64,000 nucleotides of DNA from Actinomyces wuliandei (GTDB lineage: Bacteria > Actinomycetota > Actinomycetes > Actinomycetales > Actinomycetaceae): the NCBI RefSeq assembly GCF_004010955.1, contig NZ_CP025227.1, forward strand, positions 2,542,001-2,606,000. Direction: 5' to 3'. Shown here one piece after another: positions 1-64,000 of this stretch. The notes below the pieces were generated by a model. That model was not told where the DNA came from and did no database searches. It saw only the letters and a list, made by a program, of their open reading frames with translations. The position numbers were made by a program, and so were the translations under genes. Position 1 is the first letter of the stretch, and each line of letters opens with the position of its first letter.

Positions 1-44
1 CGCTCCACCCCGGTCTTTCCCTGATCCTTGGTCGATCTTGCCAT
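1..44 (-). CDS. possible start of an unidentified gene, cut by window edge
   Basis: On the minus strand an ATG at 42-44 opens a frame that stays open to the window edge and begins MARSTKDQGKTGV. Only about 14 codons are visible, so no family can be named. The frame would run divergently from rmuC, with the hairpin repeat at 58-90 between them. It may be a real gene start or chance. Confidence 0.3.
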   Translation of the reverse strand, partial: MARSTKDQGKTGVE

Positions 45-57
45 CGCCACAGTGCCC

Positions 58-90
58 AAGATGTGCAGCACAGGTCTTGCTGCACATCTT
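58..90. repeat. inverted pair of GAAGATGTGCAGCA-family motif (hairpin)
   Basis: AAGATGTGCAGCA at 58-70 and its exact reverse complement at 78-90 form a perfect 13-bp stem around a 7-nt loop. The same motif recurs at 195-208 and four times at 14729-14964. There is no U-tract. It lies between a possible leftward gene start and rmuC. Confidence 0.8.
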
Positions 91-194
91 CAGCTCGGGC
101 TGAGCCTGCCAGGCCGGAGTCTGATACTGGATTTCCGCGGTATTCCGCCACCACGCAGTGCGGCAACCTCGACCGGACCCTCACGTTGAGGACT

Positions 195-208
195 GAAGAT
201 GTGCAGCA
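195..208 (+). repeat. single GAAGATGTGCAGCA half-site upstream of rmuC
   Basis: A direct copy of the dispersed motif, 48 nt before the rmuC start. It includes the small palindrome TGTGCAGCACA, which is also present in the copy at 58-70. It could be an operator or the end of a small repeat element. Confidence 0.7.
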
Positions 209-255
209 CAGAACAGGAATGAATTCATGTCGGCCTCCCGTGGTGCACTGTGCCC

Positions 256-1650
256 ATGACTGTCTCCGTCGGGCTCCTCGTACCCCTCCTGCTCCTGGTA
301 TCCGCCACCAGCCTTGCCCTGGGCTACACGCTGGCCGTGGCCCGCATCTCCGTCCGTCGCTCCCAGCACAACCCTAGGCAGGACTCCCAGCACGAGGAGA
401 CCGCCCGCCTCCAGGCGGAGGCAGCATCGTGGCGCGCCCGCGCCGAGGAGCTGTCCACCCGTGCCAGCCTGGCGGAGGAGCGTGCGGAGCGGGACGGGGC
501 GGTGCTGCGCGCCCTGGCCCCGGTCCGCAGCCAGCTGGAGCAGGTCGGCGCCCGCGTGGAGTCCCTGGAGAGGCAGCGCGCCCAGCAGCACGCCACCCTG
601 ACCGAGCAGCTGCGGGAGACCGCACGCGCTGAGCGGGACCTGCAGCGCACCACGGCCTCCCTGGAGGGAGCGCTGCGCTCCCGCTCCGCACGAGGCATGT
701 GGGGGGAGGTCGAGCTGGCACGTATCCTGGAGGCCTCCGGAATGATGCGCCACGTGGACTTTGCCGAGCAGCGCACCGTGGGCTCGCTGGTCCAGCAGCG
801 CTCAGGCAGGCTGTCCAGCGCCGACGGCGCCTCATCCCCACCGGCACCTTCCCGCCCCGAAGGCGCGACGTCCTCCCGGCCCGACGTCGTCATCCACCTG
901 CCGGGCGAGGGGTACCTGGCCCTGGACGCCAAGGTACCCATGGACTCCTACCTGGAGGCCACCTCTCTAGGAACAACCACCCAGCAGGACCAGGACCGCC
1001 GCGCCGAGCTGCTAGCCGCCCACGCCAGGGCACTGCGCTCCCACGTCGACCAGCTCGCCTCCCGCCGCTACGACCGCGCGCTGGGAAGCTCCCCCGAGGT
1101 CGTCGTCCTCTTTGTCCCGGCCGAGCCGGTCCTGGCCGCCGCCCTGGAGACAGACACCTCCCTCATGGAGCACGCCCTAGGGCGCGGCGTGGTCCTGGCC
1201 TCCCCCGCCTCGCTGCTCGCCCTGCTGCGTACCTGCGCCACCGCGTGGGCACGCACCGCCGTCAACGACGACGCCCAGGACCTGCTGGAGCTGGGCCGCA
1301 CCCTGTACGACCGGCTGAGCACGCTCGCCCACCACCTGGACGACCTGGGCCGCGCCCTGCGCCGCAGCGTCACTGCGTACAACAAGACCCTGGGCTCCCT
1401 GGAGAACCGGCTGCTGGTCACCGCTCGGACCCTGAACACCCTGGGAAACGACCTGCACTCACCAGCGTCGATCGGCTCCGATGACGCCCAGCTCCGCTCC
1501 CTGACCGCCACCGAGCTCTCGACAGCAGGTCGGCAGCAGAAACTGCAGGAAAGCCGTCCGCAAGAGGAAAACCGACGGCAAGACGAGATTCAACCGCAAG
1601 ACGAGAACCAGCAGCAAGAAGGTGAGGGTGATTGGGGCGAGGGCGATTGA
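256..1650 (+). CDS. rmuC: RmuC-family DNA recombination protein
   Basis: This is an RmuC-family protein, a predicted membrane-anchored nuclease-like factor known in E. coli to limit rearrangement at inverted repeats. A hydrophobic N-terminal anchor (about residues 4-24) is followed by an Arg/Glu/Ala-rich coiled coil (about 40-140). The RmuC core follows (about 150-430), with GMWGEVELARILEASGM and a VIHLPGEGYLALDAKVP segment typical of the family. A low-complexity Gln/Glu/Arg tail ends the protein. ATG 256 is chosen. GTG 250, two codons upstream in frame, is an alternative, and neither has a clear Shine-Dalgarno sequence. The gene converges on lysP with about 200 nt between them, in which I see no strong terminator. 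Confidence 0.9.
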   Translation: MTVSVGLLVPLLLLVSATSLALGYTLAVARISVRRSQHNPRQDSQHEETARLQAEAASWRARAEELSTRASLAEERAERDGAVLRALAPVRSQLEQVGARVESLERQRAQQHATLTEQLRETARAERDLQRTTASLEGALRSRSARGMWGEVELARILEASGMMRHVDFAEQRTVGSLVQQRSGRLSSADGASSPPAPSRPEGATSSRPDVVIHLPGEGYLALDAKVPMDSYLEATSLGTTTQQDQDRRAELLAAHARALRSHVDQLASRRYDRALGSSPEVVVLFVPAEPVLAAALETDTSLMEHALGRGVVLASPASLLALLRTCATAWARTAVNDDAQDLLELGRTLYDRLSTLAHHLDDLGRALRRSVTAYNKTLGSLENRLLVTARTLNTLGNDLHSPASIGSDDAQLRSLTATELSTAGRQQKLQESRPQEENRRQDEIQPQDENQQQEGEGDWGEGD

Positions 1651-1853
1651 GTACAGCTTAGATAAGTACGGTGTTGCACGCGGAGCGGCCGGCAAGGCCC
1701 CAGCAGGTCAGACCGAGGAGACCGAGGGACAGCCCAGGCCGCCAGAGAAAGACAGCAGGTCCCCGAGGATCATGCCCTGGGGGACTGTCAGTGGGGAAGA
1801 CGCGACCCTGGCGGAGGCCTGCACTGGCTCGCACGCTGGCTCCAGACACCAGC

Positions 1854-3437
1854 TCACCGCTCACCGGCCTCCGGCTCGACCCTGACCCCAGACACGTCCA
1901 CCTGCTCCAGGGGCACCATACGGGACCCGGTCACCAGACGGTGGCCCAGCCAGACCAGGAAGAACACCGGCAGCCCGATGTAGGAAGACAGCACCCGCAC
2001 CACCTCGCCCTGGAAGACCGCCTCATAGTTCTGCCCCAGGACCACTGCCACACACAGGGTGAAGGCCACGGCCGGCCCCAGGGGGAACAACGGCGCACGG
2101 TAGGGCAGGTCAGCCGGGTCGTGGCCCTGGAGCACGTAGGCGCGCCGGAACCGCAGGTGGCACACGGCGATCCCCAGCCAGACCATGAACCCGGACAGGG
2201 CGGACACGTTGAGCAGCCAGGTGTAGGCGGTGTCCTGCCCCACCACCGCAGTCAGGAATCCCGCACCCCCCACCGCAGCCGTCGCCCCCAGGGCACGCAC
2301 CGGCACGCCCCGGCGGTTGACATAGGCGAACCAGGCGGGCGCCTGCCCCTGCAGGGCCATGGAGTGCAGCATCCGGGTGGAGGCGTACAGCCCGGAGTTG
2401 CCCGCGCTGAGCACCGCAGTCAGGATCACCGCGTTCATGACCGCCGCCGCCGCAGCGATCCCGGCACGGGCAAAGACCAGCGTGAACGGCGAGTAGGACA
2501 CATCCTCGGTCCCGGTACGCAGCAGGTTTGGGTCGGTGTAGGCCACCAGGGTTCCCACCACTGCGATCGCCCCGATGTAGAACAGCATGATCCGCCAGAA
2601 CACGGTGCGGATGGCGCGCGGCACGTCGCGACGCGGGTTGCGGGCCTCGCCGGCCGCCACCCCCACCAGCTCGGTGCCCTGGAAGGAGAAGCCGGCGATC
2701 ATGAACACCGAGACCACGGCCAGCGCTCCCCCGTGGAAGGGCGCGTCCCCCACCGTCCAGTTGCTCAGCCCCTCGCTGTGGCCCCCGATGATCCCCACAA
2801 TCATGGCCACACCAGCCACGAGGAACACGATGACCGTGACCACCTTGACGGCCGCCAGCCAGAACTCCCCCTCGCCGAAGGCCCGTGCCGACAACGCGTT
2901 GAGGCCGGTCAGCAGCGCCAGGAACAGCGCCGCCCACACCCAGGAGGGGACGTCGGGCAGCCAGTAGGCCATGACGATCCCCGCCGCGACCAGCTCGGCC
3001 GCCACCGTGATAGCCCAGTTGAACCAGTAGTTCCAACCCATCGTGAAACCGAAGGAGGGACTGACAAACCGTGTGGCGTAGGTCTGGAAGGAGCCCGCGA
3101 CCGGCACGTGCGCCGCCATCTCCCCCAGGGACTGCATGAGCAGCAGCACCATGAGCCCTACAGCCGCGTAGGCCAGGACGGCACCTCCCGGCCCAGCCTG
3201 GGACACCGTGGCACCCGAGGCCACGAACAGCCCGGTGCCGATCGCCCCGCCGATGGCGATCATCTGCATGTGGCGGTTGGACAGGCTACGCCTGAGCCCA
3301 CTGTCGTCGGGCACGGGGGCCTGGCCGGGAGAGCGCGTGCCTGCGGGAGCCTCGGCGGAAGGGGCTGCCACGGCGTCAGGTGTCTTGACAGCGGACTGGT
3401 GTGAGGCGGGCGCCGACGTCCCGGTGCGGTGCGACAT
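1854..3437 (-). CDS. lysP: lysine-specific permease, APC family
   Basis: A 527-residue amino acid permease with about 12 membrane segments. It closely follows E. coli LysP throughout: the GFSFQGTELVGVAAGE segment, VMNAVILTAVLSAGNSGLYA, GYVLQGHDPADLPYR-like residues and the PLGPAVAFTLC stretch are nearly the same. LysP is a proton-coupled L-lysine importer in the cytoplasmic membrane. A roughly 50-residue Ala/Pro-rich cytosolic extension precedes the first helix (RHMQMIAIGGAIGTGLF). The start is ATG 3437, with TACTGT ending 7 nt upstream and no Shine-Dalgarno sequence, so the transcript is probably leaderless. A LysE-type exporter of basic amino acids lies 12 kb away. Confidence 0.93.
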   Translation of the reverse strand: MSHRTGTSAPASHQSAVKTPDAVAAPSAEAPAGTRSPGQAPVPDDSGLRRSLSNRHMQMIAIGGAIGTGLFVASGATVSQAGPGGAVLAYAAVGLMVLLLMQSLGEMAAHVPVAGSFQTYATRFVSPSFGFTMGWNYWFNWAITVAAELVAAGIVMAYWLPDVPSWVWAALFLALLTGLNALSARAFGEGEFWLAAVKVVTVIVFLVAGVAMIVGIIGGHSEGLSNWTVGDAPFHGGALAVVSVFMIAGFSFQGTELVGVAAGEARNPRRDVPRAIRTVFWRIMLFYIGAIAVVGTLVAYTDPNLLRTGTEDVSYSPFTLVFARAGIAAAAAVMNAVILTAVLSAGNSGLYASTRMLHSMALQGQAPAWFAYVNRRGVPVRALGATAAVGGAGFLTAVVGQDTAYTWLLNVSALSGFMVWLGIAVCHLRFRRAYVLQGHDPADLPYRAPLFPLGPAVAFTLCVAVVLGQNYEAVFQGEVVRVLSSYIGLPVFFLVWLGHRLVTGSRMVPLEQVDVSGVRVEPEAGER

Positions 3438-3444
3438 CGCTCAG

Positions 3445-3450
3445 ACAGTA
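3445..3450 (-). promoter_or_regulatory. -10 hexamer TACTGT of leaderless lysP
   Basis: On the minus strand TACTGT is followed by 7 nt and the lysP ATG, which puts the transcription start at or within a base of the start codon. I see no convincing -35. Confidence 0.55.
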
Positions 3451-3626
3451 GCACTTGCACCAGCGCGCCAGCGCCAGCAGCCGCAGGCCTCCAGGAGTGC
3501 CGGGAGCCGGGGGCAGCGGCCAGAACCAGTGGCACACAGACAGACGGACTGCCAGAAGTCCCGGGAACCCGGGAGCCCTCACGACCGGCAGGCCCACCGG
3601 TCAGGCACGCCCGACGGGCCGTCGGC

Positions 3627-4706
3627 TCAGCAGGTGTGGTCCGCCACCGGCTGACGGCGCGCGTGCAGGGGCTGCCCACCCGTCGCGCCCGCTGCAGCCT
3701 TGAGGTCGGCGCGGAGGTTCTTCGGCAGGGAGAAGGAGATCTTCTCTGTGGCGGTCCGTACCTCCTCCACGTCGGTGAAGCCGAGCTCGGCCAGACGGTC
3801 CACAACCTCACGCACCAGGATCTCCGGCACGGAGGCCCCTGAGGTCAGGCCCACGGTCTGGACCCCCTCCAGCCATGCCGGGTCGATCTCGGAGGCGTAG
3901 TCGACCCGGTGCGAGGCGGTGGCCCCCGCATCCAGGGCCACCTCTTTCAGACGCACAGAGTTGGAGGAGTTCCCCGAGCCCACGACGATCATGAGATCCA
4001 CCCGGGGGGCGATCTCCTTGACCGCCGCCTGCCGGTTCTGGGTGGCGTAGCAGATATCGTCCCCGGGCGGGTCGGTCAGCGCGGGGAATCGCTCCCGCAG
4101 GAGGCGCACCGTCTCCATGGTCTCGTCCACGCTCAGGGTGGTCTGGCTGATCCACACGACCTTCTCCGGGTCACGGACGGTGACCTGGTCCACCTCGTGA
4201 GGACCGTTGACCACCTGGATGTGGTCAGGCGCCTCCCCCTGGGTCCCCTCAACCTCCTCATGGCCGGTGTGCCCCACCAGGATGATGTCATAGTCGTCCT
4301 TGGCGAAGCGCACCGCCTGCTTGTGCACCTTGGTCACCAGCGGGCAGGTCGCGTCAATGGTGTCCAGGTTTCGGGCCGCAGCCTGCTCGTGCACCGCCGG
4401 GGAGACGCCGTGGGCGGAGAAGACCACGCGCGCGCCCTCAGGCACCTCATCAGTCTCGGAGACGAACACCGCGCCCCGCCGCGACAGAGCCTCCACCACG
4501 TACTTGTTGTGGACGATCTCCTTGCGCACGTAGATGGGCGCGCCGTAGTGCTCCAGGGCCTGCTCGACGGCGTCAACAGCCCGGTCCACCCCGGCACAGT
4601 AGCCCCGGGGAGCAGCCAGCAGCACCTTCCTGTCCTGCTGCCCGGAGCCGGGCCGAGGCGTCTGAGCAGCCACAGCCGGGTCGTTCGTCCCACGTGTCAC
4701 GGTCAC
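3627..4706 (-). CDS. ispH: 4-hydroxy-3-methylbut-2-enyl diphosphate reductase
   Basis: IspH is the final enzyme of the MEP isoprenoid pathway. It reduces HMBPP to IPP and DMAPP with an iron-sulfur cluster. All three cluster cysteines are visible in [21 protein letters not shown] and CYATQNRQ. The substrate-binding SGNSSNS loop and the family pattern FSAHGVSP are also present. GTG 4706 is chosen because the frame upstream is unrelated and CACAGT ends 6 nt before it. GTG 4700 is an alternative. The product is about 359 residues, with a short extra C-terminal tail. It is divergent from xseA across a repeat-containing promoter region. IspH beside xseA is a common actinobacterial arrangement. Confidence 0.95.
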
Positions 4707-4708
4707 GT

Positions 4709-4781
4709 CCCCACTGTGCCACAGGGCCACCCACAGGTGCAGTGACAGACGTGGCACAGTGACGGACGTGGCACAGTGGGG
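4709..4781. promoter_or_regulatory. divergent ispH/xseA promoter region with three GTGGCACAGTG copies
   Basis: GTGGCACAGTGGGG occurs at 4768-4781 before xseA. It occurs again, inverted, at 4709-4722 before ispH, and GTGGCACAGTG occurs a third time at 4751-4761. In both genes CACAGT (4713-4718 minus; 4772-4777 plus) ends 6-7 nt before a GTG start, so it may serve as the -10 of leaderless transcripts. The inverted duplication may also be an operator. Confidence 0.55.
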
Positions 4782-4784
4782 CAC

Positions 4785-6215
4785 GTGACGTCTCACCCTC
4801 CTCACCCGCCGTCCAGCGGCCCCACCGCCTCAGGCCCCGCCTCGGCACCCACCCAGCCTCCCAGCCCCCCGGGCCAGGCAAGTTCCCCCGCCCCCTCCGC
4901 CCGGGCAGGCCTGGCCGGAGGTGCGCGCGAGCTGGCACCACGTGCCAACCTCACCACTGCGGACAACCCGTGGCCACTGCGGCTGCTGTCGTCCAAGATC
5001 GAGGAGTACGTCTCCCGCATGACCGAGGTGTGGGTGGAGGGCCAGGTGGTCCAGCTCTCCCGCCGCCCTGGAGCGCGGATGGTCTTCCTTACCCTGCGTG
5101 ACACCGACGCCGACACCTCCATGCCGGTGGCGATCTACGCCCGCACCCTGGACGCCGCCCTGGCCCGCAGCGGCGCCCAGCTCACCGAGGGCGCACGCGT
5201 GGTGGTCCACGCCCGACCAGTCTTCTGGACCAGGCGCGGCTCGCTGCAGCTCCAGGCCGACGACGTCCGCCCCGTAGGAGTGGGCGACCTCCTGGCACGC
5301 ATCGAGCAGCTGCGCCGCGTCCTGGCCGCCGAGGGCCTCTTCGACGCCGAGCGCAAGCAGCCTCTGCCGTTCCTGCCCCGCCGGGTGGGCCTGGTGTGCG
5401 GGAGAGCCGCCAAGGCCAAGGACGACGTCCTGGTCAACTCCCGGCTGCGCTGGCCCGGACTGCCCTTCGAGGTCCGTGAAGTCGCCGTCCAGGGCAGCCA
5501 GGCCGTGCCCGAGGTCACCCGGGCGCTGCGTGAGCTCGACGCCACGGAGGACGTCGACGTCATCGTCGTCGCCCGCGGTGGCGGGGCCGTCGAGGACCTG
5601 CTCCCCTTCTCCGACGAGGGCCTGGTTCGCGCCGCCGCCGCCTGCCGCACCCCGCTGGTCTCCGCGATCGGACACGAGACCGACTGCCCCCTGCTGGACC
5701 TCGTGGCCGACTACCGGGCCTCAACCCCCACCGACGCCGCCCGGCGGATCGTGCCCGACCTGTCCCAGGAGACCTCCGGCCTGGACTCGGCCCGCGAGCG
5801 CCTACGCTCCCTGATGACCGCGCGCCTGGACGCTGAGCAGGCCGCCCTGGACCAGCTGCGTGCCCGCCCGGTGCTGGCCGAGCCCACCTCGATCGTCAGC
5901 GGCCGCCTGGACGAGCTGGGCCAGGCCCGTGACCGGCTGCGCCGCGCGCTGAGCCACCACCTGTCCCTGGCGGCGGCGGACCTGCGGGCCGATCATGCCC
6001 GCCTGACCGCCCTGTCCCCCCAGGGCGTGCTGGACCGCGGCTACGCGATCCTGCGCACCCCGGGGGGCACGGTCATCACCGGCGCCGAGGACGTCAAGAA
6101 GGGCGACCTCATTGAGGGCGTCCTCGCGCGCGGCCGCATGGTGGCCCAGGTGGTGGGGTCCACCAGGCCGGACAGCGGCCCTGGGAGCACAGGGGGCAGC
6201 AATAAGGACGACTGA
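4785..6215 (+). CDS. xseA: exodeoxyribonuclease VII large subunit
   Basis: XseA is the catalytic large subunit of exonuclease VII, which degrades single-stranded DNA with XseB. After a Pro/Ser-rich N-terminal stretch of about 55 residues come the OB-fold nucleic-acid-binding domain (about residues 60-160) and the exonuclease domain. That domain has [10 protein letters not shown], the hallmark [17 protein letters not shown], the [13 protein letters not shown] motif and the ASTPTDAA segment. A predicted helical region follows. The final segment DRGYAIL...[13 protein letters not shown] is the usual C-terminus. GTG 4785 is preferred over GTG 4776 because of the upstream hexamer at 4772-4777. xseB follows after about 100 nt. 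Confidence 0.95.
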
Positions 6216-6304
6216 GCCGGCAGCGAGCCTGCCAGCGGGGCTGGTCGCTGGAGGAGGCGGGGCAGGAGCCGCGAGAGCCGTGTCAGCCACCCGTCGTGGC
6301 GTGC

Positions 6305-6310
6305 GACAAT
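6305..6310 (+). promoter_or_regulatory. candidate -10 (GACAAT) of leaderless xseB
   Basis: GACAAT is followed by 6 nt and GTG 6317. It keeps the A at position 2 and T at position 6 of TANNNT, but position 1 is G. The assignment rests on spacing and is weak by itself. Confidence 0.35.
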
Positions 6311-6316
6311 CAGGGC

Positions 6317-6685
6317 GTGAGCACTGAGCCGTCCTCCTCGTCATTCTCCCGGTCCCGGGGAGCCTCCGACCCGTCGCCGTGGCACGACCAGGCCGACCAC
6401 CTGCCTGATGGCACGCCCAACGACCTGCCCGGTGACCTGCCCAGCGACTTACCCAGTGACGTCGCCTCCCTGACCTACGAGCAGGCCCGGGAGGAGCTGG
6501 TGGCCGTCGTCGGACGTCTTGAGGCGGGCTCGGTACCACTGGAGGACTCCCTGGCCCTGTGGGAGCGGGGCGAGGCCCTGGCCCAGCGGTGCCAGGCCTG
6601 GCTGGACCAGGCTCGCGCCCGGCTGGCCGCCGTGGACAACCGCGGGCGCAGCGCGCAGGGGGACGCCTCTGAGCCTCCGCAGTGA
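6317..6685 (+). CDS. xseB: exodeoxyribonuclease VII small subunit
   Basis: XseB is the small helical partner of XseA. The conserved core LTYEQAREELVAVVGRLEAG through VPLEDSLALWERGEALA, then CQAWLDQARARL, occupies about residues 50-105 of 122. This is the expected helical-hairpin protein. The N-terminal 50 residues are a low-complexity linker that includes a degenerate repeat of D-L-P-x (DLPGDLPSDLPSD). The start is GTG 6317, as the upstream frame has no supporting signals. It is in tandem with xseA, and the stoichiometric complex is expected to act in DNA repair. Confidence 0.9.
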   Translation: MSTEPSSSSFSRSRGASDPSPWHDQADHLPDGTPNDLPGDLPSDLPSDVASLTYEQAREELVAVVGRLEAGSVPLEDSLALWERGEALAQRCQAWLDQARARLAAVDNRGRSAQGDASEPPQ

Positions 6686-6803
6686 CCAGCGGGCCCGGGT
6701 CCTGCCGCCAGCAGCACAGCCCGCCGTCCTGCCAGCCGCGCCCTCACCACCCGTCAGCCCGAACCGGACCAGCCAAGACACCCCGCCGGGAAGACGATGT
6801 CGC

Positions 6804-6809
6804 TAGGCT
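6804..6809 (+). promoter_or_regulatory. -10 hexamer TAGGCT upstream of the PfkB kinase
   Basis: TAGGCT fits the actinobacterial TANNNT -10. Transcription would begin near 6816, leaving a leader of about 55 nt with an AAGGAG ribosome-binding site just before ATG 6870. Confidence 0.5.
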
Positions 6810-6869
6810 GTGCCTACCTGCCCGCCACGACGCACCATCGAACCCCCGGTCCAGCACGAAGGAGTCAGC

Positions 6870-7814
6870 ATGACCGCCCCCGGCCGCCAAGGAACCGCCC
6901 TGTCCATCGGAGAGGCACTGGTCGACGTTGTTATCCACCCCGGGCAGAAGCCCGTGGACATCCCCGGAGGGTCTCCGGCCAACGTCGCCCTGGGGCTGGC
7001 CCGGCTGGGCCGTGACACCGAGCTGACCTGCTGGATCGGCACCGACGAGCGCGGTCAGGCGGTGCGCTCCCACCTGGAGGCCGCTGGCGTCCGCCTGAGC
7101 GCCGGGGCCGACGGCGCGGCCCGTACCTCCACGGCCCAGGCCACCATCGGGGAGGACCGGGCCGCCACCTACGTCTTTGACCTGGACTGGAACCCGCCCT
7201 ACCCCGCACGCCCCGAGGGCGCTGAGCCCCCTGTCCTGGTCCACACCGGGTCGATTGCCGCCGTGCTGGAGCCGGGGCGCTCCACCGTGGAGCAGGTGCT
7301 GCGCGACTACCGTGCCACCTCCACCATCGCCTACGACCCCAACGCCCGCCCCCAGCTCATGGGCAGTCCCGAGCACGCCCGTGCGATCGTCGAGCGCATC
7401 GTCGCCCTCGCCGACCTGGTCAAGTGCTCTGACGAGGACATCGCCTGGTTCTACGGCCCCGACGCGGACACAGAGGAGGTGCTGCGTCGCTGGTTGGGCC
7501 TGGGGGCCGCCGTGGTCGTCGTGACCCGTGGCAAGAAGGGCGCGCTGGCGCTGACCGGCTCCGGCCTGCGCGTGGAGGTGCCTGCCGATCCTGACGTCGT
7601 CGTCGCTGACACCGTGGGGGCCGGCGACTCCTTCATGGGTGGCCTGGAGGACGCCCTGTGGAGCGAGGACCTGGTAGGCGCCGACCGCCGCGAGGCCCTG
7701 CGTGCCGTGGACGCGGCCGCGCTGGAGAGGATCGTGCGCCACGCCGCCCGCATCGCCGACATCACGGTCGCACGTCCCGGCGCCAACCCTCCCACCCGGG
7801 CCGAGCTGGGCTGA
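6870..7814 (+). CDS. PfkB-family sugar kinase (fructokinase-like)
   Basis: A ribokinase/PfkB-fold kinase, 314 residues, that phosphorylates a sugar with ATP in the cytosol. The first signature GGSPANVALGLARLG is at about residues 31-45. The second, DTVGAGDSFMGG with the catalytic aspartate, is at about 249-260. The N-terminus LSIGEALVDVV and the DLDWNPPY segment resemble bacterial fructokinases, but the sugar cannot be proven from sequence. ATG 6870 has a strong AAGGAG upstream, so the 60 nt of open frame before it is not coding. The gene is alone, convergent with mrr. Confidence 0.85.
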   Translation: MTAPGRQGTALSIGEALVDVVIHPGQKPVDIPGGSPANVALGLARLGRDTELTCWIGTDERGQAVRSHLEAAGVRLSAGADGAARTSTAQATIGEDRAATYVFDLDWNPPYPARPEGAEPPVLVHTGSIAAVLEPGRSTVEQVLRDYRATSTIAYDPNARPQLMGSPEHARAIVERIVALADLVKCSDEDIAWFYGPDADTEEVLRRWLGLGAAVVVVTRGKKGALALTGSGLRVEVPADPDVVVADTVGAGDSFMGGLEDALWSEDLVGADRREALRAVDAAALERIVRHAARIADITVARPGANPPTRAELG

Positions 7815-7997
7815 GAGGCCGCCCCCTCGGGGCCCGCAGTACCTGCCGAGTCATCCTGCTCACCCTGACCTGACAAGCCACCCTGTCGGCTGGGCGGGAC
7901 CAGGAGGCAGGAGCAGGCACCCGTCCTGGCGCCCGGTCGTCCTGCGCCCCAGAGGCCGGACAGTGACAGGCGGTCCTGAGACCGGGGCACCTGGGAG

Positions 7998-8987
7998 CTA
8001 GGCGAAGAACTCCTCGTCCACCTCCAGGAGCCGGAGGGTCTCGTAGGGCCTGACACCGACGCTGTAACGCATCATCAGGCAGGCCAGGGCCTCCCCGTCA
8101 ACCAGCAGGACACGGCTGGTGGCCCGCTGCGCGTGCGTCCACGCGTCCGCTGTCAGGCGCCCGGTGGTGACAAACATTCCCTGCACCAGTCCCCGTCGCT
8201 GGACCTCTCGGACAAAGGCCTGGACGACGGGACGGCCCGTCGGCATCCCCGTGGGCGCAAGGCGCTTGGCCTGCAGGTAGATGCGGCTCAGCCCGAGAGG
8301 GTCGTCGTCGATCACGGCCTCGACACCCCCGTCCTGAGTGAGCTCCAGCAGCGGCCTGCGCCCCTGCGCGCCGTACCCCATGGCCTCCAGGAGCGTCAGC
8401 ACCGTCGCCCCGAAAGCCTCCAGGTCCTGGGCGTGAAGCCGCTGGAGCAGCTCGGCCGTCACCGTCTCCCGGAGACGTTCCAGCCCGTCGCCGATCTGGT
8501 GCACCGCGTCGACCGTGGTCGTGCGCCCACCAGGCTCCTCGACGACCAGGCGGACCCGCTCGTGCCTGCCCGCCGAGCGCCGCCTGGTCGCGGCGTAGCC
8601 GGCCAGCTCCTCCACCTCCGCCTGAGTAAGGCCGTCAGGAAACTCAGCCAGGATCTGGCGACCGGTCTCAGTGATGCGGTACTGGCCGCGCGAGGGCCGC
8701 TCGACGGCGTCGGCACGGGCCAGGTGGGCCACAGCCAGGGACACACGGTCGTCACTGGCACTGTGCCCCGACAGGGCCGACGCAGGCCCAAGGTGATGTG
8801 CCGGGCCGTGGCCGGTCAGGACCTGCTGCAGGACCCTCAGCTGCTGCACCCTGCCGTCATTGAGCAGGCGCAGGAGCGGAACCAGGAGCTGCTCCCACGA
8901 GGGCTGGGCGGCCCGCTGCGCCGTGTCGGCCGTCCCAGCCTGGTGCGCACGCGTCCCGTCGTCCTCGGGCAGGGCTGCGATGACCAT
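7998..8987 (-). CDS. mrr: Mrr-type restriction endonuclease family protein
   Basis: A 329-residue Mrr-like protein, a family of type IV restriction enzymes that cut modified DNA. The N-terminal half (about 25-130) is a winged-helix domain ending RPSRGQYRITETGRQIL. The C-terminal half (about 195-310) matches the Mrr catalytic domain, with LEAFGATVLTLLEAMGYG, GGVEAVIDDDPLGL and IYLQAKR. The PD-(D/E)xK core normally reads DGG-x-D-G; here the second Asp position is Glu (GGVEAVI), while the QAK lysine is kept. Activity or specificity may be altered. No methyltransferase lies nearby, as expected for type IV. A TAGACT hexamer 6 nt before the ATG indicates a leaderless mRNA. Confidence 0.85.
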   Translation of the reverse strand: MVIAALPEDDGTRAHQAGTADTAQRAAQPSWEQLLVPLLRLLNDGRVQQLRVLQQVLTGHGPAHHLGPASALSGHSASDDRVSLAVAHLARADAVERPSRGQYRITETGRQILAEFPDGLTQAEVEELAGYAATRRRSAGRHERVRLVVEEPGGRTTTVDAVHQIGDGLERLRETVTAELLQRLHAQDLEAFGATVLTLLEAMGYGAQGRRPLLELTQDGGVEAVIDDDPLGLSRIYLQAKRLAPTGMPTGRPVVQAFVREVQRRGLVQGMFVTTGRLTADAWTHAQRATSRVLLVDGEALACLMMRYSVGVRPYETLRLLEVDEEFFA

Positions 8988-8993
8988 GGCCAG

Positions 8994-8999
8994 AGTCTA
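8994..8999 (-). promoter_or_regulatory. -10 hexamer TAGACT of leaderless mrr
   Basis: On the minus strand TAGACT is followed by exactly 6 nt and the mrr ATG at 8987. The same hexamer and spacing is seen for msrA. Confidence 0.65.
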
Positions 9000-9071
9000 A
9001 GGGTGCCCGGCAGCACTGGCGGGCAAGGCCGACGGACTTGCGGCACGGGCACGGCCCGCTGCGGCAGCCCT

Positions 9072-9110
9072 GTCACGGTATCGCCGTCACGGTATCGCCG
9101 TCACGACGGC
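9072..9110. repeat. 14-bp tandem repeat plus small palindrome
   Basis: GTCACGGTATCGCC is repeated exactly at 9072-9085 and 9086-9099. The palindrome GCCGTCACGACGGC follows at 9097-9110. The block lies between the end of the prenyltransferase gene and the mrr promoter, so it could be part of the upstream gene's terminator or only a local slippage product. Confidence 0.6.
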
Positions 9111-9144
9111 GCCGGGACCCGGAGCAGCCCTGCGCGCTCCCGCC

Positions 9145-9924
9145 TCACCTCCCCAGGCGACGCTCCCGCCCGGTGTAGTCACGCAGGGCGCGCAGGAAGT
9201 CGATGCGACGGAAGGCGGGCCAGTTGACGTCGCAGAAGTAGAACTCGGAGTGCACCGACTGCCACAGCATGAAGCCCGACAGCCGCTGCTCCCCGGAGGT
9301 GCGGATAAGCAGGTCAGGGTCGGGCAGGCCTCTGGTGTAGAGGTGGGCAGTGATGTCCTCCTCGCTCAGCGAGGAGGCCACGTCCTCCAGGCTGGCCCCC
9401 TCCTGGGCCCGCTCCCGCAGCAGGTTCCGCACAGCGTCAGCGATCTCCTGACGCCCCCCGTAGCCGACGGCGATGTTGACCTGGACTCGCCCGCCCTCCC
9501 GGGCGTCACCGTCCTGAGGATCAGCGCCCACCGCCTCCTGCAGACGTAGCGCCACGGACTCCGGAAGCAGCTCGACGGCCCCCACCAGGCGCAGCGTCCA
9601 CCGCCCGGTGGCGGCAAGCTCTCGCACAGCCTGGACGATAATGTCCAGAAGAGGGTGGAGCTCAGCCGGGTCACGGGAGAGGTTGTCCGTAGACAGCAGC
9701 CACAGGGTCACGACCCGCACCCCTGCCTGCTCCGCCCAGCCGAGGAGCTCCTGGATCTTGTCCGCCCCGCGCTTGTGCCCGTGAGCGGCGCCAACACCCA
9801 TGGACTTTGCCCACCGACGGTTGCCGTCGAGGATGACACCCACGTGGTGCGGGACCCGGGTCGGGTCAACCCGCGCGGCCAGACGGCGCTCGTAGAGGTT
9901 GTAGACGATGCTGTCGCCTGCCAT
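9145..9924 (-). CDS. cis-prenyltransferase (isoprenyl transferase, Z-FPP-synthase-like)
   Basis: A 259-residue cis-prenyl diphosphate synthase that adds isopentenyl diphosphate units in Z configuration for polyprenyl carrier lipids. Visible motifs are VILDGNRRWAKS (catalytic Asp), GHKRGADKI, TLWLLSTDNLSRDP, VGYGGRQEI, and DPDLLIRTSGEQRLSGF with LWQSVHSEFYF. The N-terminal VYNLYERRLA and the C-terminal RALRDYTGRERRLG resemble M. tuberculosis Rv1086, a short-chain Z,E-farnesyl diphosphate synthase, more than decaprenyl synthases. That assignment is inference. The start MAGDSIVYNLYE at 9924 follows an AAGGAG site. ATG upstream at 9975 in the same frame lacks one. Confidence 0.88.
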   Translation of the reverse strand: MAGDSIVYNLYERRLAARVDPTRVPHHVGVILDGNRRWAKSMGVGAAHGHKRGADKIQELLGWAEQAGVRVVTLWLLSTDNLSRDPAELHPLLDIIVQAVRELAATGRWTLRLVGAVELLPESVALRLQEAVGADPQDGDAREGGRVQVNIAVGYGGRQEIADAVRNLLRERAQEGASLEDVASSLSEEDITAHLYTRGLPDPDLLIRTSGEQRLSGFMLWQSVHSEFYFCDVNWPAFRRIDFLRALRDYTGRERRLGR

Positions 9925-10249
9925 GCCGCTCCTTACCTCGTGGGTGTCCTGGGCACTTCCCGGCAGCCCCCGCATCTACCCCAGGGAGGCCCTGGGGCAC
10001 CCCAACCCGGGTGCGGAACCTGACGGGTGCTGCCCAGGTCCAACGGTAGCGTGGACCCGCCTTCTCGCGCCCCGTCACGGTCCGTGCAGTGGCAGCACAA
10101 CCGTCGGGAGCACGTGTCAGGCACCTCACCGCCCCCCTCGCAGCAGCACCGGAAACCTACGCTAACGTAACCTACGTGCCCGTAGCCTGCACCTGTCGGC
10201 ACGGACACGCCAGTCGCGCCCTGCGCCCAGAAGATCCAGGAGGACGCCT
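9925..10249. promoter_or_regulatory. intergenic region between divergent prenyltransferase and trhA
   Basis: No gene is seen in these 325 nt. Candidate -10 elements are TACCGT on the minus strand (10043-10048) for the prenyltransferase and TACGCT on the plus strand (10158-10163) for trhA. The CTACG/CGTAA-rich stretch around 10157-10175 has partial dyad symmetry. Both genes have Shine-Dalgarno sequences, so their mRNAs have real leaders. Confidence 0.4.
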
Positions 10250-10972
10250 ATGGTCGGCTCCGCAGCAAGGCCACCTCGTCGCCGACCCCTCGTGGCGGAG
10301 ACACGCGGCGCCGTCGACGCCACCGCCTCGCTGCTTGTCACGGTCAAGCCCCGTCTCCGTGGCTGGATCCACGCTGCCACCGCTCCCCTCGCCCTGGTCG
10401 CCTGTACCGCGCTGACAGTCCTCGCCCCAGGAGCGGCACTGACCTGGGCCTGCGCCGTCTACCTCACCTGCTCCCTGCTGCTGTTCACCAACTCTGGCAT
10501 CTACCACATCGGCAACGGCCACTGGTCACGACGCGTCACCGCGGTCCTGCGCCGTATCGACCACGCCAACATCTACCTGCTGATCGCCGGGACCTACACC
10601 CCCTTGTCCGTGGCGCTCCTCCCCCCGTCGACCGCAGCCCTGGTCCTGGGCATCGTCTGGGTCGGTGCCGCCGTCGGGACAGCCACGAACCTGCTGTGGA
10701 TGAGCGCTCCCCGGTGGTTCACCACTGCTCTCTACCTGGCCCTGGGGTGGGTTGCGATCTGGTTCCTGCCACAGTTCTGGAGCGCTGGAGGCCCGGCGGT
10801 CGTGTGGCTGCTCACGGCAGGAGGGACGACCTACACGGTGGGCGCCGTGGTGTACGCGCGCAAGAGGCCCGACCCCTTCCCCCGGTGGTTCGGGTTCCAC
10901 GAGATCTTCCACGCCTGCACCGTGGCGGCCTGGGCCTGCCACTACACTGCCTGCCTCCTGGCCGTGCTCTGA
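10250..10972 (+). CDS. trhA: hemolysin III / TrhA family membrane protein
   Basis: A 240-residue PAQR-superfamily membrane protein (the TrhA/hemolysin III group), linked in Bacteria to membrane homeostasis. Seven hydrophobic segments are predicted from about residue 38 to the C-terminus. The conserved polar cluster of the family is present: SGIYHIG, DHANIYLLIAGTYTP and GFHEIFHACTVAAWACHY, which supply the metal-ligand type histidines. The ATG follows AGGAGGA. The hydrolase activity proposed for the superfamily is not shown by sequence alone. Confidence 0.9.
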   Translation: MVGSAARPPRRRPLVAETRGAVDATASLLVTVKPRLRGWIHAATAPLALVACTALTVLAPGAALTWACAVYLTCSLLLFTNSGIYHIGNGHWSRRVTAVLRRIDHANIYLLIAGTYTPLSVALLPPSTAALVLGIVWVGAAVGTATNLLWMSAPRWFTTALYLALGWVAIWFLPQFWSAGGPAVVWLLTAGGTTYTVGAVVYARKRPDPFPRWFGFHEIFHACTVAAWACHYTACLLAVL

Positions 10973-11223
10973 CCCGGACACGACCACATCAAGCGGGGAT
11001 GTACCGCTGGTCTCACTTTCCTCGTTCGCGCAGGTCACGGCAGGAATGTCGGAGCCACCTGGCCACTGCGCACCCTTGTCTCCCAGAGATCTCCCAGTTT
11101 ACGGCGTAGACTCGCCCGTTAAGCCCGCTTGGTCCCCGCCCAGCACGACCGAGCGTCGCCCTCGTGCCCGTGCTGCCGCCAGCGGGAGCGTGATGCCACC
11201 ACCCGACCACTTCAGGAGGACGT

Positions 11224-11709
11224 ATGTCTGAGCAGACGCAGGGTACCTGGCTCACCCAGGAGGCTTTTGACCGACTGGCCGCCGAGCTGGAGCACCGCAG
11301 GACCACCGAGCGCAAGGAGATCGCCCAGCGGGTCGAGGCCGCCCGCCAGGAGGGCGACCTTCGGGAGAACGCCGGGTACCACGCTGCCCGGGAGGAGGCG
11401 GGCCTCAACGAGGCCCGTATCATCCAGCTGGAGGAGACCCTGGACAACGCCCAGATCGGACAGGCCGCCGACGACGGCACCGTCTCCGCCGGCACCATCG
11501 TCTCGGCGAGGATCGCCGGCAAGGACCAGGTCTTCGCCCTGGGAGGCCAGGAGATCACCGCCGACGTCCCCGACGGCGTCAAGGTGTTCTCGCCAGACGC
11601 CCCGCTGGGGCAGGCTCTGATGGGGCACCGCGCTGGTGACACCGTCTCCTACGAGGCGCCCAACGGTCGCACGATCTCCGCGGAGATCCTCGACGTCCAG
11701 AGGGTGTGA
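11224..11709 (+). CDS. greA: transcription elongation factor GreA
   Basis: GreA rescues backtracked RNA polymerase by stimulating cleavage of the nascent RNA. The protein is 161 residues. An N-terminal coiled coil (about 10-78) carries the acidic tip in QEGDLRENAGYHAAREEAG, with the functional Asp/Glu pair. A C-terminal FKBP-like domain contains PLGQALMGHRAGDTVSYEAPNG. The start ATG 11224 has an AGGAGG site 4 nt upstream. A small hairpin at 11722-11741 follows the stop. Confidence 0.95.
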   Translation: MSEQTQGTWLTQEAFDRLAAELEHRRTTERKEIAQRVEAARQEGDLRENAGYHAAREEAGLNEARIIQLEETLDNAQIGQAADDGTVSAGTIVSARIAGKDQVFALGGQEITADVPDGVKVFSPDAPLGQALMGHRAGDTVSYEAPNGRTISAEILDVQRV

Positions 11710-11721
11710 GCATCCGGGGCC

Positions 11722-11741
11722 GTGCCTGCCCGGACAGGCAC
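11722..11741 (+). terminator. small hairpin after greA
   Basis: GTGCCTG and CAGGCAC form a 7-bp stem with a 6-nt loop 13 nt after the greA stop. There is no U-tract, which is common for actinobacterial terminators, but the short stem makes this tentative. Confidence 0.4.
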
Positions 11742-11854
11742 CTGGGACCGTCACGGCAACGGCTGGACACCGCAGCCAGTCGTGCGCCCGGGGCTACAGC
11801 CGGTGGTCCGGCGTAGGCGCTCCTCCAACGTGCAGACAGTCGTGTACCGGGGAC

Positions 11855-11860
11855 TAGACT
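11855..11860 (+). promoter_or_regulatory. -10 hexamer TAGACT of leaderless msrA
   Basis: TAGACT is followed by 6 nt (GTGCCC) and ATG 11867, with no Shine-Dalgarno sequence in between. This is the clearest leaderless layout in the window. Confidence 0.65.
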
Positions 11861-11866
11861 GTGCCC

Positions 11867-12577
11867 ATGACCCTGGACCCAGCCCGCCTTTCCCGAAGCA
11901 CCACGCTTCCCGGCCGCGAGAACCCGGTACTACCCGATCCTGGTAGCCACGTGGTCCTCGGTACCCCGCTAGACGGCCCTTGGCCCCAGGGGGCTCAGGT
12001 CCTCTACCTGGCTGGTGGCTGCTTCTGGGGCGTCGAGCGCTTCCTGTGGCAGCAGGAGGGCGTGGTCTCCACCGCCGTGGGCTACATGGGCGGAACGACG
12101 CCCAACGCCACCTACCAGGAAGTGTGCACCGGTGCCACCGGGCACGCTGAGACAGTCCGGGTCGTCTACGACCCCGCCGTCTGCGGCGAGGGCGGCCAGT
12201 CCCTGCTCAAGGTCTTCTGGGAGAACCACGACTCCACCCGGCTCAACCGCCACGGTAACGACGTCGGCACCCAGTACCGCTCTGCGGTGTGGACCACGAC
12301 CGCCGCCCAGCACGCCACAGCCCTGGCACTGAGGCAGGCCTTCCAGGGGGAGCTGGCCCGGCTGGGGCAGGGCCGGTGCGTCACGACCATCGACGCCGCT
12401 GAGCAGCTGTACGCGGACTTCGGCGGGCCGTTCTACCTGGCGGAGGACTACCACCAAGGCTACCTGCACAAGAACCCGGGCGGATACTGTAACCACGGCC
12501 CGCACGGCGTGACCTGCCCGGTGGGGGTCGCCGACCTGCCCGCCCAGGTAGACGTGCTCCCACCACAGGCTGTCTAG
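11867..12577 (+). CDS. msrA: peptide-methionine (S)-S-oxide reductase
   Basis: MsrA repairs oxidised methionine (S-epimer) using thioredoxin. The catalytic GGCFWGVE motif is at about residues 50-57, followed by the family segments GYMGGTTPNATYQEVCTGATGHAE, in which the family's TG.TGHAE pattern is visible. VFWENHDST and the C-terminal YHQGYLHKNPGGYC also match. The length of 236 fits an MsrA with a roughly 45-residue N-terminal extension, as in other actinobacteria. ATG 11867 is chosen because TAGACT sits 6 nt upstream. It ends 45 nt before a strong hairpin shared with the convergent gene. Confidence 0.95.
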   Translation: MTLDPARLSRSTTLPGRENPVLPDPGSHVVLGTPLDGPWPQGAQVLYLAGGCFWGVERFLWQQEGVVSTAVGYMGGTTPNATYQEVCTGATGHAETVRVVYDPAVCGEGGQSLLKVFWENHDSTRLNRHGNDVGTQYRSAVWTTTAAQHATALALRQAFQGELARLGQGRCVTTIDAAEQLYADFGGPFYLAEDYHQGYLHKNPGGYCNHGPHGVTCPVGVADLPAQVDVLPPQAV

Positions 12578-12621
12578 AGCCGCCTAGCGGGTACCTTCCG
12601 GCGCGCCGCCACGCTCCCAGG

Positions 12622-12677
12622 CAACAGAAACGTCATAGGACAACACGGTGCCAGGTTGTCCTATGACGTTTCTGTTG
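12622..12677. terminator. 23-bp perfect hairpin, bidirectional terminator
   Basis: The arms at 12622-12644 and 12655-12677 are perfect reverse complements around a 10-nt loop, between the convergent msrA and 12710-14674 genes. The core reads AAACGTCATAGGACAAC and its complement. A related hairpin with compensatory changes is at 34046-34095. Confidence 0.85.
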
Positions 12678-12709
12678 TGTGAGCCGACCCGCGCACCCAA
12701 CCCAGACGA

Positions 12710-14674
12710 CTAGGCCAGCTCCAGACCCCGGTAGCGGCTGACGACAGCCGCGACATCCACCATCCGGGGACGCACCAGAAATGCTGGGCGGTCCCAGGGT
12801 CCCTGGGCAAAGGCGTCCAGGCTCTCGTCGTCCAGCAGCGCGTCCAGGTCCCGCAGGCACTCGTCCAGCGAGGACTCCCCGTCAAACCGCTGCTCCAGCA
12901 GTGCCCGCAGAGCGTACGCCAGCGCCTCAGCCTGCCCCGGGTCCACGACACCAGCCACGTCGGAGACATCGACCTCCTCGCGGTCCAGGACTACAGCCCG
13001 GGTGCCCAGCGCCCGCGTGCGCGAGGGCCCTCGCCTGGTCCGCGGTGGGGCGGGACGCGGGACGCGCGCCGTCGGAGTGGGGAAGTCCTCCAGGGCAGTC
13101 AGGGCACGCGGCTGGCCAGCCGCTACCTGCCGCGCCTGGTCGGTGGCGTCACGCAGGTGGTAGGAGTCCATGAGCAGGACTCGGTCGGCCACGTCCAGGT
13201 AGTCCCCGGAGCCGCCCATGACCATGACCGTGGATACCCCGCGTGAGCGGGCCAGCGCCCCGATGCGGTCCACCAGGGGCGTGATGGGCTCGCGCTCGTC
13301 GGCGACAAGCCGACGCATGCGGGAGTCTCGGATCAGCAGGTTGGTGGCGGAGGTGTCCTCGTCCAGCAGCAGGACGCTCGCCCCGGCCTCAACCGCCTCG
13401 ACGATGGAGGCCGCCTGGGAGGTGGAGCCTGAGGCGTTGCGCGTGGTAAAGGAGACAGTGTCGCGCCCACCAGGCAGGTGGGAGATGAACGGGCTGAGGT
13501 CCACCCCGGTCACCGCGCGGCCGTCGGCGGCACGGACCTTGACAGCCTCAGGAAGAGTAGCCACAAGCTCACGTCCGTCCCCGGGCACGTGCGGGTAGAC
13601 GCCACGCTCCACCGCCCCCAGGAGGGTGGACTTGCCGTGGTATCCACCGCCGACGACCAGGGTCACCCCGGCCCCGACAACGGTTCCGCGCACTGTCCCG
13701 GCGTGCGGCAGCTCGACCGTGGCAGCCAGGGAGTCCGGGGCAACCAGGGCAACGCCCTCAGTCAGGGGCTCATCGCTGACCCCGGAGCGACGCGGCAGGA
13801 CGGAACCGTCGGCCAAGAAAGCCACCCAACCCTGCTGCCGCACGACCTCCGTCAGAGCGCGGTGGTCCTCCAGAGCGGCGACGTGGGCAAGCAGGCGCTG
13901 CGCTCTCTCCCCGCTCAGGTCCAGGGCCGTCTCCAGCTCGCGCACCAGGTCACGTTCCACGATCCGGGAGGCGGCGTGCCCCTGAATGGAGCGGCCCTGC
14001 GCCGGCAGGGCGATGCGGGCGCGCACCTCGACAGTCCACCCGGCAGCCGAGGCAGCGGGCTCGTCACCCCGCGCCGGCCCTGCAGCCTCAACCTCAGCCC
14101 CGGAGTCAGACTCAGAGCCCCTGCGCAGGACGACGCTAGAGCGTTCCAGGATCTCCTGCCCAGGGGCCGCGATCGACAGGTCTGTACCGCGAAAGCATGC
14201 GTGCAGCTCCCGGGTAAGGAAGTCACTCACAGCCAGGCGCCGGTCGGCAGTGGCCAGCAGCCTCTCATCCTCAAGCAGGGTCAGCTCAGGCAGGTCCGCT
14301 GGCACGTCCACGTGGATCCGCGTGGGCGGGGCGAAAGGATCGGGCTGGACCTTGTCTACGTGGAGAACCCACCCCCCGGGCGCCTCGTAGCGCCCCACAA
14401 CCGCCTTGTAGGCGGCGTAGGAGCGGCCGTCCAGAGCGCGGAGGTGGCCCACGAGATCAGCCAGAAGACCGTCACGCGGCTCGTCACGGTCGCGGCGGTT
14501 ACTCTGCCAGTCACTCCCGTAGTCGCGGCGGCCACGGTAGCCGCCGTGACCACGCCCGTCCCGGCGCTCGTACCGACGACTGTCACGGTGCCCCTGACGG
14601 GAACGGCCTCCGTCCCTGTACTCACTTCTGCCACCTGGGCGGGGCCTGCTTCTGTGCCCGTCGCGCTCGCTCAT
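12710..14674 (-). CDS. 'ABC-class' ATPase domain protein with RG-rich N-terminus
   Basis: A 654-residue protein of the family called predicted ATPase of the ABC class. It is cytosolic, and its function is unknown. The first 70 residues are an Arg/Gly/Asp/Tyr-rich disordered tail (GYRGRRDYG). The core has a P-loop variant VVGGGYHGKSTLLGAVERGVY (about 335-355), the signature-like SGSTSQAASIVEA, Walker B VLLLDEDTSATN and the MGGSGDYLDVADRVLLMD segment. No membrane segments are seen. The RG-rich tail resembles RNA-binding tails, which is inference. ATG 14674 has TAAGGT ending 6 nt upstream. The promoter region contains four GAAGATGTGCAGCA half-sites. Confidence 0.85.
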   Translation of the reverse strand: MSERDGHRSRPRPGGRSEYRDGGRSRQGHRDSRRYERRDGRGHGGYRGRRDYGSDWQSNRRDRDEPRDGLLADLVGHLRALDGRSYAAYKAVVGRYEAPGGWVLHVDKVQPDPFAPPTRIHVDVPADLPELTLLEDERLLATADRRLAVSDFLTRELHACFRGTDLSIAAPGQEILERSSVVLRRGSESDSGAEVEAAGPARGDEPAASAAGWTVEVRARIALPAQGRSIQGHAASRIVERDLVRELETALDLSGERAQRLLAHVAALEDHRALTEVVRQQGWVAFLADGSVLPRRSGVSDEPLTEGVALVAPDSLAATVELPHAGTVRGTVVGAGVTLVVGGGYHGKSTLLGAVERGVYPHVPGDGRELVATLPEAVKVRAADGRAVTGVDLSPFISHLPGGRDTVSFTTRNASGSTSQAASIVEAVEAGASVLLLDEDTSATNLLIRDSRMRRLVADEREPITPLVDRIGALARSRGVSTVMVMGGSGDYLDVADRVLLMDSYHLRDATDQARQVAAGQPRALTALEDFPTPTARVPRPAPPRTRRGPSRTRALGTRAVVLDREEVDVSDVAGVVDPGQAEALAYALRALLEQRFDGESSLDECLRDLDALLDDESLDAFAQGPWDRPAFLVRPRMVDVAAVVSRYRGLELA

Positions 14675-14680
14675 ACCCGC

Positions 14681-14686
14681 ACCTTA
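14681..14686 (-). promoter_or_regulatory. -10 hexamer TAAGGT of the leaderless ABC-class ATPase gene
   Basis: On the minus strand TAAGGT is followed by 6 nt and ATG 14674, with no Shine-Dalgarno sequence. The GAAGATGTGCAGCA half-site at 14729-14743 lies about 43 nt further upstream, where an activator or repressor could act. Confidence 0.6.
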
Positions 14687-14728
14687 ACCTGCGTCCCAGG
14701 CCCACGGCCGAGAGGACACTATGGCTAC

Positions 14729-14964
14729 TTGCTGCACATCTTCAGGCTGTCTCCCAAACACAGACAGCCAACAGCGTGGTGGTCCTGCGCGGGTGCTGAG
14801 CCTTCAACACGCCGAGGCGGAGGTGAAGATGTGCAGCGCACCCCATGCTGCACATCTTCGGCCTGGTCTACGGCCTCCCACTGGTGCCGACCACCGTCCT
14901 TCCGCCGCCTTTCCACACCTGTGTCGCACCTGTACGCTGGTGCCCACTGTGAAGATGTGCAGCA
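14729..14964. repeat. four GAAGATGTGCAGCA motifs: half-site, hairpin pair, half-site
   Basis: The motif occurs reversed at 14729-14743, forward at 14825-14837, reversed at 14847-14859 and forward at 14951-14964. The middle two form a 13-bp perfect stem with a 9-nt loop. The outer two lie about 105-115 nt on either side and point the opposite way. Read differently, it is two adjacent 109- and 118-nt units, each bounded by terminal inverted repeats. No ORF is credible inside. It fills the gap between the LysR gene end and the ABC-class ATPase promoter. Confidence 0.75.
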
Positions 14965-14967
14965 GGC

Positions 14968-15903
14968 TCAGGCCGAGGTGCCGAAGGCCCGGTGGACGGC
15001 ATCGGTAAGACGGTCCAGAAGGACTGAGCGCAGGCGCCACCGGTACCAGGTCAGCTCGCGCACCACCGGGACCAGCCCCGGAACAGCCACCAGACCGGGG
15101 TTGCGTGCCGCCTGGGACCGAGTCAGGAGTCCCCAGCCCATGCCTGCCAGGAGCGCCTGGGTGTAGGCCTCCGCCCCGGGCACGTTCGGCCCGGGAAGGC
15201 CCAGCGGCAGCCCCGATGCCTCCAGCACCAGGTCCTCCAGGTCGTCGACCGCGTCGAAGCGCAGGACAGGAAGCCGGGACAGGCGTGCCCGCTCCCTCTC
15301 CCCACCCGGTGCGCCACGGTCTCCGTCCCCCTCCAGACCTACCCCTTCCAGGAGAGCGGGCACGGCTACCGGAAGGTAGGACACCTCGCCCAGGGGCTCG
15401 CTGCGACACCCCGCCACGGGTCCGGACCCAGCCGAGACAGCCGCCATGACACCACCGTCCCGCAGGAGCTCAGCGGTGCGTCCCTCGTGAGCAGCCACCA
15501 GGCGCAGCCGCACGTCGGACCACCGGGCAGCCTCAGTGAAGACCGCCGGAAACCACGTCGCCAGCGAGTCCTCGTTGACAGCCACAGGCAGCTCGACGGG
15601 TCCTTCTCCCTGCCCTCCCGGGTCCCCCGCCTCAGCCTCCAGCCCCAGCTCTGTGGTCATCTCCCCGGCCAGAAGCTGTTGCTGGCGCGCGTAGCGCAGG
15701 ACTGTCGCACCCGTCTCAGTGACCGTCGACGGCGCACCTCGACGTAGGAGTACCCGACCCAGCCCAGACTCCAGCGCCCGAATGCGCTGGGACACCGCCG
15801 AGGTGGACACTCCCAGGCAACTCGCCGCACGGTCGAAGGAACCGGTGTCCGCCACGGCTACGAGGGCCGCCATCTGGTCCGGGTGCATGAAGACGTTCTT
15901 CAC
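14968..15903 (-). CDS. LysR-type regulator of the ArgP/LysG kind
   Basis: A 311-residue LysR-family transcription factor. The N-terminal helix-turn-helix is plain (HPDQMAALVAVADTGSFDRAA with STSAVSQRIRALE), followed by the effector domain. It is divergent from a LysE exporter with 55 nt between them, the classic ArgP-ArgO / LysG-LysE pairing. It therefore probably senses basic amino acids and activates the exporter. The start is GTG 15903, because TAGTCT (15911-15916 minus) ends 7 nt upstream. ATG 15888 is the alternative. The family assignment is strong, the ligand is inference. The last third contains several Gly/Glu-rich insertions. Confidence 0.88.
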   Translation of the reverse strand: MKNVFMHPDQMAALVAVADTGSFDRAASCLGVSTSAVSQRIRALESGLGRVLLRRGAPSTVTETGATVLRYARQQQLLAGEMTTELGLEAEAGDPGGQGEGPVELPVAVNEDSLATWFPAVFTEAARWSDVRLRLVAAHEGRTAELLRDGGVMAAVSAGSGPVAGCRSEPLGEVSYLPVAVPALLEGVGLEGDGDRGAPGGERERARLSRLPVLRFDAVDDLEDLVLEASGLPLGLPGPNVPGAEAYTQALLAGMGWGLLTRSQAARNPGLVAVPGLVPVVRELTWYRWRLRSVLLDRLTDAVHRAFGTSA

Positions 15904-15912
15904 GATATGAAG
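15898..15912. promoter_or_regulatory. LysR-type operator dyad CTTCACGATATGAAG
   Basis: A 5-bp perfect dyad (CTTCA-N5-TGAAG) fitting the T-N11-A LysR pattern. It overlaps the regulator's start codon and abuts its -10 (15911-15916, minus strand TAGTCT), which suggests autorepression and activation of the divergent lysE. Confidence 0.6.
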
Positions 15913-15945
15913 ACTATCGCGCTTGGCTTCACTCCGTCGAGACTC

Positions 15946-15951
15946 TAGCGT
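15946..15951 (+). promoter_or_regulatory. -10 hexamer TAGCGT of leaderless lysE
   Basis: TAGCGT is followed by 7 nt and ATG 15959. The LysR-type dyad lies about 35 nt upstream, near the position an activator would occupy. Confidence 0.55.
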
Positions 15952-15958
15952 CGTTCCC

Positions 15959-16561
15959 ATGGATCTCATCTCCCCCGCCCTCACCGGCTTCGGTACCGGT
16001 CTGGGCCTCATCGTCGCCATCGGCGCCCAGAACGCCTGGATCCTGCGCCAGGGCGTGCGCCGTGAGCACATCGGCCTGGTTATCACGATCTGCACCGCAT
16101 CCGACGTGGTCCTCATCCTCGTCGGCACCGGCGCGGTGAACGCGGTGTCCTCCATAGCTTCCTGGGTGCTGGAGGTGCTGCGCTGGGGCGGGGTGGTCTA
16201 CCTGCTGGGCTTCGCTCTCACCTCCTTCCGCTCCGCCCTCAGACCCTCCAGCCTGGAAGCCGACACCACCAGGCCCGCCACCTCGGTCGCGGTGACGACG
16301 CTGACGCTGACCTGGCTCAATCCTCACGTCTACCTGGACACCGTCCTCATGATGGGCTCGGTGACCAACCAGTTCGGCCCAGCCCGGTGGGTAGCCGCCG
16401 CAGGCGGGATCGCGGCCTCTGCGGTGTGGTTCACTGGGCTAGGACTAGGTGCGCGCGCCTTGTCTCGGCCCCTGACCCGGCCCGCGACCTGGCGGGTGCT
16501 GGACGTCCTCGTGGGGGTTGTCATGGTCACGGTGGCTGTGCATCTGGTCGCCGCAGGGTAG
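15959..16561 (+). CDS. lysE: LysE/ArgO-family basic amino acid exporter
   Basis: A 200-residue membrane exporter of the LysE superfamily. The N-terminal signature GFGTGLGLIVAIGAQNAWILRQG closely matches LysE and ArgO, as does LTLTWLNPHVYLDTVLMMGS in the middle. Five or six membrane helices are predicted. Proteins of this type export lysine and/or arginine when intracellular levels rise. It is controlled by the divergent LysR gene. The start at ATG 15959 begins MDLISPALTGF, as usual for the family, and has a leaderless-type -10. A lysine importer (lysP) occurs in the same window. Confidence 0.93.
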   Translation: MDLISPALTGFGTGLGLIVAIGAQNAWILRQGVRREHIGLVITICTASDVVLILVGTGAVNAVSSIASWVLEVLRWGGVVYLLGFALTSFRSALRPSSLEADTTRPATSVAVTTLTLTWLNPHVYLDTVLMMGSVTNQFGPARWVAAAGGIAASAVWFTGLGLGARALSRPLTRPATWRVLDVLVGVVMVTVAVHLVAAG

Positions 16562-16955
16562 GGGACACCCCACCCGAGCCCGGGCACGGCAGGCGTGCAG
16601 GTACCTATTGGTCCGGTTGGGTGAGCCATACCGATTGGGACCCGCCAGAGAGCCTGCGACGCACAACGCTGCGGCTCGTTCCTACCCGACTTCACTAAAA
16701 AGAATTGTCTCAGTTGGAGAGCCTTGTGAGACCGACCGGTGACCAGCCGCCCCTCCCGCTCCAGGATAATCAGCCGCATTCCCAGGGCTTGAGAGAATTT
16801 TCGTTATCAGGCCGTCATATGCTCCAGGTGAGCCGTGCTGACACCCCGCACGGTGATATCTCGACCCGGCAGAAATCAGGCACTAACGTCAGACCCTGTT
16901 AGGCAGCACGCACAGATGTGCTCACGTCCTTGAGGAAGAATCAGGAGCATCAACC
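16562..16955. other. 394-nt intergenic region, relatively AT-rich
   Basis: No convincing gene. The stretch 16680-16830 is clearly richer in A and T than its surroundings. A candidate -10, TAACGT (16884-16889), would give a leader of about 60 nt to the DUF1269 gene, whose start is preceded by CAGGAG. No hairpin or repeat stands out, and there is no visible terminator after lysE. Confidence 0.4.
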
Positions 16956-17564
16956 ATGGCCAGCAACAACGTGATTGCCGTGACCTTCTCGGAGGAGTCA
17001 AAGGCCTACCAGGCGTTCAGTGAACTGCGTCAGGCCTCTGAGCAGGAAAGGATAGGCCTGGCAGGGGCAGCCGTCATCGAGCGCACCACGGACGGGCAGC
17101 TGCGCATCCGGGACCGCAGGGACAACAACGCCGACTACGGGGTCGCCACCGGAAGCCTAGTCGGGATGCTGATCGGTGTCCTGGGCGGGCCACTGGGAAT
17201 GCTGCTGGGCTGGGGTGCGGGGGCGCTGATCGGCAGCTCGGTCGACATCAGGCGGGCGGACCGCGGCGCGGAGGTCCTCGCGGAGTTCTCCCACGCTGTT
17301 CCCCCGGGCCAGACTGCGCTCCTGGCCGAGGTCACCGAGTTTGCCACCGAGGTCGTGGACTCCGTCATGACGCCCCTGGGCGGTACTGTGCACCGCCGTT
17401 CCGTCGATGAGGTCCTCACCGAGCTGGAGTCCGCGCACGCGGCAGCCGAGGCAGCCCAGGCAGAGGCCCGCCGGGTGATGCGCGAGGAGAAGCGCACTGA
17501 GCGCAAGGAGAAGATCGAGGAGAGGATCAACGCGCTCAGGTCCCGGCTCCGCATCGGAAGCTAG
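16956..17564 (+). CDS. DUF1269-family membrane-associated protein
   Basis: A 202-residue protein of the DUF1269 type, function unknown. The N-terminal domain (about 1-70) reads NNVIAVTFSEESKAYQAFSELRQ and IGLAGAAVIERTTDGQLRIRD. A Gly-rich hydrophobic hairpin follows (about 71-100: GSLVGMLIGVLGGPLGMLLG, then GAGALIGSS) and could insert in a membrane. A second domain and a long Glu/Arg/Ala helix (about 150-200) complete it. Relatives are often stress-inducible, which I cannot show here. The start has CAGGAG 10 nt upstream. A 14-bp hairpin follows the stop. Confidence 0.8.
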   Translation: MASNNVIAVTFSEESKAYQAFSELRQASEQERIGLAGAAVIERTTDGQLRIRDRRDNNADYGVATGSLVGMLIGVLGGPLGMLLGWGAGALIGSSVDIRRADRGAEVLAEFSHAVPPGQTALLAEVTEFATEVVDSVMTPLGGTVHRRSVDEVLTELESAHAAAEAAQAEARRVMREEKRTERKEKIEERINALRSRLRIGS

Positions 17565-17600
17565 CATCCAGGCGGCACCGCACCCGGTCGGGCCTCACAA

Positions 17601-17640
17601 GGTGCTGTCCCCGGCACAACCTCGCCCCGGGGACAGCACC
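17601..17640. terminator. 14-bp hairpin between convergent genes
   Basis: GGTGCTGTCCCCGG (17601-17614) pairs perfectly with 17627-17640 around a 12-nt loop. It lies between the convergent DUF1269 and FMN-reductase genes and can end transcription from both sides. Confidence 0.75.
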
Positions 17641-17647
17641 CTCAGAC

Positions 17648-18202
17648 TCACCGCAGGGCGGCCAGTGCCTCGCTACGGGCGACGACTGCCTGCACCATGG
17701 CGGGAACCTCACCGTCGTGGTAGGCGGCCGGGGCGAAGGCCCCATCGGCGACGTCGGTGTTGAGGGAGAGGTAGACCTGCGGGCTGGCGACCGCCCCGCC
17801 GAACCCGGTGACGATCTGCTTGAGATGCTCCACGGCACGGATGCCGTTGGAGTAGGAGTAGCCCACCAGCCCCACTCCCTTGTTCGCCAGGGCCTTCGGT
17901 TCCAGGTAGTCAATAGCGTTCTTCAGGGCACCCGGGATGGAGTAGTTGTACTCTGGGGCCACGAACACCACCGCGTCAAAGACCTGCAGCGCCTGGTTGA
18001 AGGCAGCACCAGCCTCGTTCGTGGGGGCACCCACCATCGGGGGGAGCTCCTCGGCAAAGAACGGGAGGTCGTATGCGGCGATGTCAACCAGCTCGGCCTC
18101 AACCCCCTCCACGGTACTGGCCTGGTCCACGACCCACTGGGCAATGGAGGTACCGATCCGGTTAGGGCGGACAGAGCCGACAACGACGGCGACACGCGTC
18201 AT
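17648..18202 (-). CDS. NADPH-dependent FMN reductase family protein
   Basis: A 184-residue flavodoxin-like reductase. The N-terminus VAVVVGSVRPNRIGTSIAQWV binds the FMN phosphate. The central FVAPEYNYSIPGALKNAIDYL segment is the hallmark of NAD(P)H-dependent FMN reductases and azoreductase/quinone-reductase relatives. It transfers electrons from NAD(P)H to FMN or quinone-like compounds in the cytosol. The specific substrate is unknown. ATG 18202 follows an AAGGAGA site. It is a single gene with no operon partner visible. Confidence 0.88.
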   Translation of the reverse strand: MTRVAVVVGSVRPNRIGTSIAQWVVDQASTVEGVEAELVDIAAYDLPFFAEELPPMVGAPTNEAGAAFNQALQVFDAVVFVAPEYNYSIPGALKNAIDYLEPKALANKGVGLVGYSYSNGIRAVEHLKQIVTGFGGAVASPQVYLSLNTDVADGAFAPAAYHDGEVPAMVQAVVARSEALAALR

Positions 18203-18420
18203 AGTGTTCTCCTTGGCAGGACAGAAAATGAGAAAGGACGGCGAGCACTCAGGCCTTCCTGGCGCTCGCCCACCGGGATACTTGGTCCATGAATCACCTT
18301 AGGACCTGATACCCGGACCCGCCAGAGCCTGTTCAATGACACCCACCACAGTCACCCGTCTCGCCCTGTACGGACTCCGCACAGTCCCGCAACCAGCCCG
18401 GGACCGGCCGGGCAGCCGCC

Positions 18421-20091
18421 TCAGCGCCCCAGGAAGAAACGGGCCGCAGGGTCAGCAGTCTCCTCGTTGTAGGTGTATCCCAGACGGTCCATGTGCTCGG
18501 TCAGCGCGGCGTCATCAGGACCGGCGGCAAAGGCGCACAGGATGCGCCCGTAGTCAGCACCGTCGGTACGGTAGTGGAACAGGGTGATGTTCCAGCGCGT
18601 CCCCAGGATCTCCAGGAAGTGCAGCAGGGCCCCGGGGGACTCCGGGAACAGGAAGGAGAAGAGCCTCTCCGACACCCCCACCGCCGCGCGCCCCCCGATC
18701 ATGGAGCGTACGTGGACCTTGGCCAGCTCGTCCTCTGTCAGGTCGATGGCGCTGTAGCCTGCCTCCTCCAGGTCCGCCATGATCTCGGCGCGCTCCTGGT
18801 AGCCCCCGGTAGTACGCACGCCCACGAAGACCCGGGCGGGCTCGGCCTCGGTTCGACTGGCTGAGAACCGGTAGTTGAACTCGGTGACGGAGCGCCCTCC
18901 CAGCACGGTGGCAAACCGGAGGAAGGACCCCTGCTCCTCAGGGATCCTCACCCCGAGGATCGCCTCCCGCTGCTCGCCGATCTCGGAGCGCTCCGAGATG
19001 TAGCGCAGCTGGTGGAAGTTGAGGTTGGCCCCCGACAGGACGCAGGCCAGGCGCTGACCGCGCAGGTCGTGGTCGGAGGCGTAGCGCTTGAGGCCTGCCA
19101 GGGCGATGGCCCCGGAGGGCTCGGAGATGGCCCGCACGTCCTCAAAGATGTCGCGCACCGCCGCCGAGACCTCGTCGGAGGAGACAGTCACCACATCATC
19201 GAGCAGCTCGGAGCACAGCCGGTAGGTCTCCTCCCCGACACGTCTCACAGCCACGCCCTCGGCAAACAGTCCCACCCGGGTCAGGGTCACCGGCTGGCCG
19301 GCCAGGACGGCGGCGCGCAGGCAGGCCGACTCCTCGTGCTCGACACCGATGACCTTGATCTCCGGCATGAGCTGCTTGACCAGGACGGCGACCCCCGACG
19401 CCAGGCCTCCTCCACCCACAGGCACGAAGACACAGTCCAGGTCGGCGTCCTGCTGGATGAGCTCCAGGCCCACCGTGCCCTGCCCCGCGATCACCCGGGG
19501 GTCGTCAAAGGGGGCGACGTAGGTCAGGCCCTCCTCCCGGGCCGTCCGCAGCGCCTCAGCCTTGGCGGCGTCAAAGTTGTCCCCCGCCAGGCGGACCTCC
19601 CCTCCTAGCGAGCGCACGGCATCAACCTTGATCCTGGGCGTCACCGTGGGCATGACAATGAGCGCCCGCATCCCCAGCAGGGTCGCTGAGCGGGCCACTC
19701 CTTGGGCGTGGTTGCCAGCTGAGGCGGTTACCACGCCCCTCAAGCGCTCCTGCTCCCCCAAGGACCTCATGGCGTTGTAGGCACCACGGATCTTGAAGGA
19801 GTGGACGGCCTGGAGGTCCTCCCGCTTGACCTGGACCGTGCAGCCCAGACGGGAGGACAGAGCCTCCATGGACTGGAGGGGAGTGTGCTCGGCCGCCTCG
19901 TAGACCGGAGCACGCAGGATCTCCTTGAGGTACTCCGACCTGGTCCAGCCGGTGGGGCCAGCAGCACTCGTCGCAGCGGCCCTGGCGGCAGGTTCCACCG
20001 CAGCAGGGTCCGTCACGGCCGAGCCCGCAGCACCTCGAGACCCGCCGCCCTGGTCGCGCCCGAGGGCGCCGTCAGCCTGTGGGAAACTCAC
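18421..20091 (-). CDS. ilvA: threonine ammonia-lyase, biosynthetic
   Basis: IlvA converts threonine to 2-oxobutanoate, the first step towards isoleucine. It is 556 residues. A roughly 45-residue Ala/Gly-rich extension comes first. The PLP domain follows, with the Schiff-base lysine in HSFKIRGAYNAM, ASAGNHAQGVA, and the phosphate-binding GGGGLASG. The C-terminal half carries two ACT-like regulatory domains (about 390-550, e.g. ESPGALLHFLEILG). This is the long, feedback-regulated type expected to bind isoleucine and valine. GTG 20091 is the start, with TAAGGT ending 7 nt upstream. ilvD, a later enzyme of the pathway, lies 9 kb away. Confidence 0.95.
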   Translation of the reverse strand: MSFPQADGALGRDQGGGSRGAAGSAVTDPAAVEPAARAAATSAAGPTGWTRSEYLKEILRAPVYEAAEHTPLQSMEALSSRLGCTVQVKREDLQAVHSFKIRGAYNAMRSLGEQERLRGVVTASAGNHAQGVARSATLLGMRALIVMPTVTPRIKVDAVRSLGGEVRLAGDNFDAAKAEALRTAREEGLTYVAPFDDPRVIAGQGTVGLELIQQDADLDCVFVPVGGGGLASGVAVLVKQLMPEIKVIGVEHEESACLRAAVLAGQPVTLTRVGLFAEGVAVRRVGEETYRLCSELLDDVVTVSSDEVSAAVRDIFEDVRAISEPSGAIALAGLKRYASDHDLRGQRLACVLSGANLNFHQLRYISERSEIGEQREAILGVRIPEEQGSFLRFATVLGGRSVTEFNYRFSASRTEAEPARVFVGVRTTGGYQERAEIMADLEEAGYSAIDLTEDELAKVHVRSMIGGRAAVGVSERLFSFLFPESPGALLHFLEILGTRWNITLFHYRTDGADYGRILCAFAAGPDDAALTEHMDRLGYTYNEETADPAARFFLGR

Positions 20092-20460
20092 TCAATCCAC
20101 CTTAGACGATCAGGGCACAAGGACGGAAACGCGACTCTGCACCAGGGGCGCACACCCACCTGCGGGACCCCCGCGGTCCTCAGCCAGGGAAACCGCGATG
20201 TTATGAAATCGACCACACCGCCACCTCGTCGCCGACCGGAGCTTTCCCAGGTCCTCACAACAAGAAACCCGAGTCCAGCCACCCAGCCAGGAGAGGCCAG
20301 AATGCCGGAATGACGCCAAAACGACAGACAGTCGAGACTGATCACGCTAGGCTGGAGGCCGTCGTGAGCAAGTTGTCGACGGCTCACCACCTCCGCCATG
20401 ATGCCGTATAAATTGTGCTGACGTCGCCGGGCGGAGTCATCATCAACGGAAGGGGACCGT
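20092..20460. promoter_or_regulatory. divergent promoter region between ilvA and the osmoprotectant importer
   Basis: For ilvA, TAAGGT on the minus strand (20099-20104) ends 7 nt before its GTG. TAACAT (20198-20203, minus) is another possible -10. For the rightward operon, TAGGCT (20348-20353) and TATAAA (20407-20412) are candidates, followed by the GAAGGGG ribosome-binding site before GTG 20461. The second would give a leader of about 40 nt. No coding sequence is seen. Confidence 0.5.
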
Positions 20461-21765
20461 GTGAGCGCACTCAGCGCAGAACACGTGTACAAGGTATTCG
20501 GACGGTCATCGAGACAGGCGGTTGAGGAGCTCCAGGCCGGGAGCAGCCGTGAGGACGTCGCCCGCCTGGGGACGGCGGCAGTCATTGACGCCAGCTTTGA
20601 CGTGCGCCAGGGAGAGACCTTCGTGGTCATGGGCCTGTCAGGATCGGGCAAGTCGACCCTGCTGCGCATGCTCAACGGCCTGCTGCCCCTGACCTCGGGG
20701 CACATCACCATTGGCGGCCAGGACCTGGCGGACCTGTCGGAGAAGGACCTGCGCACTGTGCGCAGGGAGAAGATCTCCATGGTCTTCCAGCACTTCGCCC
20801 TTCTGCCGCACCGCAGCGTGCTGGCCAACGCAGCCTACCCCCTGGAGATTCAGGGCGTGGACAGGCAGGAGCGCGAGGAGAAGGCGCTGCGCGCCCTGGA
20901 GCTGACCGGGCTCAAGGGCTGGGAGACCTCCATGCCTTCTGCCCTGTCCGGCGGCATGCAGCAGCGGGTGGGGCTGGCCCGGGCGCTGACCGCCGACACG
21001 GACATCCTGCTCATGGACGAAGCCTTCTCCGCGCTGGACCCCCTCATCAGGCGTGACATGCAGGTCCAGCTCCTCGACCTCCAGGCGAGCCTGGGCAAGA
21101 CGATCGTCTTCATCACCCACGACCTCAACGAGGCCATGTTCCTGGGCGACCGGATCGCCGTCATGCGTGACGGGCGGATCGACCAGATCGGCACCGCCGA
21201 GGAGATCCTCTCCGACCCCGCCAACAGCTACGTCGCCCGGTTCGTCTCCGACGTCGACCGCTCCCGCGTGCTCACGGCGGAGTCCCTGGTGGAGAGCCCG
21301 CCAGTGGTCATCCGGCCTGGCGACGGCCTCAAGGTGGCGCTGCGGCTGCTCAACGACGCCAAGGTGGAGGGCGCCTACGTAGTGGAGTCCGGCACCAGGC
21401 GCCTGCTCGGCTCCGTCTACGCCGAGGAGCTGGCCACCAGCCTGCGGGAGGGGACGGCCCCCAGGGAGACGTCCAGGAAGGTGGCCGACGGATTCATCCA
21501 CCCCGACGACTCAGCAGTGCAACCAGGGACAACGCTCAACGAGATGTTCGCCGCCTCCGTCGAGGCTCGTCTACCGCTGGCCGTCACCAACGAGGACGGC
21601 ATCTTCCAAGGGATCGTACGGCGCGTCGCCATGCTCCAGGCCCTGGCGGGAGGCAGCGAGACCGACGCCGGGCCCGACAGCCCTAAGGAGGTCACCGGGA
21701 GCACCCCCGAGAGCACCGCGGACGACCGGGACGAGCCGCAGAAGGACGGAGAGTACGCACGATGA
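20461..21765 (+). CDS. proV: glycine betaine/proline ABC importer, ATPase with CBS domains
   Basis: The ATP-hydrolysing subunit of a ProVWX/OpuA-type osmoprotectant importer, 434 residues. Walker A GLSGSGKST (about 60-68), the family-typical QHFALLPHRSVLANAAYPLE, signature LSGGMQQRVGLARAL and Walker B ILLMDEAFSALDP are all intact. The C-terminal part (about 275-400) is a tandem CBS-type region that in OpuA senses ionic strength. An acidic tail follows. GTG 20461 has a GAAGGGG site. The stop overlaps the permease start by 4 nt (ATGA), so translation is coupled. The exact solute is not shown by sequence. Confidence 0.92.
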   Translation: MSALSAEHVYKVFGRSSRQAVEELQAGSSREDVARLGTAAVIDASFDVRQGETFVVMGLSGSGKSTLLRMLNGLLPLTSGHITIGGQDLADLSEKDLRTVRREKISMVFQHFALLPHRSVLANAAYPLEIQGVDRQEREEKALRALELTGLKGWETSMPSALSGGMQQRVGLARALTADTDILLMDEAFSALDPLIRRDMQVQLLDLQASLGKTIVFITHDLNEAMFLGDRIAVMRDGRIDQIGTAEEILSDPANSYVARFVSDVDRSRVLTAESLVESPPVVIRPGDGLKVALRLLNDAKVEGAYVVESGTRRLLGSVYAEELATSLREGTAPRETSRKVADGFIHPDDSAVQPGTTLNEMFAASVEARLPLAVTNEDGIFQGIVRRVAMLQALAGGSETDAGPDSPKEVTGSTPESTADDRDEPQKDGEYAR

Positions 21766-22610
21766 GCTCCAGCCCCTACTTCCGGATCCCCGTCGGCGAC
21801 TGGGCCGACGCAGCGGTCGACTGGGTCACCACAGCCTGGGAGGCGTTCTTTGACGGTGTCTCCGCACTCATCCAGAGCTGCTTCGACGGCGTCGACTGGC
21901 TCCTGGGTGCGCCCCCGTTCTGGCTGGTCATCATCGTCCTGACGGCGCTCGCCTGGGTGGCCCGTGGGTGGCTGGGCGGCCTCAGCGCCGCCGCAGGCTT
22001 CCTGGTCATCTACGGCATGGACCAGTGGGACAACGCCATGGACACCCTCTCCCTGGTGCTCGTGTCCTCCTTCTTCGCTCTCGTCATCGGGATCCCCCTG
22101 GGAATCTGGGCCTCCCGGAACACAGTCGTGTCCCGCGCCGTCCGCCCCGTGCTGGACTTCCTCCAGACGATGCCCGCCTTCGTCTATCTCATCCCCTTCG
22201 TCGTCATCTTCCGCGTGGGGATTGTCCCGGCAGTGGTGGCCACCATCATGTTCGCCATCGCCCCCGGCGTGCGCTTCACCGAGCTGGGCATCCGTCAGGT
22301 GGACAAGGAGGTCGTCGAGGCCGGCCAGGCCTTCGGTGCCACCCCCACCCGCATCCTCTACCAGATCCAGCTGCCACTGGCCCGGGCGACGATTATGGGC
22401 GGGGTCAACCAAGTCATCATGCTCTCCCTGTCCATGGTCGTTATCGCGGGCATGGTGGGCGCCGGCGGCCTGGGCTCCGACGTCGTCACCGCCTTGCAGC
22501 GGGTCAACGTGGGCCTGGGGGTCGAGGCCGGCCTGTCCGTCGTGCTCCTGGCCGTCTACCTGGACCGGGTGACCGCCGCCTTCGGCTCCCGCAGCTGGGG
22601 CTCCCGCTGA
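21762..22610 (+). CDS. proW: glycine betaine/proline ABC importer, permease
   Basis: The membrane subunit of the ProVWX/OpuA-type system, 282 residues. About six or seven hydrophobic segments are present. The permease core contains LDFLQTMPAFVYLIPFVVIFRVG and the coupling loop EAGQAFGATPTRILYQIQLPLA, which contacts the ATPase. This is followed by MGGVNQVIMLSLSMVVIAGM, all typical of betaine permeases. It overlaps the ATPase gene by 4 nt and is followed by its binding protein after 79 nt. Confidence 0.93.
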   Translation: MSSSPYFRIPVGDWADAAVDWVTTAWEAFFDGVSALIQSCFDGVDWLLGAPPFWLVIIVLTALAWVARGWLGGLSAAAGFLVIYGMDQWDNAMDTLSLVLVSSFFALVIGIPLGIWASRNTVVSRAVRPVLDFLQTMPAFVYLIPFVVIFRVGIVPAVVATIMFAIAPGVRFTELGIRQVDKEVVEAGQAFGATPTRILYQIQLPLARATIMGGVNQVIMLSLSMVVIAGMVGAGGLGSDVVTALQRVNVGLGVEAGLSVVLLAVYLDRVTAAFGSRSWGSR

Positions 22611-22689
22611 GGCCTGCCTCTGCCTGCCGCACCTGCTGCGCCACTCGCCAGCCACTGCCCTCACCGTCCCTGAACTGAAAGGAATCACC

Positions 22690-23613
22690 ATGGGCAACCG
22701 CCCGAGCAACCATCTGACCCCACCCGGCATCTCCCGCCGCCACGCCCTGGCCGTCGGCAGCAGCGTGCTGGCCGCCACCGGCCTGGCCGCTTGTGGATCC
22801 TCCGGTGGCTCCTCCGACGGCTCCTCCAGCAAGTCACTAACCATCGGCGTGCCCGCGGGCTGGGACGAGGGCATCGCCATCTCTAACCTGTTCAAGGTCA
22901 TCCTCACCGACGAGGGCTACGACGTCACCCTGTCTGACGCCGACGTCGGCGTCGCCTACAGCAGCCTGGCCAACGGCGACTACGACCTCATGCTCGACGC
23001 CTGGCTGCCCACCACCCACGAGTCCTACATGGACCAGTACGGTGACAAGGTCGAGGACTTCGGCGCCTGGTACACCAACGCCAAGCTCGCCCTGGCGGTC
23101 AACGACTCCGCCCCCATCACCTCTATCGCCGAGCTGGCCAACTCCGCCTCCGACTTTGACAACAGGATCGTGGGAATCGACGCGGGTGCGGGTATCACCA
23201 CCCAGACCGAGGAGTCGGTCATCCCCACCTACGGCCTGGACACGATGGAGTTCACCACCTCCTCCACCTCAGCCATGCTGGCCGAGCTCAAGGGCGCCAT
23301 GAGCAAGGGCGACAATATCGTCGTCACCCTGTGGAGCCCGCACTGGGCCTACAGCGCCTACGAGATCCGCGACCTGGAGGATCCCGAGAACGCCTTCGGC
23401 GACGCCGAGCAGATCCACGCGCTGGGGCGCCAGGGCCTGTCCGACGACATGCCTGAGATCGCCACCCTGTTCACGGACTTCACGATCACCGACGAGCAGC
23501 TCAGCTCCCTGGAGGATCTCATGCTCAACGAGAACGAGGGCACGGACAACGAGGGGTCAGCCCGCACCTGGTTGGAGGACAACTCCGACTTCCGCGACTC
23601 GCTGAGCATCTGA
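22690..23613 (+). CDS. proX: glycine betaine/proline ABC importer, binding lipoprotein
   Basis: The extracellular solute-binding lipoprotein of the system, 307 residues. The signal contains a twin-arginine-like SRRHALAVG and a lipobox LAAC at about residue 35, then a Ser/Gly linker. The OpuAC-type domain begins SLTIGVPAGWDEGIAIS and contains the DYDLMLDAWLPTTHESYM motif, whose Trp residues in this family form the aromatic cage for quaternary amines. AAAGGA precedes the ATG. A 21-bp hairpin just after the stop ends the operon. Confidence 0.93.
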   Translation: MGNRPSNHLTPPGISRRHALAVGSSVLAATGLAACGSSGGSSDGSSSKSLTIGVPAGWDEGIAISNLFKVILTDEGYDVTLSDADVGVAYSSLANGDYDLMLDAWLPTTHESYMDQYGDKVEDFGAWYTNAKLALAVNDSAPITSIAELANSASDFDNRIVGIDAGAGITTQTEESVIPTYGLDTMEFTTSSTSAMLAELKGAMSKGDNIVVTLWSPHWAYSAYEIRDLEDPENAFGDAEQIHALGRQGLSDDMPEIATLFTDFTITDEQLSSLEDLMLNENEGTDNEGSARTWLEDNSDFRDSLSI

Positions 23614-23630
23614 GCGCAGCGCAGCAGACC

Positions 23631-23682
23631 AGCCGTGCCCGTCCCGGACCAGTCCCTTGCGTGGTCCGGGACGGGCACGGCT
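23631..23682. terminator. 21-bp perfect hairpin after the osmoprotectant operon
   Basis: The arms 23631-23651 and 23662-23682 are perfectly complementary around a 10-nt loop, starting AGCCGTGCCCGTCCC. It lies between this rightward operon and the leftward ABC importer operon, so it can stop transcription from both. Confidence 0.85.
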
Positions 23683-23800
23683 GTACGCGGTCCTTGATGC
23701 TGTGCGACAGGGCCACTTGGGCCGGTGCGACGCTGGGGCTGAGGCCGACCCTACTCGCTTGGTCTCAGCCCCCCAGCCTGTCAAGCCCCCGTAGCCGGGC

Positions 23801-25585
23801 TCAGCCGTCCCCGCCGCCGCGACGCCGCTCGACGGACATATTCACCCGGGAGGCGGCCACGGCTGTCACCGCGAGCGCCACCAGGGCCGAGGCAGGGGCG
23901 GCAACAGCCCACGGCGCCCGCTCGATGTAGGGCAGGGCCTCGGACAGCGCCAGTCCCCAGTCCGGCGTGGGGGCCTGTGCGCCCAGGCCGAGGAAGCCCA
24001 GACCGGCCAGCGCCAGGGCGATCCCCGGCAGCCGCAGGGCGGCGTGACGTGCCAGGGGCGGGGCGATGGCAGGCACCACCCGCGTCAGGGTGATCCGCGC
24101 CCTTCCCTCTCCCAGCACCGGGGCCAGGGCGACATCGGGCCGCTGACAGACCTCGCGCACGAGCGAGCCGGCGTGTGACGCCAGTGGCGCCCACGCCACG
24201 CAGCCCACCGCCACGGCGGCGCCCAGGGCGCTCGGACCTGTCACGGCCGCCACGACCAGTCCCGCCAGGACCGGCGGGGCCGCGTTGGCGACCTCGGTGA
24301 AGCCCATGGCGGCACGAGGCACCAGCCCCAGCAGCATGGCCACCAGGAAGCACGCGAGGCACACAGCCAGGGCGGTGGTCGTGGTGGAGACCGCCCCGTG
24401 GGCCACGCGGGCCAGGACGTCACGCCCCAGGGCGTCACCTCCCAGCGGCAGGGCCAGGCTGGGTACCTCTAGCCGCTCGTAGCCGGTGGCCAGCGGGTTC
24501 CGGCCGATCCCCGCACAGACTATCCCTATCAGGACCACCGACCCGAGCACGGCGATGACGCCCGCACTACGCCCCGGACGGCGCACAGGGGGAGGCGCGG
24601 GCAGCGGGGTCCCGACGGCTGCCCCCAGCAGCCACCGACGGACCAGCTCTGCCAGGGCACCTGCTCCTACGGCCAGCGCCAGCAGGAGCAGGATCCCCGC
24701 CTGGAGGGAGGGGACGTCCTGCGCGGTGGCCGAGCTCAGGAGCATCCTGCCGATCCCGGGGATCGCGAAGATCTGCTCGGTGGCCACCACACCCCCGGTC
24801 AGCCCGACCACCACCAGGCCCACCTGGCCGCACAGGGGCGCCAGGGCGCGACGCAGCACCGCCCGTGCCAGGGCGGCGCGGGATATGCCAGTAGTGGTCC
24901 AGGTAGCCACCCACCGCTCGTTGAAGGTCGCCGTGACGGCGTCGGCAAGCAGACCGCCCAGGAGACCGCCGCCGGGCAGACCCAGGGTGAGGGCTGGCAG
25001 CACCACCTGGGCAGCCCGTCCCCATCCGTAAGGTGGCAGCAGCCCAGCATAGACCGCCAGCGCCAGTAGGAGCACCGGGGCCAGGAGGTACTCCGGCAGC
25101 GAGGTCAGGAGGGCCGCGACGGCCCCGCCCTGGGGACGGGGCTCCCCCCGCAGCCCGGCCCGCATGGCTGGCAGGGTAAGCAGTGTCGCGACAAGGAGGG
25201 ACACCAGGAGGGCCGCCCCCATGAGGTCCAGGGACACGCTGAAGGCGTCCAGCGTACCGGGGGCGACGTCACCGCCCGACACCCATGACGTACCCAGGTC
25301 GCCGCGGAGGACACCTCCCAGCCAGTGGCCGATGCTGCCCAGGGGACCGTCGCCCAGACCCAGCCGCTCCCGGATGGCCTCCAGCGCCTCCGGGGTGGGC
25401 TCACGCTCGTCAGAGGTTGCCCGCAGGATGGTCAAGGCAGGATCGTTGGCTGACAGCCACGGCAGCATCCCCACCAAGGCCACCAGTCCGCTAAAGGCGA
25501 GCACCCGGGAGGCCACAACCACCCCGTCGTAGCGGCGGCGGGCCCTGCGCGGGAGACCCACCACCTTGCCTGCCACCCGGGCCAT
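23801..25585 (-). CDS. fused DppB-DppC-type ABC permease
   Basis: One 594-residue polypeptide carries both membrane subunits of a peptide/nickel-class importer. The first half is DppB-like, with six predicted helices and the coupling region ALARAVLRRALAPL leading to VVATEQIFAIPGIGRMLL. The second half is DppC-like, with GGDALGRDVLARVAHGA and the region LTRVVPAIAPPLARHAALRL to LGLGAQAPTPDWG. In most bacteria these are two genes. ATG 25585 (MARVAGKVV) lies 20 nt after the upstream binding-protein gene. The frame is open further upstream but overlaps that gene and is not coding. It is the last gene of a four-gene leftward operon behind a Zur-like box. Confidence 0.9.
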   Translation of the reverse strand: MARVAGKVVGLPRRARRRYDGVVVASRVLAFSGLVALVGMLPWLSANDPALTILRATSDEREPTPEALEAIRERLGLGDGPLGSIGHWLGGVLRGDLGTSWVSGGDVAPGTLDAFSVSLDLMGAALLVSLLVATLLTLPAMRAGLRGEPRPQGGAVAALLTSLPEYLLAPVLLLALAVYAGLLPPYGWGRAAQVVLPALTLGLPGGGLLGGLLADAVTATFNERWVATWTTTGISRAALARAVLRRALAPLCGQVGLVVVGLTGGVVATEQIFAIPGIGRMLLSSATAQDVPSLQAGILLLLALAVGAGALAELVRRWLLGAAVGTPLPAPPPVRRPGRSAGVIAVLGSVVLIGIVCAGIGRNPLATGYERLEVPSLALPLGGDALGRDVLARVAHGAVSTTTTALAVCLACFLVAMLLGLVPRAAMGFTEVANAAPPVLAGLVVAAVTGPSALGAAVAVGCVAWAPLASHAGSLVREVCQRPDVALAPVLGEGRARITLTRVVPAIAPPLARHAALRLPGIALALAGLGFLGLGAQAPTPDWGLALSEALPYIERAPWAVAAPASALVALAVTAVAASRVNMSVERRRGGGDG

Positions 25586-25605
25586 CAGCCCACCTGCTGC
25601 CTGAC

Positions 25606-27168
25606 TCACTGCCCGACCGCCGTGGAGGCGGTAATCAGCGCCCTGGTGTACGGGTCCCGCTCGGCACCGGTAAGCCCTGCCGCCTCCCCCTGGAGCAGGC
25701 GCTCGTTGACCAGGGGGACGGCCGCTCCGGTGGCGAGGATCGCCTTCTCCGCAGCGATGATGGCCTTGCGCCGCTCGTCCCCGGCCTCCAGCGCGGCGGC
25801 CTTGTCCAGCGCGGCGTCCACCTTCGTGTCCTTGAGGAAGCACAGTGAGAACGACCCGTCGGAGGAGAAGTCGGACTCCATGTAGGCCACCGGGTCCCCA
25901 GAGTCCAGAACCGTGCCGCGTGACAGGAGGAAGGCGTCGAAGGCTCCCGCCAGGGCGTCGGACTCGATCTGCTCGTACTCGCGCACGTCGTTCGTGACCG
26001 TGAACCCTGCCCTCTCCAGCTGGGCCGTGATGACGACCAGGACCTCCTCGAGCTCGGGACGGTCGCTGTAGGTACCGATCGTGATGGTGGTCCCCTCGGG
26101 AACTTTGGCAGCCTTGGCGGCCCCGGGAACCTGGTCCGTAGCACCAGCGCCCTTGGCCCCGGTAAAGGACGTGGTGCCCCAGGACCGCAGTTCCTCGGCC
26201 CACGTCAGTGCCGGGCCGAACAGACCGGGCGCGACGTCGGCGTAGCCCTCGTAGACGGTGCCGGTGAGCTCGGTGGGCTCGATAGCGTCCCTGACGGCGG
26301 CTCTGAGGCCCTTGTCGGTAAAGACGCCCTCGGCGGTGTTGAGGTAGAGGGTCAGGGTTCGCGGCGTGACGATCTCGTGCAGGAGCGACTCGTCAAGGTT
26401 GGCGACCTGGGAGAAGGGGACCGCCTCGACCACGTCGGCCTCACCGGTGCGCAGGGCGGAGCCACGTGCGGTGCCGTCAGGCACGAAGGACACGTCGATG
26501 CCTGACGCGGTGGCGGCCTCTCCCCAGTAGTCCTCATAGCGCTCCAAGGTGGCGGTAGCCGTCCCGTTGACCGCAGTCAGTCTGAAGGGCCCGGTCCCGT
26601 AGCCGATAGGGTCAATGACGCCGTCAGAGGCGTCGGGGTAGGCTCCCTCGGCGAGGATCACCATGCTGGGGCTGGATAGGCGCTGCGGGAGCAGCGGGTC
26701 GGGTTCGGCCGTGGTGACGACGACCTCGCTGCCCTCGGCGGTGACGCTTAGCTCGACGTCGTCGAGGATACGGGGCGCCTCAGGGTGGCTGGCCGCGAAG
26801 TCGATGCAGGCAGCCGCCTGCTCCGCGGTCAAGGCGCTTCCGTCGTGAAAGGTGACCCCTTCGCGGACAGTGAACCGCCACGTGGTGTCGTCGGTGCGCT
26901 CCCAGGAGGAGGCGAGCGCCTCGACCAGCTCGCCCTCGGCGTCGAGATTGACCAGGGTCTCGGCGCACGACCACCTGGTCAGCATGAACGCGTCGTCGGA
27001 GAAGGGGCTCATACTGGCACGCGGCGTATTAAACATGGCGATGCGGACACGGCCGTCGGCGGCCTCGGACGGGCCACCGCCACAGCCTGCGGCCAGGACA
27101 GCACCTGCTCCTATGCCTAGCATCGCGATCGCCTGGCGACGGGTGGGGACCGGTGCGGAGGTGTTCAT
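25606..27168 (-). CDS. ABC importer substrate-binding lipoprotein (family 5)
   Basis: A 520-residue extracellular binding protein of the peptide/nickel/metallophore (SBP_bac_5) family. The signal sequence has twin arginines (TRRQAIAML) and a lipobox LAAGC, so it may be exported folded through Tat. The mature part shows LVNLDAEGELVEALASSWERTDDTTWRFTVREGVTFHDGSALT-type family features (VREGVTFHDG visible) and YGTGPFRL. Members bind oligopeptides, nickel or metal-chelator complexes, and sequence alone does not choose. The Zur-like box upstream of the operon suggests zinc or a zinc chelate. The start overlaps the upstream ATPase stop by 4 nt (ATGA). Confidence 0.9.
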   Translation of the reverse strand: MNTSAPVPTRRQAIAMLGIGAGAVLAAGCGGGPSEAADGRVRIAMFNTPRASMSPFSDDAFMLTRWSCAETLVNLDAEGELVEALASSWERTDDTTWRFTVREGVTFHDGSALTAEQAAACIDFAASHPEAPRILDDVELSVTAEGSEVVVTTAEPDPLLPQRLSSPSMVILAEGAYPDASDGVIDPIGYGTGPFRLTAVNGTATATLERYEDYWGEAATASGIDVSFVPDGTARGSALRTGEADVVEAVPFSQVANLDESLLHEIVTPRTLTLYLNTAEGVFTDKGLRAAVRDAIEPTELTGTVYEGYADVAPGLFGPALTWAEELRSWGTTSFTGAKGAGATDQVPGAAKAAKVPEGTTITIGTYSDRPELEEVLVVITAQLERAGFTVTNDVREYEQIESDALAGAFDAFLLSRGTVLDSGDPVAYMESDFSSDGSFSLCFLKDTKVDAALDKAAALEAGDERRKAIIAAEKAILATGAAVPLVNERLLQGEAAGLTGAERDPYTRALITASTAVGQ

Positions 27169-28106
27169 ATCTGTCTCCTTGCAGGTTGCTGAGGCTGGTA
27201 GGCGCCCTGCGGGGAAGGCAGGGTGGGCACGGCGTCACGCAGGGCACGGGAGGCGGGATGGGACGGGGCGGTCAGAAGGTCACCCATCGGCGCGTCCTCG
27301 ACGAGAACCCCGCCGTCCATGACGATCCCGCGGCTGCAGATACGGGCGACAGCCGCTAGGTCGTGGGAGACAACAAGCAGGGCCGGGGCGGGACGGGCGC
27401 AGTCCAGGGCCGGGGCGGGACGGGCGCAGTCCAGGGCCGGGGCGGGACGGTCTTGCTGCTCTGCTGGTACGTGCTGGGGCTGGGCTATGGTCTCCTCGTC
27501 AGCCAGGTCTGCACCAATCCCCGCCAGGAGCTCCAGGACCTGGCGTCTCAGTGCAGGATCGAGCCCTGACACGGGCTCGTCAAGAAGAAGGTGACGAGGG
27601 GCTGGCGCCAGGGCACGGGCGATCGCAACACGTTGAGCCTGCCCGCCAGAGAGCTCGTGCGGACGAGAGCGCCACACCTGCCGAGGAAGCTCCAGACGAG
27701 TGAGAAGGTCCTCGGCAGCGGCCGTGTGCTCCTCCCGGCTCCCTGGGACCCCCAGAGTCCGCATGGGTCTGGTGACCTGCGACACGACCCTGAGCCGGGG
27801 GTCGAGGCTGCTAGCAGCGTCCTGGGGGACGTACTGGACGACCCGTCGGTAGGAGCGCAGACGACGCGCGCTGCGTCGGCGCACGGGAGTGCCGTCGAGC
27901 AGGATCTCCCCGGAGTCCTTCGGTCCCGGAACGTCCAGAAGCAGCAGCGCACGAAGCAAGGTGGTCTTTCCGCATCCAGAGCGTCCGAGGAGGGCAGCAC
28001 TGCGACCGGCAGGAAGATCAAGACTGACACCGTCGAGGACGGGGCGGAAACCCCCGGAGCCGTCCGGGTAGGAGCGGACGACGTTGCTCATCCTCAGGCC
28101 CTCCAC
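27165..28106 (-). CDS. ABC importer ATPase, DppF/NikE type, with repeat insertion
   Basis: The second ATPase of the importer, about 313 residues. Walker A GRSGCGKTT, signature LSGGQAQRVAIARAL, Walker B HLLLDEPVSGLDP and the H-loop VVSHD are intact. Between Walker B and the H-loop lies an insertion containing a repeated RPAPALDCA unit, encoded by a 27-nt tandem repeat (27380-27450). This loop is normally only about 20 residues, so the insertion is unusual and may vary between strains. The start is GTG 28106, 1 nt after the upstream stop. ATG 28091, with GGAGGG before it, is equally plausible. Confidence 0.88.
   Translation of the reverse strand: MEGLRMSNVVRSYPDGSGGFRPVLDGVSLDLPAGRSAALLGRSGCGKTTLLRALLLLDVPGPKDSGEILLDGTPVRRRSARRLRSYRRVVQYVPQDAASSLDPRLRVVSQVTRPMRTLGVPGSREEHTAAAEDLLTRLELPRQVWRSRPHELSGGQAQRVAIARALAPAPRHLLLDEPVSGLDPALRRQVLELLAGIGADLADEETIAQPQHVPAEQQDRPAPALDCARPAPALDCARPAPALLVVSHDLAAVARICSRGIVMDGGVLVEDAPMGDLLTAPSHPASRALRDAVPTLPSPQGAYQPQQPARRQI
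27380..27450. repeat. 27-nt in-frame tandem repeat, 2.6 copies
   Basis: Units at 27380-27406 and 27407-27433 are identical, and 27434-27450 repeats the first 17 nt. Twenty-seven is a multiple of three, so copy number changes keep the ATPase frame. Each unit encodes nine residues, RPAPALDCA. Confidence 0.9.
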
Positions 28107-28107
28107 G

Positions 28108-28971
28108 CTAGGATGCCTGCCGCATCAGGGCCAGCCGACGGCCACCGACGTCCTGCGCCTCCGGGAGCCTGACTTCGGCGAACGCTGTCAGAGCGGCCGG
28201 GAGAGTTTCACGTCTGGCTGCCTCGCACATGGCCTGCGTCACCGGGTGATCAGGGCAGGCGAGGACCTGCCGCGTGGCTCCTCTCTCGACGACCTCTCCC
28301 TGGGAGAGGACCACGATGTCCTCACAGATCATGGCAGCCGGGAGGTCGTGGGTAATCAGTAGCAGGGCCGGGCCGTCGTCGCGCCCGGTCACCTGGACCA
28401 GCAGGTCAAGGACCTCGCTGCGAGCGACGACGTCCAGCGCCGTGGTGGGCTCGTCAGCGACCAACACGCTCGGGTCGCCCGCCAGGGCCAGGGCCAGGCA
28501 GGCCCGCTGACGCTGGCCTCCTGAGAGGCGTCCGGGCACCCGTCCCGCGAGGTGCTCGTCCAGGCCGACAGCAGCAAGCAGGTCCGTCACGCGCTGGGCG
28601 GCCCGGTGGCGGGCACGCCGCGAGCCACGAGCCGCCAGCTCGACCTGGCGCCCCACAGGCGTCAGGGGATGCAGGGCCGTGCTCGGATCCTGGGGGACCA
28701 GCGCGACACGGCCCCACAGAGGACGACGTGAGGCGGGCAACGGCAGGAGGTTGGTCGTGGTAGCAGACTCTGGCCCGGCACCCGTGAGCCGCCCAGTCAC
28801 CGTCAGGCCTGGCGGCAGCACCCCCGCGAGCGCGGCGCAGGTCAACGACTTCCCAGCCCCTGAGGCCCCGACCAGCGCAGTACGGCTCCCTGGGGACAGG
28901 ACAAGGCTGACGTCCTTGAGCAGCTGACGTCCTCCCGTGCTGACGGTCAATGAGTTAAGAAGGGTTGCCAT
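28108..28971 (-). CDS. ABC importer ATPase, DppD/NikD type
   Basis: The first gene of the importer operon, 287 residues. Walker A GASGAGKSL, the Q-loop in RVALVPQDPSTALHPLTPVG, signature LSGGQRQRACLALAL, Walker B VLVADEPTTALD and the H-loop ITHD mark a DppD/NikD ATPase. It pairs with the next ATPase to drive the fused permease. ATG 28971 lies beside a CTAAG-N3-CTTAG dyad (28974-28986), and TAAGGT on the minus strand ends 8 nt upstream. A second, Zur-like controlled promoter may lie 130-160 nt upstream. Confidence 0.88.
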   Translation of the reverse strand: MATLLNSLTVSTGGRQLLKDVSLVLSPGSRTALVGASGAGKSLTCAALAGVLPPGLTVTGRLTGAGPESATTTNLLPLPASRRPLWGRVALVPQDPSTALHPLTPVGRQVELAARGSRRARHRAAQRVTDLLAAVGLDEHLAGRVPGRLSGGQRQRACLALALAGDPSVLVADEPTTALDVVARSEVLDLLVQVTGRDDGPALLLITHDLPAAMICEDIVVLSQGEVVERGATRQVLACPDHPVTQAMCEAARRETLPAALTAFAEVRLPEAQDVGGRRLALMRQAS

Positions 28972-29127
28972 ACCTAAGAACCTTAGAGGCAGAAGAGCTG
29001 AGACTCAACCCCGTCACGAAAGAAGGTGGGAACGCAGTCACCACACCACGCGCCCGGGGCCAGCACCCGCGCGGCACCCCGCCCCAGCGTCTGAGAACAC
29101 CTGTCATAAAGGCACCATAGACCATAA

Positions 29128-29142
29128 TGACAACCGTTCTCA
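29128..29142. promoter_or_regulatory. Zur-like operator TGACAACCGTTCTCA
   Basis: The 15-mer fits the Fur-family/Zur core TGAnAAnnnTTnTCA and has A/T-rich flanks (ATAA and AATTT). On the minus strand TTGTCA within it is followed 18 nt later by TTATGA, a possible -35/-10 pair. A bound repressor would therefore block the importer promoter. It lies 157 nt upstream of the first importer gene and just past the end of ilvD. Confidence 0.6.
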
Positions 29143-29244
29143 AATTTGACAGGGCAGCCTCCTTGCGCCGCCCCTACCGCTCCCCCTGCGGCTGCTCACC
29201 CCACCACACCAGCGACGCCCCCGCGCCGCCACACGCCCGCAGCC

Positions 29245-31131
29245 CTAGTCGGCCCCGAGCATGCCCAGGTCCCGCACAGCCCCCAGGTCGGCGCTGGTCG
29301 CCAGCATCGCGTAGGCGCGCAGAGCGGCAGAGACCTTGCGGGAACGCGGAGAGCGGGGGGTCCAGGCGGCCGCCCCGCGCGCCTCCTCCTGCGCGCGACG
29401 ACGCTGGATCTCAGCCTCGTCCAGGCGCACAGAGATAGAGCGTGCCGGGATGTCGATGTCGATGACGTCACCACTGCGGACCAGGCCGATGAGGCCGCCC
29501 GCCGCCGCCTCCGGAGAGACGTGCCCAATGCTCAGGCCCGAGGTGCCCCCGGAGAAGCGCCCGTCCGTCAGCAGCGCGCACTCCTTGCCCAGGTGCCGGG
29601 ACTTGATGTAGGTGGTGGGGTAGAGCATCTCCTGCATCCCAGGCCCCCCACGCGGCCCCTCGTGGCTGATGACCACGACGTCCCCGGCAGCGACCTTGCC
29701 CCCCAGGATGCCTGCCACGGCGTCGTCCTGGGACTCGAAGACCACTGCGGGACCAGAGAAGGTGAGGATCGAGGCGTCCACGCCCGCTGTCTTGACGATA
29801 CAGCCCTTGGTTGCCACGTTGCCGAACAGCACGGCCAGGCCCCCGTCCGCCGAGTAGGCGTGCTCCACGTCCCGGATACAGCCGCTGCTGCGGTCGGTGT
29901 CCAGCGCCTCCCAGCGGGAGGACTGGGAGAACATCTCCGTGGTGCGCACGCCTGCCGGGGCAGCCAGGTAGCGGGTGCGGTTGTCCTGGCTGACCTCGGA
30001 GCCGGGCACACCGTCTGCGCCGGGGCGGGCGATGTCGTACTCGGCCAGCTCGTCGGCCAGCGTGCCGCGCAGGACCGTCATGGTGGAGGTGTCCAGGAGG
30101 CCACCCCGGTCGAGCTCGCCGAGGATACCCAGGATCCCCCCGGCCCGGTGGACGTCCTCAATGTGGTACAGGTTGGTGGAGGGGGCCACCTTGGCCAGGT
30201 GCGGGACCTTGCGTGAGAGCCGGTCGATGTCAGCCATGGTGAAGTCCACCCTGGCCTCCTGCGCGGCAGCCAGCAGGTGGAGGACGGTGTTGGTGGACCC
30301 GCCCATGGCGATGTCCAGGCTCATGGCGTTCTCAAAGGCCGCCTTGGTGGCGATGGACCGGGGCAGGACGGAGTCGTCCTCCTGCTCGTAGTAGGCCTTG
30401 GTGATCTCCACGACCTGGCGCCCGACCCGCTCGAAGAGCTCGCCGCGGTCGGAGTGGGTGGCCAGCAGGGTGCCGTTCATCGGCAGCGCCAGGCCCAGGG
30501 CCTCGGTCAGGCAGTTCATGGAGTTGGCGGTGAACATCCCTGAGCAGGAGCCGCAGGTGGGACAGGCCAGGCGCTCAATGGCGGAGATTGTCTGGTTGTC
30601 GACGGTGTCGTCGGCAGCGTCCATCATCGCGTCAATGAGGTCGAGCTTGCGGGTGGTGCCGTCCGTGGCCACCATCTTCCCCGACTCCATGGGGCCGCCG
30701 GAGACGAAGATCGTCGGGATGTCGAGGCGCATGGCGGCCATGAGCATGCCCGGGGTGATCTTGTCGCAGTTGGAGATGCACACCAGGGCGTCCGCGCAGT
30801 GGGCAGAGACCATGTACTCCACCGAGTCGGCGATGAGCTCGCGGCTGGGCAGGGAGTAGAGCATGCCGTCGTGCCCCATGGCGATGCCGTCGTCCACGGC
30901 GATGGTGTTGAACTCCTTGGCGATACCACCAGCGGCCTCGACCTGGGAGGCGACCAGCCTGCCGACGTCGCGCAGGCCCACGTGCCCGGGGACGAACTGG
31001 GTGAAGGAGTTGGCGATCGCGATGATGGGCTTGCCGAAGTCGGAGTCCTTGACGCCGGTGGCACGCCACAGGGCGCGCGCGCCCGCCATGTTACGGCCGG
31101 AGGTTGAGGTGGCGCTGCGGTACTGCGGCAT
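29245..31131 (-). CDS. ilvD: dihydroxy-acid dehydratase
   Basis: IlvD is the iron-sulfur enzyme that dehydrates dihydroxyisovalerate and its methyl analogue in valine, leucine and isoleucine synthesis. It is 628 residues, the usual length. Cluster cysteines appear in [12 protein letters not shown] and [18 protein letters not shown]. Other family segments are [50 protein letters not shown] and [16 protein letters not shown] 31131 has an AGGAGAG site. The frame 15 codons further up has no support. It is preceded by a 21-codon cysteine-rich leader ORF. Confidence 0.96.
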
Positions 31132-31176
31132 GTTCTCTCCTGTCGGGAGGTGTGTAGGGACGTCGCTCGGACACAC

Positions 31177-31242
31177 TCAGCCGTGGCAGCAGCGGCAGCA
31201 ACCCGGTCGCCGCAGTCGGTGAGGACCCGAGGTTGATGACAC
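31177..31242 (-). CDS. candidate 21-codon polycysteine leader ORF before ilvD
   Basis: GTG 31242 opens a 21-codon frame that ends GCCRCCHG and a stop 45 nt before the ilvD ATG. A GGGGG stretch lies about 8 nt upstream of the GTG, and TAGGCT (31256-31261, minus) is a likely -10 just before it. Four of the last seven codons are cysteine. Polycysteine leader ORFs act as cysteine-sensing attenuators in mycobacteria. There are no runs of Ile, Val or Leu codons as in classic ilv leaders. It could also be chance in GC-rich DNA. Confidence 0.4.
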   Translation of the reverse strand: MSSTSGPHRLRRPGCCRCCHG

Positions 31243-31255
31243 CGTGTCTGCCCCC

Positions 31256-31261
31256 AGCCTA
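31256..31261 (-). promoter_or_regulatory. -10 hexamer TAGGCT for the ilvD leader
   Basis: On the minus strand TAGGCT lies 13 nt before the leader ORF GTG and about 125 nt before ilvD. The rest of the gap up to the FKBP gene (31262-31470) shows no gene or strong hairpin. Confidence 0.5.
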
Positions 31262-31470
31262 GTGCTCCCTCCTAGAGCACGCACGCGTCGCCGTGCATTC
31301 CCGGCCGCCCGGACCGGGGACAGCAGACTGGCGCCAGGTCCGGGCAGCCCGCCCTCAGCACGCGGGTCAGGCCAGGTGTGGCCCGCAGCCGGGAGCCTCC
31401 AGCCAGGCTCACCACCCAGGCAGCCAGGGGCTCGCCGTCGGACCGGGCGCTCCGCCATCGCCGTCAGGGG

Positions 31471-31878
31471 TCACATGACGGCCAGAACCTCCGTGACGAA
31501 GACGAGCGTGTCACCGCCCCTGATCCCTGCCTGCGGGACGCCCCGGTCACCGTAGCCCAGCTCGGAAGGGATCGACAGCAGGACCCGGGAGCCGACCCGC
31601 TGTCCCGCCAGGGCGTCGTCCCACCCACGGATCACCATCCCGGTGCCGACCTGGAAGGTCAGTGGCTGGCCACGGTCGTAGGAGGTGTCGAAGACCTTCC
31701 CGTTCCAGACCTGGCCCAGGTAGTGGCAGGCGATAGTGTCCCCCGGCTCCACCACCTGGCCGTCCCCGGCGTCCAGGACCTGCACCTGGAGGCCCTCGGG
31801 GGCCTGCGGGCCGGGGAAGGTCAGGGACGGCCTGGTCCCCTTGGCACCGTCAACGGAGGGCATGTTCATACTGATCAT
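31471..31878 (-). CDS. FKBP-type peptidyl-prolyl cis-trans isomerase
   Basis: A 135-residue cytosolic FKBP that isomerises X-Pro bonds during folding. The single FKBP domain shows GDTIACHYLGQVWNGKVFD, the TFQVGTGMVIRGWDDALAG active-site region, LSIPSELGYGDRG and DTLVFVTEVLAV. No signal peptide or membrane segment is present. ATG 31878 has TAGGCT ending 6 nt upstream and no Shine-Dalgarno sequence, so translation is probably leaderless. ATG 31866 (MNMPSVDG) would be the alternative. Confidence 0.92.
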   Translation of the reverse strand: MISMNMPSVDGAKGTRPSLTFPGPQAPEGLQVQVLDAGDGQVVEPGDTIACHYLGQVWNGKVFDTSYDRGQPLTFQVGTGMVIRGWDDALAGQRVGSRVLLSIPSELGYGDRGVPQAGIRGGDTLVFVTEVLAVM

Positions 31879-31884
31879 GGCAGG

Positions 31885-31890
31885 AGCCTA
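31885..31890 (-). promoter_or_regulatory. -10 hexamer TAGGCT of the leaderless FKBP gene
   Basis: On the minus strand TAGGCT is followed by CCTGCC and ATG 31878, the 6-nt spacing seen for mrr and msrA. Confidence 0.6.
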
Positions 31891-32019
31891 CGCGAAGCCG
31901 CTGACAGCGCACCCCAGGTCCCGGGTCCACGCCCCGCGCACCAGCCAGCCCCGCCAGCGAGTTCTGGCCAACCTCTGCACCGCTGGTGTGCCGCTCGCGT
32001 GCCTGCCCGGGTGCGGGTG

Positions 32020-33042
32020 TCAGTCACGGAAGTAGGACAGCAGGCGGAGGAACTCGATGTACATCCACACGATGGTCACCACCAGGCCGAAGGCCCCGGC
32101 CCAGGCGTAGCGCTGGGGCAGGCGGTTGTCCACGCCCTGCTGGATGGACTCGAAGTCCACCGCCAGGCAGAAGGCGGCCATGACCACCGCGGCCAGCCCG
32201 ATGACCACGCCCAGGGGGATCCCCATGACCTCGATGCTGCGCAGGCCCCACTGCCCCGAGGTCACCCCGGTGAGCACGAGCCCCAGGTTGACCAGGCTGA
32301 ACAGCAGGTAGCCGCCCACGGCCACGAGCAGCACGCGCCGGACGCGGCCCTGGACCCGGAAGCCGGCGAACCGGTAAGCGCACAGCACCACCACGAAGGT
32401 CGCCGCGGTGGCCAGCACCGCCTGGGCCACGATGCCCTCGTAGCGGTGCTCCATGATCCCGGAGAAGCCCCCCAGCAGCAGGCCCTCGCACACCGCGTAG
32501 GCCATGATGAGCGCCGGGGAGGGCACCCGCTTGAAGGAGTTGACCAGCCCCAGGACCAGGCCCCCGACCAGGCCGACAAGCATCAGCATGGTCCCCAGGC
32601 CCGTCGTGGCCGGGGTGGTCACCAGGTTCCACGACACCGCCCCGACCACCACGATGACCGCGAACAGGCCCGCGGTACGGATGATGACGTCGTCATAGGT
32701 CATCCGCCGCATGTCCGTGCTCGTGGCCGCAGGCGCCTGGTACCGGGCCTCCATGCCCGCCACCTGCTCCGGGCTCACCTGCCCGTAGGAGCCAGCCTGG
32801 CCGTCGTGGCTGTGCTGCCCCCAGGCCTGGCCCGGGACCTGGCCCCAGGTCTGCCCATAGCCCTGGCCGGCCCCGTAGGACTGCTGCTGGGCAGCATAGC
32901 CAACCTGCCCAGGACCGGTGTGGCCGGGCTGGTAACCCGGCATCGTGGGGTACCCGCCAGGCGTGGTCCCCACAGGCTCGGCCTCACGCACGCCCCCACC
33001 CGGGGCAAACGCCCGGCTCTGACTGAAGAAGGGATTACTCAC
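32020..33042 (-). CDS. Bax inhibitor-1 / YccA family membrane protein
   Basis: A 340-residue membrane protein. The first 110 residues are a Gly/Gln/Tyr/Pro-rich cytosolic tail (GQGYGQTWGQVPGQAWGQ). Seven hydrophobic segments follow, with the family features MTYDDVIIRTAGLFAV, SFKRVPSPALIMAYAVCEGLLLG and AVDFESIQQGVDNRLP. Bacterial members of this group are implicated in membrane quality control or calcium leak, and the role here is unknown. GTG 33042 is preferred because GGAGAG lies 5 nt upstream. GTG 33048 is the alternative. Confidence 0.88.
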   Translation of the reverse strand: MSNPFFSQSRAFAPGGGVREAEPVGTTPGGYPTMPGYQPGHTGPGQVGYAAQQQSYGAGQGYGQTWGQVPGQAWGQHSHDGQAGSYGQVSPEQVAGMEARYQAPAATSTDMRRMTYDDVIIRTAGLFAVIVVVGAVSWNLVTTPATTGLGTMLMLVGLVGGLVLGLVNSFKRVPSPALIMAYAVCEGLLLGGFSGIMEHRYEGIVAQAVLATAATFVVVLCAYRFAGFRVQGRVRRVLLVAVGGYLLFSLVNLGLVLTGVTSGQWGLRSIEVMGIPLGVVIGLAAVVMAAFCLAVDFESIQQGVDNRLPQRYAWAGAFGLVVTIVWMYIEFLRLLSYFRD

Positions 33043-33368
33043 TGTCACTCTCCATTGTGCTGGTCAGGGCCTGCCCCAGGTACCATCGGTCACGACGGCG
33101 CAACAGAGCCGCCATCTGGTCCATGATCGACAGGACCAACAGGAACGTCCGCGTCTCCACCTGGTCACCCTAGTCACCACCTGCGTCCACGGACAGGCAC
33201 CAGTCTAGCCTTCGCGGTGCTGGCAGTCCTGACGGTACAGGCACCCCCTGCCCGAACCGGACCTCCCGGTCTCGCTGACAGGGAAATCAAGGTAATCGGA
33301 GCGTCGTGGGTCTCTCACAGGCCGTCCGCCCCTAGCGCGCCCCAGAACCTTCAGGCAGACTCGTTGTC
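33043..33368. promoter_or_regulatory. divergent intergenic region before the Bax-inhibitor-1 gene and the lipoprotein gene
   Basis: No gene is seen. TAGACT on the minus strand (33202-33207) is a possible -10 for the leftward gene with a long leader. CAGACT (33356-33361) ends 7 nt before the rightward ATG. No strong repeat. Confidence 0.4.
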
Positions 33369-34016
33369 ATGCGATCTCCCACGCTGTCCGCGCTCCCCGT
33401 GGCCGCCGCGCTCCTCCTCGCTGTCAGCGCCTGCCTTGGCAGCCAGGCAGAGCCTGTCGCCCTGACCACGCTCGGTCCTGCCGACGAGAGCACCCAGAGT
33501 GCCACCAGCAACAGCGGCCCCACTAGTGCGCCCAGCAACGAGGCCAGCCCGTCCCAGACCCCCTCCCAGTCAGCCAGCCCGGACTCCTCGCTTGCTTCCG
33601 TGGACGACCTGGAGGTAGGGGACTGTCTCACCGACACCATTGACGACGTCATGGCCTCCAACAATCCTCTTCTCCACGTCACCGACTGCGACGACTCCCA
33701 CTACCTGGAGCTCTACCACACCGGTGAGGCAGCTGACGACGCCTACGAGACCTATGACGAGGAGGCCCTGACCGCCGACGTGGAGACCACGTGCACCGCA
33801 CAGTTCCCCGAGTACGCCTCCGCCGACGTCAACGGCTCCGACTTCCAGATGCTCTACCTCTACCCGAAGGAGATGGCGTGGCACACCGGTGACCGGGAGT
33901 TCCTCTGCTTCGCCCTCAGGATCGACAAGTCTCCCATGACCGGCTCCATCGCCGAGGGTGGGGGAGTCCCGGCAGAGGCCCCCGAGGACACTCAGGACTC
34001 CGAGGAGACCACCTGA
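33369..34016 (+). CDS. septum-formation-domain lipoprotein
   Basis: A 215-residue secreted lipoprotein. The signal peptide ends in a lipobox (AVSAC, Cys at about residue 19). A Ser/Thr/Pro-rich linker of about 60 residues follows, typical of an envelope-spanning spacer. The C-terminal domain matches the actinobacterial 'septum formation' family: LEVGDCLTD, VTDCDDSHYLELY, TTCTAQFPEY and KEMAWHTGDREFLCFAL, with six cysteines likely forming disulfides. The family name comes from homology, and a role in division is not proven. The gene is probably leaderless. A strong hairpin follows at 34046-34095. Confidence 0.8.
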   Translation: MRSPTLSALPVAAALLLAVSACLGSQAEPVALTTLGPADESTQSATSNSGPTSAPSNEASPSQTPSQSASPDSSLASVDDLEVGDCLTDTIDDVMASNNPLLHVTDCDDSHYLELYHTGEAADDAYETYDEEALTADVETTCTAQFPEYASADVNGSDFQMLYLYPKEMAWHTGDREFLCFALRIDKSPMTGSIAEGGGVPAEAPEDTQDSEETT

Positions 34017-34045
34017 CCCCTCCCGGACCGCTCCCACTGACGCGG

Positions 34046-34095
34046 CAAAAACGTCGGAGGACAACACGATGCCTTGTTGTCCTCCGACGTTTTTG
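34046..34095. terminator. 21-bp perfect hairpin, covarying with the one at 12622
   Basis: The arms 34046-34066 and 34075-34095 pair perfectly around an 8-nt loop, 29 nt after the lipoprotein stop. The core AAACGTCGGAGGACAAC matches the 12622-12677 hairpin except that AT is replaced by GG, with the matching change in the other arm. Confidence 0.85.
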
Positions 34096-34392
34096 TCACT
34101 TGAGCAGGATACCTGCCGTGTCTCCTCCGCTCTCCTCCATGCGGAGGAGACGCCCTCCCCTCCAGTAGGACGCCAGGGGAACCAGGATTCAGCTTTCCGG
34201 GCGAGCCAGACGCTTCACCCACGCTCCTACCCTGGTTTCAGCCAGCGGCCCTCCAGCCTGGTCGCTGACCACCTGCCCGGGCCGCCGGATCCACGGTCGG
34301 AGACCTGAGGTGGGGCGCCGCTGCCACTGCCTCCGCCCCGCCCCCGTCTCCGCCATCCCCCGGCCTGGCTCACCCAGCGAGAGGAGACTGTT
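34096..34392. other. 297-nt upstream region of the ABC-2 exporter
   Basis: No gene. A second, weaker hairpin (CTCCTCCGC at 34122-34130 with GCGGAGGAG at 34141-34149) follows the terminator. No clear -10 was found before the exporter gene, whose GTG has a GAGAGGAGA site. The loop and arms are CTCC-rich. Confidence 0.4.
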
Positions 34393-35346
34393 GTGATTGA
34401 GGCTGTCGAGCTGACAAAGCGGTTTGGTGACAAGACGGCCGTGGACCGGGTGTCCTTCACCGTGGAGCCGGGGACAGTGACGGGGTTCCTGGGGCCCAAC
34501 GGGGCGGGAAAGTCCACCACGATGCGCATGATCATGGGGCTTGACCGCCCCACCGGCGGCAGCGTGCGGGTCAACGGGCGCGCCTACCGGGACCTGGGAG
34601 CCCCGCTGTGCGAGGTCGGCGCCCTGCTGGACGCCAAGGGCATGCACGGCTCGCGCAGCGCCCGGGCGCACCTGACCCAGCTGGCGGTGTCCAACGGCAT
34701 CCCCACCAGGAGGGTCACCGAGGTGCTGGAGATGACCGGGCTGACGAGCGTGGCCCGCAAACGGGTCAAGGGCTTCTCCCTGGGGATGGGCCAGCGCCTG
34801 GGGATCGCCGCAGCCATGCTGGGCGACCCCGGGGTGCTCGTCCTGGACGAGCCGGTCAACGGGCTGGACCCCGAGGGCGTCAAGTGGGTGCGTGAGACCT
34901 GCCGGGCGCTGGCCGCCCAGGGGCGCACCGTGTTCATCTCCTCTCACCTGATGAGCGAGATGGCCCAGACCGCCGACCAGCTCCTGGTCATCGCCCGGGG
35001 ACGCATCCTGGCGCGCGGCCCGGTGGACGAGATCATCGCCCAGGCCACCAGCGACGTCGTGCGCGTGGTCTCCCCCCAGGCTGACGCCCTGGCCCAGGCC
35101 CTGGCCTCCCGGGGTGTGGAGACCTCCAGCCCCAGCCCTGGCACCCTGACCACCACGACCGCTCCGGCCCACGTGGTCGGCGAGGTCGCCGCCGCAGCCG
35201 GGGTCACCCTCCACGAGCTGACCACCCAGCACGCCAGCCTGGAGGAGGCCTACCTCACCCTGACCTCCGACGAGACCGAGTACACCACCGGGCAGGCCAC
35301 CGGAGCAGCCGCCCCCGACCGCAGGCGGGCACCAGCCACCGCCTAG
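34393..35346 (+). CDS. ABC-2 type exporter, ATPase subunit
   Basis: A 317-residue ATPase of the drug/lantibiotic/bacteriocin exporter class. Walker A GPNGAGKST (about 37-45), signature SLGMGQRLGIAAAML, Walker B VLVLDEPVNGLDP and the switch SSHLMSEM are intact. The last 90 residues are the usual regulatory extension (SPQADALAQALASRG). It works with the next gene, an ABC-2 permease, and a histidine kinase and response regulator follow. That is the common layout for sensing and detoxifying cell-envelope antibiotics or peptides. The cargo is unknown. GTG 34393 has a good ribosome-binding site. Confidence 0.9.
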   Translation: MIEAVELTKRFGDKTAVDRVSFTVEPGTVTGFLGPNGAGKSTTMRMIMGLDRPTGGSVRVNGRAYRDLGAPLCEVGALLDAKGMHGSRSARAHLTQLAVSNGIPTRRVTEVLEMTGLTSVARKRVKGFSLGMGQRLGIAAAMLGDPGVLVLDEPVNGLDPEGVKWVRETCRALAAQGRTVFISSHLMSEMAQTADQLLVIARGRILARGPVDEIIAQATSDVVRVVSPQADALAQALASRGVETSSPSPGTLTTTTAPAHVVGEVAAAAGVTLHELTTQHASLEEAYLTLTSDETEYTTGQATGAAAPDRRRAPATA

Positions 35347-35425
35347 CAGTGCCTGGTCCGCGAGCCCATGGCCGTACCTGCCGCACCCCTGTCCCCAACC
35401 ACTACAGCTTTGCCAAGGAACTATC

Positions 35426-36325
35426 ATGCCTACCCCAGCAGCCGCCGCAGCGCCCACCCGGGCAGCCAGCGCCGTGTCCGACACAGTCCCCTCCCCCAGC
35501 ACAGCCTCCTCCGCCAGGCGCCCCCACCGCAGCCGTATTACCGGGCGCCAAACCTTCATCCGCGCCGTCTACGCCGAGTGGGTCAAGATCCACAGCCTGC
35601 GCTCCACCTGGATCACCAGCGGCCTCGCCCTCTTCCTGACCGCCTCCTTCGGAGCCGCTATCGCTATCGCCTACGCTGCCGAGGAGGCGTACAGCGAGGC
35701 GGCAGACAGCCTCACGGTCGGTATCACCTTCGGCCAGATCGTCATCTGCGTCCAGGCGGCCCTCATCGTCACCGGCGAGTACGCCTCGGGACAGATCCGC
35801 TCCTCCCTGGCCGCCGTCCCCCACCGGGGCAGGCTCCTGGCCGCCAAGGCGGTCGTCGTCTCAGCCCTGGCCTTCCTCCTGGGCCTGGTCTCCATCCTTG
35901 TCGCCTGGGGGGTGTCCGCCCCGTTCCTGGGTGAGCACGCCGGGTCCCTCACGGACCCCGAGTACCTGGGATACTTCTGGGGGGCTGGCCTGTCCTTTGT
36001 AGGTATCGCGCTCATGTCCCTGGGCCTGGGCTTCCTCCTGCGCTCCACCGCCGGCACCATCACCCTCGCCGTCGTGCTGCTGTTCATCATACAGATCCCC
36101 CTGGGCCTGCTCGCAATGAGGTGGCCGCAGGCCGCCGAAGCCGTCGGCCTCCTGCCCGGTGGCGCCAGCCAAGCCGTGTCGGACCCTTTCTCCCAGATCG
36201 CTCAGTGGGGGGTAAGCGGCACCCAGTACGCCCTTGAGCACTGGCAGGCTGTCACCGTCTTCGCCGCCTGGGCGGTCGTGCCCGTCGTCATCGGCTGGAT
36301 CGTCCTGTCCCGGCGTGACGCCTAG
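35426..36325 (+). CDS. ABC-2 type exporter, permease subunit
   Basis: A 299-residue membrane protein that pairs with the upstream ATPase. After a 40-residue Ala/Thr/Pro-rich N-terminus comes FIRAVYAEWVKIHSLRSTWIT, the amphipathic entry helix typical of ABC-2 permeases, and then six hydrophobic segments. GEYASGQIRSSLAAVPHRGRLLAAKA is the conserved coupling region. AAGGA lies before the ATG. Three CCTAGGT copies overlap and follow the stop, and a 28-bp hairpin lies before the kinase gene. Confidence 0.88.
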   Translation: MPTPAAAAAPTRAASAVSDTVPSPSTASSARRPHRSRITGRQTFIRAVYAEWVKIHSLRSTWITSGLALFLTASFGAAIAIAYAAEEAYSEAADSLTVGITFGQIVICVQAALIVTGEYASGQIRSSLAAVPHRGRLLAAKAVVVSALAFLLGLVSILVAWGVSAPFLGEHAGSLTDPEYLGYFWGAGLSFVGIALMSLGLGFLLRSTAGTITLAVVLLFIIQIPLGLLAMRWPQAAEAVGLLPGGASQAVSDPFSQIAQWGVSGTQYALEHWQAVTVFAAWAVVPVVIGWIVLSRRDA

Positions 36326-36347
36326 GTCAAGCACCTAGGTCCTAGGT
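36321..36347. repeat. three CCTAGGT copies at the exporter gene end
   Basis: CCTAGGT occurs at 36321-36327, 36334-36340 and 36341-36347, with the first including the permease stop codon. CCTAGG is a perfect 6-bp palindrome. It could be a cluster of half-sites for the adjacent response regulator, or chance. Confidence 0.45.
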
Positions 36348-36460
36348 AGAGACAGATAGACAGCATGGTCACCACCCAGCCTCTGGCTGGCGGCCCTCAC
36401 GCGGGCCGGTCCAAGCACCTCGCAACCAGGGAGCGGACCGGCCCGCTGGCCTACCAGCAC

Positions 36461-36525
36461 CCACCGCAACGCACCTCACCCCGCCCGCCGGGCGCCTGCG
36501 GGCGGGGTGAGGTGCGTTGCGGTGG
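36461..36525. terminator. 28-bp perfect hairpin before the histidine kinase gene
   Basis: The arms 36461-36488 and 36498-36525 pair without mismatch around a 9-nt loop, the longest stem in the window. It lies after the exporter genes and ends one base before the probable -10 of the kinase gene (CACACT, 36526-36531), so it should insulate the two units. Confidence 0.85.
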
Positions 36526-36531
36526 CACACT
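36526..36531 (+). promoter_or_regulatory. candidate -10 (CACACT) of the leaderless kinase gene
   Basis: CACACT is followed by 7 nt and ATG 36539. The context TGGCACACTGG resembles the TGGCACAGTGG found before ispH and xseA. Confidence 0.35.
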
Positions 36532-36538
36532 GGCCCCG

Positions 36539-38290
36539 ATGCCCGACTCCTCCCCCAGCCTCGACACTGCCTCGGCCCAGGTCGCCCCAAGAGGGGCGCT
36601 TGAGGGTCGTGAGGGTACTGACAGCCGTCGTTCCCCGCGACGCCTCCTGCGTGGCCTCGCCCGCTCACTGACATCCTGGTACCGCAGCCACCCTACCTGG
36701 GTGGACGGCGCCATCGCCGTGGCGGTCCTGCTGACCAACATCCTCATGGCCCACCTGACCCTCCATCAGTACGGGGAGTCGCTGTCCTCCGTCGCGGCCC
36801 TGGTGGCACGCTACCCCCTGGCGCTTGCCGCCTGGCTGTGCGGTGCTATGGCCCTGACCCTGCGGCGGCGTCACCCCGTGGTGGCGTGGCTGGCTCTGCT
36901 GACCCTGCTGCCCCTGTATGAGCAGCTCCTCCTGTGGGTCCACCGACCGCCTACGATCGAGGAGTTCGGGCTGGCCGCTGTCGTCATCACCATATTCGCC
37001 TGGCTAGGCGTCCCCATCACCTTGGGAACAGTCGCCGCTCGCAGCCACCCGCTGACAACCTGGACCGCCTGGGTCACGACAATGGCCGTCTTCTACCTGA
37101 CAGCAGTCTTCATTGAGGGCAACCCTGCGACCTCGGGGCAGACGCTTCAGGTGACGCTCCAGATGACACTCATCTTTCTGGTCACGGTACTGACGGGGCT
37201 GAACCTGCGCTCGGCACGCCTACGCGTCACCGAGGTGGAGGTGCGCTCCTCACGCCTGGCGCTGGCTCGCGAGCAGGAGACCCTGCTGGCTGCCTCCAAC
37301 GAGCGCAGCCGGATCGCCCGGGAGATGCACGACGTCGTCGCCCACTCCCTGGCTGTCATGATCACCATGGCTGACGGCGCGACGGCTACCATCGACCGCG
37401 ACCCGGCCACCGCTAGGAAGGCCCTGGAGACGCTGGCGGAGACCGGGCGCGGGGCACTGGCGGACACCCGCCGCCTGGTCGGCGTGCTGCGGGAGGACCC
37501 GGCGCTGACCGGGGTCGGGCAGGACACTGGTAGCCCGCCCGTCTCCGGGGATCAGCCCTCAGACCCTACCGAGGACGCCCCTGAGGTTGGCGGGGCGCTG
37601 CTCCCACCCGACCTTCACCCTGCCGAAGGAGCCGGAGACACCGAGGGCAACGACCCCGGCCCCTCCCGGAGCGCGGCAGCTAGGTCCCGGGCAGCCCGGA
37701 CGGGCACCCGGTCATCCCGCTCCCCCGAGGTGCGCGACCTGCCTGTCCCGGAGTTCGCACCTCCGGGGACCGTGGCGGCTGTCGAGCCCAGCGCCCCGAT
37801 CGCGGACCTGCGCCGGGAGGCCACCGACCACGACTCGGACTCCTCCGCAGGGGCAACCCCGCTGGCTCCGGCCCCGGAGCAGGCGGATATCGCCGGGCTG
37901 GTGGGACGCTTCCGCGCCGCTGGGGTCCCGGTGGACTACACGTGGTCTGGGGAGGCGCTGCCTGAGGACAAGGCCCTCCAGCTGACAGTGTTCCGTATCG
38001 CTCAGGAGGCCCTGACCAACATCCTGCGCTACGCTCCTACCTCACCGCGGGTGGCAGTCACCGTCGAGCGTCACACTGGCACGGCTGTCCTCACCGTGGA
38101 CAACGAGGCGGCTCCCGGAGCCCGCCCGATGCACGGCTCCGGCAAGGGCCTCATCGGCATGCGGGAGCGGGCTGCGGTCTATGGCGGGAGCGTCCAGGCC
38201 GGACCGACCGCCACGGGCTGGCGGGTCCGGGCGGTCCTGCGCTGGGACGAGAAGAACGAAGGAACACTGTCATGGCAGATGCCTCTGTGA
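36539..38290 (+). CDS. NarL-class sensor histidine kinase
   Basis: A 583-residue HisKA_3/HATPase_c kinase. About five hydrophobic segments occupy residues 50-190. The phosphoacceptor is in ERSRIAREMHDVVAHS (about 255-270). The ATPase domain has EALTNILRYAP (N-box, about 490) and GSGKGLIGMRER (G-box, about 533). Between the two catalytic parts is an unusually long, low-complexity linker of about 130 residues (about 317-450), rich in Pro, Ala, Ser and Arg, where most such kinases have only a short connection. ATG 36539 is chosen because the frame further up runs through the 28-bp hairpin. It overlaps the regulator gene by 19 nt. Confidence 0.9.
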   Translation: MPDSSPSLDTASAQVAPRGALEGREGTDSRRSPRRLLRGLARSLTSWYRSHPTWVDGAIAVAVLLTNILMAHLTLHQYGESLSSVAALVARYPLALAAWLCGAMALTLRRRHPVVAWLALLTLLPLYEQLLLWVHRPPTIEEFGLAAVVITIFAWLGVPITLGTVAARSHPLTTWTAWVTTMAVFYLTAVFIEGNPATSGQTLQVTLQMTLIFLVTVLTGLNLRSARLRVTEVEVRSSRLALAREQETLLAASNERSRIAREMHDVVAHSLAVMITMADGATATIDRDPATARKALETLAETGRGALADTRRLVGVLREDPALTGVGQDTGSPPVSGDQPSDPTEDAPEVGGALLPPDLHPAEGAGDTEGNDPGPSRSAAARSRAARTGTRSSRSPEVRDLPVPEFAPPGTVAAVEPSAPIADLRREATDHDSDSSAGATPLAPAPEQADIAGLVGRFRAAGVPVDYTWSGEALPEDKALQLTVFRIAQEALTNILRYAPTSPRVAVTVERHTGTAVLTVDNEAAPGARPMHGSGKGLIGMRERAAVYGGSVQAGPTATGWRVRAVLRWDEKNEGTLSWQMPL

Positions 38291-39021
38291 ACGACCCCGT
38301 GAGCAACCCGGCCGTATCCGGCAACGACGACGGTGCGGGTACCCCGGAGGACCCCGCACCGGTGAGCGTCCTCCTGGCTGACGACCAGTCCCTCATGCGT
38401 ATGGGCTTCCGCATGGTGCTGGACGCCGAGCCGGGTATCGACGTCATCGGTGAGGCCTCCGACGGGGCCACTGCCGTCACCCAGGCCCGGGCGCTGGGAC
38501 CCGACGTCATCCTCATGGACGTGCGCATGCCGGGGATGAACGGGATTGAGGCGACCGAGACGATCGTGCGGGAGCTCCCCGGCACCCGGATCCTGATCTT
38601 GACCACCTTCGACCTGGACGAGTACGCCTTTGCCGGGCTGCGTGCCGGAGCCTCGGGGTTCCTCCTCAAGGACACGCGTCCAGCAGACCTGGCAGCCGCC
38701 ATCCGTACGGTGGCCTCCGGCGAGGCCGTGGTCTCCCCCCGGGTCACCAGGAGGATGCTGGAGATGTTTGCCTCCTCGCTGCCGGAGGACCAGGAGAGGA
38801 CCGCCACCTCCCAGGACCCGCGCATCACCTCCCTGACCCCCCGGGAGAAGGAGATCCTGCTGCTCATGGCCCGGGGGATGTCCAACGCGGAGATCGCCGA
38901 CCATCTGGTGGTGTCCGCCACCACGGTGAAGACCCACGTCGGCAACGTGCTGACCAAGCTGGACGTGCGCGACCGGGTCCAGGCCGTCGTCCTCGCCTAC
39001 GAGTCAGGGCTCATGGCCTAG
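38272..39021 (+). CDS. NarL/LuxR-family response regulator
   Basis: A 249-residue DNA-binding partner of the upstream kinase. The receiver domain (about 25-140) contains LLADDQSLMRMGFRMVL and the phosphorylation site in PDVILMDVRMPGMNG (Asp near residue 82), then LILTTFDLDEYAF and LLKDTRPADL. The LuxR-type helix-turn-helix is LTPREKEILLLMARGMSNAE to TTVKTHVGNVLTKL (about 188-230). It probably regulates the ABC-2 exporter upstream, as is common for this layout. Its TAG stop shares four bases (CTAG) with the stop of the opposing gene. Confidence 0.93.
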   Translation: MADASVNDPVSNPAVSGNDDGAGTPEDPAPVSVLLADDQSLMRMGFRMVLDAEPGIDVIGEASDGATAVTQARALGPDVILMDVRMPGMNGIEATETIVRELPGTRILILTTFDLDEYAFAGLRAGASGFLLKDTRPADLAAAIRTVASGEAVVSPRVTRRMLEMFASSLPEDQERTATSQDPRITSLTPREKEILLLMARGMSNAEIADHLVVSATTVKTHVGNVLTKLDVRDRVQAVVLAYESGLMA

Positions 39022-39506
39022 GAGCAGGACCCGGCTCCGGCCTCCCACCGGCTGAGGCTGCCACGCTCGTCACGGCGCGGGTAACGGTCGTAGGTGTCGA
39101 TATGCACCAGCAGGTCAGCCCGTTGCAGAGCACCCAGGGAGTCCGGGGTGAACTGGACCACGACCTGGTCCTGGCGCACCGTGGCGGGCAGGGAGTCCGC
39201 CGCCCGGCAGGCATCGTCCTGGTCGTCAAACATCATGACCACAGCGGTGTCCGAGGTCACCGCCCACCGGCAGGGCAGGTCATCCACACAGGTCTGCGCC
39301 GTGGTCTCCTCCGGGTCAGGCATGAGCTCGGGGTCAAGGGTCCCCAACTCCATCGTCCACTCCGCCAGGGCATCAGCACGCTGTGCCTCGTGGCGGGCCG
39401 CCATGGCGTTGCAGCCTGCGAGACCCCCGTACAGCAGGCCCAGGACCGCCACCACGATGACGATCCCCCGGAGCTGACCCCGCAACGCGCCACGTACCGC
39501 CACCAC
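39018..39506 (-). CDS. small membrane-anchored protein, tandem paralogue 1
   Basis: About 162 residues. I do not recognise the family. One N-terminal hydrophobic segment (IVIVVAVLGLLYGGLAGC) anchors or exports it, and the rest should be outside the membrane. It shares with the next two genes TCVDDLPCRWAVTSDTAVVM, MFDDQ, CRAAD and VQFTPDSL. A conserved Cys-x(4)-Cys and a C-terminal Cys suggest disulfides. GTG 39506 is chosen because TAGGGT ends 6 nt upstream (minus strand), so it is leaderless. GTG 39512 is possible. It is the last of three tandem copies behind a secreted DUF2599 protein. Confidence 0.75.
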   Translation of the reverse strand: MVAVRGALRGQLRGIVIVVAVLGLLYGGLAGCNAMAARHEAQRADALAEWTMELGTLDPELMPDPEETTAQTCVDDLPCRWAVTSDTAVVMMFDDQDDACRAADSLPATVRQDQVVVQFTPDSLGALQRADLLVHIDTYDRYPRRDERGSLSRWEAGAGSCS

Positions 39507-39512
39507 GACCAC

Positions 39513-39518
39513 ACCCTA
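39513..39518 (-). promoter_or_regulatory. -10 hexamer TAGGGT of paralogue 1
   Basis: On the minus strand TAGGGT is followed by 6 nt and GTG 39506. Paralogue 2 has the same TAGGGTGTG sequence 8 nt before its ATG at 40001, so each copy seems to have its own duplicated promoter. Confidence 0.5.
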
Positions 39519-40001
39519 CGACGGGCAGGACTCGATGACCCAGGGAAACCAGGACAGGTCCTCGATCATGCTGTCCGGATAACGATCGTAGATGTGGAAG
39601 TGCCGCAACAGGTCGGCCCGCTCCTGCGTGGTCAGGGCACCGGGGGTGAACTGGACGGCAAGCCAGCTGCGTCGAACTGTGCCGGACAGTCTGTCTGCGG
39701 CCCGGCAGGCGTCCCTCTGGTCGTCGAACATCATGACCACCGCAGTATCTGAGGTGACCGCCCACCGGCAGGGCAGGTCCTGCGTACACGTCTGGTCCGT
39801 GGTCTCCACCGGATTGGGCATGAGCTCTGGGTTGAGCGCCCCCAGCTCCACTGCCCAGTCCGCCGGAATGTCGTCACGACGCTCCGTGTAGTGAGCCGTC
39901 ATCATGACAGCAGCCACAACACCTCCGCACAGCAGACCTAAGACCGCCACCACAATGACGATCTCCCGGACCTGGCTGCGGAACGGAGTATGTGCTGCCA
40001 T
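39516..40001 (-). CDS. small membrane-anchored protein, tandem paralogue 2
   Basis: 161 residues, unknown family. An N-terminal hydrophobic segment (EIVIVVAVLGLLCGGVVAAVM) precedes an extracytoplasmic domain sharing QDLPCRWAVTSDTAVVMMFD, DACRAADRL, VQFTPGALTTQERADLL and the C-terminal PWVIESCP pattern with its neighbours. It is clearly a duplicate of 39018-39506 and 40013-40477. The start is ATG 40001. TAGGGT lies 8 nt before it and there is no Shine-Dalgarno sequence. Paralogues 2 and 3 keep DLSWFPWVI / DNFPWII near the end, while paralogue 1 has diverged there. Confidence 0.78.
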   Translation of the reverse strand: MAAHTPFRSQVREIVIVVAVLGLLCGGVVAAVMMTAHYTERRDDIPADWAVELGALNPELMPNPVETTDQTCTQDLPCRWAVTSDTAVVMMFDDQRDACRAADRLSGTVRRSWLAVQFTPGALTTQERADLLRHFHIYDRYPDSMIEDLSWFPWVIESCPS

Positions 40002-40012
40002 GACATCACACC

Positions 40013-40477
40013 CTACGGACAGTGGCGGATGATCCAGGGGAAGTTGTCGATGGCGTCAGTGGAACGCTTGTAGCTGTCAAAGTGCACCAGCAGGTCGGTC
40101 CGTTGCTCCACACTCAAGGTGCCGGGGGTGAACTGGACGGCAAGCCAGTCGTGGCGCACCGTGTGAGGCAAGGTCTCTGCGGCTCGGCAGGCCTCCGCCT
40201 GGTCGTCGAACATCATGACGACGGCGGTGTCCGAGGTGACCGCCCACCGGCAGGGCAGGTCATCCACGCAGGTCCTCTCCGTCGTCTCCACCGGGTCAGG
40301 AAATACCTCAGAATCATAAGACCCCAGAAATATAGCCCAGTCCACCGGAATATCATCGCGGCGCTCCATCGCCACGGTACAGGCCACGAATCCGCCGAGC
40401 AGGAGGACCAGCACCACAGCCACGATCAGGACACTCCGTCCCCAGGTCTGCAACGCAGTCCGCCACTGCCCTATCAT
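40013..40477 (-). CDS. small membrane-anchored protein, tandem paralogue 3
   Basis: 154 residues, unknown family, first of the three copies in transcription order. The hydrophobic segment SVLIVAVVLVLLLGGFVAC is followed by ERRDDIPVDWAIFLGSYDSE, then the shared VDDLPCRWAVTSDTAVVM and FTPGTLSVEQRTDLLVHFDSY. The end is NFPWIIRHCP. ATG 40477 has a GGAG site 6 nt upstream. GTG 40492 in frame is the alternative. It lies 91 nt downstream of the secreted DUF2599 gene on the same strand, so co-transcription is possible. Base composition of its 5' end is more A/T-rich than the flanking genes. Confidence 0.78.
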   Translation of the reverse strand: MIGQWRTALQTWGRSVLIVAVVLVLLLGGFVACTVAMERRDDIPVDWAIFLGSYDSEVFPDPVETTERTCVDDLPCRWAVTSDTAVVMMFDDQAEACRAAETLPHTVRHDWLAVQFTPGTLSVEQRTDLLVHFDSYKRSTDAIDNFPWIIRHCP

Positions 40478-40568
40478 AATCGGCTCCTGCACCTAAAGAA
40501 CCCCTTAAGGACGGAACGACAGTATAAAGAAGTGACACCCACGGAGCACAACAGTGACATACTCCCGC

Positions 40569-41621
40569 CTACTCCCAATTACACTGGTGCTCCCACACAG
40601 CATACCACCGCGAGTTGTTAGGCCTGAACATCTCCAGATCCCAGTGAAACCCCGCACCAACAACAGGACGCCCGTAAAGAACATGGCAATTGTATTGCTG
40701 TTGAATAGTCAGTTTGTCGGCCGTCCGTGGCCTCTTGTCCACGACTTCATCCCACCCGTAGGTCATGAGGATCGTCTCCGCGCTAACTACACTGGTGTAA
40801 TATACAAATCGCCCCCAGTTAGACAGCACTACGGAGATTACCAACTGATCATTCTCCTGGCCGTCGCGGTTGTACACAGCCTCGCTGAACAGGTCGATGC
40901 CCAGCCACGGGTCCGCCACCACGGGGTAGGCGGCTCCGCCGGAGTGGTGCTCGATCACCTGGGTGACCACCACGCCGCCGGAGCTGGACTCCTCGACCTC
41001 GTAGCGGGTGGCCAGCTCGGTGCCGTTGGCGTCCTTGGCCCACGGCGGGGTCAGGCCCCCGAGGAACTCGCCCTCGGCGGAGGTGAACACCACCCCGCCG
41101 TCCTCCTCAGCCACCTCGGCAGCCGCCCCCTCAGGCAGACCCACCTGGAAGGGGTAGCGCTCGGGCGCGTCCGCGGACTCCACCATGAGGGCCACCTGGG
41201 CGGAGCCGTCCTCCTTGACCACCGCCACGGAGGTGAACCCCTGCTCGTTGGCGAAGGACACCACCCCGTCACCCACCGGCACGGCGGTCTCAGAAGTCTC
41301 AGCGTAGGGCAGGGTGAGGCTGACCTCCTTGCCCTGCTGCGAGGTCAGGTGGATCGGGGTGCTGGGGTCCTCGGAGACCACCGTGTCGGTGACGTCGGTG
41401 TCCACCGTCAGCACCTGGCTGGTGCTGGTGCTCGGCGTCACCGCCGCGACGTCGTCCAGGAGGTTCCCGCCAGGCACGGCCGCCAGGGTCTCGCGGACAG
41501 TCTCCGGGTCGGTGGCCGCAGACGCGGTCGAGGCGGGGACGACGGCGAACAGGGCGGTCACGACTGCGGCCGCCGCAGCCGTCAGGGTCGTAAGCCGTCG
41601 GTACCTGGCAGTGCGAGTCAT
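40569..41621 (-). CDS. secreted modular protein with C-terminal DUF2599 domain
   Basis: A 350-residue exported protein. A standard signal peptide (RRLTTLTAAAAAVVTALFAV, cleavage near ASA-ATD) is followed by a beta-rich backbone domain (about 45-255) that ends with the AYPVVADPW motif. In secreted actinobacterial proteins this motif often marks the junction to a variable C-terminal module. The last 60-70 residues (WDEVVDKRP, QQQYNCHVLYG, WDLEMFRPN, HQCNW) match the DUF2599 domain, function unknown. By my count 40621-40860 is about 52% G+C, while the preceding coding part is near 70%. That suggests the C-terminal module was acquired. ATG 41621 has an AGAGGGG site. Confidence 0.8.
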   Translation of the reverse strand: MTRTARYRRLTTLTAAAAAVVTALFAVVPASTASAATDPETVRETLAAVPGGNLLDDVAAVTPSTSTSQVLTVDTDVTDTVVSEDPSTPIHLTSQQGKEVSLTLPYAETSETAVPVGDGVVSFANEQGFTSVAVVKEDGSAQVALMVESADAPERYPFQVGLPEGAAAEVAEEDGGVVFTSAEGEFLGGLTPPWAKDANGTELATRYEVEESSSGGVVVTQVIEHHSGGAAYPVVADPWLGIDLFSEAVYNRDGQENDQLVISVVLSNWGRFVYYTSVVSAETILMTYGWDEVVDKRPRTADKLTIQQQYNCHVLYGRPVVGAGFHWDLEMFRPNNSRWYAVWEHQCNWE

Positions 41622-41685
41622 GCTAGGCCCCTCTTGATCGTCCCTTGTCATCGTTGACACGCGGCCCGCCACCCCGGCGAGCCGC

Positions 41686-41700
41686 TGACATGTACTGTCA
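41686..41700. promoter_or_regulatory. perfect dyad TGACATGTACTGTCA upstream of the DUF2599 gene
   Basis: TGACA and TGTCA are exact inverted repeats separated by 5 nt, 65-79 nt upstream of the secreted protein's ATG. On the minus strand TTGCCG directly precedes it. Its place in the promoter region suggests an operator; the regulator is unknown. Confidence 0.5.
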
Positions 41701-41889
41701 CGGCAACTTTATCACAGATATCGCAGAGATAACGGTGTTCCTCCGAGACTCAGCACACGTGAGCCCACTCCGCCGGGGACGTCCTCACCTCGGGCACCGG
41801 CGTCTCCACCCCAGCAGACCCGGCCCCGTGTGCGGCCGGGCCACCAGGCGCCCGCCCAGGCGTGGAGACGCGAGGGCAGCACAAGCGGG

Positions 41890-42501
41890 CTACACCTCCG
41901 GCGCCGCAGCGGGCGCGTGGAGGCGCTGCTGGGCGGCCTCCAGCCCCAGGGCCACCACCTGCTCCACGGCGTCGGCGGCCTGCTCCAGGGTCACGGCCAG
42001 GGCCTGGCGCTCACCCACAGGGACATCGCCCAGCACGTAGTCCGCCGGGTCCTGGCGCCCCGGCGGGCGCCCGATCCCCACGCGCAGCCGGGCGTAGTCC
42101 CGCGTGCCCAGGGCGGAGGAGACCGAGCGCAGGCCGTTGTGCCCGCCCTCGCCGCCGCCGCGCTTGAGCCGCAGGACGTGAGCGGGCAGGTCGAGCTCGT
42201 CGTGGACCACCAGCAGCTGGTCCGCACCCACCCCGTAGTAGTCGGCCAGCGCCTTGACCGGGCCGCCGGAGCCGTTCATCAGGGTGCCGGGCTGGGCCAG
42301 GACAGCCCGGGGTCCGGGCGCTCCCCCGGGCAGCACCCCCAGACGCACCTCGGCCACCTGGGCGCGGGCACGGTGGGAGGACAGCCGCGCCCCGGCGCGC
42401 CCGGCCAGGACGTCCACCACCATGCGCCCCACGTTGTGGCGGTTGCGGGCGTAGCGGGGGCCGGGGTTGCCCAGCCCCACCACCAGCCAGGGCGCGCTCA
42501 C
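41890..42501 (-). CDS. pth: peptidyl-tRNA hydrolase
   Basis: Pth frees peptides from prematurely released peptidyl-tRNA. It is 203 residues. The N-terminal [20 protein letters not shown] carries the catalytic His. [13 protein letters not shown] corresponds to the KPxTYMNxSG motif. VVHDELDLP and [13 protein letters not shown] are conserved substrate-binding segments. The start has a GGGGGAG site. It follows rplY by 19 nt on the same strand, and rplY-pth is a very common operon. The C-terminus ends in an Ala-rich tail. Confidence 0.95.
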
Positions 42502-42520
42502 GCCCGGCTCCCCCCGGAGC

Positions 42521-43099
42521 TCACTGCGCAGCCTCGGCCGGTGCCGATCCCCTGGAGTCCTCCCTCACGTTGACCACGCCGAGCCCGGCGTCGGAGACCG
42601 CCTCCACGCCCTCCGGCAGGGACAGGTCGGCCACCGTGATGACGGTCCCGGCCTGCACACCGGTCACGTCCACCTCGATCACCTCAGGGATAGCCACCGC
42701 AGAGGCGGAGACCACGACGTGGTCAGCCTCAACCATGTGCATGGTGCCGGGGGCGGCGTCCCCGACCACGGTCACCGGGACCTCGACCTGCACCTGCTCG
42801 TTGCGGTTGACCAGGAGGAAGTCGACGTGCTGGACACCCGGGCGCACGGGGTGACGCTGCACCTCCTTGGTGAGGACCAGGAGGGGCTGCTCGCCCTCGA
42901 TCTCCAGCTCCACCAGGGCGTTCTCGTTGGAACGCAGGGCCATACGGGTGGCGTGCTCCTCCAGCAGCAGGTGCCGGGGCTGGGCGCCGTGGCCGTAGAC
43001 CACGGCGGGAACCTGCCCGGCACGACGGGCCTGCCGAGCAGGCCCCTTGCCCAGCGCGGTGCGCAGCTGTGCCTTGAGAGTGACGGTGTTGTCTGCCAT
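42521..43099 (-). CDS. rplY: 50S ribosomal protein L25/CTC form
   Basis: A 192-residue, two-domain L25 (CTC/TL5 type) that binds 5S rRNA. The N-terminal RNA-binding domain (about 1-95) reads [31 protein letters not shown]. The C-terminal beta domain has [19 protein letters not shown] and [24 protein letters not shown] precedes the ATG. It is upstream of pth in the same transcription unit. TAGGAT (43224-43229, minus strand) may be its -10. Confidence 0.95.
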
Positions 43100-43426
43100 G
43101 AGGGTCTCCTCCGTGCCGATCAGGTGGTCCGGCGGGCGCGACGACGCGCACGGTGACCAGGCACCACCACGTCGATCACGGATGCGCGCGCAGGGGCGCG
43201 TCCCTCGCCGGGGTAACGCGGCGATCCTACGTCACCCCCGGCGCGCTGGTGGGCCGCCAGGCGGTGAGGCCGCCCACGAGAGGCGCCTGGGGGGTCGGCA
43301 GGCAGGCGCGGCCCTCGCACGCACCACCCCACGCCACCGGAGCGCCGACCCGCCCGGGCCTGTGCCTGGCCGCAGTGTCCTCACCTCCCCGAGCCACTAC
43401 CCCGCCCGGACGCAGGAGCAGCAGGC
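43100..43426. other. 327-nt gap between aroD and rplY
   Basis: No gene. A hairpin at 43206-43243 (8-bp stem CGCCGGGG/CCCCGGCG, extended past a bulge) may terminate the aroD operon. TAGGAT on the minus strand at 43224-43229, inside the loop side, may be the -10 of rplY, with a leader of about 120 nt. The part 43250-43426 shows nothing clear. Confidence 0.4.
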
Positions 43427-44443
43427 CTACCGTCCGCCCAGGAGTGCCAGGCAGCGGCGCACCTCCGCCAGGGGCAGCTGCCCGGGGGCGGAGGGCTCCG
43501 CCCGCCCCTCCTCGTCGGGGACAACGGCGAAGGTCAGGGCGGAGCCGAACGCGGCCGCCACCCGGGTCACCGCACCGAGCGCTCCCATAGACATGGCTGC
43601 CACAGGCACCGGCAGACGGGCACGCGCTGTCACCGTCAGCAGGCGGGCGACGTCAACGGCGTCGGTGGGCCACACCGCCACCTTGGCCAGGTCCGCCCCC
43701 TGGGCCACCATGCGCTCCAGCACGTCTTCCAGGACCGCCTCCCCGGGGGTGGCGGTGACGTCGTGAAAGGAGGCGACGACGTCGGTGCCCACCACGTGGG
43801 CTGCCCGCGCCACGCGCTCCAGGCAGCCGCGCTCCAGTTCGACGTCGACCGCGACCGGGCGCAGGGGGGCAGGCAGCCCGGCGGCGCCCTCCACCACCGC
43901 CAGGAGCAGGGCCTCGTAGAAGGCGTCATTGATGTCGGCCCGGCCTCCCTCCGCAGCGGTACGGCACGTCAGCAGCACAGGAGCGCCACCCCCCTGTCTG
44001 CCGGGGACCCCAGGGGACCCGGGAGGCTCAGGAACCACAGCCCCCACGGCCTCCACCGCCTCCAGCACCACCCGGGCGACCCCAGCAGCCCTGGCAGCCT
44101 GAGCGGTCTCAGCCTCCTGCACGTGCCCACCCGTCCGGCTGGCCCCGCAGGCCCGAGCAGCCTCGGCCACCTGCTTACGCACCGGCTCCAGCAGGTCCAC
44201 CCGAAGCTCCAGCACATCCGCCCCCGCTGCCATCGCACGGGCAGCCTGCTGCCGGGCCTGGGCCAGCGTCGGCCCCGTCAGGGACACGGCGACCGCCGGG
44301 CCGCCTAGGCCGATCGTCGTGGTGCCCCAGTCCAGGACCCGTGGCAGCGGCCTGCTCGGTGCCGGGCCTGCCGCCGCACCGGCGCCGTCAGCACCCCCCG
44401 GGCCTGCGGAGCCTGCCCCGCCAACGACGCCTGCCGGGCTCAC
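43427..44443 (-). CDS. aroD: type I 3-dehydroquinate dehydratase
   Basis: Converts 3-dehydroquinate to 3-dehydroshikimate in the shikimate pathway. The class I active site is visible: ADVLELRVDLLEPV, LLTCRTAAEGG, the catalytic His in VASFHDVTATP, the Schiff-base Lys in GADLAKVAVWP, and VAAMSMGALG plus AFGSALTFAV. It has 338 residues, about 90 longer than typical. A Gly/Ala-rich N-terminal extension (about 45) and a Gly/Pro-rich insertion around residues 135-150 account for the excess. GTG 44443 overlaps the stop of ppx by 4 nt (GTGA), so the two are coupled. Confidence 0.9.
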   Translation of the reverse strand: MSPAGVVGGAGSAGPGGADGAGAAAGPAPSRPLPRVLDWGTTTIGLGGPAVAVSLTGPTLAQARQQAARAMAAGADVLELRVDLLEPVRKQVAEAARACGASRTGGHVQEAETAQAARAAGVARVVLEAVEAVGAVVPEPPGSPGVPGRQGGGAPVLLTCRTAAEGGRADINDAFYEALLLAVVEGAAGLPAPLRPVAVDVELERGCLERVARAAHVVGTDVVASFHDVTATPGEAVLEDVLERMVAQGADLAKVAVWPTDAVDVARLLTVTARARLPVPVAAMSMGALGAVTRVAAAFGSALTFAVVPDEEGRAEPSAPGQLPLAEVRRCLALLGGR

Positions 44444-45510
44444 GGCTCCTCCCCCGGGGTGGCTGGCTCCCCGTGCCCCGCCGCCGTGCACGCCCAGGAC
44501 GGGGCAGCGGGAGGCACCAGGGACAGGGCGATACCGTCGAGGATGTCGTGGAGGCTGGTGGTCACCGTCTCCAGGGGCCGCCCAGCCGCCGCCGTCTCCT
44601 GCGCGACCCTGCCGACCACCTCCGCCCACACCAGCGCCCCCGCGGCGATGACGTCGCGGCGCCCCGGCGCCAGGTAGCCCCACCGCTGCCGCTCCTGGGG
44701 GGTCGAGCCCGTGATCGCCTCACAGGATGCCAGCACGGCCTCCACACCCAGCTCGGCTCCGTCGATCGCGTCGGGGTCAAAGTGCTCCAAGCCCAGGGCG
44801 TGGGCCGTCACCGTGGCCACGGTACCCGCCAGGCCCACCAGACGTGCAGGGGCGGCGAGGTCAACCACCTCTGCGGCCTGGTCCAGCAGCGCACGCACCT
44901 CGTCACGGGCAGCAGCCAGGGCCTGGAGGCCAGTACCCCCGGTGAGAAAACGCTCGGTGACACGCACGCTGCCAGTGTCCAGGCTGACTGTGCTGCGAGG
45001 CTCCCGGCCTCCCAGGACCAGCTCGGTGGAGCCGCCGCCCAGGTCAACCACGAGCCTCTCAGCACCAGCAGTGCCAGTAGTACCAGCACTGTCGACACCG
45101 TCAGCACCCCCGTCTCCCAGAAGGGAGCCGACAAAGGACAGCCGGGCCTCCTCCTGCCCACTGACCACCTGGGGCGCCACCCCCACCAGGCGGGCCACCC
45201 CGGCAGTGAAGTCGTCACGGTTGTCCGCGTCACGGGTCGCGGAGGTGGCCACGAACCGCCGGGAACCCGGCCCCTCGGGGACCCCCAGCTCACGGCAGTC
45301 CTCGGCGTAGTCGGCCACGGCAGCCAGGGTCCGCTCCAGGGCCTGCGGGTCCAGGCGGCCGGTACGGTCCACCCCCTGGCCCAGGCGGACGATCTGGCTG
45401 CGCCTGCGCAGCGGCTCCAGGCGCGCCCGGCCAAGGTCGTCACGCCAGGCCTGGGCGACGAGCAGGCGAATAGTGTTGGTACCGCAGTCAATAGCGGCGA
45501 CTCGGGTCAT
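44440..45510 (-). CDS. Ppx/GppA family exopolyphosphatase
   Basis: A 356-residue actin-fold phosphatase of the Ppx/GppA family, which hydrolyses polyphosphate or pppGpp. Phosphate-binding loops appear as VAAIDCGTNTIRLLV at the N-terminus, SATRDADNRDDF, GQEEARLSFVGSL and VVDLGGGSTELVLG, then GLAGTVATVTAHALG. It is the short form (no C-terminal HD domain) found as ppx1/ppx2 in actinobacteria. It sits between the DUF501 gene and aroD, in the conserved eno-divIC-DUF501-ppx cluster. Which substrate it prefers is not determined. Confidence 0.9.
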   Translation of the reverse strand: MTRVAAIDCGTNTIRLLVAQAWRDDLGRARLEPLRRRSQIVRLGQGVDRTGRLDPQALERTLAAVADYAEDCRELGVPEGPGSRRFVATSATRDADNRDDFTAGVARLVGVAPQVVSGQEEARLSFVGSLLGDGGADGVDSAGTTGTAGAERLVVDLGGGSTELVLGGREPRSTVSLDTGSVRVTERFLTGGTGLQALAAARDEVRALLDQAAEVVDLAAPARLVGLAGTVATVTAHALGLEHFDPDAIDGAELGVEAVLASCEAITGSTPQERQRWGYLAPGRRDVIAAGALVWAEVVGRVAQETAAAGRPLETVTTSLHDILDGIALSLVPPAAPSWACTAAGHGEPATPGEEP

Positions 45511-45600
45511 CGGTGGTCTCTCTGCGTCGACGGAGGCGTCAGTGCCGTCAGCGGAGGTGAGGCTGGTAGCGGAGGCGGTGGAGGCAGTAGCCGGAGGTGG

Positions 45601-46119
45601 TCAACACGCACAGGAGGAAGGATCCCACAGACCGCGCTCACGCAGGAGGGCCAGCACCCGGTCCCCGACCGGGTTGAGACCCGGCCCCACCGCCAGGGCG
45701 TGGGCCACCAGGGCGTGGAGGCACTTGACGCGCACAGGCATCCCACCTGCGGAGACGCCCTCGATCTCCTCCACCTGTCCCAGCTCACGGCGACGCGCCA
45801 GGTAGTCCTCGTGGGCGCGGGTGTAGGCCGCGGCCAGCGCCGCGTCCCGCCCCAGCTCGTCATTGAGCTCCTCCATGAGGTGCTCGGCCTCCAGGGTGGA
45901 GCACCCCCGCACCGCCGCCGGGTGGGTGAGGTAGTAGGTGGTGGGGAAGGGTGTCCCGTCCTCCAGGCGGGGAAGGGTACGCACCACTGTGGGACGCCCG
46001 CACACGCAACGCGCCGCGACGCCAGCCACCCCCCGGGGCACCCGCCCCAGCTGGTCCGCCAGCACCTCCAGGTCGGCCTGGCCCACCACAGAGGAGACCG
46101 CCTGTGCCTGTCCCCTCAC
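45601..46119 (-). CDS. DUF501 protein
   Basis: A 172-residue protein of the DUF501 family, common in actinobacteria and of unknown function. Conserved stretches include GRPTVVRTLPRLEDGTPFPT to YYLTHP, GCSTLEAEHLMEELND, AHEDYLARRREL and GGMPVRVKCLHALVAHAL. Cysteines in CVCGRP, VRGCS and VKCLH could bind a metal, which is inference. It overlaps the upstream divIC/ftsB gene by 4 nt (ATGA), so translation is coupled. Its fixed place between divIC and ppx in actinobacteria hints at an envelope- or division-related role. Confidence 0.9.
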   Translation of the reverse strand: MRGQAQAVSSVVGQADLEVLADQLGRVPRGVAGVAARCVCGRPTVVRTLPRLEDGTPFPTTYYLTHPAAVRGCSTLEAEHLMEELNDELGRDAALAAAYTRAHEDYLARRRELGQVEEIEGVSAGGMPVRVKCLHALVAHALAVGPGLNPVGDRVLALLRERGLWDPSSCAC

Positions 46120-46697
46120 CCGTCCTGCTCCTCACCGTGCTCCTCGTCCGGCTCCTCACCCTGGCCAGCCGCGCGGGCAGAGTCCTGGAGGGTCGTGTAC
46201 CAGGGTGAGTCCTGGTCCTCCTGGTCCCCACCGACCTCCCCCCGGGCGCCGTCCTCGAACTGCTCCGCCCCGACGACCACGTAGGAGGTCTCCCCCGGCA
46301 TGACGTAGCCCAGGCGCTCACGGACCTGCGCCCGCACGTAGTCCTCGTCCTCCCACAGCTCGAGCTCCTCCTCCAGGGCGGTGGAGGTGGCCCGGGCCTC
46401 CTCGATCTGGTCCACGACGGCGTCGTACTGGGCCTGCTGGGAGAGGTAGGCCCGCAAGGAGGTGAACACGACGGCGAAGGCGATGAGGCAGACCAGGACC
46501 AGGGTGACCACCCGTGGCGGCACTCCCCGCTCAGCCGCTGCCGCGCCGACTACCGCGCCGTCGTCGTAGTGTCCCCGCGCCGCCTCCACGGGGGACGACG
46601 CGGCGTGCTCCGAGGCGCTCGTCCCGGGACGATCTCCCGAGCCGCGGCGGCCCCGGGAGCGGGTAGGCACAGGTCGTCTGGGCACCATGGCAGGCAT
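46116..46697 (-). CDS. septum formation initiator, FtsB/DivIC family
   Basis: A 193-residue bitopic division protein. After a roughly 55-residue Arg/Ser-rich cytosolic tail comes one membrane helix (VVTLVLVCLIAFAVVFTSLRA, about 62-82). An extracytoplasmic coiled coil follows (QYDAVVDQIEEARATSTALE), with the conserved end WEDEDYVRAQVRERLGYVMPGE. The last 50 residues are acidic and disordered. FtsB/DivIC joins FtsL and FtsQ in the divisome. It lies downstream of eno past a hairpin and overlaps DUF501. ATG 46688 is an alternative start. Confidence 0.88.
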   Translation of the reverse strand: MPAMVPRRPVPTRSRGRRGSGDRPGTSASEHAASSPVEAARGHYDDGAVVGAAAAERGVPPRVVTLVLVCLIAFAVVFTSLRAYLSQQAQYDAVVDQIEEARATSTALEEELELWEDEDYVRAQVRERLGYVMPGETSYVVVGAEQFEDGARGEVGGDQEDQDSPWYTTLQDSARAAGQGEEPDEEHGEEQDG

Positions 46698-46842
46698 GGT
46701 GCCTCAGCACGACCCTGGTCACGAGGACCCGCCGTGCTGCGTCGCTCACCCGCCAGGCGTCCCAGGGAGGCCGCATCCCTGGGAGACCCGCGCCCCAGGA
46801 GGCGTTGCGGGTCGTCGCGGGCTGCACCGACTCCTCGTGAAC

Positions 46843-46898
46843 GTACCGAATCCTCATAGTGGACCGGCACGCCAGTCCTCACTATGAGGATTCGGTAC
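46843..46898. terminator. 19-bp perfect hairpin after eno
   Basis: GTACCGAATCCTCATAGTG (46843-46861) pairs with 46880-46898; the 18-nt loop contains a further GAC/GTC pair. It lies 21 nt after the eno stop on the minus strand and separates eno from the divIC operon. Confidence 0.8.
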
Positions 46899-46918
46899 AT
46901 TCTGTGGAGGGGCCAGGA

Positions 46919-48567
<1,649 letters not shown>

Positions 48568-51500
48568 CTACGGGCTGGTGTCCGAGCGGATGACACGGTC
48601 CAGGAGCGGGCCGATAACCCCCAGCGCCCCCGGCTGGGTCATCTCCCGGTGGGTGCAGTCGACGTCCACCACCTGCAGCCCCCCGGTGACGTAGGGGTCC
48701 CACTCACCCGGATCGTGCTCAGGACCGATCCCGCCACGGGCTGCCCGGAGGAAGAGCGCCCGCCCCCGGTAGGCCCGGTGCTGGTACTCCCGCAGGATAC
48801 GGGTGGTGTTGCGGTAGGTGGTCACCAGCGCCTCCAGGACGCTGCGCTCCAGCCCGGCCATCGGCGAGGAGCGCTCCTCCAGCGCCCTGACCACGGCGGC
48901 AAGGTCCTCCTCGTGTCCGGCCAGGACGTCGTCATCGATCCCGGCCATGGCCAGGACCGCAGACAGGGCGTCAGCCAGCGGCGGCTCCACGGCCCCGGTC
49001 GCCGCCTCCGAGAGGTAGGCGTCCATGAGGGCGAGCACCCCCACCTGGTGCCCTGCCTCCTGCAGGAGCACAGCCATGACGTGGGCGACCATCCCGCCCA
49101 GGGACCAGCCCACCAGGTGGTAGGGGCCGCTGGGCTGGACCTGGAGGACCTGGGTGACGTAGTCGCGGGCCATCTCCTCCAGGGAGGCGGGCTGCGAGCC
49201 CGGCTCCAGGACCCCACGGGCTTGCAGGCCCCACACCGGCAGCCCGTCCAGGTGGCGGGGCAGACCGGCGTAGCACCAGGACAGGCCGCCAGCCGGGTGG
49301 ACGCAGAAGAGTCCTCCCAGGCCCGTACCGGGACCCTGCCCGTTCCCAGGCCTGCGGTCGTCCGGCGGGCGCAGGGGCAGCAGCACGCCCAGGCCGGTGT
49401 CGCCGGGACGCTCCGGGTCCTGCTCGTCCAGGTGGGCGGCCAGCAGGGCGGGAGTCGGGTGGGTCATGACCGTACCGACCCGCAGGGGGCGCCCGGTGGC
49501 CTTCCTGAGTGCGGCTACCAGCGAGACTGCCAGCATCGAGTGCCCGCCCAGGTCGAAGAAGGAGTCCTCGGCGCTGCACTCCTCGATACCCAGCACCCGG
49601 GCGACGTGCTCGCACACGAGCCTCTCGGTGCTGGTGGCCGGCGCCCGCCCCTGCGAGCGGGGCAGCTGCGGGACGGGCAGGGCCGCGTCGTCGCGCTTGC
49701 CGTTGACGGTCAGGGCTAGACGGTCCAGGACCACCACCGCCGCCGGGGCCATCTGGCCGGGCAGGCGGCGTGCGACCTGGCGGCGCAGCAGCGCCGGGTC
49801 CGCGGTCGCCGGGTCAGGTCCCGTCAGGTAGAGGACAAGACGCTCGTCGCCCTGCCGCACCTGGACCACCCGGGCGTAGGCCAGGCGGACGCCCTCGACC
49901 TCGCGCGCCCGGGCCTCGACCTCCCCCAGCTCGACCCGGAAGCCCCGCAGCTGGACCTGCCTGTCAGCACGCCCCCTGAACTCCAGGTCGCCCTGCCTGG
50001 TGCGCACGGCCAGGTCGCCGGAGCGGTACATCCGGCCCTGTCCGGCCCGGCCCGAGGCGCCTGGCCCCGCCGCCTCCGCCGGGGCTGCCCGTGTACCAGC
50101 ACCCCCGGCCGCGCCAGGCAGGCCGCCTGTGCCCGCGTCCGGCCCGGCCCCCTCCAGGACAGCCCGCGCGAAGGGGTCCGGCAGGAACCGCTCAGCACTC
50201 AGCCCAGGCTGGTTGACGTACCCCGAGGCGACCCCGGCGCCACCGACGTGGATCTCCCCGACCACGCCCGCAGGTACCGGGTGGCCGCCCTCGTCCAGGA
50301 GGTAGACGGCCAGGTCCTCCAGGGGACGTCCGACCGGGCTGACCCCAGAGGTGTCCTCGTCAACTTCGAGGTAGGTCACGTGCACGGTGGTCTCAGTGAT
50401 CCCGTACATGTTGACCACCCGTGGCGATCCTGGCGGGTGCCGCCGGAACCAGCGCCGTACCACGTCCAGGTCCATCGCCTCACCTCCCAGGACCACCACG
50501 CGCAGGCCCGGACCGGGCTGGCTGACCTGGCCGGGCTGCGCCTCCTGCGCCACAGCCTCGTCGCGCTGCGCGTCGGCCGCAGCCAGCTGGGCGAAGGCGG
50601 AGGGGGTCTGGCTGAGGACCGTGACCTCCTCGGCCTCCAGCAGGGCCAGCATCTCCTCGGGGCTGCGGCTGACCTCGTAGGGGACCACCACCAGCCTGCC
50701 TCCGGTCAGGAGGCACCCCAGGACCTCCCACACGGAGAAGTCGAAGGCGTAGGAGTGGAAGAACGTCCACACGTCTGCCGTACCAAGGCCCAGCCGGTGC
50801 TCGGTGGTGCGCAGCAGCCTCAGGACGTTGTCCTGGGTGACCTCGACCCCCTTGGGGCGGCCGGTGGACCCGGAGGTGAAGATGACGTAGGCGGGGTCAT
50901 CGGCGCAGGCCGCAGACGACGGCGGTGGCGCAACCTCTCCGGGAGACCTCCTGAGGAGAGGAGCCTGTCCCGGCGGACCGCCTCCGGCTCCCTCCAGGTC
51001 ACGGGTGGACAGCACCACCGTCTGCGGTCCCAGGGCGCTGCGCAGCCCCGGCGGCAGGGGAGACCCCTCCACGCCGACGGGAAGGTCGTCGGGAAGGTCA
51101 TCGGGCAGGTCAGGCAGGTCGTGGACCAGGACCACGGGCTGGCAGTCCTCCAGGGCGGCGGCCAGCCGGGCCTCGGGGTACTGCGGGTCGAGGGGGACGT
51201 AGGCGGCCCCGGTGCGCAGCACCGCGACCATCACCTCGACCTGGACCCCTCTGCGTCCCAGCAGGAGCGCCACCCGGCGTCCCGGTCCCGCCCCGGCCTC
51301 ACGCAGGACGTCCCTGGCCCGCGCCGACACCCGCTCCAGGGCGGCGTAGGTGAGACGCTGCGCACCGGGCGCACCAGGTGCGCCGGCGCCAGGTACACCG
51401 AGCTCGTCAGGCACCGTCAGCGCCTCGCGCCCGGCCCACTCCTCCATGGCGGCCTCCAGCGCCTGCCCCAGGCTGGCCCGGCGCAGCGCGGGACTGGTGA

Positions 51501-54500
51501 CCTCGGGCAGAGCAACCCTGGCCCCCAGCATCCTGGCTGCCTCCTGGAGGGCCTGCTCCCGGGCCTTCTCCTCCAGCGCCCGGTCCCACAGCCGCGAGCG
51601 CGGGTCCTCCAGCACCTGGTCCAGCAGCCGGAGGAACCAGCGGGTCATGGCCTGCGCCGTGGCCGGGTCGACGACGGCGGTGGCGTACTCCAGGCGCACG
51701 GAGATGCCCTCACCCATGGAGGAGGCGCTGCGTTCCGACCCGCAGGAGCCGGAGTCTCCCGGCAGGCTGGTGGGGACAGGCAGGCTGGATGCGGTAGGAG
51801 GGTCGGCAGCACAGCCCGCCCCACGGCGGGCGCGCCCGGCGGCCTCGGAGAAGCTGACCTCCCAGGTCAGGTCGAACTTGGAGGTGCCGGTCCCCTCCAC
51901 TCCCACGCTGACCTGAGGCGCTCCCGCACCCGCGTCGAAGGAGAGGCCTCCGGTGTCCTGGGCCACGAGCATGACCTGGAACAGGGGGTGGCGGCTGGAG
52001 TCACGCCGGGGGTTGACGGCGCCGACCACCGCGTCGAAGGGCACCTCGGCGTGCTCGAGCACGGCCAGGGTGTCCTCACGGACCCGTGCCAGGAGCTCGG
52101 TGAAGGAGGGGTTGCCCTCCGTGCTGGTCCGGGTCACCACGGTGTTGGCGAGGAACCCGACCTCCTGCTCGCGCCGGGCGTCGGTACGGCCCGAGGAGAT
52201 CGTCCCTATGGGGATGTCGTAGCCTGCGCCGCACCGGGTCAGCAGGCCCGCGAGCACACTGTGGAGGACCATGAACGGGCTGGCCTGGTGGGCTCGGGCC
52301 AGGTCCTCCACGGCGGCTGAGCGCTCGGCCCCCAGGGACACCCGAACCTGCCCGCCCCGGTGGTCGCGCTGACGGGGGCGAGGCCGGTCCAGGGGCAGCG
52401 GGACCTCCTCGGGCAGGCCTCGCAGCCTCTCGACCCACCAGGACAGGGCCTCAGGCGCGGGGGCAGGTAGCGGGGCCGGCGGTACGGCGACCGGGAGCAG
52501 GGGCGACGGCGTGGGCGGCGGGACGCGCGGGAAGGAGACCGAGGCAGGCGGCGAGGGGGCGGGCCGCGGGCCAGGCACCACGGCCCGCCCCGTTCCGTCC
52601 TGTCCCGGATCCGGGGGGTCCTGGCGACCCAGGTCCCGGGCACGGGCTCGGTAGGCGGCAGCGAGAGTGTCCACCACAGGCCTGAGCGACCAGCCGTCAG
52701 CGGCGACGTGGTGGATGACCAGCACCAGGCGCTGCCGGTCGGCGTCCTGGGCGAGGTAGGCGCGCACCGGAGGCTGCGCGGTGACGTCGATGCTGGTGTC
52801 GAGGCTGCCGACCAGGTCGGGGTCGTGGGGGTCGCGGTCCACCACGACCAGCCTGACGGCCTCACGTACCGCCGCCTCCTGCCAGGTGGCAACAGTGGGG
52901 AGGCCGTCCTCGCCAACCGGGTAGGAGGTCCGCAGCGCCGGGTAGGTCAGCACGGTGTCCACGACTGCTGCCTCCAGCGCCCGGGTGTCCAGGTGCCCGG
53001 CGACGTCGAGCACGAGCGGGATGGCGTAGACAGGGGACGGCCCCTGCTCCTGCTCCAGGAACCACAGGCGACGCTGGGCCGCGGTCATCAGGGGCCAGCC
53101 CTCTCCCACGGGGGACGCCGGGACCGGGGGTACCGCGTCCTCTGGGCTCCCCGCGCCGCCACCGGGCTGCCCTCCCGCTACCGGCACGGTAGCGCAGGCC
53201 GGGCGGGGACCTGTCCCGCCCAGGAGACGAGCCACCCGCTCCACGCTGGCGTCCCGGAAGAGGTCCCTCAGGTGCAGGCCCTGGTACCCCGCCTGGGTGA
53301 GTCGGCCCAGCACACGGGCTGCTGTCAGGGAGTGGCCTCCCATGGCGAACAGGTCGGTGTGGCTACGCAGGGTGTGGGCAGGCACGTCCAGGACCTCGGC
53401 GTAGACAGAGGCAACCACCTGCTGGTCGGGGTCCATCTGCTCCCAGGACAGACCTGCGCCGACCTCACGCCCGGGGGCGGGCAGACGGCTGCGGTCCACC
53501 TTGCCCCGCTCCGTCAGCGGCAGGGCCTCCAGGCGCACCAGGGTGGTGGGGACGAAGGAGGGAGGCAGGAGGTCGCGCAGGCGGTCGAGCACCCCGGCAG
53601 TGTCCAGCGGCGCCTGCTCCTGCGTGGGCACGACGTAGCCCACCAGCCTGGCGCCGTCACCGTCGTCGCGCACCGTGACCACGGCCTGGCGGATCCCCGG
53701 CTGGGTGACCAGGGCTGCCTCGACCTCTGCAGCCTCGATGCGCACGCCGCGCAGCGACAGCTGGGAGTCGGCACGCCCCATGAAGGTGAGCGCGCCGTCG
53801 GGCTCCCGCCGCACCAGGTCGCCGGTGCGGTAGCACCGCGAGCCGTCGGCGGCGGTCACGAACCGTGAGCGTGTCAGGTCGTCGTCCTTGAGGTAGCCAC
53901 GGGCCACCGAGCTGCCGCACAGGTAGAGCTCACCGGCCACCCCCGGCGGCAGGGCACGGCCCAGGTGGTCCAGCACCCGGGCCTCCTGCCCGGGCAGGCT
54001 GCGGCCGATGCTCGGCTCCGGGTGGTCGGCCACCCAGGCGACGGTGGCCTCCACCGTGTTCTCAGTGGGGCCGTAGCCGTTGGCGGCGAAGACACCGCGA
54101 CGCGTCTCCTGGCGCAGCCGCTCCCACAGCGGGACGGAGCAGGTGTCACCACCGATGAACAGACTGGTCACCGCGTGACCCCGGCTCCCACGGTCCCCGC
54201 CGACGGGCAGCCCGACCTCCAGCAGCTCCTCCAGGACAGCCGGGGAGAGGTCTATGACATCGACGGCGTGGTCCTGGAGGAACCGGACATGGGCGACAGG
54301 GTCGCCGAGCTGCTCCTCGGTAGGCACGTGCAGGCGGTGCCCGTGGAGGAAGGCGACCAGGGGGCTGAGGGCGGAGTCGAAGGCCGGGGAGTACTCGTGG
54401 CTGTAGCTCAGCACCACGCCCTCCTGCGCGCTCCCTGCGCCTGCCGTGCTCCCCGGCTGTCCTTCCCGCCCCACCTGCCCCGCCCCTCCGGTCCTGCCCG

Positions 54501-56763
54501 CCGCGACCAGCTCCCTGTCCACGTAGAGCAGGTCGAAGGCCCTGGCGTAGCTGGCCAGGTTGCGGTGCTCAACCACGACTCCCTTGGGGCGTCCGGTCGA
54601 GCCGGAGGTGAACAGGATGTAGGCGGCGTCCTCGCCCCTGACCGGGCGGTCGAGCTCGCCGGGCGCCACCGGCCCCGCTGGCAGGGCCTCCATCCGGGCA
54701 CGGACGCTGTCGGCGTCGAGAACCAGGGTCTGTGGTGCCCGCGCCCCCGTCCCCCCTGCCTGGCTGAGCGCCTGCCGCAGAGCCGGTCCCTGCCCCAGGG
54801 CGGAGGTGGTCACCACCACGGCAGGCTCCACGTCCTCGACGACCTGGCTGAGCCGCCGTGCAGGCCACTGGGGGTCACAGGGGACGAAGGCGGCCCCGGC
54901 CTCCAGGACCGCCGGGGGCGCCAGCACCATCCAGCTGCTCCGGGGCAGGTAGAGCAGGACCCTGTCCCCGGCTCCCACGCCGAGCTCCCTGAGCAGACGG
55001 GTCAGGCGGTGGGCGCAGGAGGCCGTCTCCTCGTAGCTGAGGAGGCGGTCAGGGGCGCAGAGGTGCTCCTGGCTGGAACCGGGTGGCCGGGGTCGGCTGC
55101 TGGTGGCCAGGCGGGCACGGTCCAGCGCGCCCACCGCCCACACCGGGTCGGTCGCGCCCCGCGCCTGCCCCGAGTCAGGCAGGCCGACCACCTCCTCCAG
55201 CTCGGGGGGCAGCGCCTGCAGGCCAAGGGCGTGAGGGGAGCCCGTCGGGTAGGGCTCCTCCGGGCTGAGGAGCAGGTCGCGCAGGCACTCGTCCGCGTCA
55301 CCGGTCCTCTCGGCCTCGGGCACCTCAGGCGTGCCTGTGCCGTGGGCTGCCCGGCTGAGTCGGCTCACAAGCGTCTCCAGGACCCGGGCGTACCCGGCAA
55401 GGGCCGACTCGCTCAGGGAGCCTGCCGGGGCTGCCAGGCCCATGGGGCCGTCCGGCTGGCCGGGCCGGACGTCGAGGACCAGCCCGTCGGCCGGCCCCTC
55501 CCACACCGCCTCGCTACGTCCCCGTGCCCTGCCGTAGCGTCGAGCCCCGCCGAAGGGGACGATGTTGAGGGCGACGTCGCAGAGCGCCTCGGACACCCCC
55601 AGCCCCCGGTCGGCACGGATGTCCTCGTGCCGGTAGCGCTGGTGCTCCCGGCAGCGCTGCCAGGCCTGCGAGACCTGGGTGAGCAGCTGGCCCACGCTCT
55701 GGTCCGGGTCCAGGCTGACGCGCACAGGCAGGACGTTCTGGGTGTGGCACGGGGTCCGCAGGAGCGTCTGGCTGGACCGGTTCATGACGTGGACACCGAC
55801 GACCGCCTCGTCACGCCGGTGGACCACCCCAGCCAGGACGGCCAGGGCCGCGACAAGTACCGCAGGGTCGGCACCTGCGGACGTGCTGGGCGCCTCCACC
55901 GGGTGGTGGGTCGCCCTGGAGGGGTCCCCGCCCGGGGCCATGGAGACAGCCGGGGCACCGGGGGCCTGCCCCTGCCAGAAGGCGCGGTCCTCCCTGGCCT
56001 GAGGGCTACGGGCGTAGGCAGCCTGCTGCGCGACGGCCTCCAGGTAGGCTCCTACCGCCTCAGGGTCGGCGCCCGCAGGGCTGCCGGTGCTCCTGCCGGC
56101 CTCGGTGCCGGGGTCCGTGCCGACAGCGGCGCCACCGCGGGCCGGGGCGGCAGGGGGCCGGGTACCCCGGGAGGAGAGCCGGGCCGAGTACTCACGGGCC
56201 AGCGCACGCCCTACCAGGGCGAACCCGTAGCCGTCCAGCGCCAGGTGGTGGACCCGCAGGAACCACTGGGCACTGTCCTGGCCGGTGAGGAGCAGGCAGG
56301 CGCGGGACACCACCCCCCGCTCCAGGTCGATCGGCTCCCCCAGGTGCTGGAGCACCCACTGCCGGGCCGCCTCCTGCCCTCCCCGGGGATCCTGCCTGAG
56401 GTCGACAAGCCCGGCGCTCGCAGGAACGGCGTCGAGCACGACACGTGGCAGGCCCTCCCCTGCGGTGGGTGCCTGCCGCTCATCCGCCTCCCCGACGGCA
56501 CCCACCGGGACCGTCAGGTCGGGGGCGACGCCGTCCGGGCTTCGGTGACCTGGGCTGCCCGTACCCGGACGCCCCTTGACGACCAGGCGTGTGCGCAGGG
56601 CCGGGACGTCGTGGAGGACCCTGTCCGCCGCCGCCAGCCACGCCCCGGTGTCAAGGGGACCCTGGATCCTGGTCACCTCTGCTACCCCGTAGACGCTCTC
56701 GTCGGCCAGGACCTGCTGGGACAGCCAGATGCCCTGCTGCGCAGGTGTGAGGGCCGTGCTCAC
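48568..56763 (-). CDS. dhbF: dimodular siderophore NRPS (C-A-PCP-C-A-PCP-TE), DhbF-like
   Basis: A 2731-residue synthetase. C1 has HHLALDGYG (about 171). A1 has FTSGSTGRPKG (about 711), and PCP1 has AMGGHSL (Ser near 1140). C2 begins MTAAQRRLWFLEQEQG (about 1224) with HHVAADGWS (about 1353). A2 has FTSGSTGRPKG (about 1961) and AFDFSVWE (about 2006), and PCP2 has DLGGHSM (about 2403). The thioesterase has GWSLGGM (about 2551). No epimerase domain is present. Aligned by eye to GrsA, the A2 pocket reads D-F-W-S-V-G-M-V-H-K, close to the threonine code. A1 reads D-S-S-D-F-G-G-V-E-K, with acidic residues suggesting a basic amino acid. GTG 56763 overlaps the dhbB stop (GTGA). It would join DHB from DhbB to two residues and release an oligoester. 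Confidence 0.92.
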   Translation of the reverse strand: MSTALTPAQQGIWLSQQVLADESVYGVAEVTRIQGPLDTGAWLAAADRVLHDVPALRTRLVVKGRPGTGSPGHRSPDGVAPDLTVPVGAVGEADERQAPTAGEGLPRVVLDAVPASAGLVDLRQDPRGGQEAARQWVLQHLGEPIDLERGVVSRACLLLTGQDSAQWFLRVHHLALDGYGFALVGRALAREYSARLSSRGTRPPAAPARGGAAVGTDPGTEAGRSTGSPAGADPEAVGAYLEAVAQQAAYARSPQAREDRAFWQGQAPGAPAVSMAPGGDPSRATHHPVEAPSTSAGADPAVLVAALAVLAGVVHRRDEAVVGVHVMNRSSQTLLRTPCHTQNVLPVRVSLDPDQSVGQLLTQVSQAWQRCREHQRYRHEDIRADRGLGVSEALCDVALNIVPFGGARRYGRARGRSEAVWEGPADGLVLDVRPGQPDGPMGLAAPAGSLSESALAGYARVLETLVSRLSRAAHGTGTPEVPEAERTGDADECLRDLLLSPEEPYPTGSPHALGLQALPPELEEVVGLPDSGQARGATDPVWAVGALDRARLATSSRPRPPGSSQEHLCAPDRLLSYEETASCAHRLTRLLRELGVGAGDRVLLYLPRSSWMVLAPPAVLEAGAAFVPCDPQWPARRLSQVVEDVEPAVVVTTSALGQGPALRQALSQAGGTGARAPQTLVLDADSVRARMEALPAGPVAPGELDRPVRGEDAAYILFTSGSTGRPKGVVVEHRNLASYARAFDLLYVDRELVAAGRTGGAGQVGREGQPGSTAGAGSAQEGVVLSYSHEYSPAFDSALSPLVAFLHGHRLHVPTEEQLGDPVAHVRFLQDHAVDVIDLSPAVLEELLEVGLPVGGDRGSRGHAVTSLFIGGDTCSVPLWERLRQETRRGVFAANGYGPTENTVEATVAWVADHPEPSIGRSLPGQEARVLDHLGRALPPGVAGELYLCGSSVARGYLKDDDLTRSRFVTAADGSRCYRTGDLVRREPDGALTFMGRADSQLSLRGVRIEAAEVEAALVTQPGIRQAVVTVRDDGDGARLVGYVVPTQEQAPLDTAGVLDRLRDLLPPSFVPTTLVRLEALPLTERGKVDRSRLPAPGREVGAGLSWEQMDPDQQVVASVYAEVLDVPAHTLRSHTDLFAMGGHSLTAARVLGRLTQAGYQGLHLRDLFRDASVERVARLLGGTGPRPACATVPVAGGQPGGGAGSPEDAVPPVPASPVGEGWPLMTAAQRRLWFLEQEQGPSPVYAIPLVLDVAGHLDTRALEAAVVDTVLTYPALRTSYPVGEDGLPTVATWQEAAVREAVRLVVVDRDPHDPDLVGSLDTSIDVTAQPPVRAYLAQDADRQRLVLVIHHVAADGWSLRPVVDTLAAAYRARARDLGRQDPPDPGQDGTGRAVVPGPRPAPSPPASVSFPRVPPPTPSPLLPVAVPPAPLPAPAPEALSWWVERLRGLPEEVPLPLDRPRPRQRDHRGGQVRVSLGAERSAAVEDLARAHQASPFMVLHSVLAGLLTRCGAGYDIPIGTISSGRTDARREQEVGFLANTVVTRTSTEGNPSFTELLARVREDTLAVLEHAEVPFDAVVGAVNPRRDSSRHPLFQVMLVAQDTGGLSFDAGAGAPQVSVGVEGTGTSKFDLTWEVSFSEAAGRARRGAGCAADPPTASSLPVPTSLPGDSGSCGSERSASSMGEGISVRLEYATAVVDPATAQAMTRWFLRLLDQVLEDPRSRLWDRALEEKAREQALQEAARMLGARVALPEVTSPALRRASLGQALEAAMEEWAGREALTVPDELGVPGAGAPGAPGAQRLTYAALERVSARARDVLREAGAGPGRRVALLLGRRGVQVEVMVAVLRTGAAYVPLDPQYPEARLAAALEDCQPVVLVHDLPDLPDDLPDDLPVGVEGSPLPPGLRSALGPQTVVLSTRDLEGAGGGPPGQAPLLRRSPGEVAPPPSSAACADDPAYVIFTSGSTGRPKGVEVTQDNVLRLLRTTEHRLGLGTADVWTFFHSYAFDFSVWEVLGCLLTGGRLVVVPYEVSRSPEEMLALLEAEEVTVLSQTPSAFAQLAAADAQRDEAVAQEAQPGQVSQPGPGLRVVVLGGEAMDLDVVRRWFRRHPPGSPRVVNMYGITETTVHVTYLEVDEDTSGVSPVGRPLEDLAVYLLDEGGHPVPAGVVGEIHVGGAGVASGYVNQPGLSAERFLPDPFARAVLEGAGPDAGTGGLPGAAGGAGTRAAPAEAAGPGASGRAGQGRMYRSGDLAVRTRQGDLEFRGRADRQVQLRGFRVELGEVEARAREVEGVRLAYARVVQVRQGDERLVLYLTGPDPATADPALLRRQVARRLPGQMAPAAVVVLDRLALTVNGKRDDAALPVPQLPRSQGRAPATSTERLVCEHVARVLGIEECSAEDSFFDLGGHSMLAVSLVAALRKATGRPLRVGTVMTHPTPALLAAHLDEQDPERPGDTGLGVLLPLRPPDDRRPGNGQGPGTGLGGLFCVHPAGGLSWCYAGLPRHLDGLPVWGLQARGVLEPGSQPASLEEMARDYVTQVLQVQPSGPYHLVGWSLGGMVAHVMAVLLQEAGHQVGVLALMDAYLSEAATGAVEPPLADALSAVLAMAGIDDDVLAGHEEDLAAVVRALEERSSPMAGLERSVLEALVTTYRNTTRILREYQHRAYRGRALFLRAARGGIGPEHDPGEWDPYVTGGLQVVDVDCTHREMTQPGALGVIGPLLDRVIRSDTSP

Positions 56764-57716
56764 GACGTCTCCTGCGGGGCCGCCATGGTGAACCCGTGGG
56801 TGGTCTCCAGGAGGTCCGCCAGGTCGGCCACGGTGCGGCACTGGACCATGTCGGTGAAGTCCACCTCGACCTCCAGCGTGCTCCAGGCCTCGGTGAGCAT
56901 CATCAGGCGCACGGAGTCCACGCCGATCGACGGCAGCTCGCTGTCAGGCGTGATGCTGTCAGCCGGGGTGGAGGTGGTCTCCTCCAGCTGTGCCGCCAGC
57001 TCCCCCAGGGAGGTGGGGTAGGGCTGAGCCGCCCAGGCGTCCCGGTCCTGCTGGTCAGGCTGCTGACTGGGCTGGCCGGAGCCCTCCCGCTCTCCCAGGA
57101 CCTGACGCATCCGGGCGAGGTCCGTGACCACGCCGCAGGAACGCGACACCAGCTCCAGGGCCATACGGTGCTCCTCAGCGCTGAAGTCCGCCACCGCGTC
57201 AGCAAGCAGGAAGGGCCTGACGTCCAGGACGAAGGCCCGCAGCGCCGTGGCGAGGCAGCCGATGTGGGCGTAGACGCCGGTGATGACCAGCTGGTCGCGT
57301 CCCAGGGAGCCCATCAGCTCGTGGAGGCCGGTCCCCTCAAAGGCGTCGTAGCGCCTCTTGGTCAGCACGGTGTCACGAGGCCCGGGGGCCACGTCGGCCA
57401 CGATCGCGGCGCGCTCGTCGTCTGCGACGCCCTGACCCCACAGGTCGTGGAGCAGGCCCCGCTCCCGGCGGCCCTGGTGGGCAGGCTGGGCGGTGTAGAC
57501 CACCGGCACCCCCCGAGGACGGGCCAGCCTGACCATCTCCGCCACGCCTCGCAGCAGCCCGGGCAGCGGCTCCTCCCCCGGCACGTAGGCCGACAGGAAG
57601 TGCTCCTGCATGTCGTGGACCAGGAGCACGGCCCGGTCGGGGTCGAGCTCCCAGGGAGCACGTGAGGGCGGCAGGGGCTGTATCGGGGCCTGGTATCGAA
57701 TTGCCTGGGGAATCAT
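56760..57716 (-). CDS. dhbB: isochorismatase / aryl carrier protein
   Basis: A bifunctional EntB/DhbB homologue, 318 residues. The N-terminal isochorismatase (about 1-210) cleaves isochorismate to 2,3-dihydro-DHB. It shows LLVHDMQEHFLSAY, TKRRYDAFEGTGL and ITGVYAHIGCLATALRAF with the catalytic residues kept. After a Gln/Asp-rich linker, the C-terminal aryl carrier domain (about 235-310) has SIGVDSVRLMML, whose Ser takes phosphopantetheine and carries the DHB loaded by DhbE. AGGAGCGAG lies before the ATG. It is directly upstream of, and coupled to, the NRPS gene. dhbA and dhbC are not in the window. Confidence 0.94.
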   Translation of the reverse strand: MIPQAIRYQAPIQPLPPSRAPWELDPDRAVLLVHDMQEHFLSAYVPGEEPLPGLLRGVAEMVRLARPRGVPVVYTAQPAHQGRRERGLLHDLWGQGVADDERAAIVADVAPGPRDTVLTKRRYDAFEGTGLHELMGSLGRDQLVITGVYAHIGCLATALRAFVLDVRPFLLADAVADFSAEEHRMALELVSRSCGVVTDLARMRQVLGEREGSGQPSQQPDQQDRDAWAAQPYPTSLGELAAQLEETTSTPADSITPDSELPSIGVDSVRLMMLTEAWSTLEVEVDFTDMVQCRTVADLADLLETTHGFTMAAPQETS

Positions 57717-57851
57717 CTCTCGCTCCTGGGCTGACAGGGTCTGTCGGGGCTGGGACGGGGCGGGCGAGCAGGTTCCTGCCTCCTGGGTCCCCCGGGACCT
57801 CCTGGGATCTCTCAGGACCTCCCGGGCACCTGCCCGCCGCCCTCGCCGCGG

Positions 57852-58958
57852 CTACCCGGAGTAGGACTCGGTAAGGGCGTCGAGCATCTCCTGGGCGGAG
57901 TAGTAGTCCAGCCGGAAGGTAGTGGAGGGCATGTAGGAGACCTTGTCGTCGCGCACGGGGGCAGCAGTGGTGTAGGCCTCGTTGCTGTCCATCGTGTCCC
58001 TGGTCGCCTGGTCGGCGGCCACGACGACCCAGTTCTCACCGACAAGCCCCTTCTGGACGTTCTCCCCGGAGAGCTCGATGATGTCGCCCCGCTCGCCCAT
58101 GGACTCCTCGCCCTGGACGTCGTCGGGGACGGCGGCCATGGTGAAGCCCAGCTCGGTGAGCAGCTGGACCTGGGGGGACTCCTCGGTCAGGACCATGGCG
58201 TCCCCGGAGTCGTCACCGGCGACGATGAAGGCCGAGGTGTCGCCCTCGGGCACGGTGACCGACTCCTTGGCCTGTGCCACCTTGCTGTCGAAGTCGGAGA
58301 CAACCTCCTCGGCCTGCTCCTCCTGACCCGTGGCCTCGCCCAGCAGGGTGGTGACGTCCTGCCAGGAGCGTGTGCCGTAGTCCACGACCAGGACCGGGGC
58401 GACGTCACGGAGCTGGTCGATGATGTCCATGGCGGAGTCACCCCCCGTCTTGGCCACGACAATGAGGTCCGGGGAGTACTGGGCAACGCTCTCCGCCTCG
58501 GGAGCGCTGTTCTCGTAGGCGACCTCGACCCCCTGCTCCTGGGCGACGTCAGACCACTGGAGGAAGAACCCGCTGGAGTCGCTCAGGCCCTCCTGGTCGG
58601 GCGCCGTGGCCCCGGAGGCCACGACCGGGGCGCCCACCGCCAGCAGGGAGCCGGTAAGGGTGACGGAGGTGGAGACGATGGTCTCGGGCTGGGCGTCCAG
58701 GGTGAGCTCGGCGTCGGTGTCGTCATCGGTCTGGACGGTGCGCGGCCAGCCGCCGTCCGCGCTGGCCGAGGCCACGGCCTGGTCGGTGCCTGCGGAGCCG
58801 CTGGCGTCGTCGGAGCCGCCTAAGCCGCTGCCGCAGGCTGTGAGGCCCACGGCGAGCAGCACGGCCACCAGGAGGGCCGCAACGACGGGCAGGAGCAGGT
58901 CCAGTCCCCGTCTCGGACGGCGCGCCGCTGGTGAGCTCGCTGGAGAAGAGGTGCTCAT
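57852..58958 (-). CDS. fepB: ferric-siderophore-binding lipoprotein (FepB-like)
   Basis: A 368-residue extracellular binding protein of the ferric-siderophore class. The long signal has a basic start, a hydrophobic core and the lipobox LTAC (Cys near 43). The mature protein shows ETIVSTSVTLTGSLLAVGAP, YSPDLIVVAKTGGDSAMDII and PVLVVDYGTRSWQDVTTLLG, the two-lobe pattern of FepB/FecB-like proteins. AAGGAAGG precedes the ATG. Placement between fepC and dhbB implies it takes up the product of the adjacent NRPS. The ligand is inferred. Confidence 0.9.
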   Translation of the reverse strand: MSTSSPASSPAARRPRRGLDLLLPVVAALLVAVLLAVGLTACGSGLGGSDDASGSAGTDQAVASASADGGWPRTVQTDDDTDAELTLDAQPETIVSTSVTLTGSLLAVGAPVVASGATAPDQEGLSDSSGFFLQWSDVAQEQGVEVAYENSAPEAESVAQYSPDLIVVAKTGGDSAMDIIDQLRDVAPVLVVDYGTRSWQDVTTLLGEATGQEEQAEEVVSDFDSKVAQAKESVTVPEGDTSAFIVAGDDSGDAMVLTEESPQVQLLTELGFTMAAVPDDVQGEESMGERGDIIELSGENVQKGLVGENWVVVAADQATRDTMDSNEAYTTAAPVRDDKVSYMPSTTFRLDYYSAQEMLDALTESYSG

Positions 58959-59008
58959 GTTTCCTTCCTTTCTTCTTCCCGCCGCCGCGCGGCGGCGGGA
59001 GGTCTGAG

Positions 59009-59863
59009 TCAGGCCGCGCGGCTGTCCTCGCCACGCGCGGCCGAGGGCGTACGGGCGGGGTCGGCCTCCCCCAGGTCGCGGGGGACCACCATGGGCATCC
59101 CCGCCACCGGGTCCGCCACCACGACGGCGTCCAGACCGAACACATCCCGCACCATCTGCTCGGTCACGATGTCGCCGGGGCTGCCCGTGGCGTGCACCTG
59201 GCCGTCGCGCATGACGATCATGTGCGAGGCGCAGCGGGCAGCGTGGTTGAGGTCATGGAGCACCGCGACGACGGTGCGCCCCTGCTCCTCGTTGAGCGCA
59301 CGGCACAGCCGCAGGATCTCGACCTGGTGGGCAAGGTCGAGGAAGGTGGTGGGCTCGTCCAGGAGGACCGTCTCGGTGTCCTGGGCGAGCACGAGGGCGA
59401 GCCAGACCCTCTGACGCTGCCCGCCGGAGAGCTGGTCGACGGGCCGCAGCGCCAGGTCTTGGACACCGGTGAGGGTCATGGCCCGATCCACCGCGTCACG
59501 GTCAGCCTGCGACCACTGCCGGAACATCCCCTGGTGGGGGAAGCGTCCCCGGGCCACCAGGTCGTGCACGCTCATCCGGTCCGGCACCAGCGTGGACTGC
59601 GGCAGCAGCCCCACCTTCCTGGCCACGGTCCTGGTGTCCAGACGGTAGATGTCCTCGCCGTCAAGCAGCACGGCTCCGTGGGAGGGCCGGTGCAGGCGCG
59701 CCAGGCAGCGCAGCAGCGTGGACTTCCCGCAGGCGTTGGGACCCACGACGGCGGTGAAGCCGCCGACGGGGACCTCCACGTCCAGGTCGGTGGAGACCGT
59801 GTGCCCGTCGTAGGCGATGGTCACCTCCCGTGCACCGAGCCGGGTACTCAGCCGGGTCGTCAT
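59009..59863 (-). CDS. fepC: ferric-siderophore ABC importer ATPase (FepC-like)
   Basis: A 284-residue ATPase of the iron-siderophore importer class. Walker A is GPNACGKSTLL, signature LSGGQRQRVWLALVLAQ, Walker B TVLLDEPTTFLDL and H-loop VLHDLNHA, all typical of FepC/FecE. ATG 59863 (MTTRLSTRLG) follows AGGAG. The longer frame upstream is not supported. It energises the FepD-FepG permeases encoded upstream in the same operon. The 145 nt between fepG and fepC hold no gene, only short CGTGC-rich repeats. Confidence 0.92.
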   Translation of the reverse strand: MTTRLSTRLGAREVTIAYDGHTVSTDLDVEVPVGGFTAVVGPNACGKSTLLRCLARLHRPSHGAVLLDGEDIYRLDTRTVARKVGLLPQSTLVPDRMSVHDLVARGRFPHQGMFRQWSQADRDAVDRAMTLTGVQDLALRPVDQLSGGQRQRVWLALVLAQDTETVLLDEPTTFLDLAHQVEILRLCRALNEEQGRTVVAVLHDLNHAARCASHMIVMRDGQVHATGSPGDIVTEQMVRDVFGLDAVVVADPVAGMPMVVPRDLGEADPARTPSAARGEDSRAA

Positions 59864-60008
59864 CTGTGGTCTCCTGTCTGTCCTACGTAGTTCCGTATGG
59901 TTCTGCGCGGCTCCACGTGGTCCCGCGCGGAACACGTGCGCCCCCCTGCTGTCCTGTCCCTGCCCGTCCGCTCCCTGCCCGTCAGCGCGGCAGGCCAGGT
60001 AGAAGTAC

Positions 60009-61094
60009 TCATCCCCGCCGCCTCCTGGCGGCCGCCACCAGGACGCACATGAGGTAGGTGCCTCCGACCGCCCCCGTGGTCACTCCCACCGGCATCGAGG
60101 CCAGCAGCCTCTGGCTGACGACGTCAGAGCCCAGGAGCAGGAGCGCCCCCACCGCGCCCGTGACGTAGACCGGGGGGACCTCCGCGCGGGCCGTGAGACG
60201 AGCCAGGTGGGGCGAGACCAGGGCGACGAAGCCGACGGGGCCCACCGCCATGGTGACCAGGGCGACGAGCGCCGTCCCCAGGAGCACGAGCCTGGTGCGC
60301 AGGCGGCCCACCCGCGTCCCCAGCGCCGCAGCCAGGTCGTCGCCCAGCGGCAGCATCCGCGCCTGACGGGCCAGGGGGGCCAGGAGGGCCAGCACGGTCA
60401 GGACACCGAGGAAGGTCGGAACCACTACCGGCCACGTGGCTGCCGACAGCGTCCCGGTGGAGCTCCTCAGCGCCCCGAAGGCAGTGTCCTGGTCCACCCG
60501 CAGCAGCAGCCAGCGGTTGACCGAGGACAGCATCGAGCTGATGGCGATACCGGCCAGGACCAGCCGCATGCCAGCGAACCCTCCCCGTACGGAGAGCAGG
60601 AAGACCACCGTGCCCACGCCCAGCCCGCCCAGGAGGGAGGCCAGGGACACCGACAGCACCGACAGCGCCGTGCCGGGCAGGACCAAGACGCTGACCAGGA
60701 TCCCGGTCTGCGCCCCCGTGGAGAAGCCGATGAGGTCGGGGGAGCCCAGGGGGTTCCTGGTCACGACCTGGAACAGCTGCCCGGCCACGCCCAGGGCCGC
60801 CCCCGCGACCACGCCCAGGGCGATCCGCGGCAGGCGCCACTGCAGCACGACGACCCGGTCCCCCCGGGAGCCTCCTCCGGTCAGGACCTCGCCTATCTGG
60901 GAGTAGTCCAGGGGGATGGCTCCTGTCCTCAGGGCCAGGACCGCAGTGGCCAGGCACAGGAGCGTCAGGACCGCACCTACCAGCAGGTGGCGGGGGGTCA
61001 GCAGCAGCGAGCACCCCGCCCGCCCGAGGCGTGGCAGCCTCAGCCACCAGTACCCTGCCACAGGGCGCCCGGACTCCTGGTAGGTCGCGCTCAC
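60009..61094 (-). CDS. fepG: ferric-siderophore ABC importer permease (FepG-like)
   Basis: A 361-residue FecCD-family permease with eight to ten hydrophobic segments. Typical motifs are LQWRLPRIALGVVAGAALGVAGQLFQVVTRNPLG-type entry residues (QLFQVVTRNPLGSPDLIGF visible), MLPLGDDLAAALGTRVGR and AVGPVGFVALVSPHLAR. It forms a heterodimer with FepD. GTG 61094 overlaps the FepD stop by 4 nt (GTGA), so the two subunits are translationally coupled. Confidence 0.92.
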   Translation of the reverse strand: MSATYQESGRPVAGYWWLRLPRLGRAGCSLLLTPRHLLVGAVLTLLCLATAVLALRTGAIPLDYSQIGEVLTGGGSRGDRVVVLQWRLPRIALGVVAGAALGVAGQLFQVVTRNPLGSPDLIGFSTGAQTGILVSVLVLPGTALSVLSVSLASLLGGLGVGTVVFLLSVRGGFAGMRLVLAGIAISSMLSSVNRWLLLRVDQDTAFGALRSSTGTLSAATWPVVVPTFLGVLTVLALLAPLARQARMLPLGDDLAAALGTRVGRLRTRLVLLGTALVALVTMAVGPVGFVALVSPHLARLTARAEVPPVYVTGAVGALLLLGSDVVSQRLLASMPVGVTTGAVGGTYLMCVLVAAARRRRG

Positions 61095-62263
61095 AGCCGG
61101 GCGTCCTTGAGGCGCAGGACCATGACGAGCAGAACCGGCGAGCCGACGAAGGCTGTCAGGAGCCCCACCTGGATCTCGCCGGGACGGCTGATGACCCGCC
61201 CCACGACGTCGGCGGCCAGCACCAGGGAGGGGCCCATCAGGGCACTGAGGACGATGATCCACCCCCGGTGAGGCCCCATGAGCCAGGAGGCGGCCAGTGG
61301 CACGATAAGGCCCACGAAGCTGACAGGACCCGCAGCCGCCGTGGCCGCGCCGCACAGCAGCGTCAGGGATACCAGGCTGAGCGCACGCACCAGCGCCACC
61401 CTGGTTCCCAGGACTGCCGCGACGTCGTCGCCCAGGGACAGGTTGGTCAGTCCCCGGGAGCACGACAGGGCGATGAGCGTCCCGACGGCCACGACTGCGG
61501 CCAGGCCCCCCAGGGGGACGTCGGTGCGCAGCAGCGCGCCCGCGTCCCAGTAGCGGAAGCTGGCGAAGGTGCGAGGGCTGGACAGCAGGAGGGCCTGGAT
61601 CGCGGCCGAGGCGGCGGCGGAGAAGGCGACCCCTACCAGGAGCAGGCGCACGGGCGAGGTCGCCGGGCCGCCGAGGGAGGCCACCAGGTAGACGACGACC
61701 GTGGCCGTCAGGGAGCCCGTGGCTGCCAGCCCGAGCTGCTCGGGCGCCGACGTCGCGCCCGTGAGCCAGGAGCCCAGGACCACGGCCAGCGAGGCCCCCG
61801 AGGTCACTCCCAGGAGCCCGGGCTCCGCCAGCGGGTTGCGGGTCACCGCCTGCATGAGCGCGCCGGCCACAGCCAGGGCCGTCCCCACCAGGAGCCCCAG
61901 GACGGTGCGCCGGGGACGCAGTGTGTTGACGATGACGGAGTCGTAGACGGAGGAGTCAGGATGAGTGAGGTGCTCCCAGGTCTCACCCAGTGTGAGGGCG
62001 GAGGAGCCCACGCTCACCGAGGCGAGCGCGCACACGACGACAAGAACCAGGGCGGCAAGGACCACCGCCAGCCGGAACGGCACGGACCGCGCCTGCCGAG
62101 GCCGCTGACCCTGCCGACTCAGGCGGCCCCGGCTGCAGCGGCGGCCAAGCTGGGCAGCCCGAGGGGACCGGGCCCCGAGCGGCTTGTCCTCTTCCGCGGC
62201 TCCCACGGCGCCCACCCGCAAGCCGCTCCCCGCTCCGCCCTCGACCACTCCAGGTTCCACCAC
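61091..62263 (-). CDS. fepD: ferric-siderophore ABC importer permease (FepD-like)
   Basis: A 390-residue FecCD-family permease. An N-terminal stretch of about 60 residues (Gly/Arg-rich) comes before the first helix. Family motifs are NTLRPRRTVLGLLVGTALAV, LMQAVTRNPLAEPGLLGVTS, LSLGDDVAAVLGTRV and AGPVSFVGLIVPLAA. The start is taken as GTG 62263. GTG 62215 (with GGGGAG upstream) is possible and would trim 16 residues. It is the first gene of the leftward siderophore operon. The DtxR/IdeR-type box at 62279-62297 ends 16 nt before the start. Confidence 0.9.
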   Translation of the reverse strand: MVEPGVVEGGAGSGLRVGAVGAAEEDKPLGARSPRAAQLGRRCSRGRLSRQGQRPRQARSVPFRLAVVLAALVLVVVCALASVSVGSSALTLGETWEHLTHPDSSVYDSVIVNTLRPRRTVLGLLVGTALAVAGALMQAVTRNPLAEPGLLGVTSGASLAVVLGSWLTGATSAPEQLGLAATGSLTATVVVYLVASLGGPATSPVRLLLVGVAFSAAASAAIQALLLSSPRTFASFRYWDAGALLRTDVPLGGLAAVVAVGTLIALSCSRGLTNLSLGDDVAAVLGTRVALVRALSLVSLTLLCGAATAAAGPVSFVGLIVPLAASWLMGPHRGWIIVLSALMGPSLVLAADVVGRVISRPGEIQVGLLTAFVGSPVLLVMVLRLKDARL

Positions 62264-62278
62264 CTTTACCAGGGGTAC

Positions 62279-62297
62279 TTAGATGAGCTTAACCTAA
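62279..62297. promoter_or_regulatory. DtxR/IdeR-type iron box, divergent siderophore promoter
   Basis: The 19-mer TTAGATGAGCTTAACCTAA matches 15 of 19 positions of the DtxR/IdeR consensus. It lies between fepD (leftward) and dhbE (rightward) and partly covers both promoters. An iron-loaded repressor bound here would shut off the whole locus. Confidence 0.8.
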
Positions 62298-62301
62298 GGT
62301 G

Positions 62302-62307
62302 TAGGGT
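62302..62307 (+). promoter_or_regulatory. -10 hexamer TAGGGT of leaderless dhbE
   Basis: TAGGGT is followed by GGCGTT and GTG 62314, the leaderless spacing. The iron box ends 4 nt upstream of it. Confidence 0.6.
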
Positions 62308-62313
62308 GGCGTT

Positions 62314-64000
<1,687 letters not shown>

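What the first reader, a model, noticed from the sequence alone, without database searches (positions are those of the whole stretch)
40013..41621. Secreted DUF2599 protein as a possible effector with a tandem set of immunity candidates
Seen: signal peptide, a conserved-looking backbone ending AYPVVADPW, then a DUF2599 C-terminus in DNA of about 52% G+C (40621-40860), against near 70% in the 5' part. Three paralogous membrane-anchored small proteins follow on the same strand. Known: secreted modular proteins with swapped C-terminal modules and tandem duplicated small downstream genes are typical of polymorphic toxin loci. Inference: the C-terminal module is an antagonistic or binding effector, and one or more downstream paralogues protect against it.
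Basis: partly seen in the sequence, partly recalled or inferred. Interest (0 to 1): 0.72.

Follow-up and report, generated by a model that had tools for sequence, protein, structure and literature searches.

The report
Secreted toxin with three immunity genes
This bacterial DNA holds what looks like a secreted weapon against other bacteria, a shared delivery part with an exchangeable tip, followed by three copies of a gene that probably protects the producer; the same delivery part carries many other tips in relatives.

Summary
On the minus strand a 350-aa protein (signal peptide by eye, ~200-aa backbone ending AYPVVADPW, C-terminal DUF2599) precedes three paralogous single-pass membrane proteins. 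The backbone, with no Pfam or NCBIfam family, occurs in 57 of 297 genomes sampled from the order and in named Bacillota. It carries 17 C-terminal groups, including DUF4258 (3, each followed by DUF2283), EndoU-like (2, below cut-off) and many Cys-containing, bacteriocin-like peptides. Against G015 the backbone is 96% identical (dS 0.13), the C-terminus 58-63% (dS 1.9), the first downstream gene 74% (dS 0.76): module and downstream gene were replaced by recombination. All 34 similar downstream pairs among 119 carriers belong to carriers with similar C-termini (1.8 expected; relatedness not removed). The window-type gene lies directly behind DUF2599 in other genera, and once behind a 27-residue DUF2599 stub. 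The locus separates pth from a response-regulator gene that adjoin in 27 of 28 other congeners read. Toxicity and protection are untested. DUF2599 also occurs in settings that do not look like toxin loci; six carriers lack an adjacent membrane gene; the window-type gene stands alone at eight loci.

The parts
40569..41621 (-). secreted carrier protein, 350 aa, with C-terminal DUF2599
   Evidence: ORF, Pfam, relatives
41517..41621 (-). signal peptide, residues 1-35, ending ASA (by eye)
   Evidence: sequence, hydrophobic stretch 10-28; no predictor run
40905..41516 (-). shared all-beta backbone, residues 36-239
   Evidence: profile A6 in 57 of 297 genomes; no Pfam/NCBIfam match to the window member; model of residues 30-239, pLDDT 87.6
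40905..40925 (-). PVVADPW junction motif, residues 233-239
   Evidence: P, D and P of the motif invariant and A nearly so in 24 aligned backbones
40572..40904 (-). variable C-terminal module, residues 240-350; Pfam DUF2599 match at 40578-40835
   Evidence: Pfam E 3.4e-7; model pLDDT 85.8; 53% G+C
40013..40477 (-). paralogue 1, likely immunity protein (ATG 40477 chosen by eye; the ORF list gives GTG 40492)
39516..40001 (-). paralogue 2, likely immunity protein
39018..39512 (-). paralogue 3, likely immunity protein

Best explanation
A Sec-exported polymorphic toxin locus with a small homogeneous polyimmunity array. SHOWN: a protein with a widespread conserved backbone and an exchangeable C-terminal module (here DUF2599), followed by three paralogous membrane-anchored proteins whose family recurs directly behind DUF2599 modules of this clade. 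INFERRED: after export the backbone serves as carrier or pro-domain; the ~111-residue DUF2599 module, joined at PVVADPW and perhaps cut off there, acts on the envelope of related bacteria; the membrane proteins, read as N-in/C-out, intercept it outside the membrane. The three copies may cover different DUF2599 variants. The cassette (module + immunity genes) changes by recombination behind a stable backbone. My probabilities: interbacterial toxin-immunity 0.8; extracytoplasmic action 0.6; cleavage near PVVADPW 0.5.
For: Backbone with 17 C-terminal groups, incl. DUF4258 (3 of 88, all above the Pfam cut-off) and EndoU-like (2 of 88, E 3e-5 and 1.5e-4, both just below cut-off) (L073). DUF4258 is followed by DUF2283 in 3 of 3. 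Small TM ORF directly downstream in 39 of 75 carriers vs 11 of 207 control ORFs, Fisher p 2e-17. 34/34 downstream-C-terminus agreement. dS 0.13 / 1.88 / 0.76 for backbone / C-terminus / paralogue 1 vs G015. C-terminus (58% by tblastn) less conserved than all 44 window ORFs with over 60% cover in G015, median 90.6%; the lowest of those 44, 61%, is paralogue 2. Window-type gene directly behind DUF2599 in G813, G782, G666 (carrier split there), a Propionibacteriaceae MAG and three Pseudoclavibacter; two copies in two of the latter. Orphan copy with 27-aa DUF2599 stub in G812, E 2e-10 within that locus. All 8 DUF2599 rows with this gene fall in one supported 17-row set of a 47-row tree. Empty site in 27 of 28 congeners read.
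Against: No activity data. Of the DUF2599 carriers, seven whole and one split have no TM ORF directly downstream by the rule used; two of these (L237, L181) do have the window-type gene by profile, leaving L071, L072, L159, L166, L234, L241. No window-type gene was found anywhere in the genomes of L071, L072 and L159. The 17-row set also holds 5 rows with other downstream genes and 4 with none. DUF2599 occurs without the backbone, and without a TM gene directly downstream, in genomes of one unnamed family (f7) that I take for mycobacteria, and behind an NAD-hydrolase domain in P. aeruginosa HvnA. The window-type gene stands alone in 8 loci. Fold search gives no confident relative of either domain. 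Agreement of downstream and C-terminal parts can also reflect plain relatedness, which one search does not remove.
Confidence: 0.8

Rival explanations
1. DUF2599 is a binding or accessory domain (wall or glycan binding) on a secreted carrier; the paralogues are partners such as anchors or chaperones, and variation reflects surface-antigen diversification rather than toxicity.
For: DUF2599 is a C-terminal addition behind the HvnA domain and a conserved protein in a deoC-like neighbourhood (gene names recalled) in genomes I take for mycobacteria; no catalytic fold recognised.
Against: The same backbone carries DUF4258 and EndoU-like modules with their own downstream genes; downstream genes change type with the C-terminus; stand-alone copies and a DUF2599 stub beside one copy.
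Confidence: 0.13
2. The three paralogues are not immunity proteins for this module but an independently amplified membrane family that happens to lie there.
For: They occur with no DUF2599 found nearby in 8 loci; the closest other DUF2599 loci, L071 and L072, lack them.
Against: Directly 3' of DUF2599 carriers in several lineages, five of those loci (L181, L225, L235, L236, L237) not used to build the profile; similar spacing, 76-95 bp by the ORF rule, in window, G015, G813 and G782, though L225 and L235 overlap the carrier instead; clustering on the DUF2599 tree, 7 of 500 shuffles as low.
Confidence: 0.07

Closest known systems
Polymorphic toxin systems, Sec/T2SS type (Zhang et al. 2012, PMC3482391; passages read)
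   Same: signal peptide, constant N-terminal part, variable C-terminal toxin modules incl. EndoU type, adjacent immunity genes
   Different: the backbone is not among the leader domains in the Table 1 passage I saw and matches no Pfam/NCBIfam family in the window member; Pfam finds no processing protease or repeat domain in the window protein
Homogeneous polyimmunity loci (PMC3482391, passages) and tandem esaG immunity genes (PMC9484751, abstract and outline)
   Same: tandem non-identical paralogues of one immunity type
   Different: here membrane-anchored with a predicted outside part; whether this genome has a T7SS was not searched for
DUF2599 proteins (PF10783): P. aeruginosa HvnA C-terminus (PMC3510237, one passage), family expanded in mycobacteria (PMC3388012, one table passage)
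   Same: domain match; invariant Q, CH and CN in the 21 sequences aligned here (HvnA itself not aligned)
   Different: HvnA joins it to another N-terminal domain; the f7 loci read show no carrier backbone

Membership tests
polymorphic toxin system | conserved N-terminal part with different C-terminal modules | tested here: met
   17 C-terminal groups on one backbone profile
polymorphic toxin system | C-terminal modules include known toxin families | tested here: met
   DUF4258 in 3 of 88 C-termini above cut-off; EndoU_bacteria in 2 of 88, both just below cut-off; WHH in L090 not significant (E 0.16). That DUF4258 members act as toxins is recalled
polymorphic toxin system | adjacent gene that changes with the module | tested here: met
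   34 of 34; 39/75 vs 11/207; DUF4258-DUF2283 3 of 3
polymorphic toxin system | export route | tested here: inconclusive
   signal peptide by eye and hydropathy only
polymorphic toxin system | toxicity and cognate protection | not testable with these tools
   needs experiment
homogeneous polyimmunity locus | tandem paralogues of one immunity type | tested here: met
   three in the window; two matches each in L236 and L237; immunity function itself untested
DUF2599 (PF10783) | match above curated score | tested here: met
   31.1 vs 25 bits
anti-phage defence | match to PADLOC models | tested here: not met
   no match for the four proteins

The most novel reading that the evidence does not exclude
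The 'PVVADP' backbone is an undescribed Sec-dependent carrier of interbacterial toxins and protein bacteriocins across Actinomycetota and parts of Bacillota, releasing C-terminal modules of about 45-145 residues, most with their own small immunity gene; DUF2599 is one of its toxin families, acting on the envelope, and the conserved mycobacterial DUF2599 protein is a domesticated relative.
Probability: 0.5. Interest if true: 0.82.

Novelty: new variant of a known kind. Interest (0 to 1): 0.68.

Why it matters
It offers a testable function for DUF2599, a domain of unknown function listed among the 50 Pfam categories most expanded in mycobacteria (PMC3388012, table passage), and points to a large set of candidate bacteriocins, many beside a candidate immunity gene, in Actinomyces, Corynebacterium, Cutibacterium, Streptomyces and others. 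I found no description of the backbone in print: full-text searches for DUF2599, the motif strings and polymorphic toxin or bacteriocin with actinobacterial names listed nothing that describes it by title and abstract start; most of the listed papers were not opened (among them PMC11062931 on Streptomyces umbrella toxins), and subscription papers and preprints are not held.

Tried and rejected
Phage and plasmid collections: no match to the window protein. PADLOC: none. PDB by sequence: nothing for DUF2599; best E 0.06 for the paralogues and 0.9 for the backbone, taken as chance. Foldseek: DUF2599 best E 2.1; backbone best E 1.4e-3 to a large glycosidase with TM-score 0.28, treated as no match. 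Profile-profile comparison of the Actinomyces paralogues with the L167/L170 genes: E 4e-4 but probability only 36%, two thin profiles; their kinship rests mainly on the shared pattern and position, and rows L167/L170 are in profile A7. Positive selection as the cause of the variable C-terminus: not supported, because dS is raised with dN (dN/dS 0.17), which indicates replacement; dS 1.9 is near saturation. Low G+C of C-termini as a general import sign: weak across carriers (mean difference 0.02, 65 of 119 positive), strong only here. Gene conversion among the three paralogues: shared core 67-73 of 81 nt, third positions 18-22 of 27, no clear case. One search's control is mechanical ORFs of at least 200 aa; of its 39 positives one (L158) is a doubtful ORF beyond a DUF2283 gene, and several of the 75 are split or truncated carriers or carry soluble downstream genes. 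One search's ORFs are mechanical picks too (47 picked, 44 with over 60% cover), some of them probably not genes.

Full report
Setting. The window lies in a one-contig 3.1-Mb genome. Three congener contigs have the same lengths as named records of Actinomyces succiniciruminis, A. ruminis and A. haliotis, so the genus is most likely Actinomyces. The locus occupies about 39019-41889, between a response-regulator gene (38272-39021, +) and pth (41890-42501, -).

Anatomy. The carrier (41621->40569) has a signal peptide (by eye), a backbone to residue 239 ending AYPVVADPW, and a DUF2599 module. Three paralogues follow, each with one hydrophobic segment at the N-terminus; charges around it suggest N-in/C-out, so most of each protein would face outside (inference). 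AlphaFold2 gives confident models for the module (pLDDT 85.8, two strands, helices, one strand) and the backbone (87.6, all-beta but for one N-terminal helix). Neither has a confident PDB match. Across 21 DUF2599 sequences Q, C-H and C-N are invariant; the two Cys may form a disulfide (inference).

The backbone is a polymorphic carrier. The full protein matches 7 of 49 genomes of the genus, own included, the backbone profile 24 of 213 genomes of the family and, after enlargement, 57 of 297 sampled from the order in 35 of 94 genera. A pattern scan of named genomes gave 52 loci, including Corynebacterium, Cutibacterium, Streptomyces, Arthrobacter, Lactococcus fujiensis and Lachnospiraceae MAGs; some records titled as other phyla are MAGs and may be misassigned. 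88 C-termini without DUF2599 form 16 single-linkage groups at E < 1e-3; with DUF2599 that makes 17, and remote kinship between groups is not excluded. The largest group (42) is, from the members printed, Gly/Ala-rich with Cys; 80 of 88 have at least two Cys. I dropped 3 of 91 extracted C-termini before this count (a frameshifted one, a run-on, and a partial DUF2599). Recognised modules: DUF4258 (3), EndoU-like (2, both just below cut-off), DUF6973 (1, L230); WHH in L090 is not significant.

Module and downstream gene travel together. DUF4258 is followed by DUF2283 in L073, L158 and L169 (E 6e-14, 1e-6, 2e-11). Both EndoU-like modules (L076, L178) are followed by 187-aa proteins 36% identical to each other and without a Pfam family. 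L090 is followed by DUF1963 (E 2e-13). By a fixed rule (same-strand ORF of 45-200 aa with a predicted TM, starting -60 to +150 nt) 39 of 75 carriers have a small membrane gene, 12 of 17 DUF2599 carriers among them, against 11 of 207 control ORFs. Among 119 carriers all 34 pairs with similar downstream ORFs also have similar C-termini; 1.8 expected. Relatedness is not removed from that figure, and most of the 371 C-terminus-similar pairs show no detectable downstream similarity.

The window-type gene. In the genus it is found in 4 of 49 genomes, in the order sample in 11 of 297 (profile A7 includes window, G015, G003, G004, G813 and G782 rows). Of these 14 genomes (the window's is in both), DUF2599 lies directly upstream in 5 (window, G015, G813, G782 and G666, where the carrier is split and the gene may be interrupted). 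G812 has one copy behind a 27-residue DUF2599 stub (63% identity, E 2e-10) and a second alone. G003, G004, G679, G756, G807, G819 and G839 show none in the stretch read (G003's copy starts 240 bp from a contig end; several of these are weak, E 1e-9 to 1e-18), so 8 loci stand alone. G785 (E 0.005) was not read. Among named loci, a Propionibacteriaceae MAG and three Pseudoclavibacter have it behind DUF2599, with two matches in two of them. On a tree of 47 DUF2599 domains (one near-duplicate, L236, left out; L181 and L237 labelled by their profile hits) all 8 bearing this gene lie in one supported set of 17, but not as one clade: 5 changes, 7 of 500 shuffles as low. A second type (FYxLW...) is found in 4 rows, all in another part of the tree; counting only the 16 rows with a recurring type, 4 types need 3 changes, the minimum.

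Recent history. Against G015 the backbone is 196 of 204 identical and the C-terminus 70 of 111 (58% by tblastn); paralogue 1 is 113 of 152; dS 0.13, 1.88 and 0.76; pth 0.28. So module and first immunity gene were replaced while the backbone stayed. In G015 the nucleotide alignment lacks window 41525-41854, which covers most of the intergenic region and of the signal peptide; that copy is probably silent. Of 30 congener loci returned around the response regulator (49 genomes searched), the window and G015 have no pth within reach, 27 of the other 28 have pth within 32-499 bp, and one (L295) shows no pth in reach; the remaining 19 genomes were not read. The locus is thus most simply a gain.

Against the reading. 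Six DUF2599 carriers show no adjacent immunity-like membrane gene, and no window-type gene was found in the genomes of three of them (G177, G178, G818, a search without its own positive control). DUF2599 exists in non-polymorphic settings. No step of activity has been measured. Literature: PMC3482391 passages, PMC9484751 abstract and outline, PMC3510237, PMC3388012 and PMC13098762 single passages were seen; other listed papers were seen as listings only.

Noticed in passing
L025:4897-5721 (G000:C1 about 743396-744220, outside the window): A second backbone carrier in the same genome, interrupted by a TAG stop, with a Gly-rich C-terminus of under 50 residues and a 94-aa downstream gene; an uninterrupted form exists in G015 (L024).
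   Followed up: partly
L121:2316-4346, L116, L123: In genomes of family f7, taken for mycobacteria, DUF2599 sits in L121 between a gene resembling hbhA, a small membrane gene upstream, and a deoC-like gene (names recalled), with no TM gene directly downstream by the rule: a use of the domain without the carrier.
   Followed up: partly
L097, L098, L099, L119: DUF2599 proteins without the backbone are also followed by small multi-pass membrane proteins; L119 is from another class of the phylum.
   Followed up: partly
L251, L260, L271 (Streptomyces): The backbone also forms the end part of 895-954-residue frames with bacteriocin-like C-termini and no Pfam domain above cut-off upstream.
   Followed up: partly
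L230:3607-3972: A carrier C-terminus matching DUF6973 (E 1e-14), a possible further toxin family on this backbone; record titled Parcubacteria MAG.
   Followed up: no
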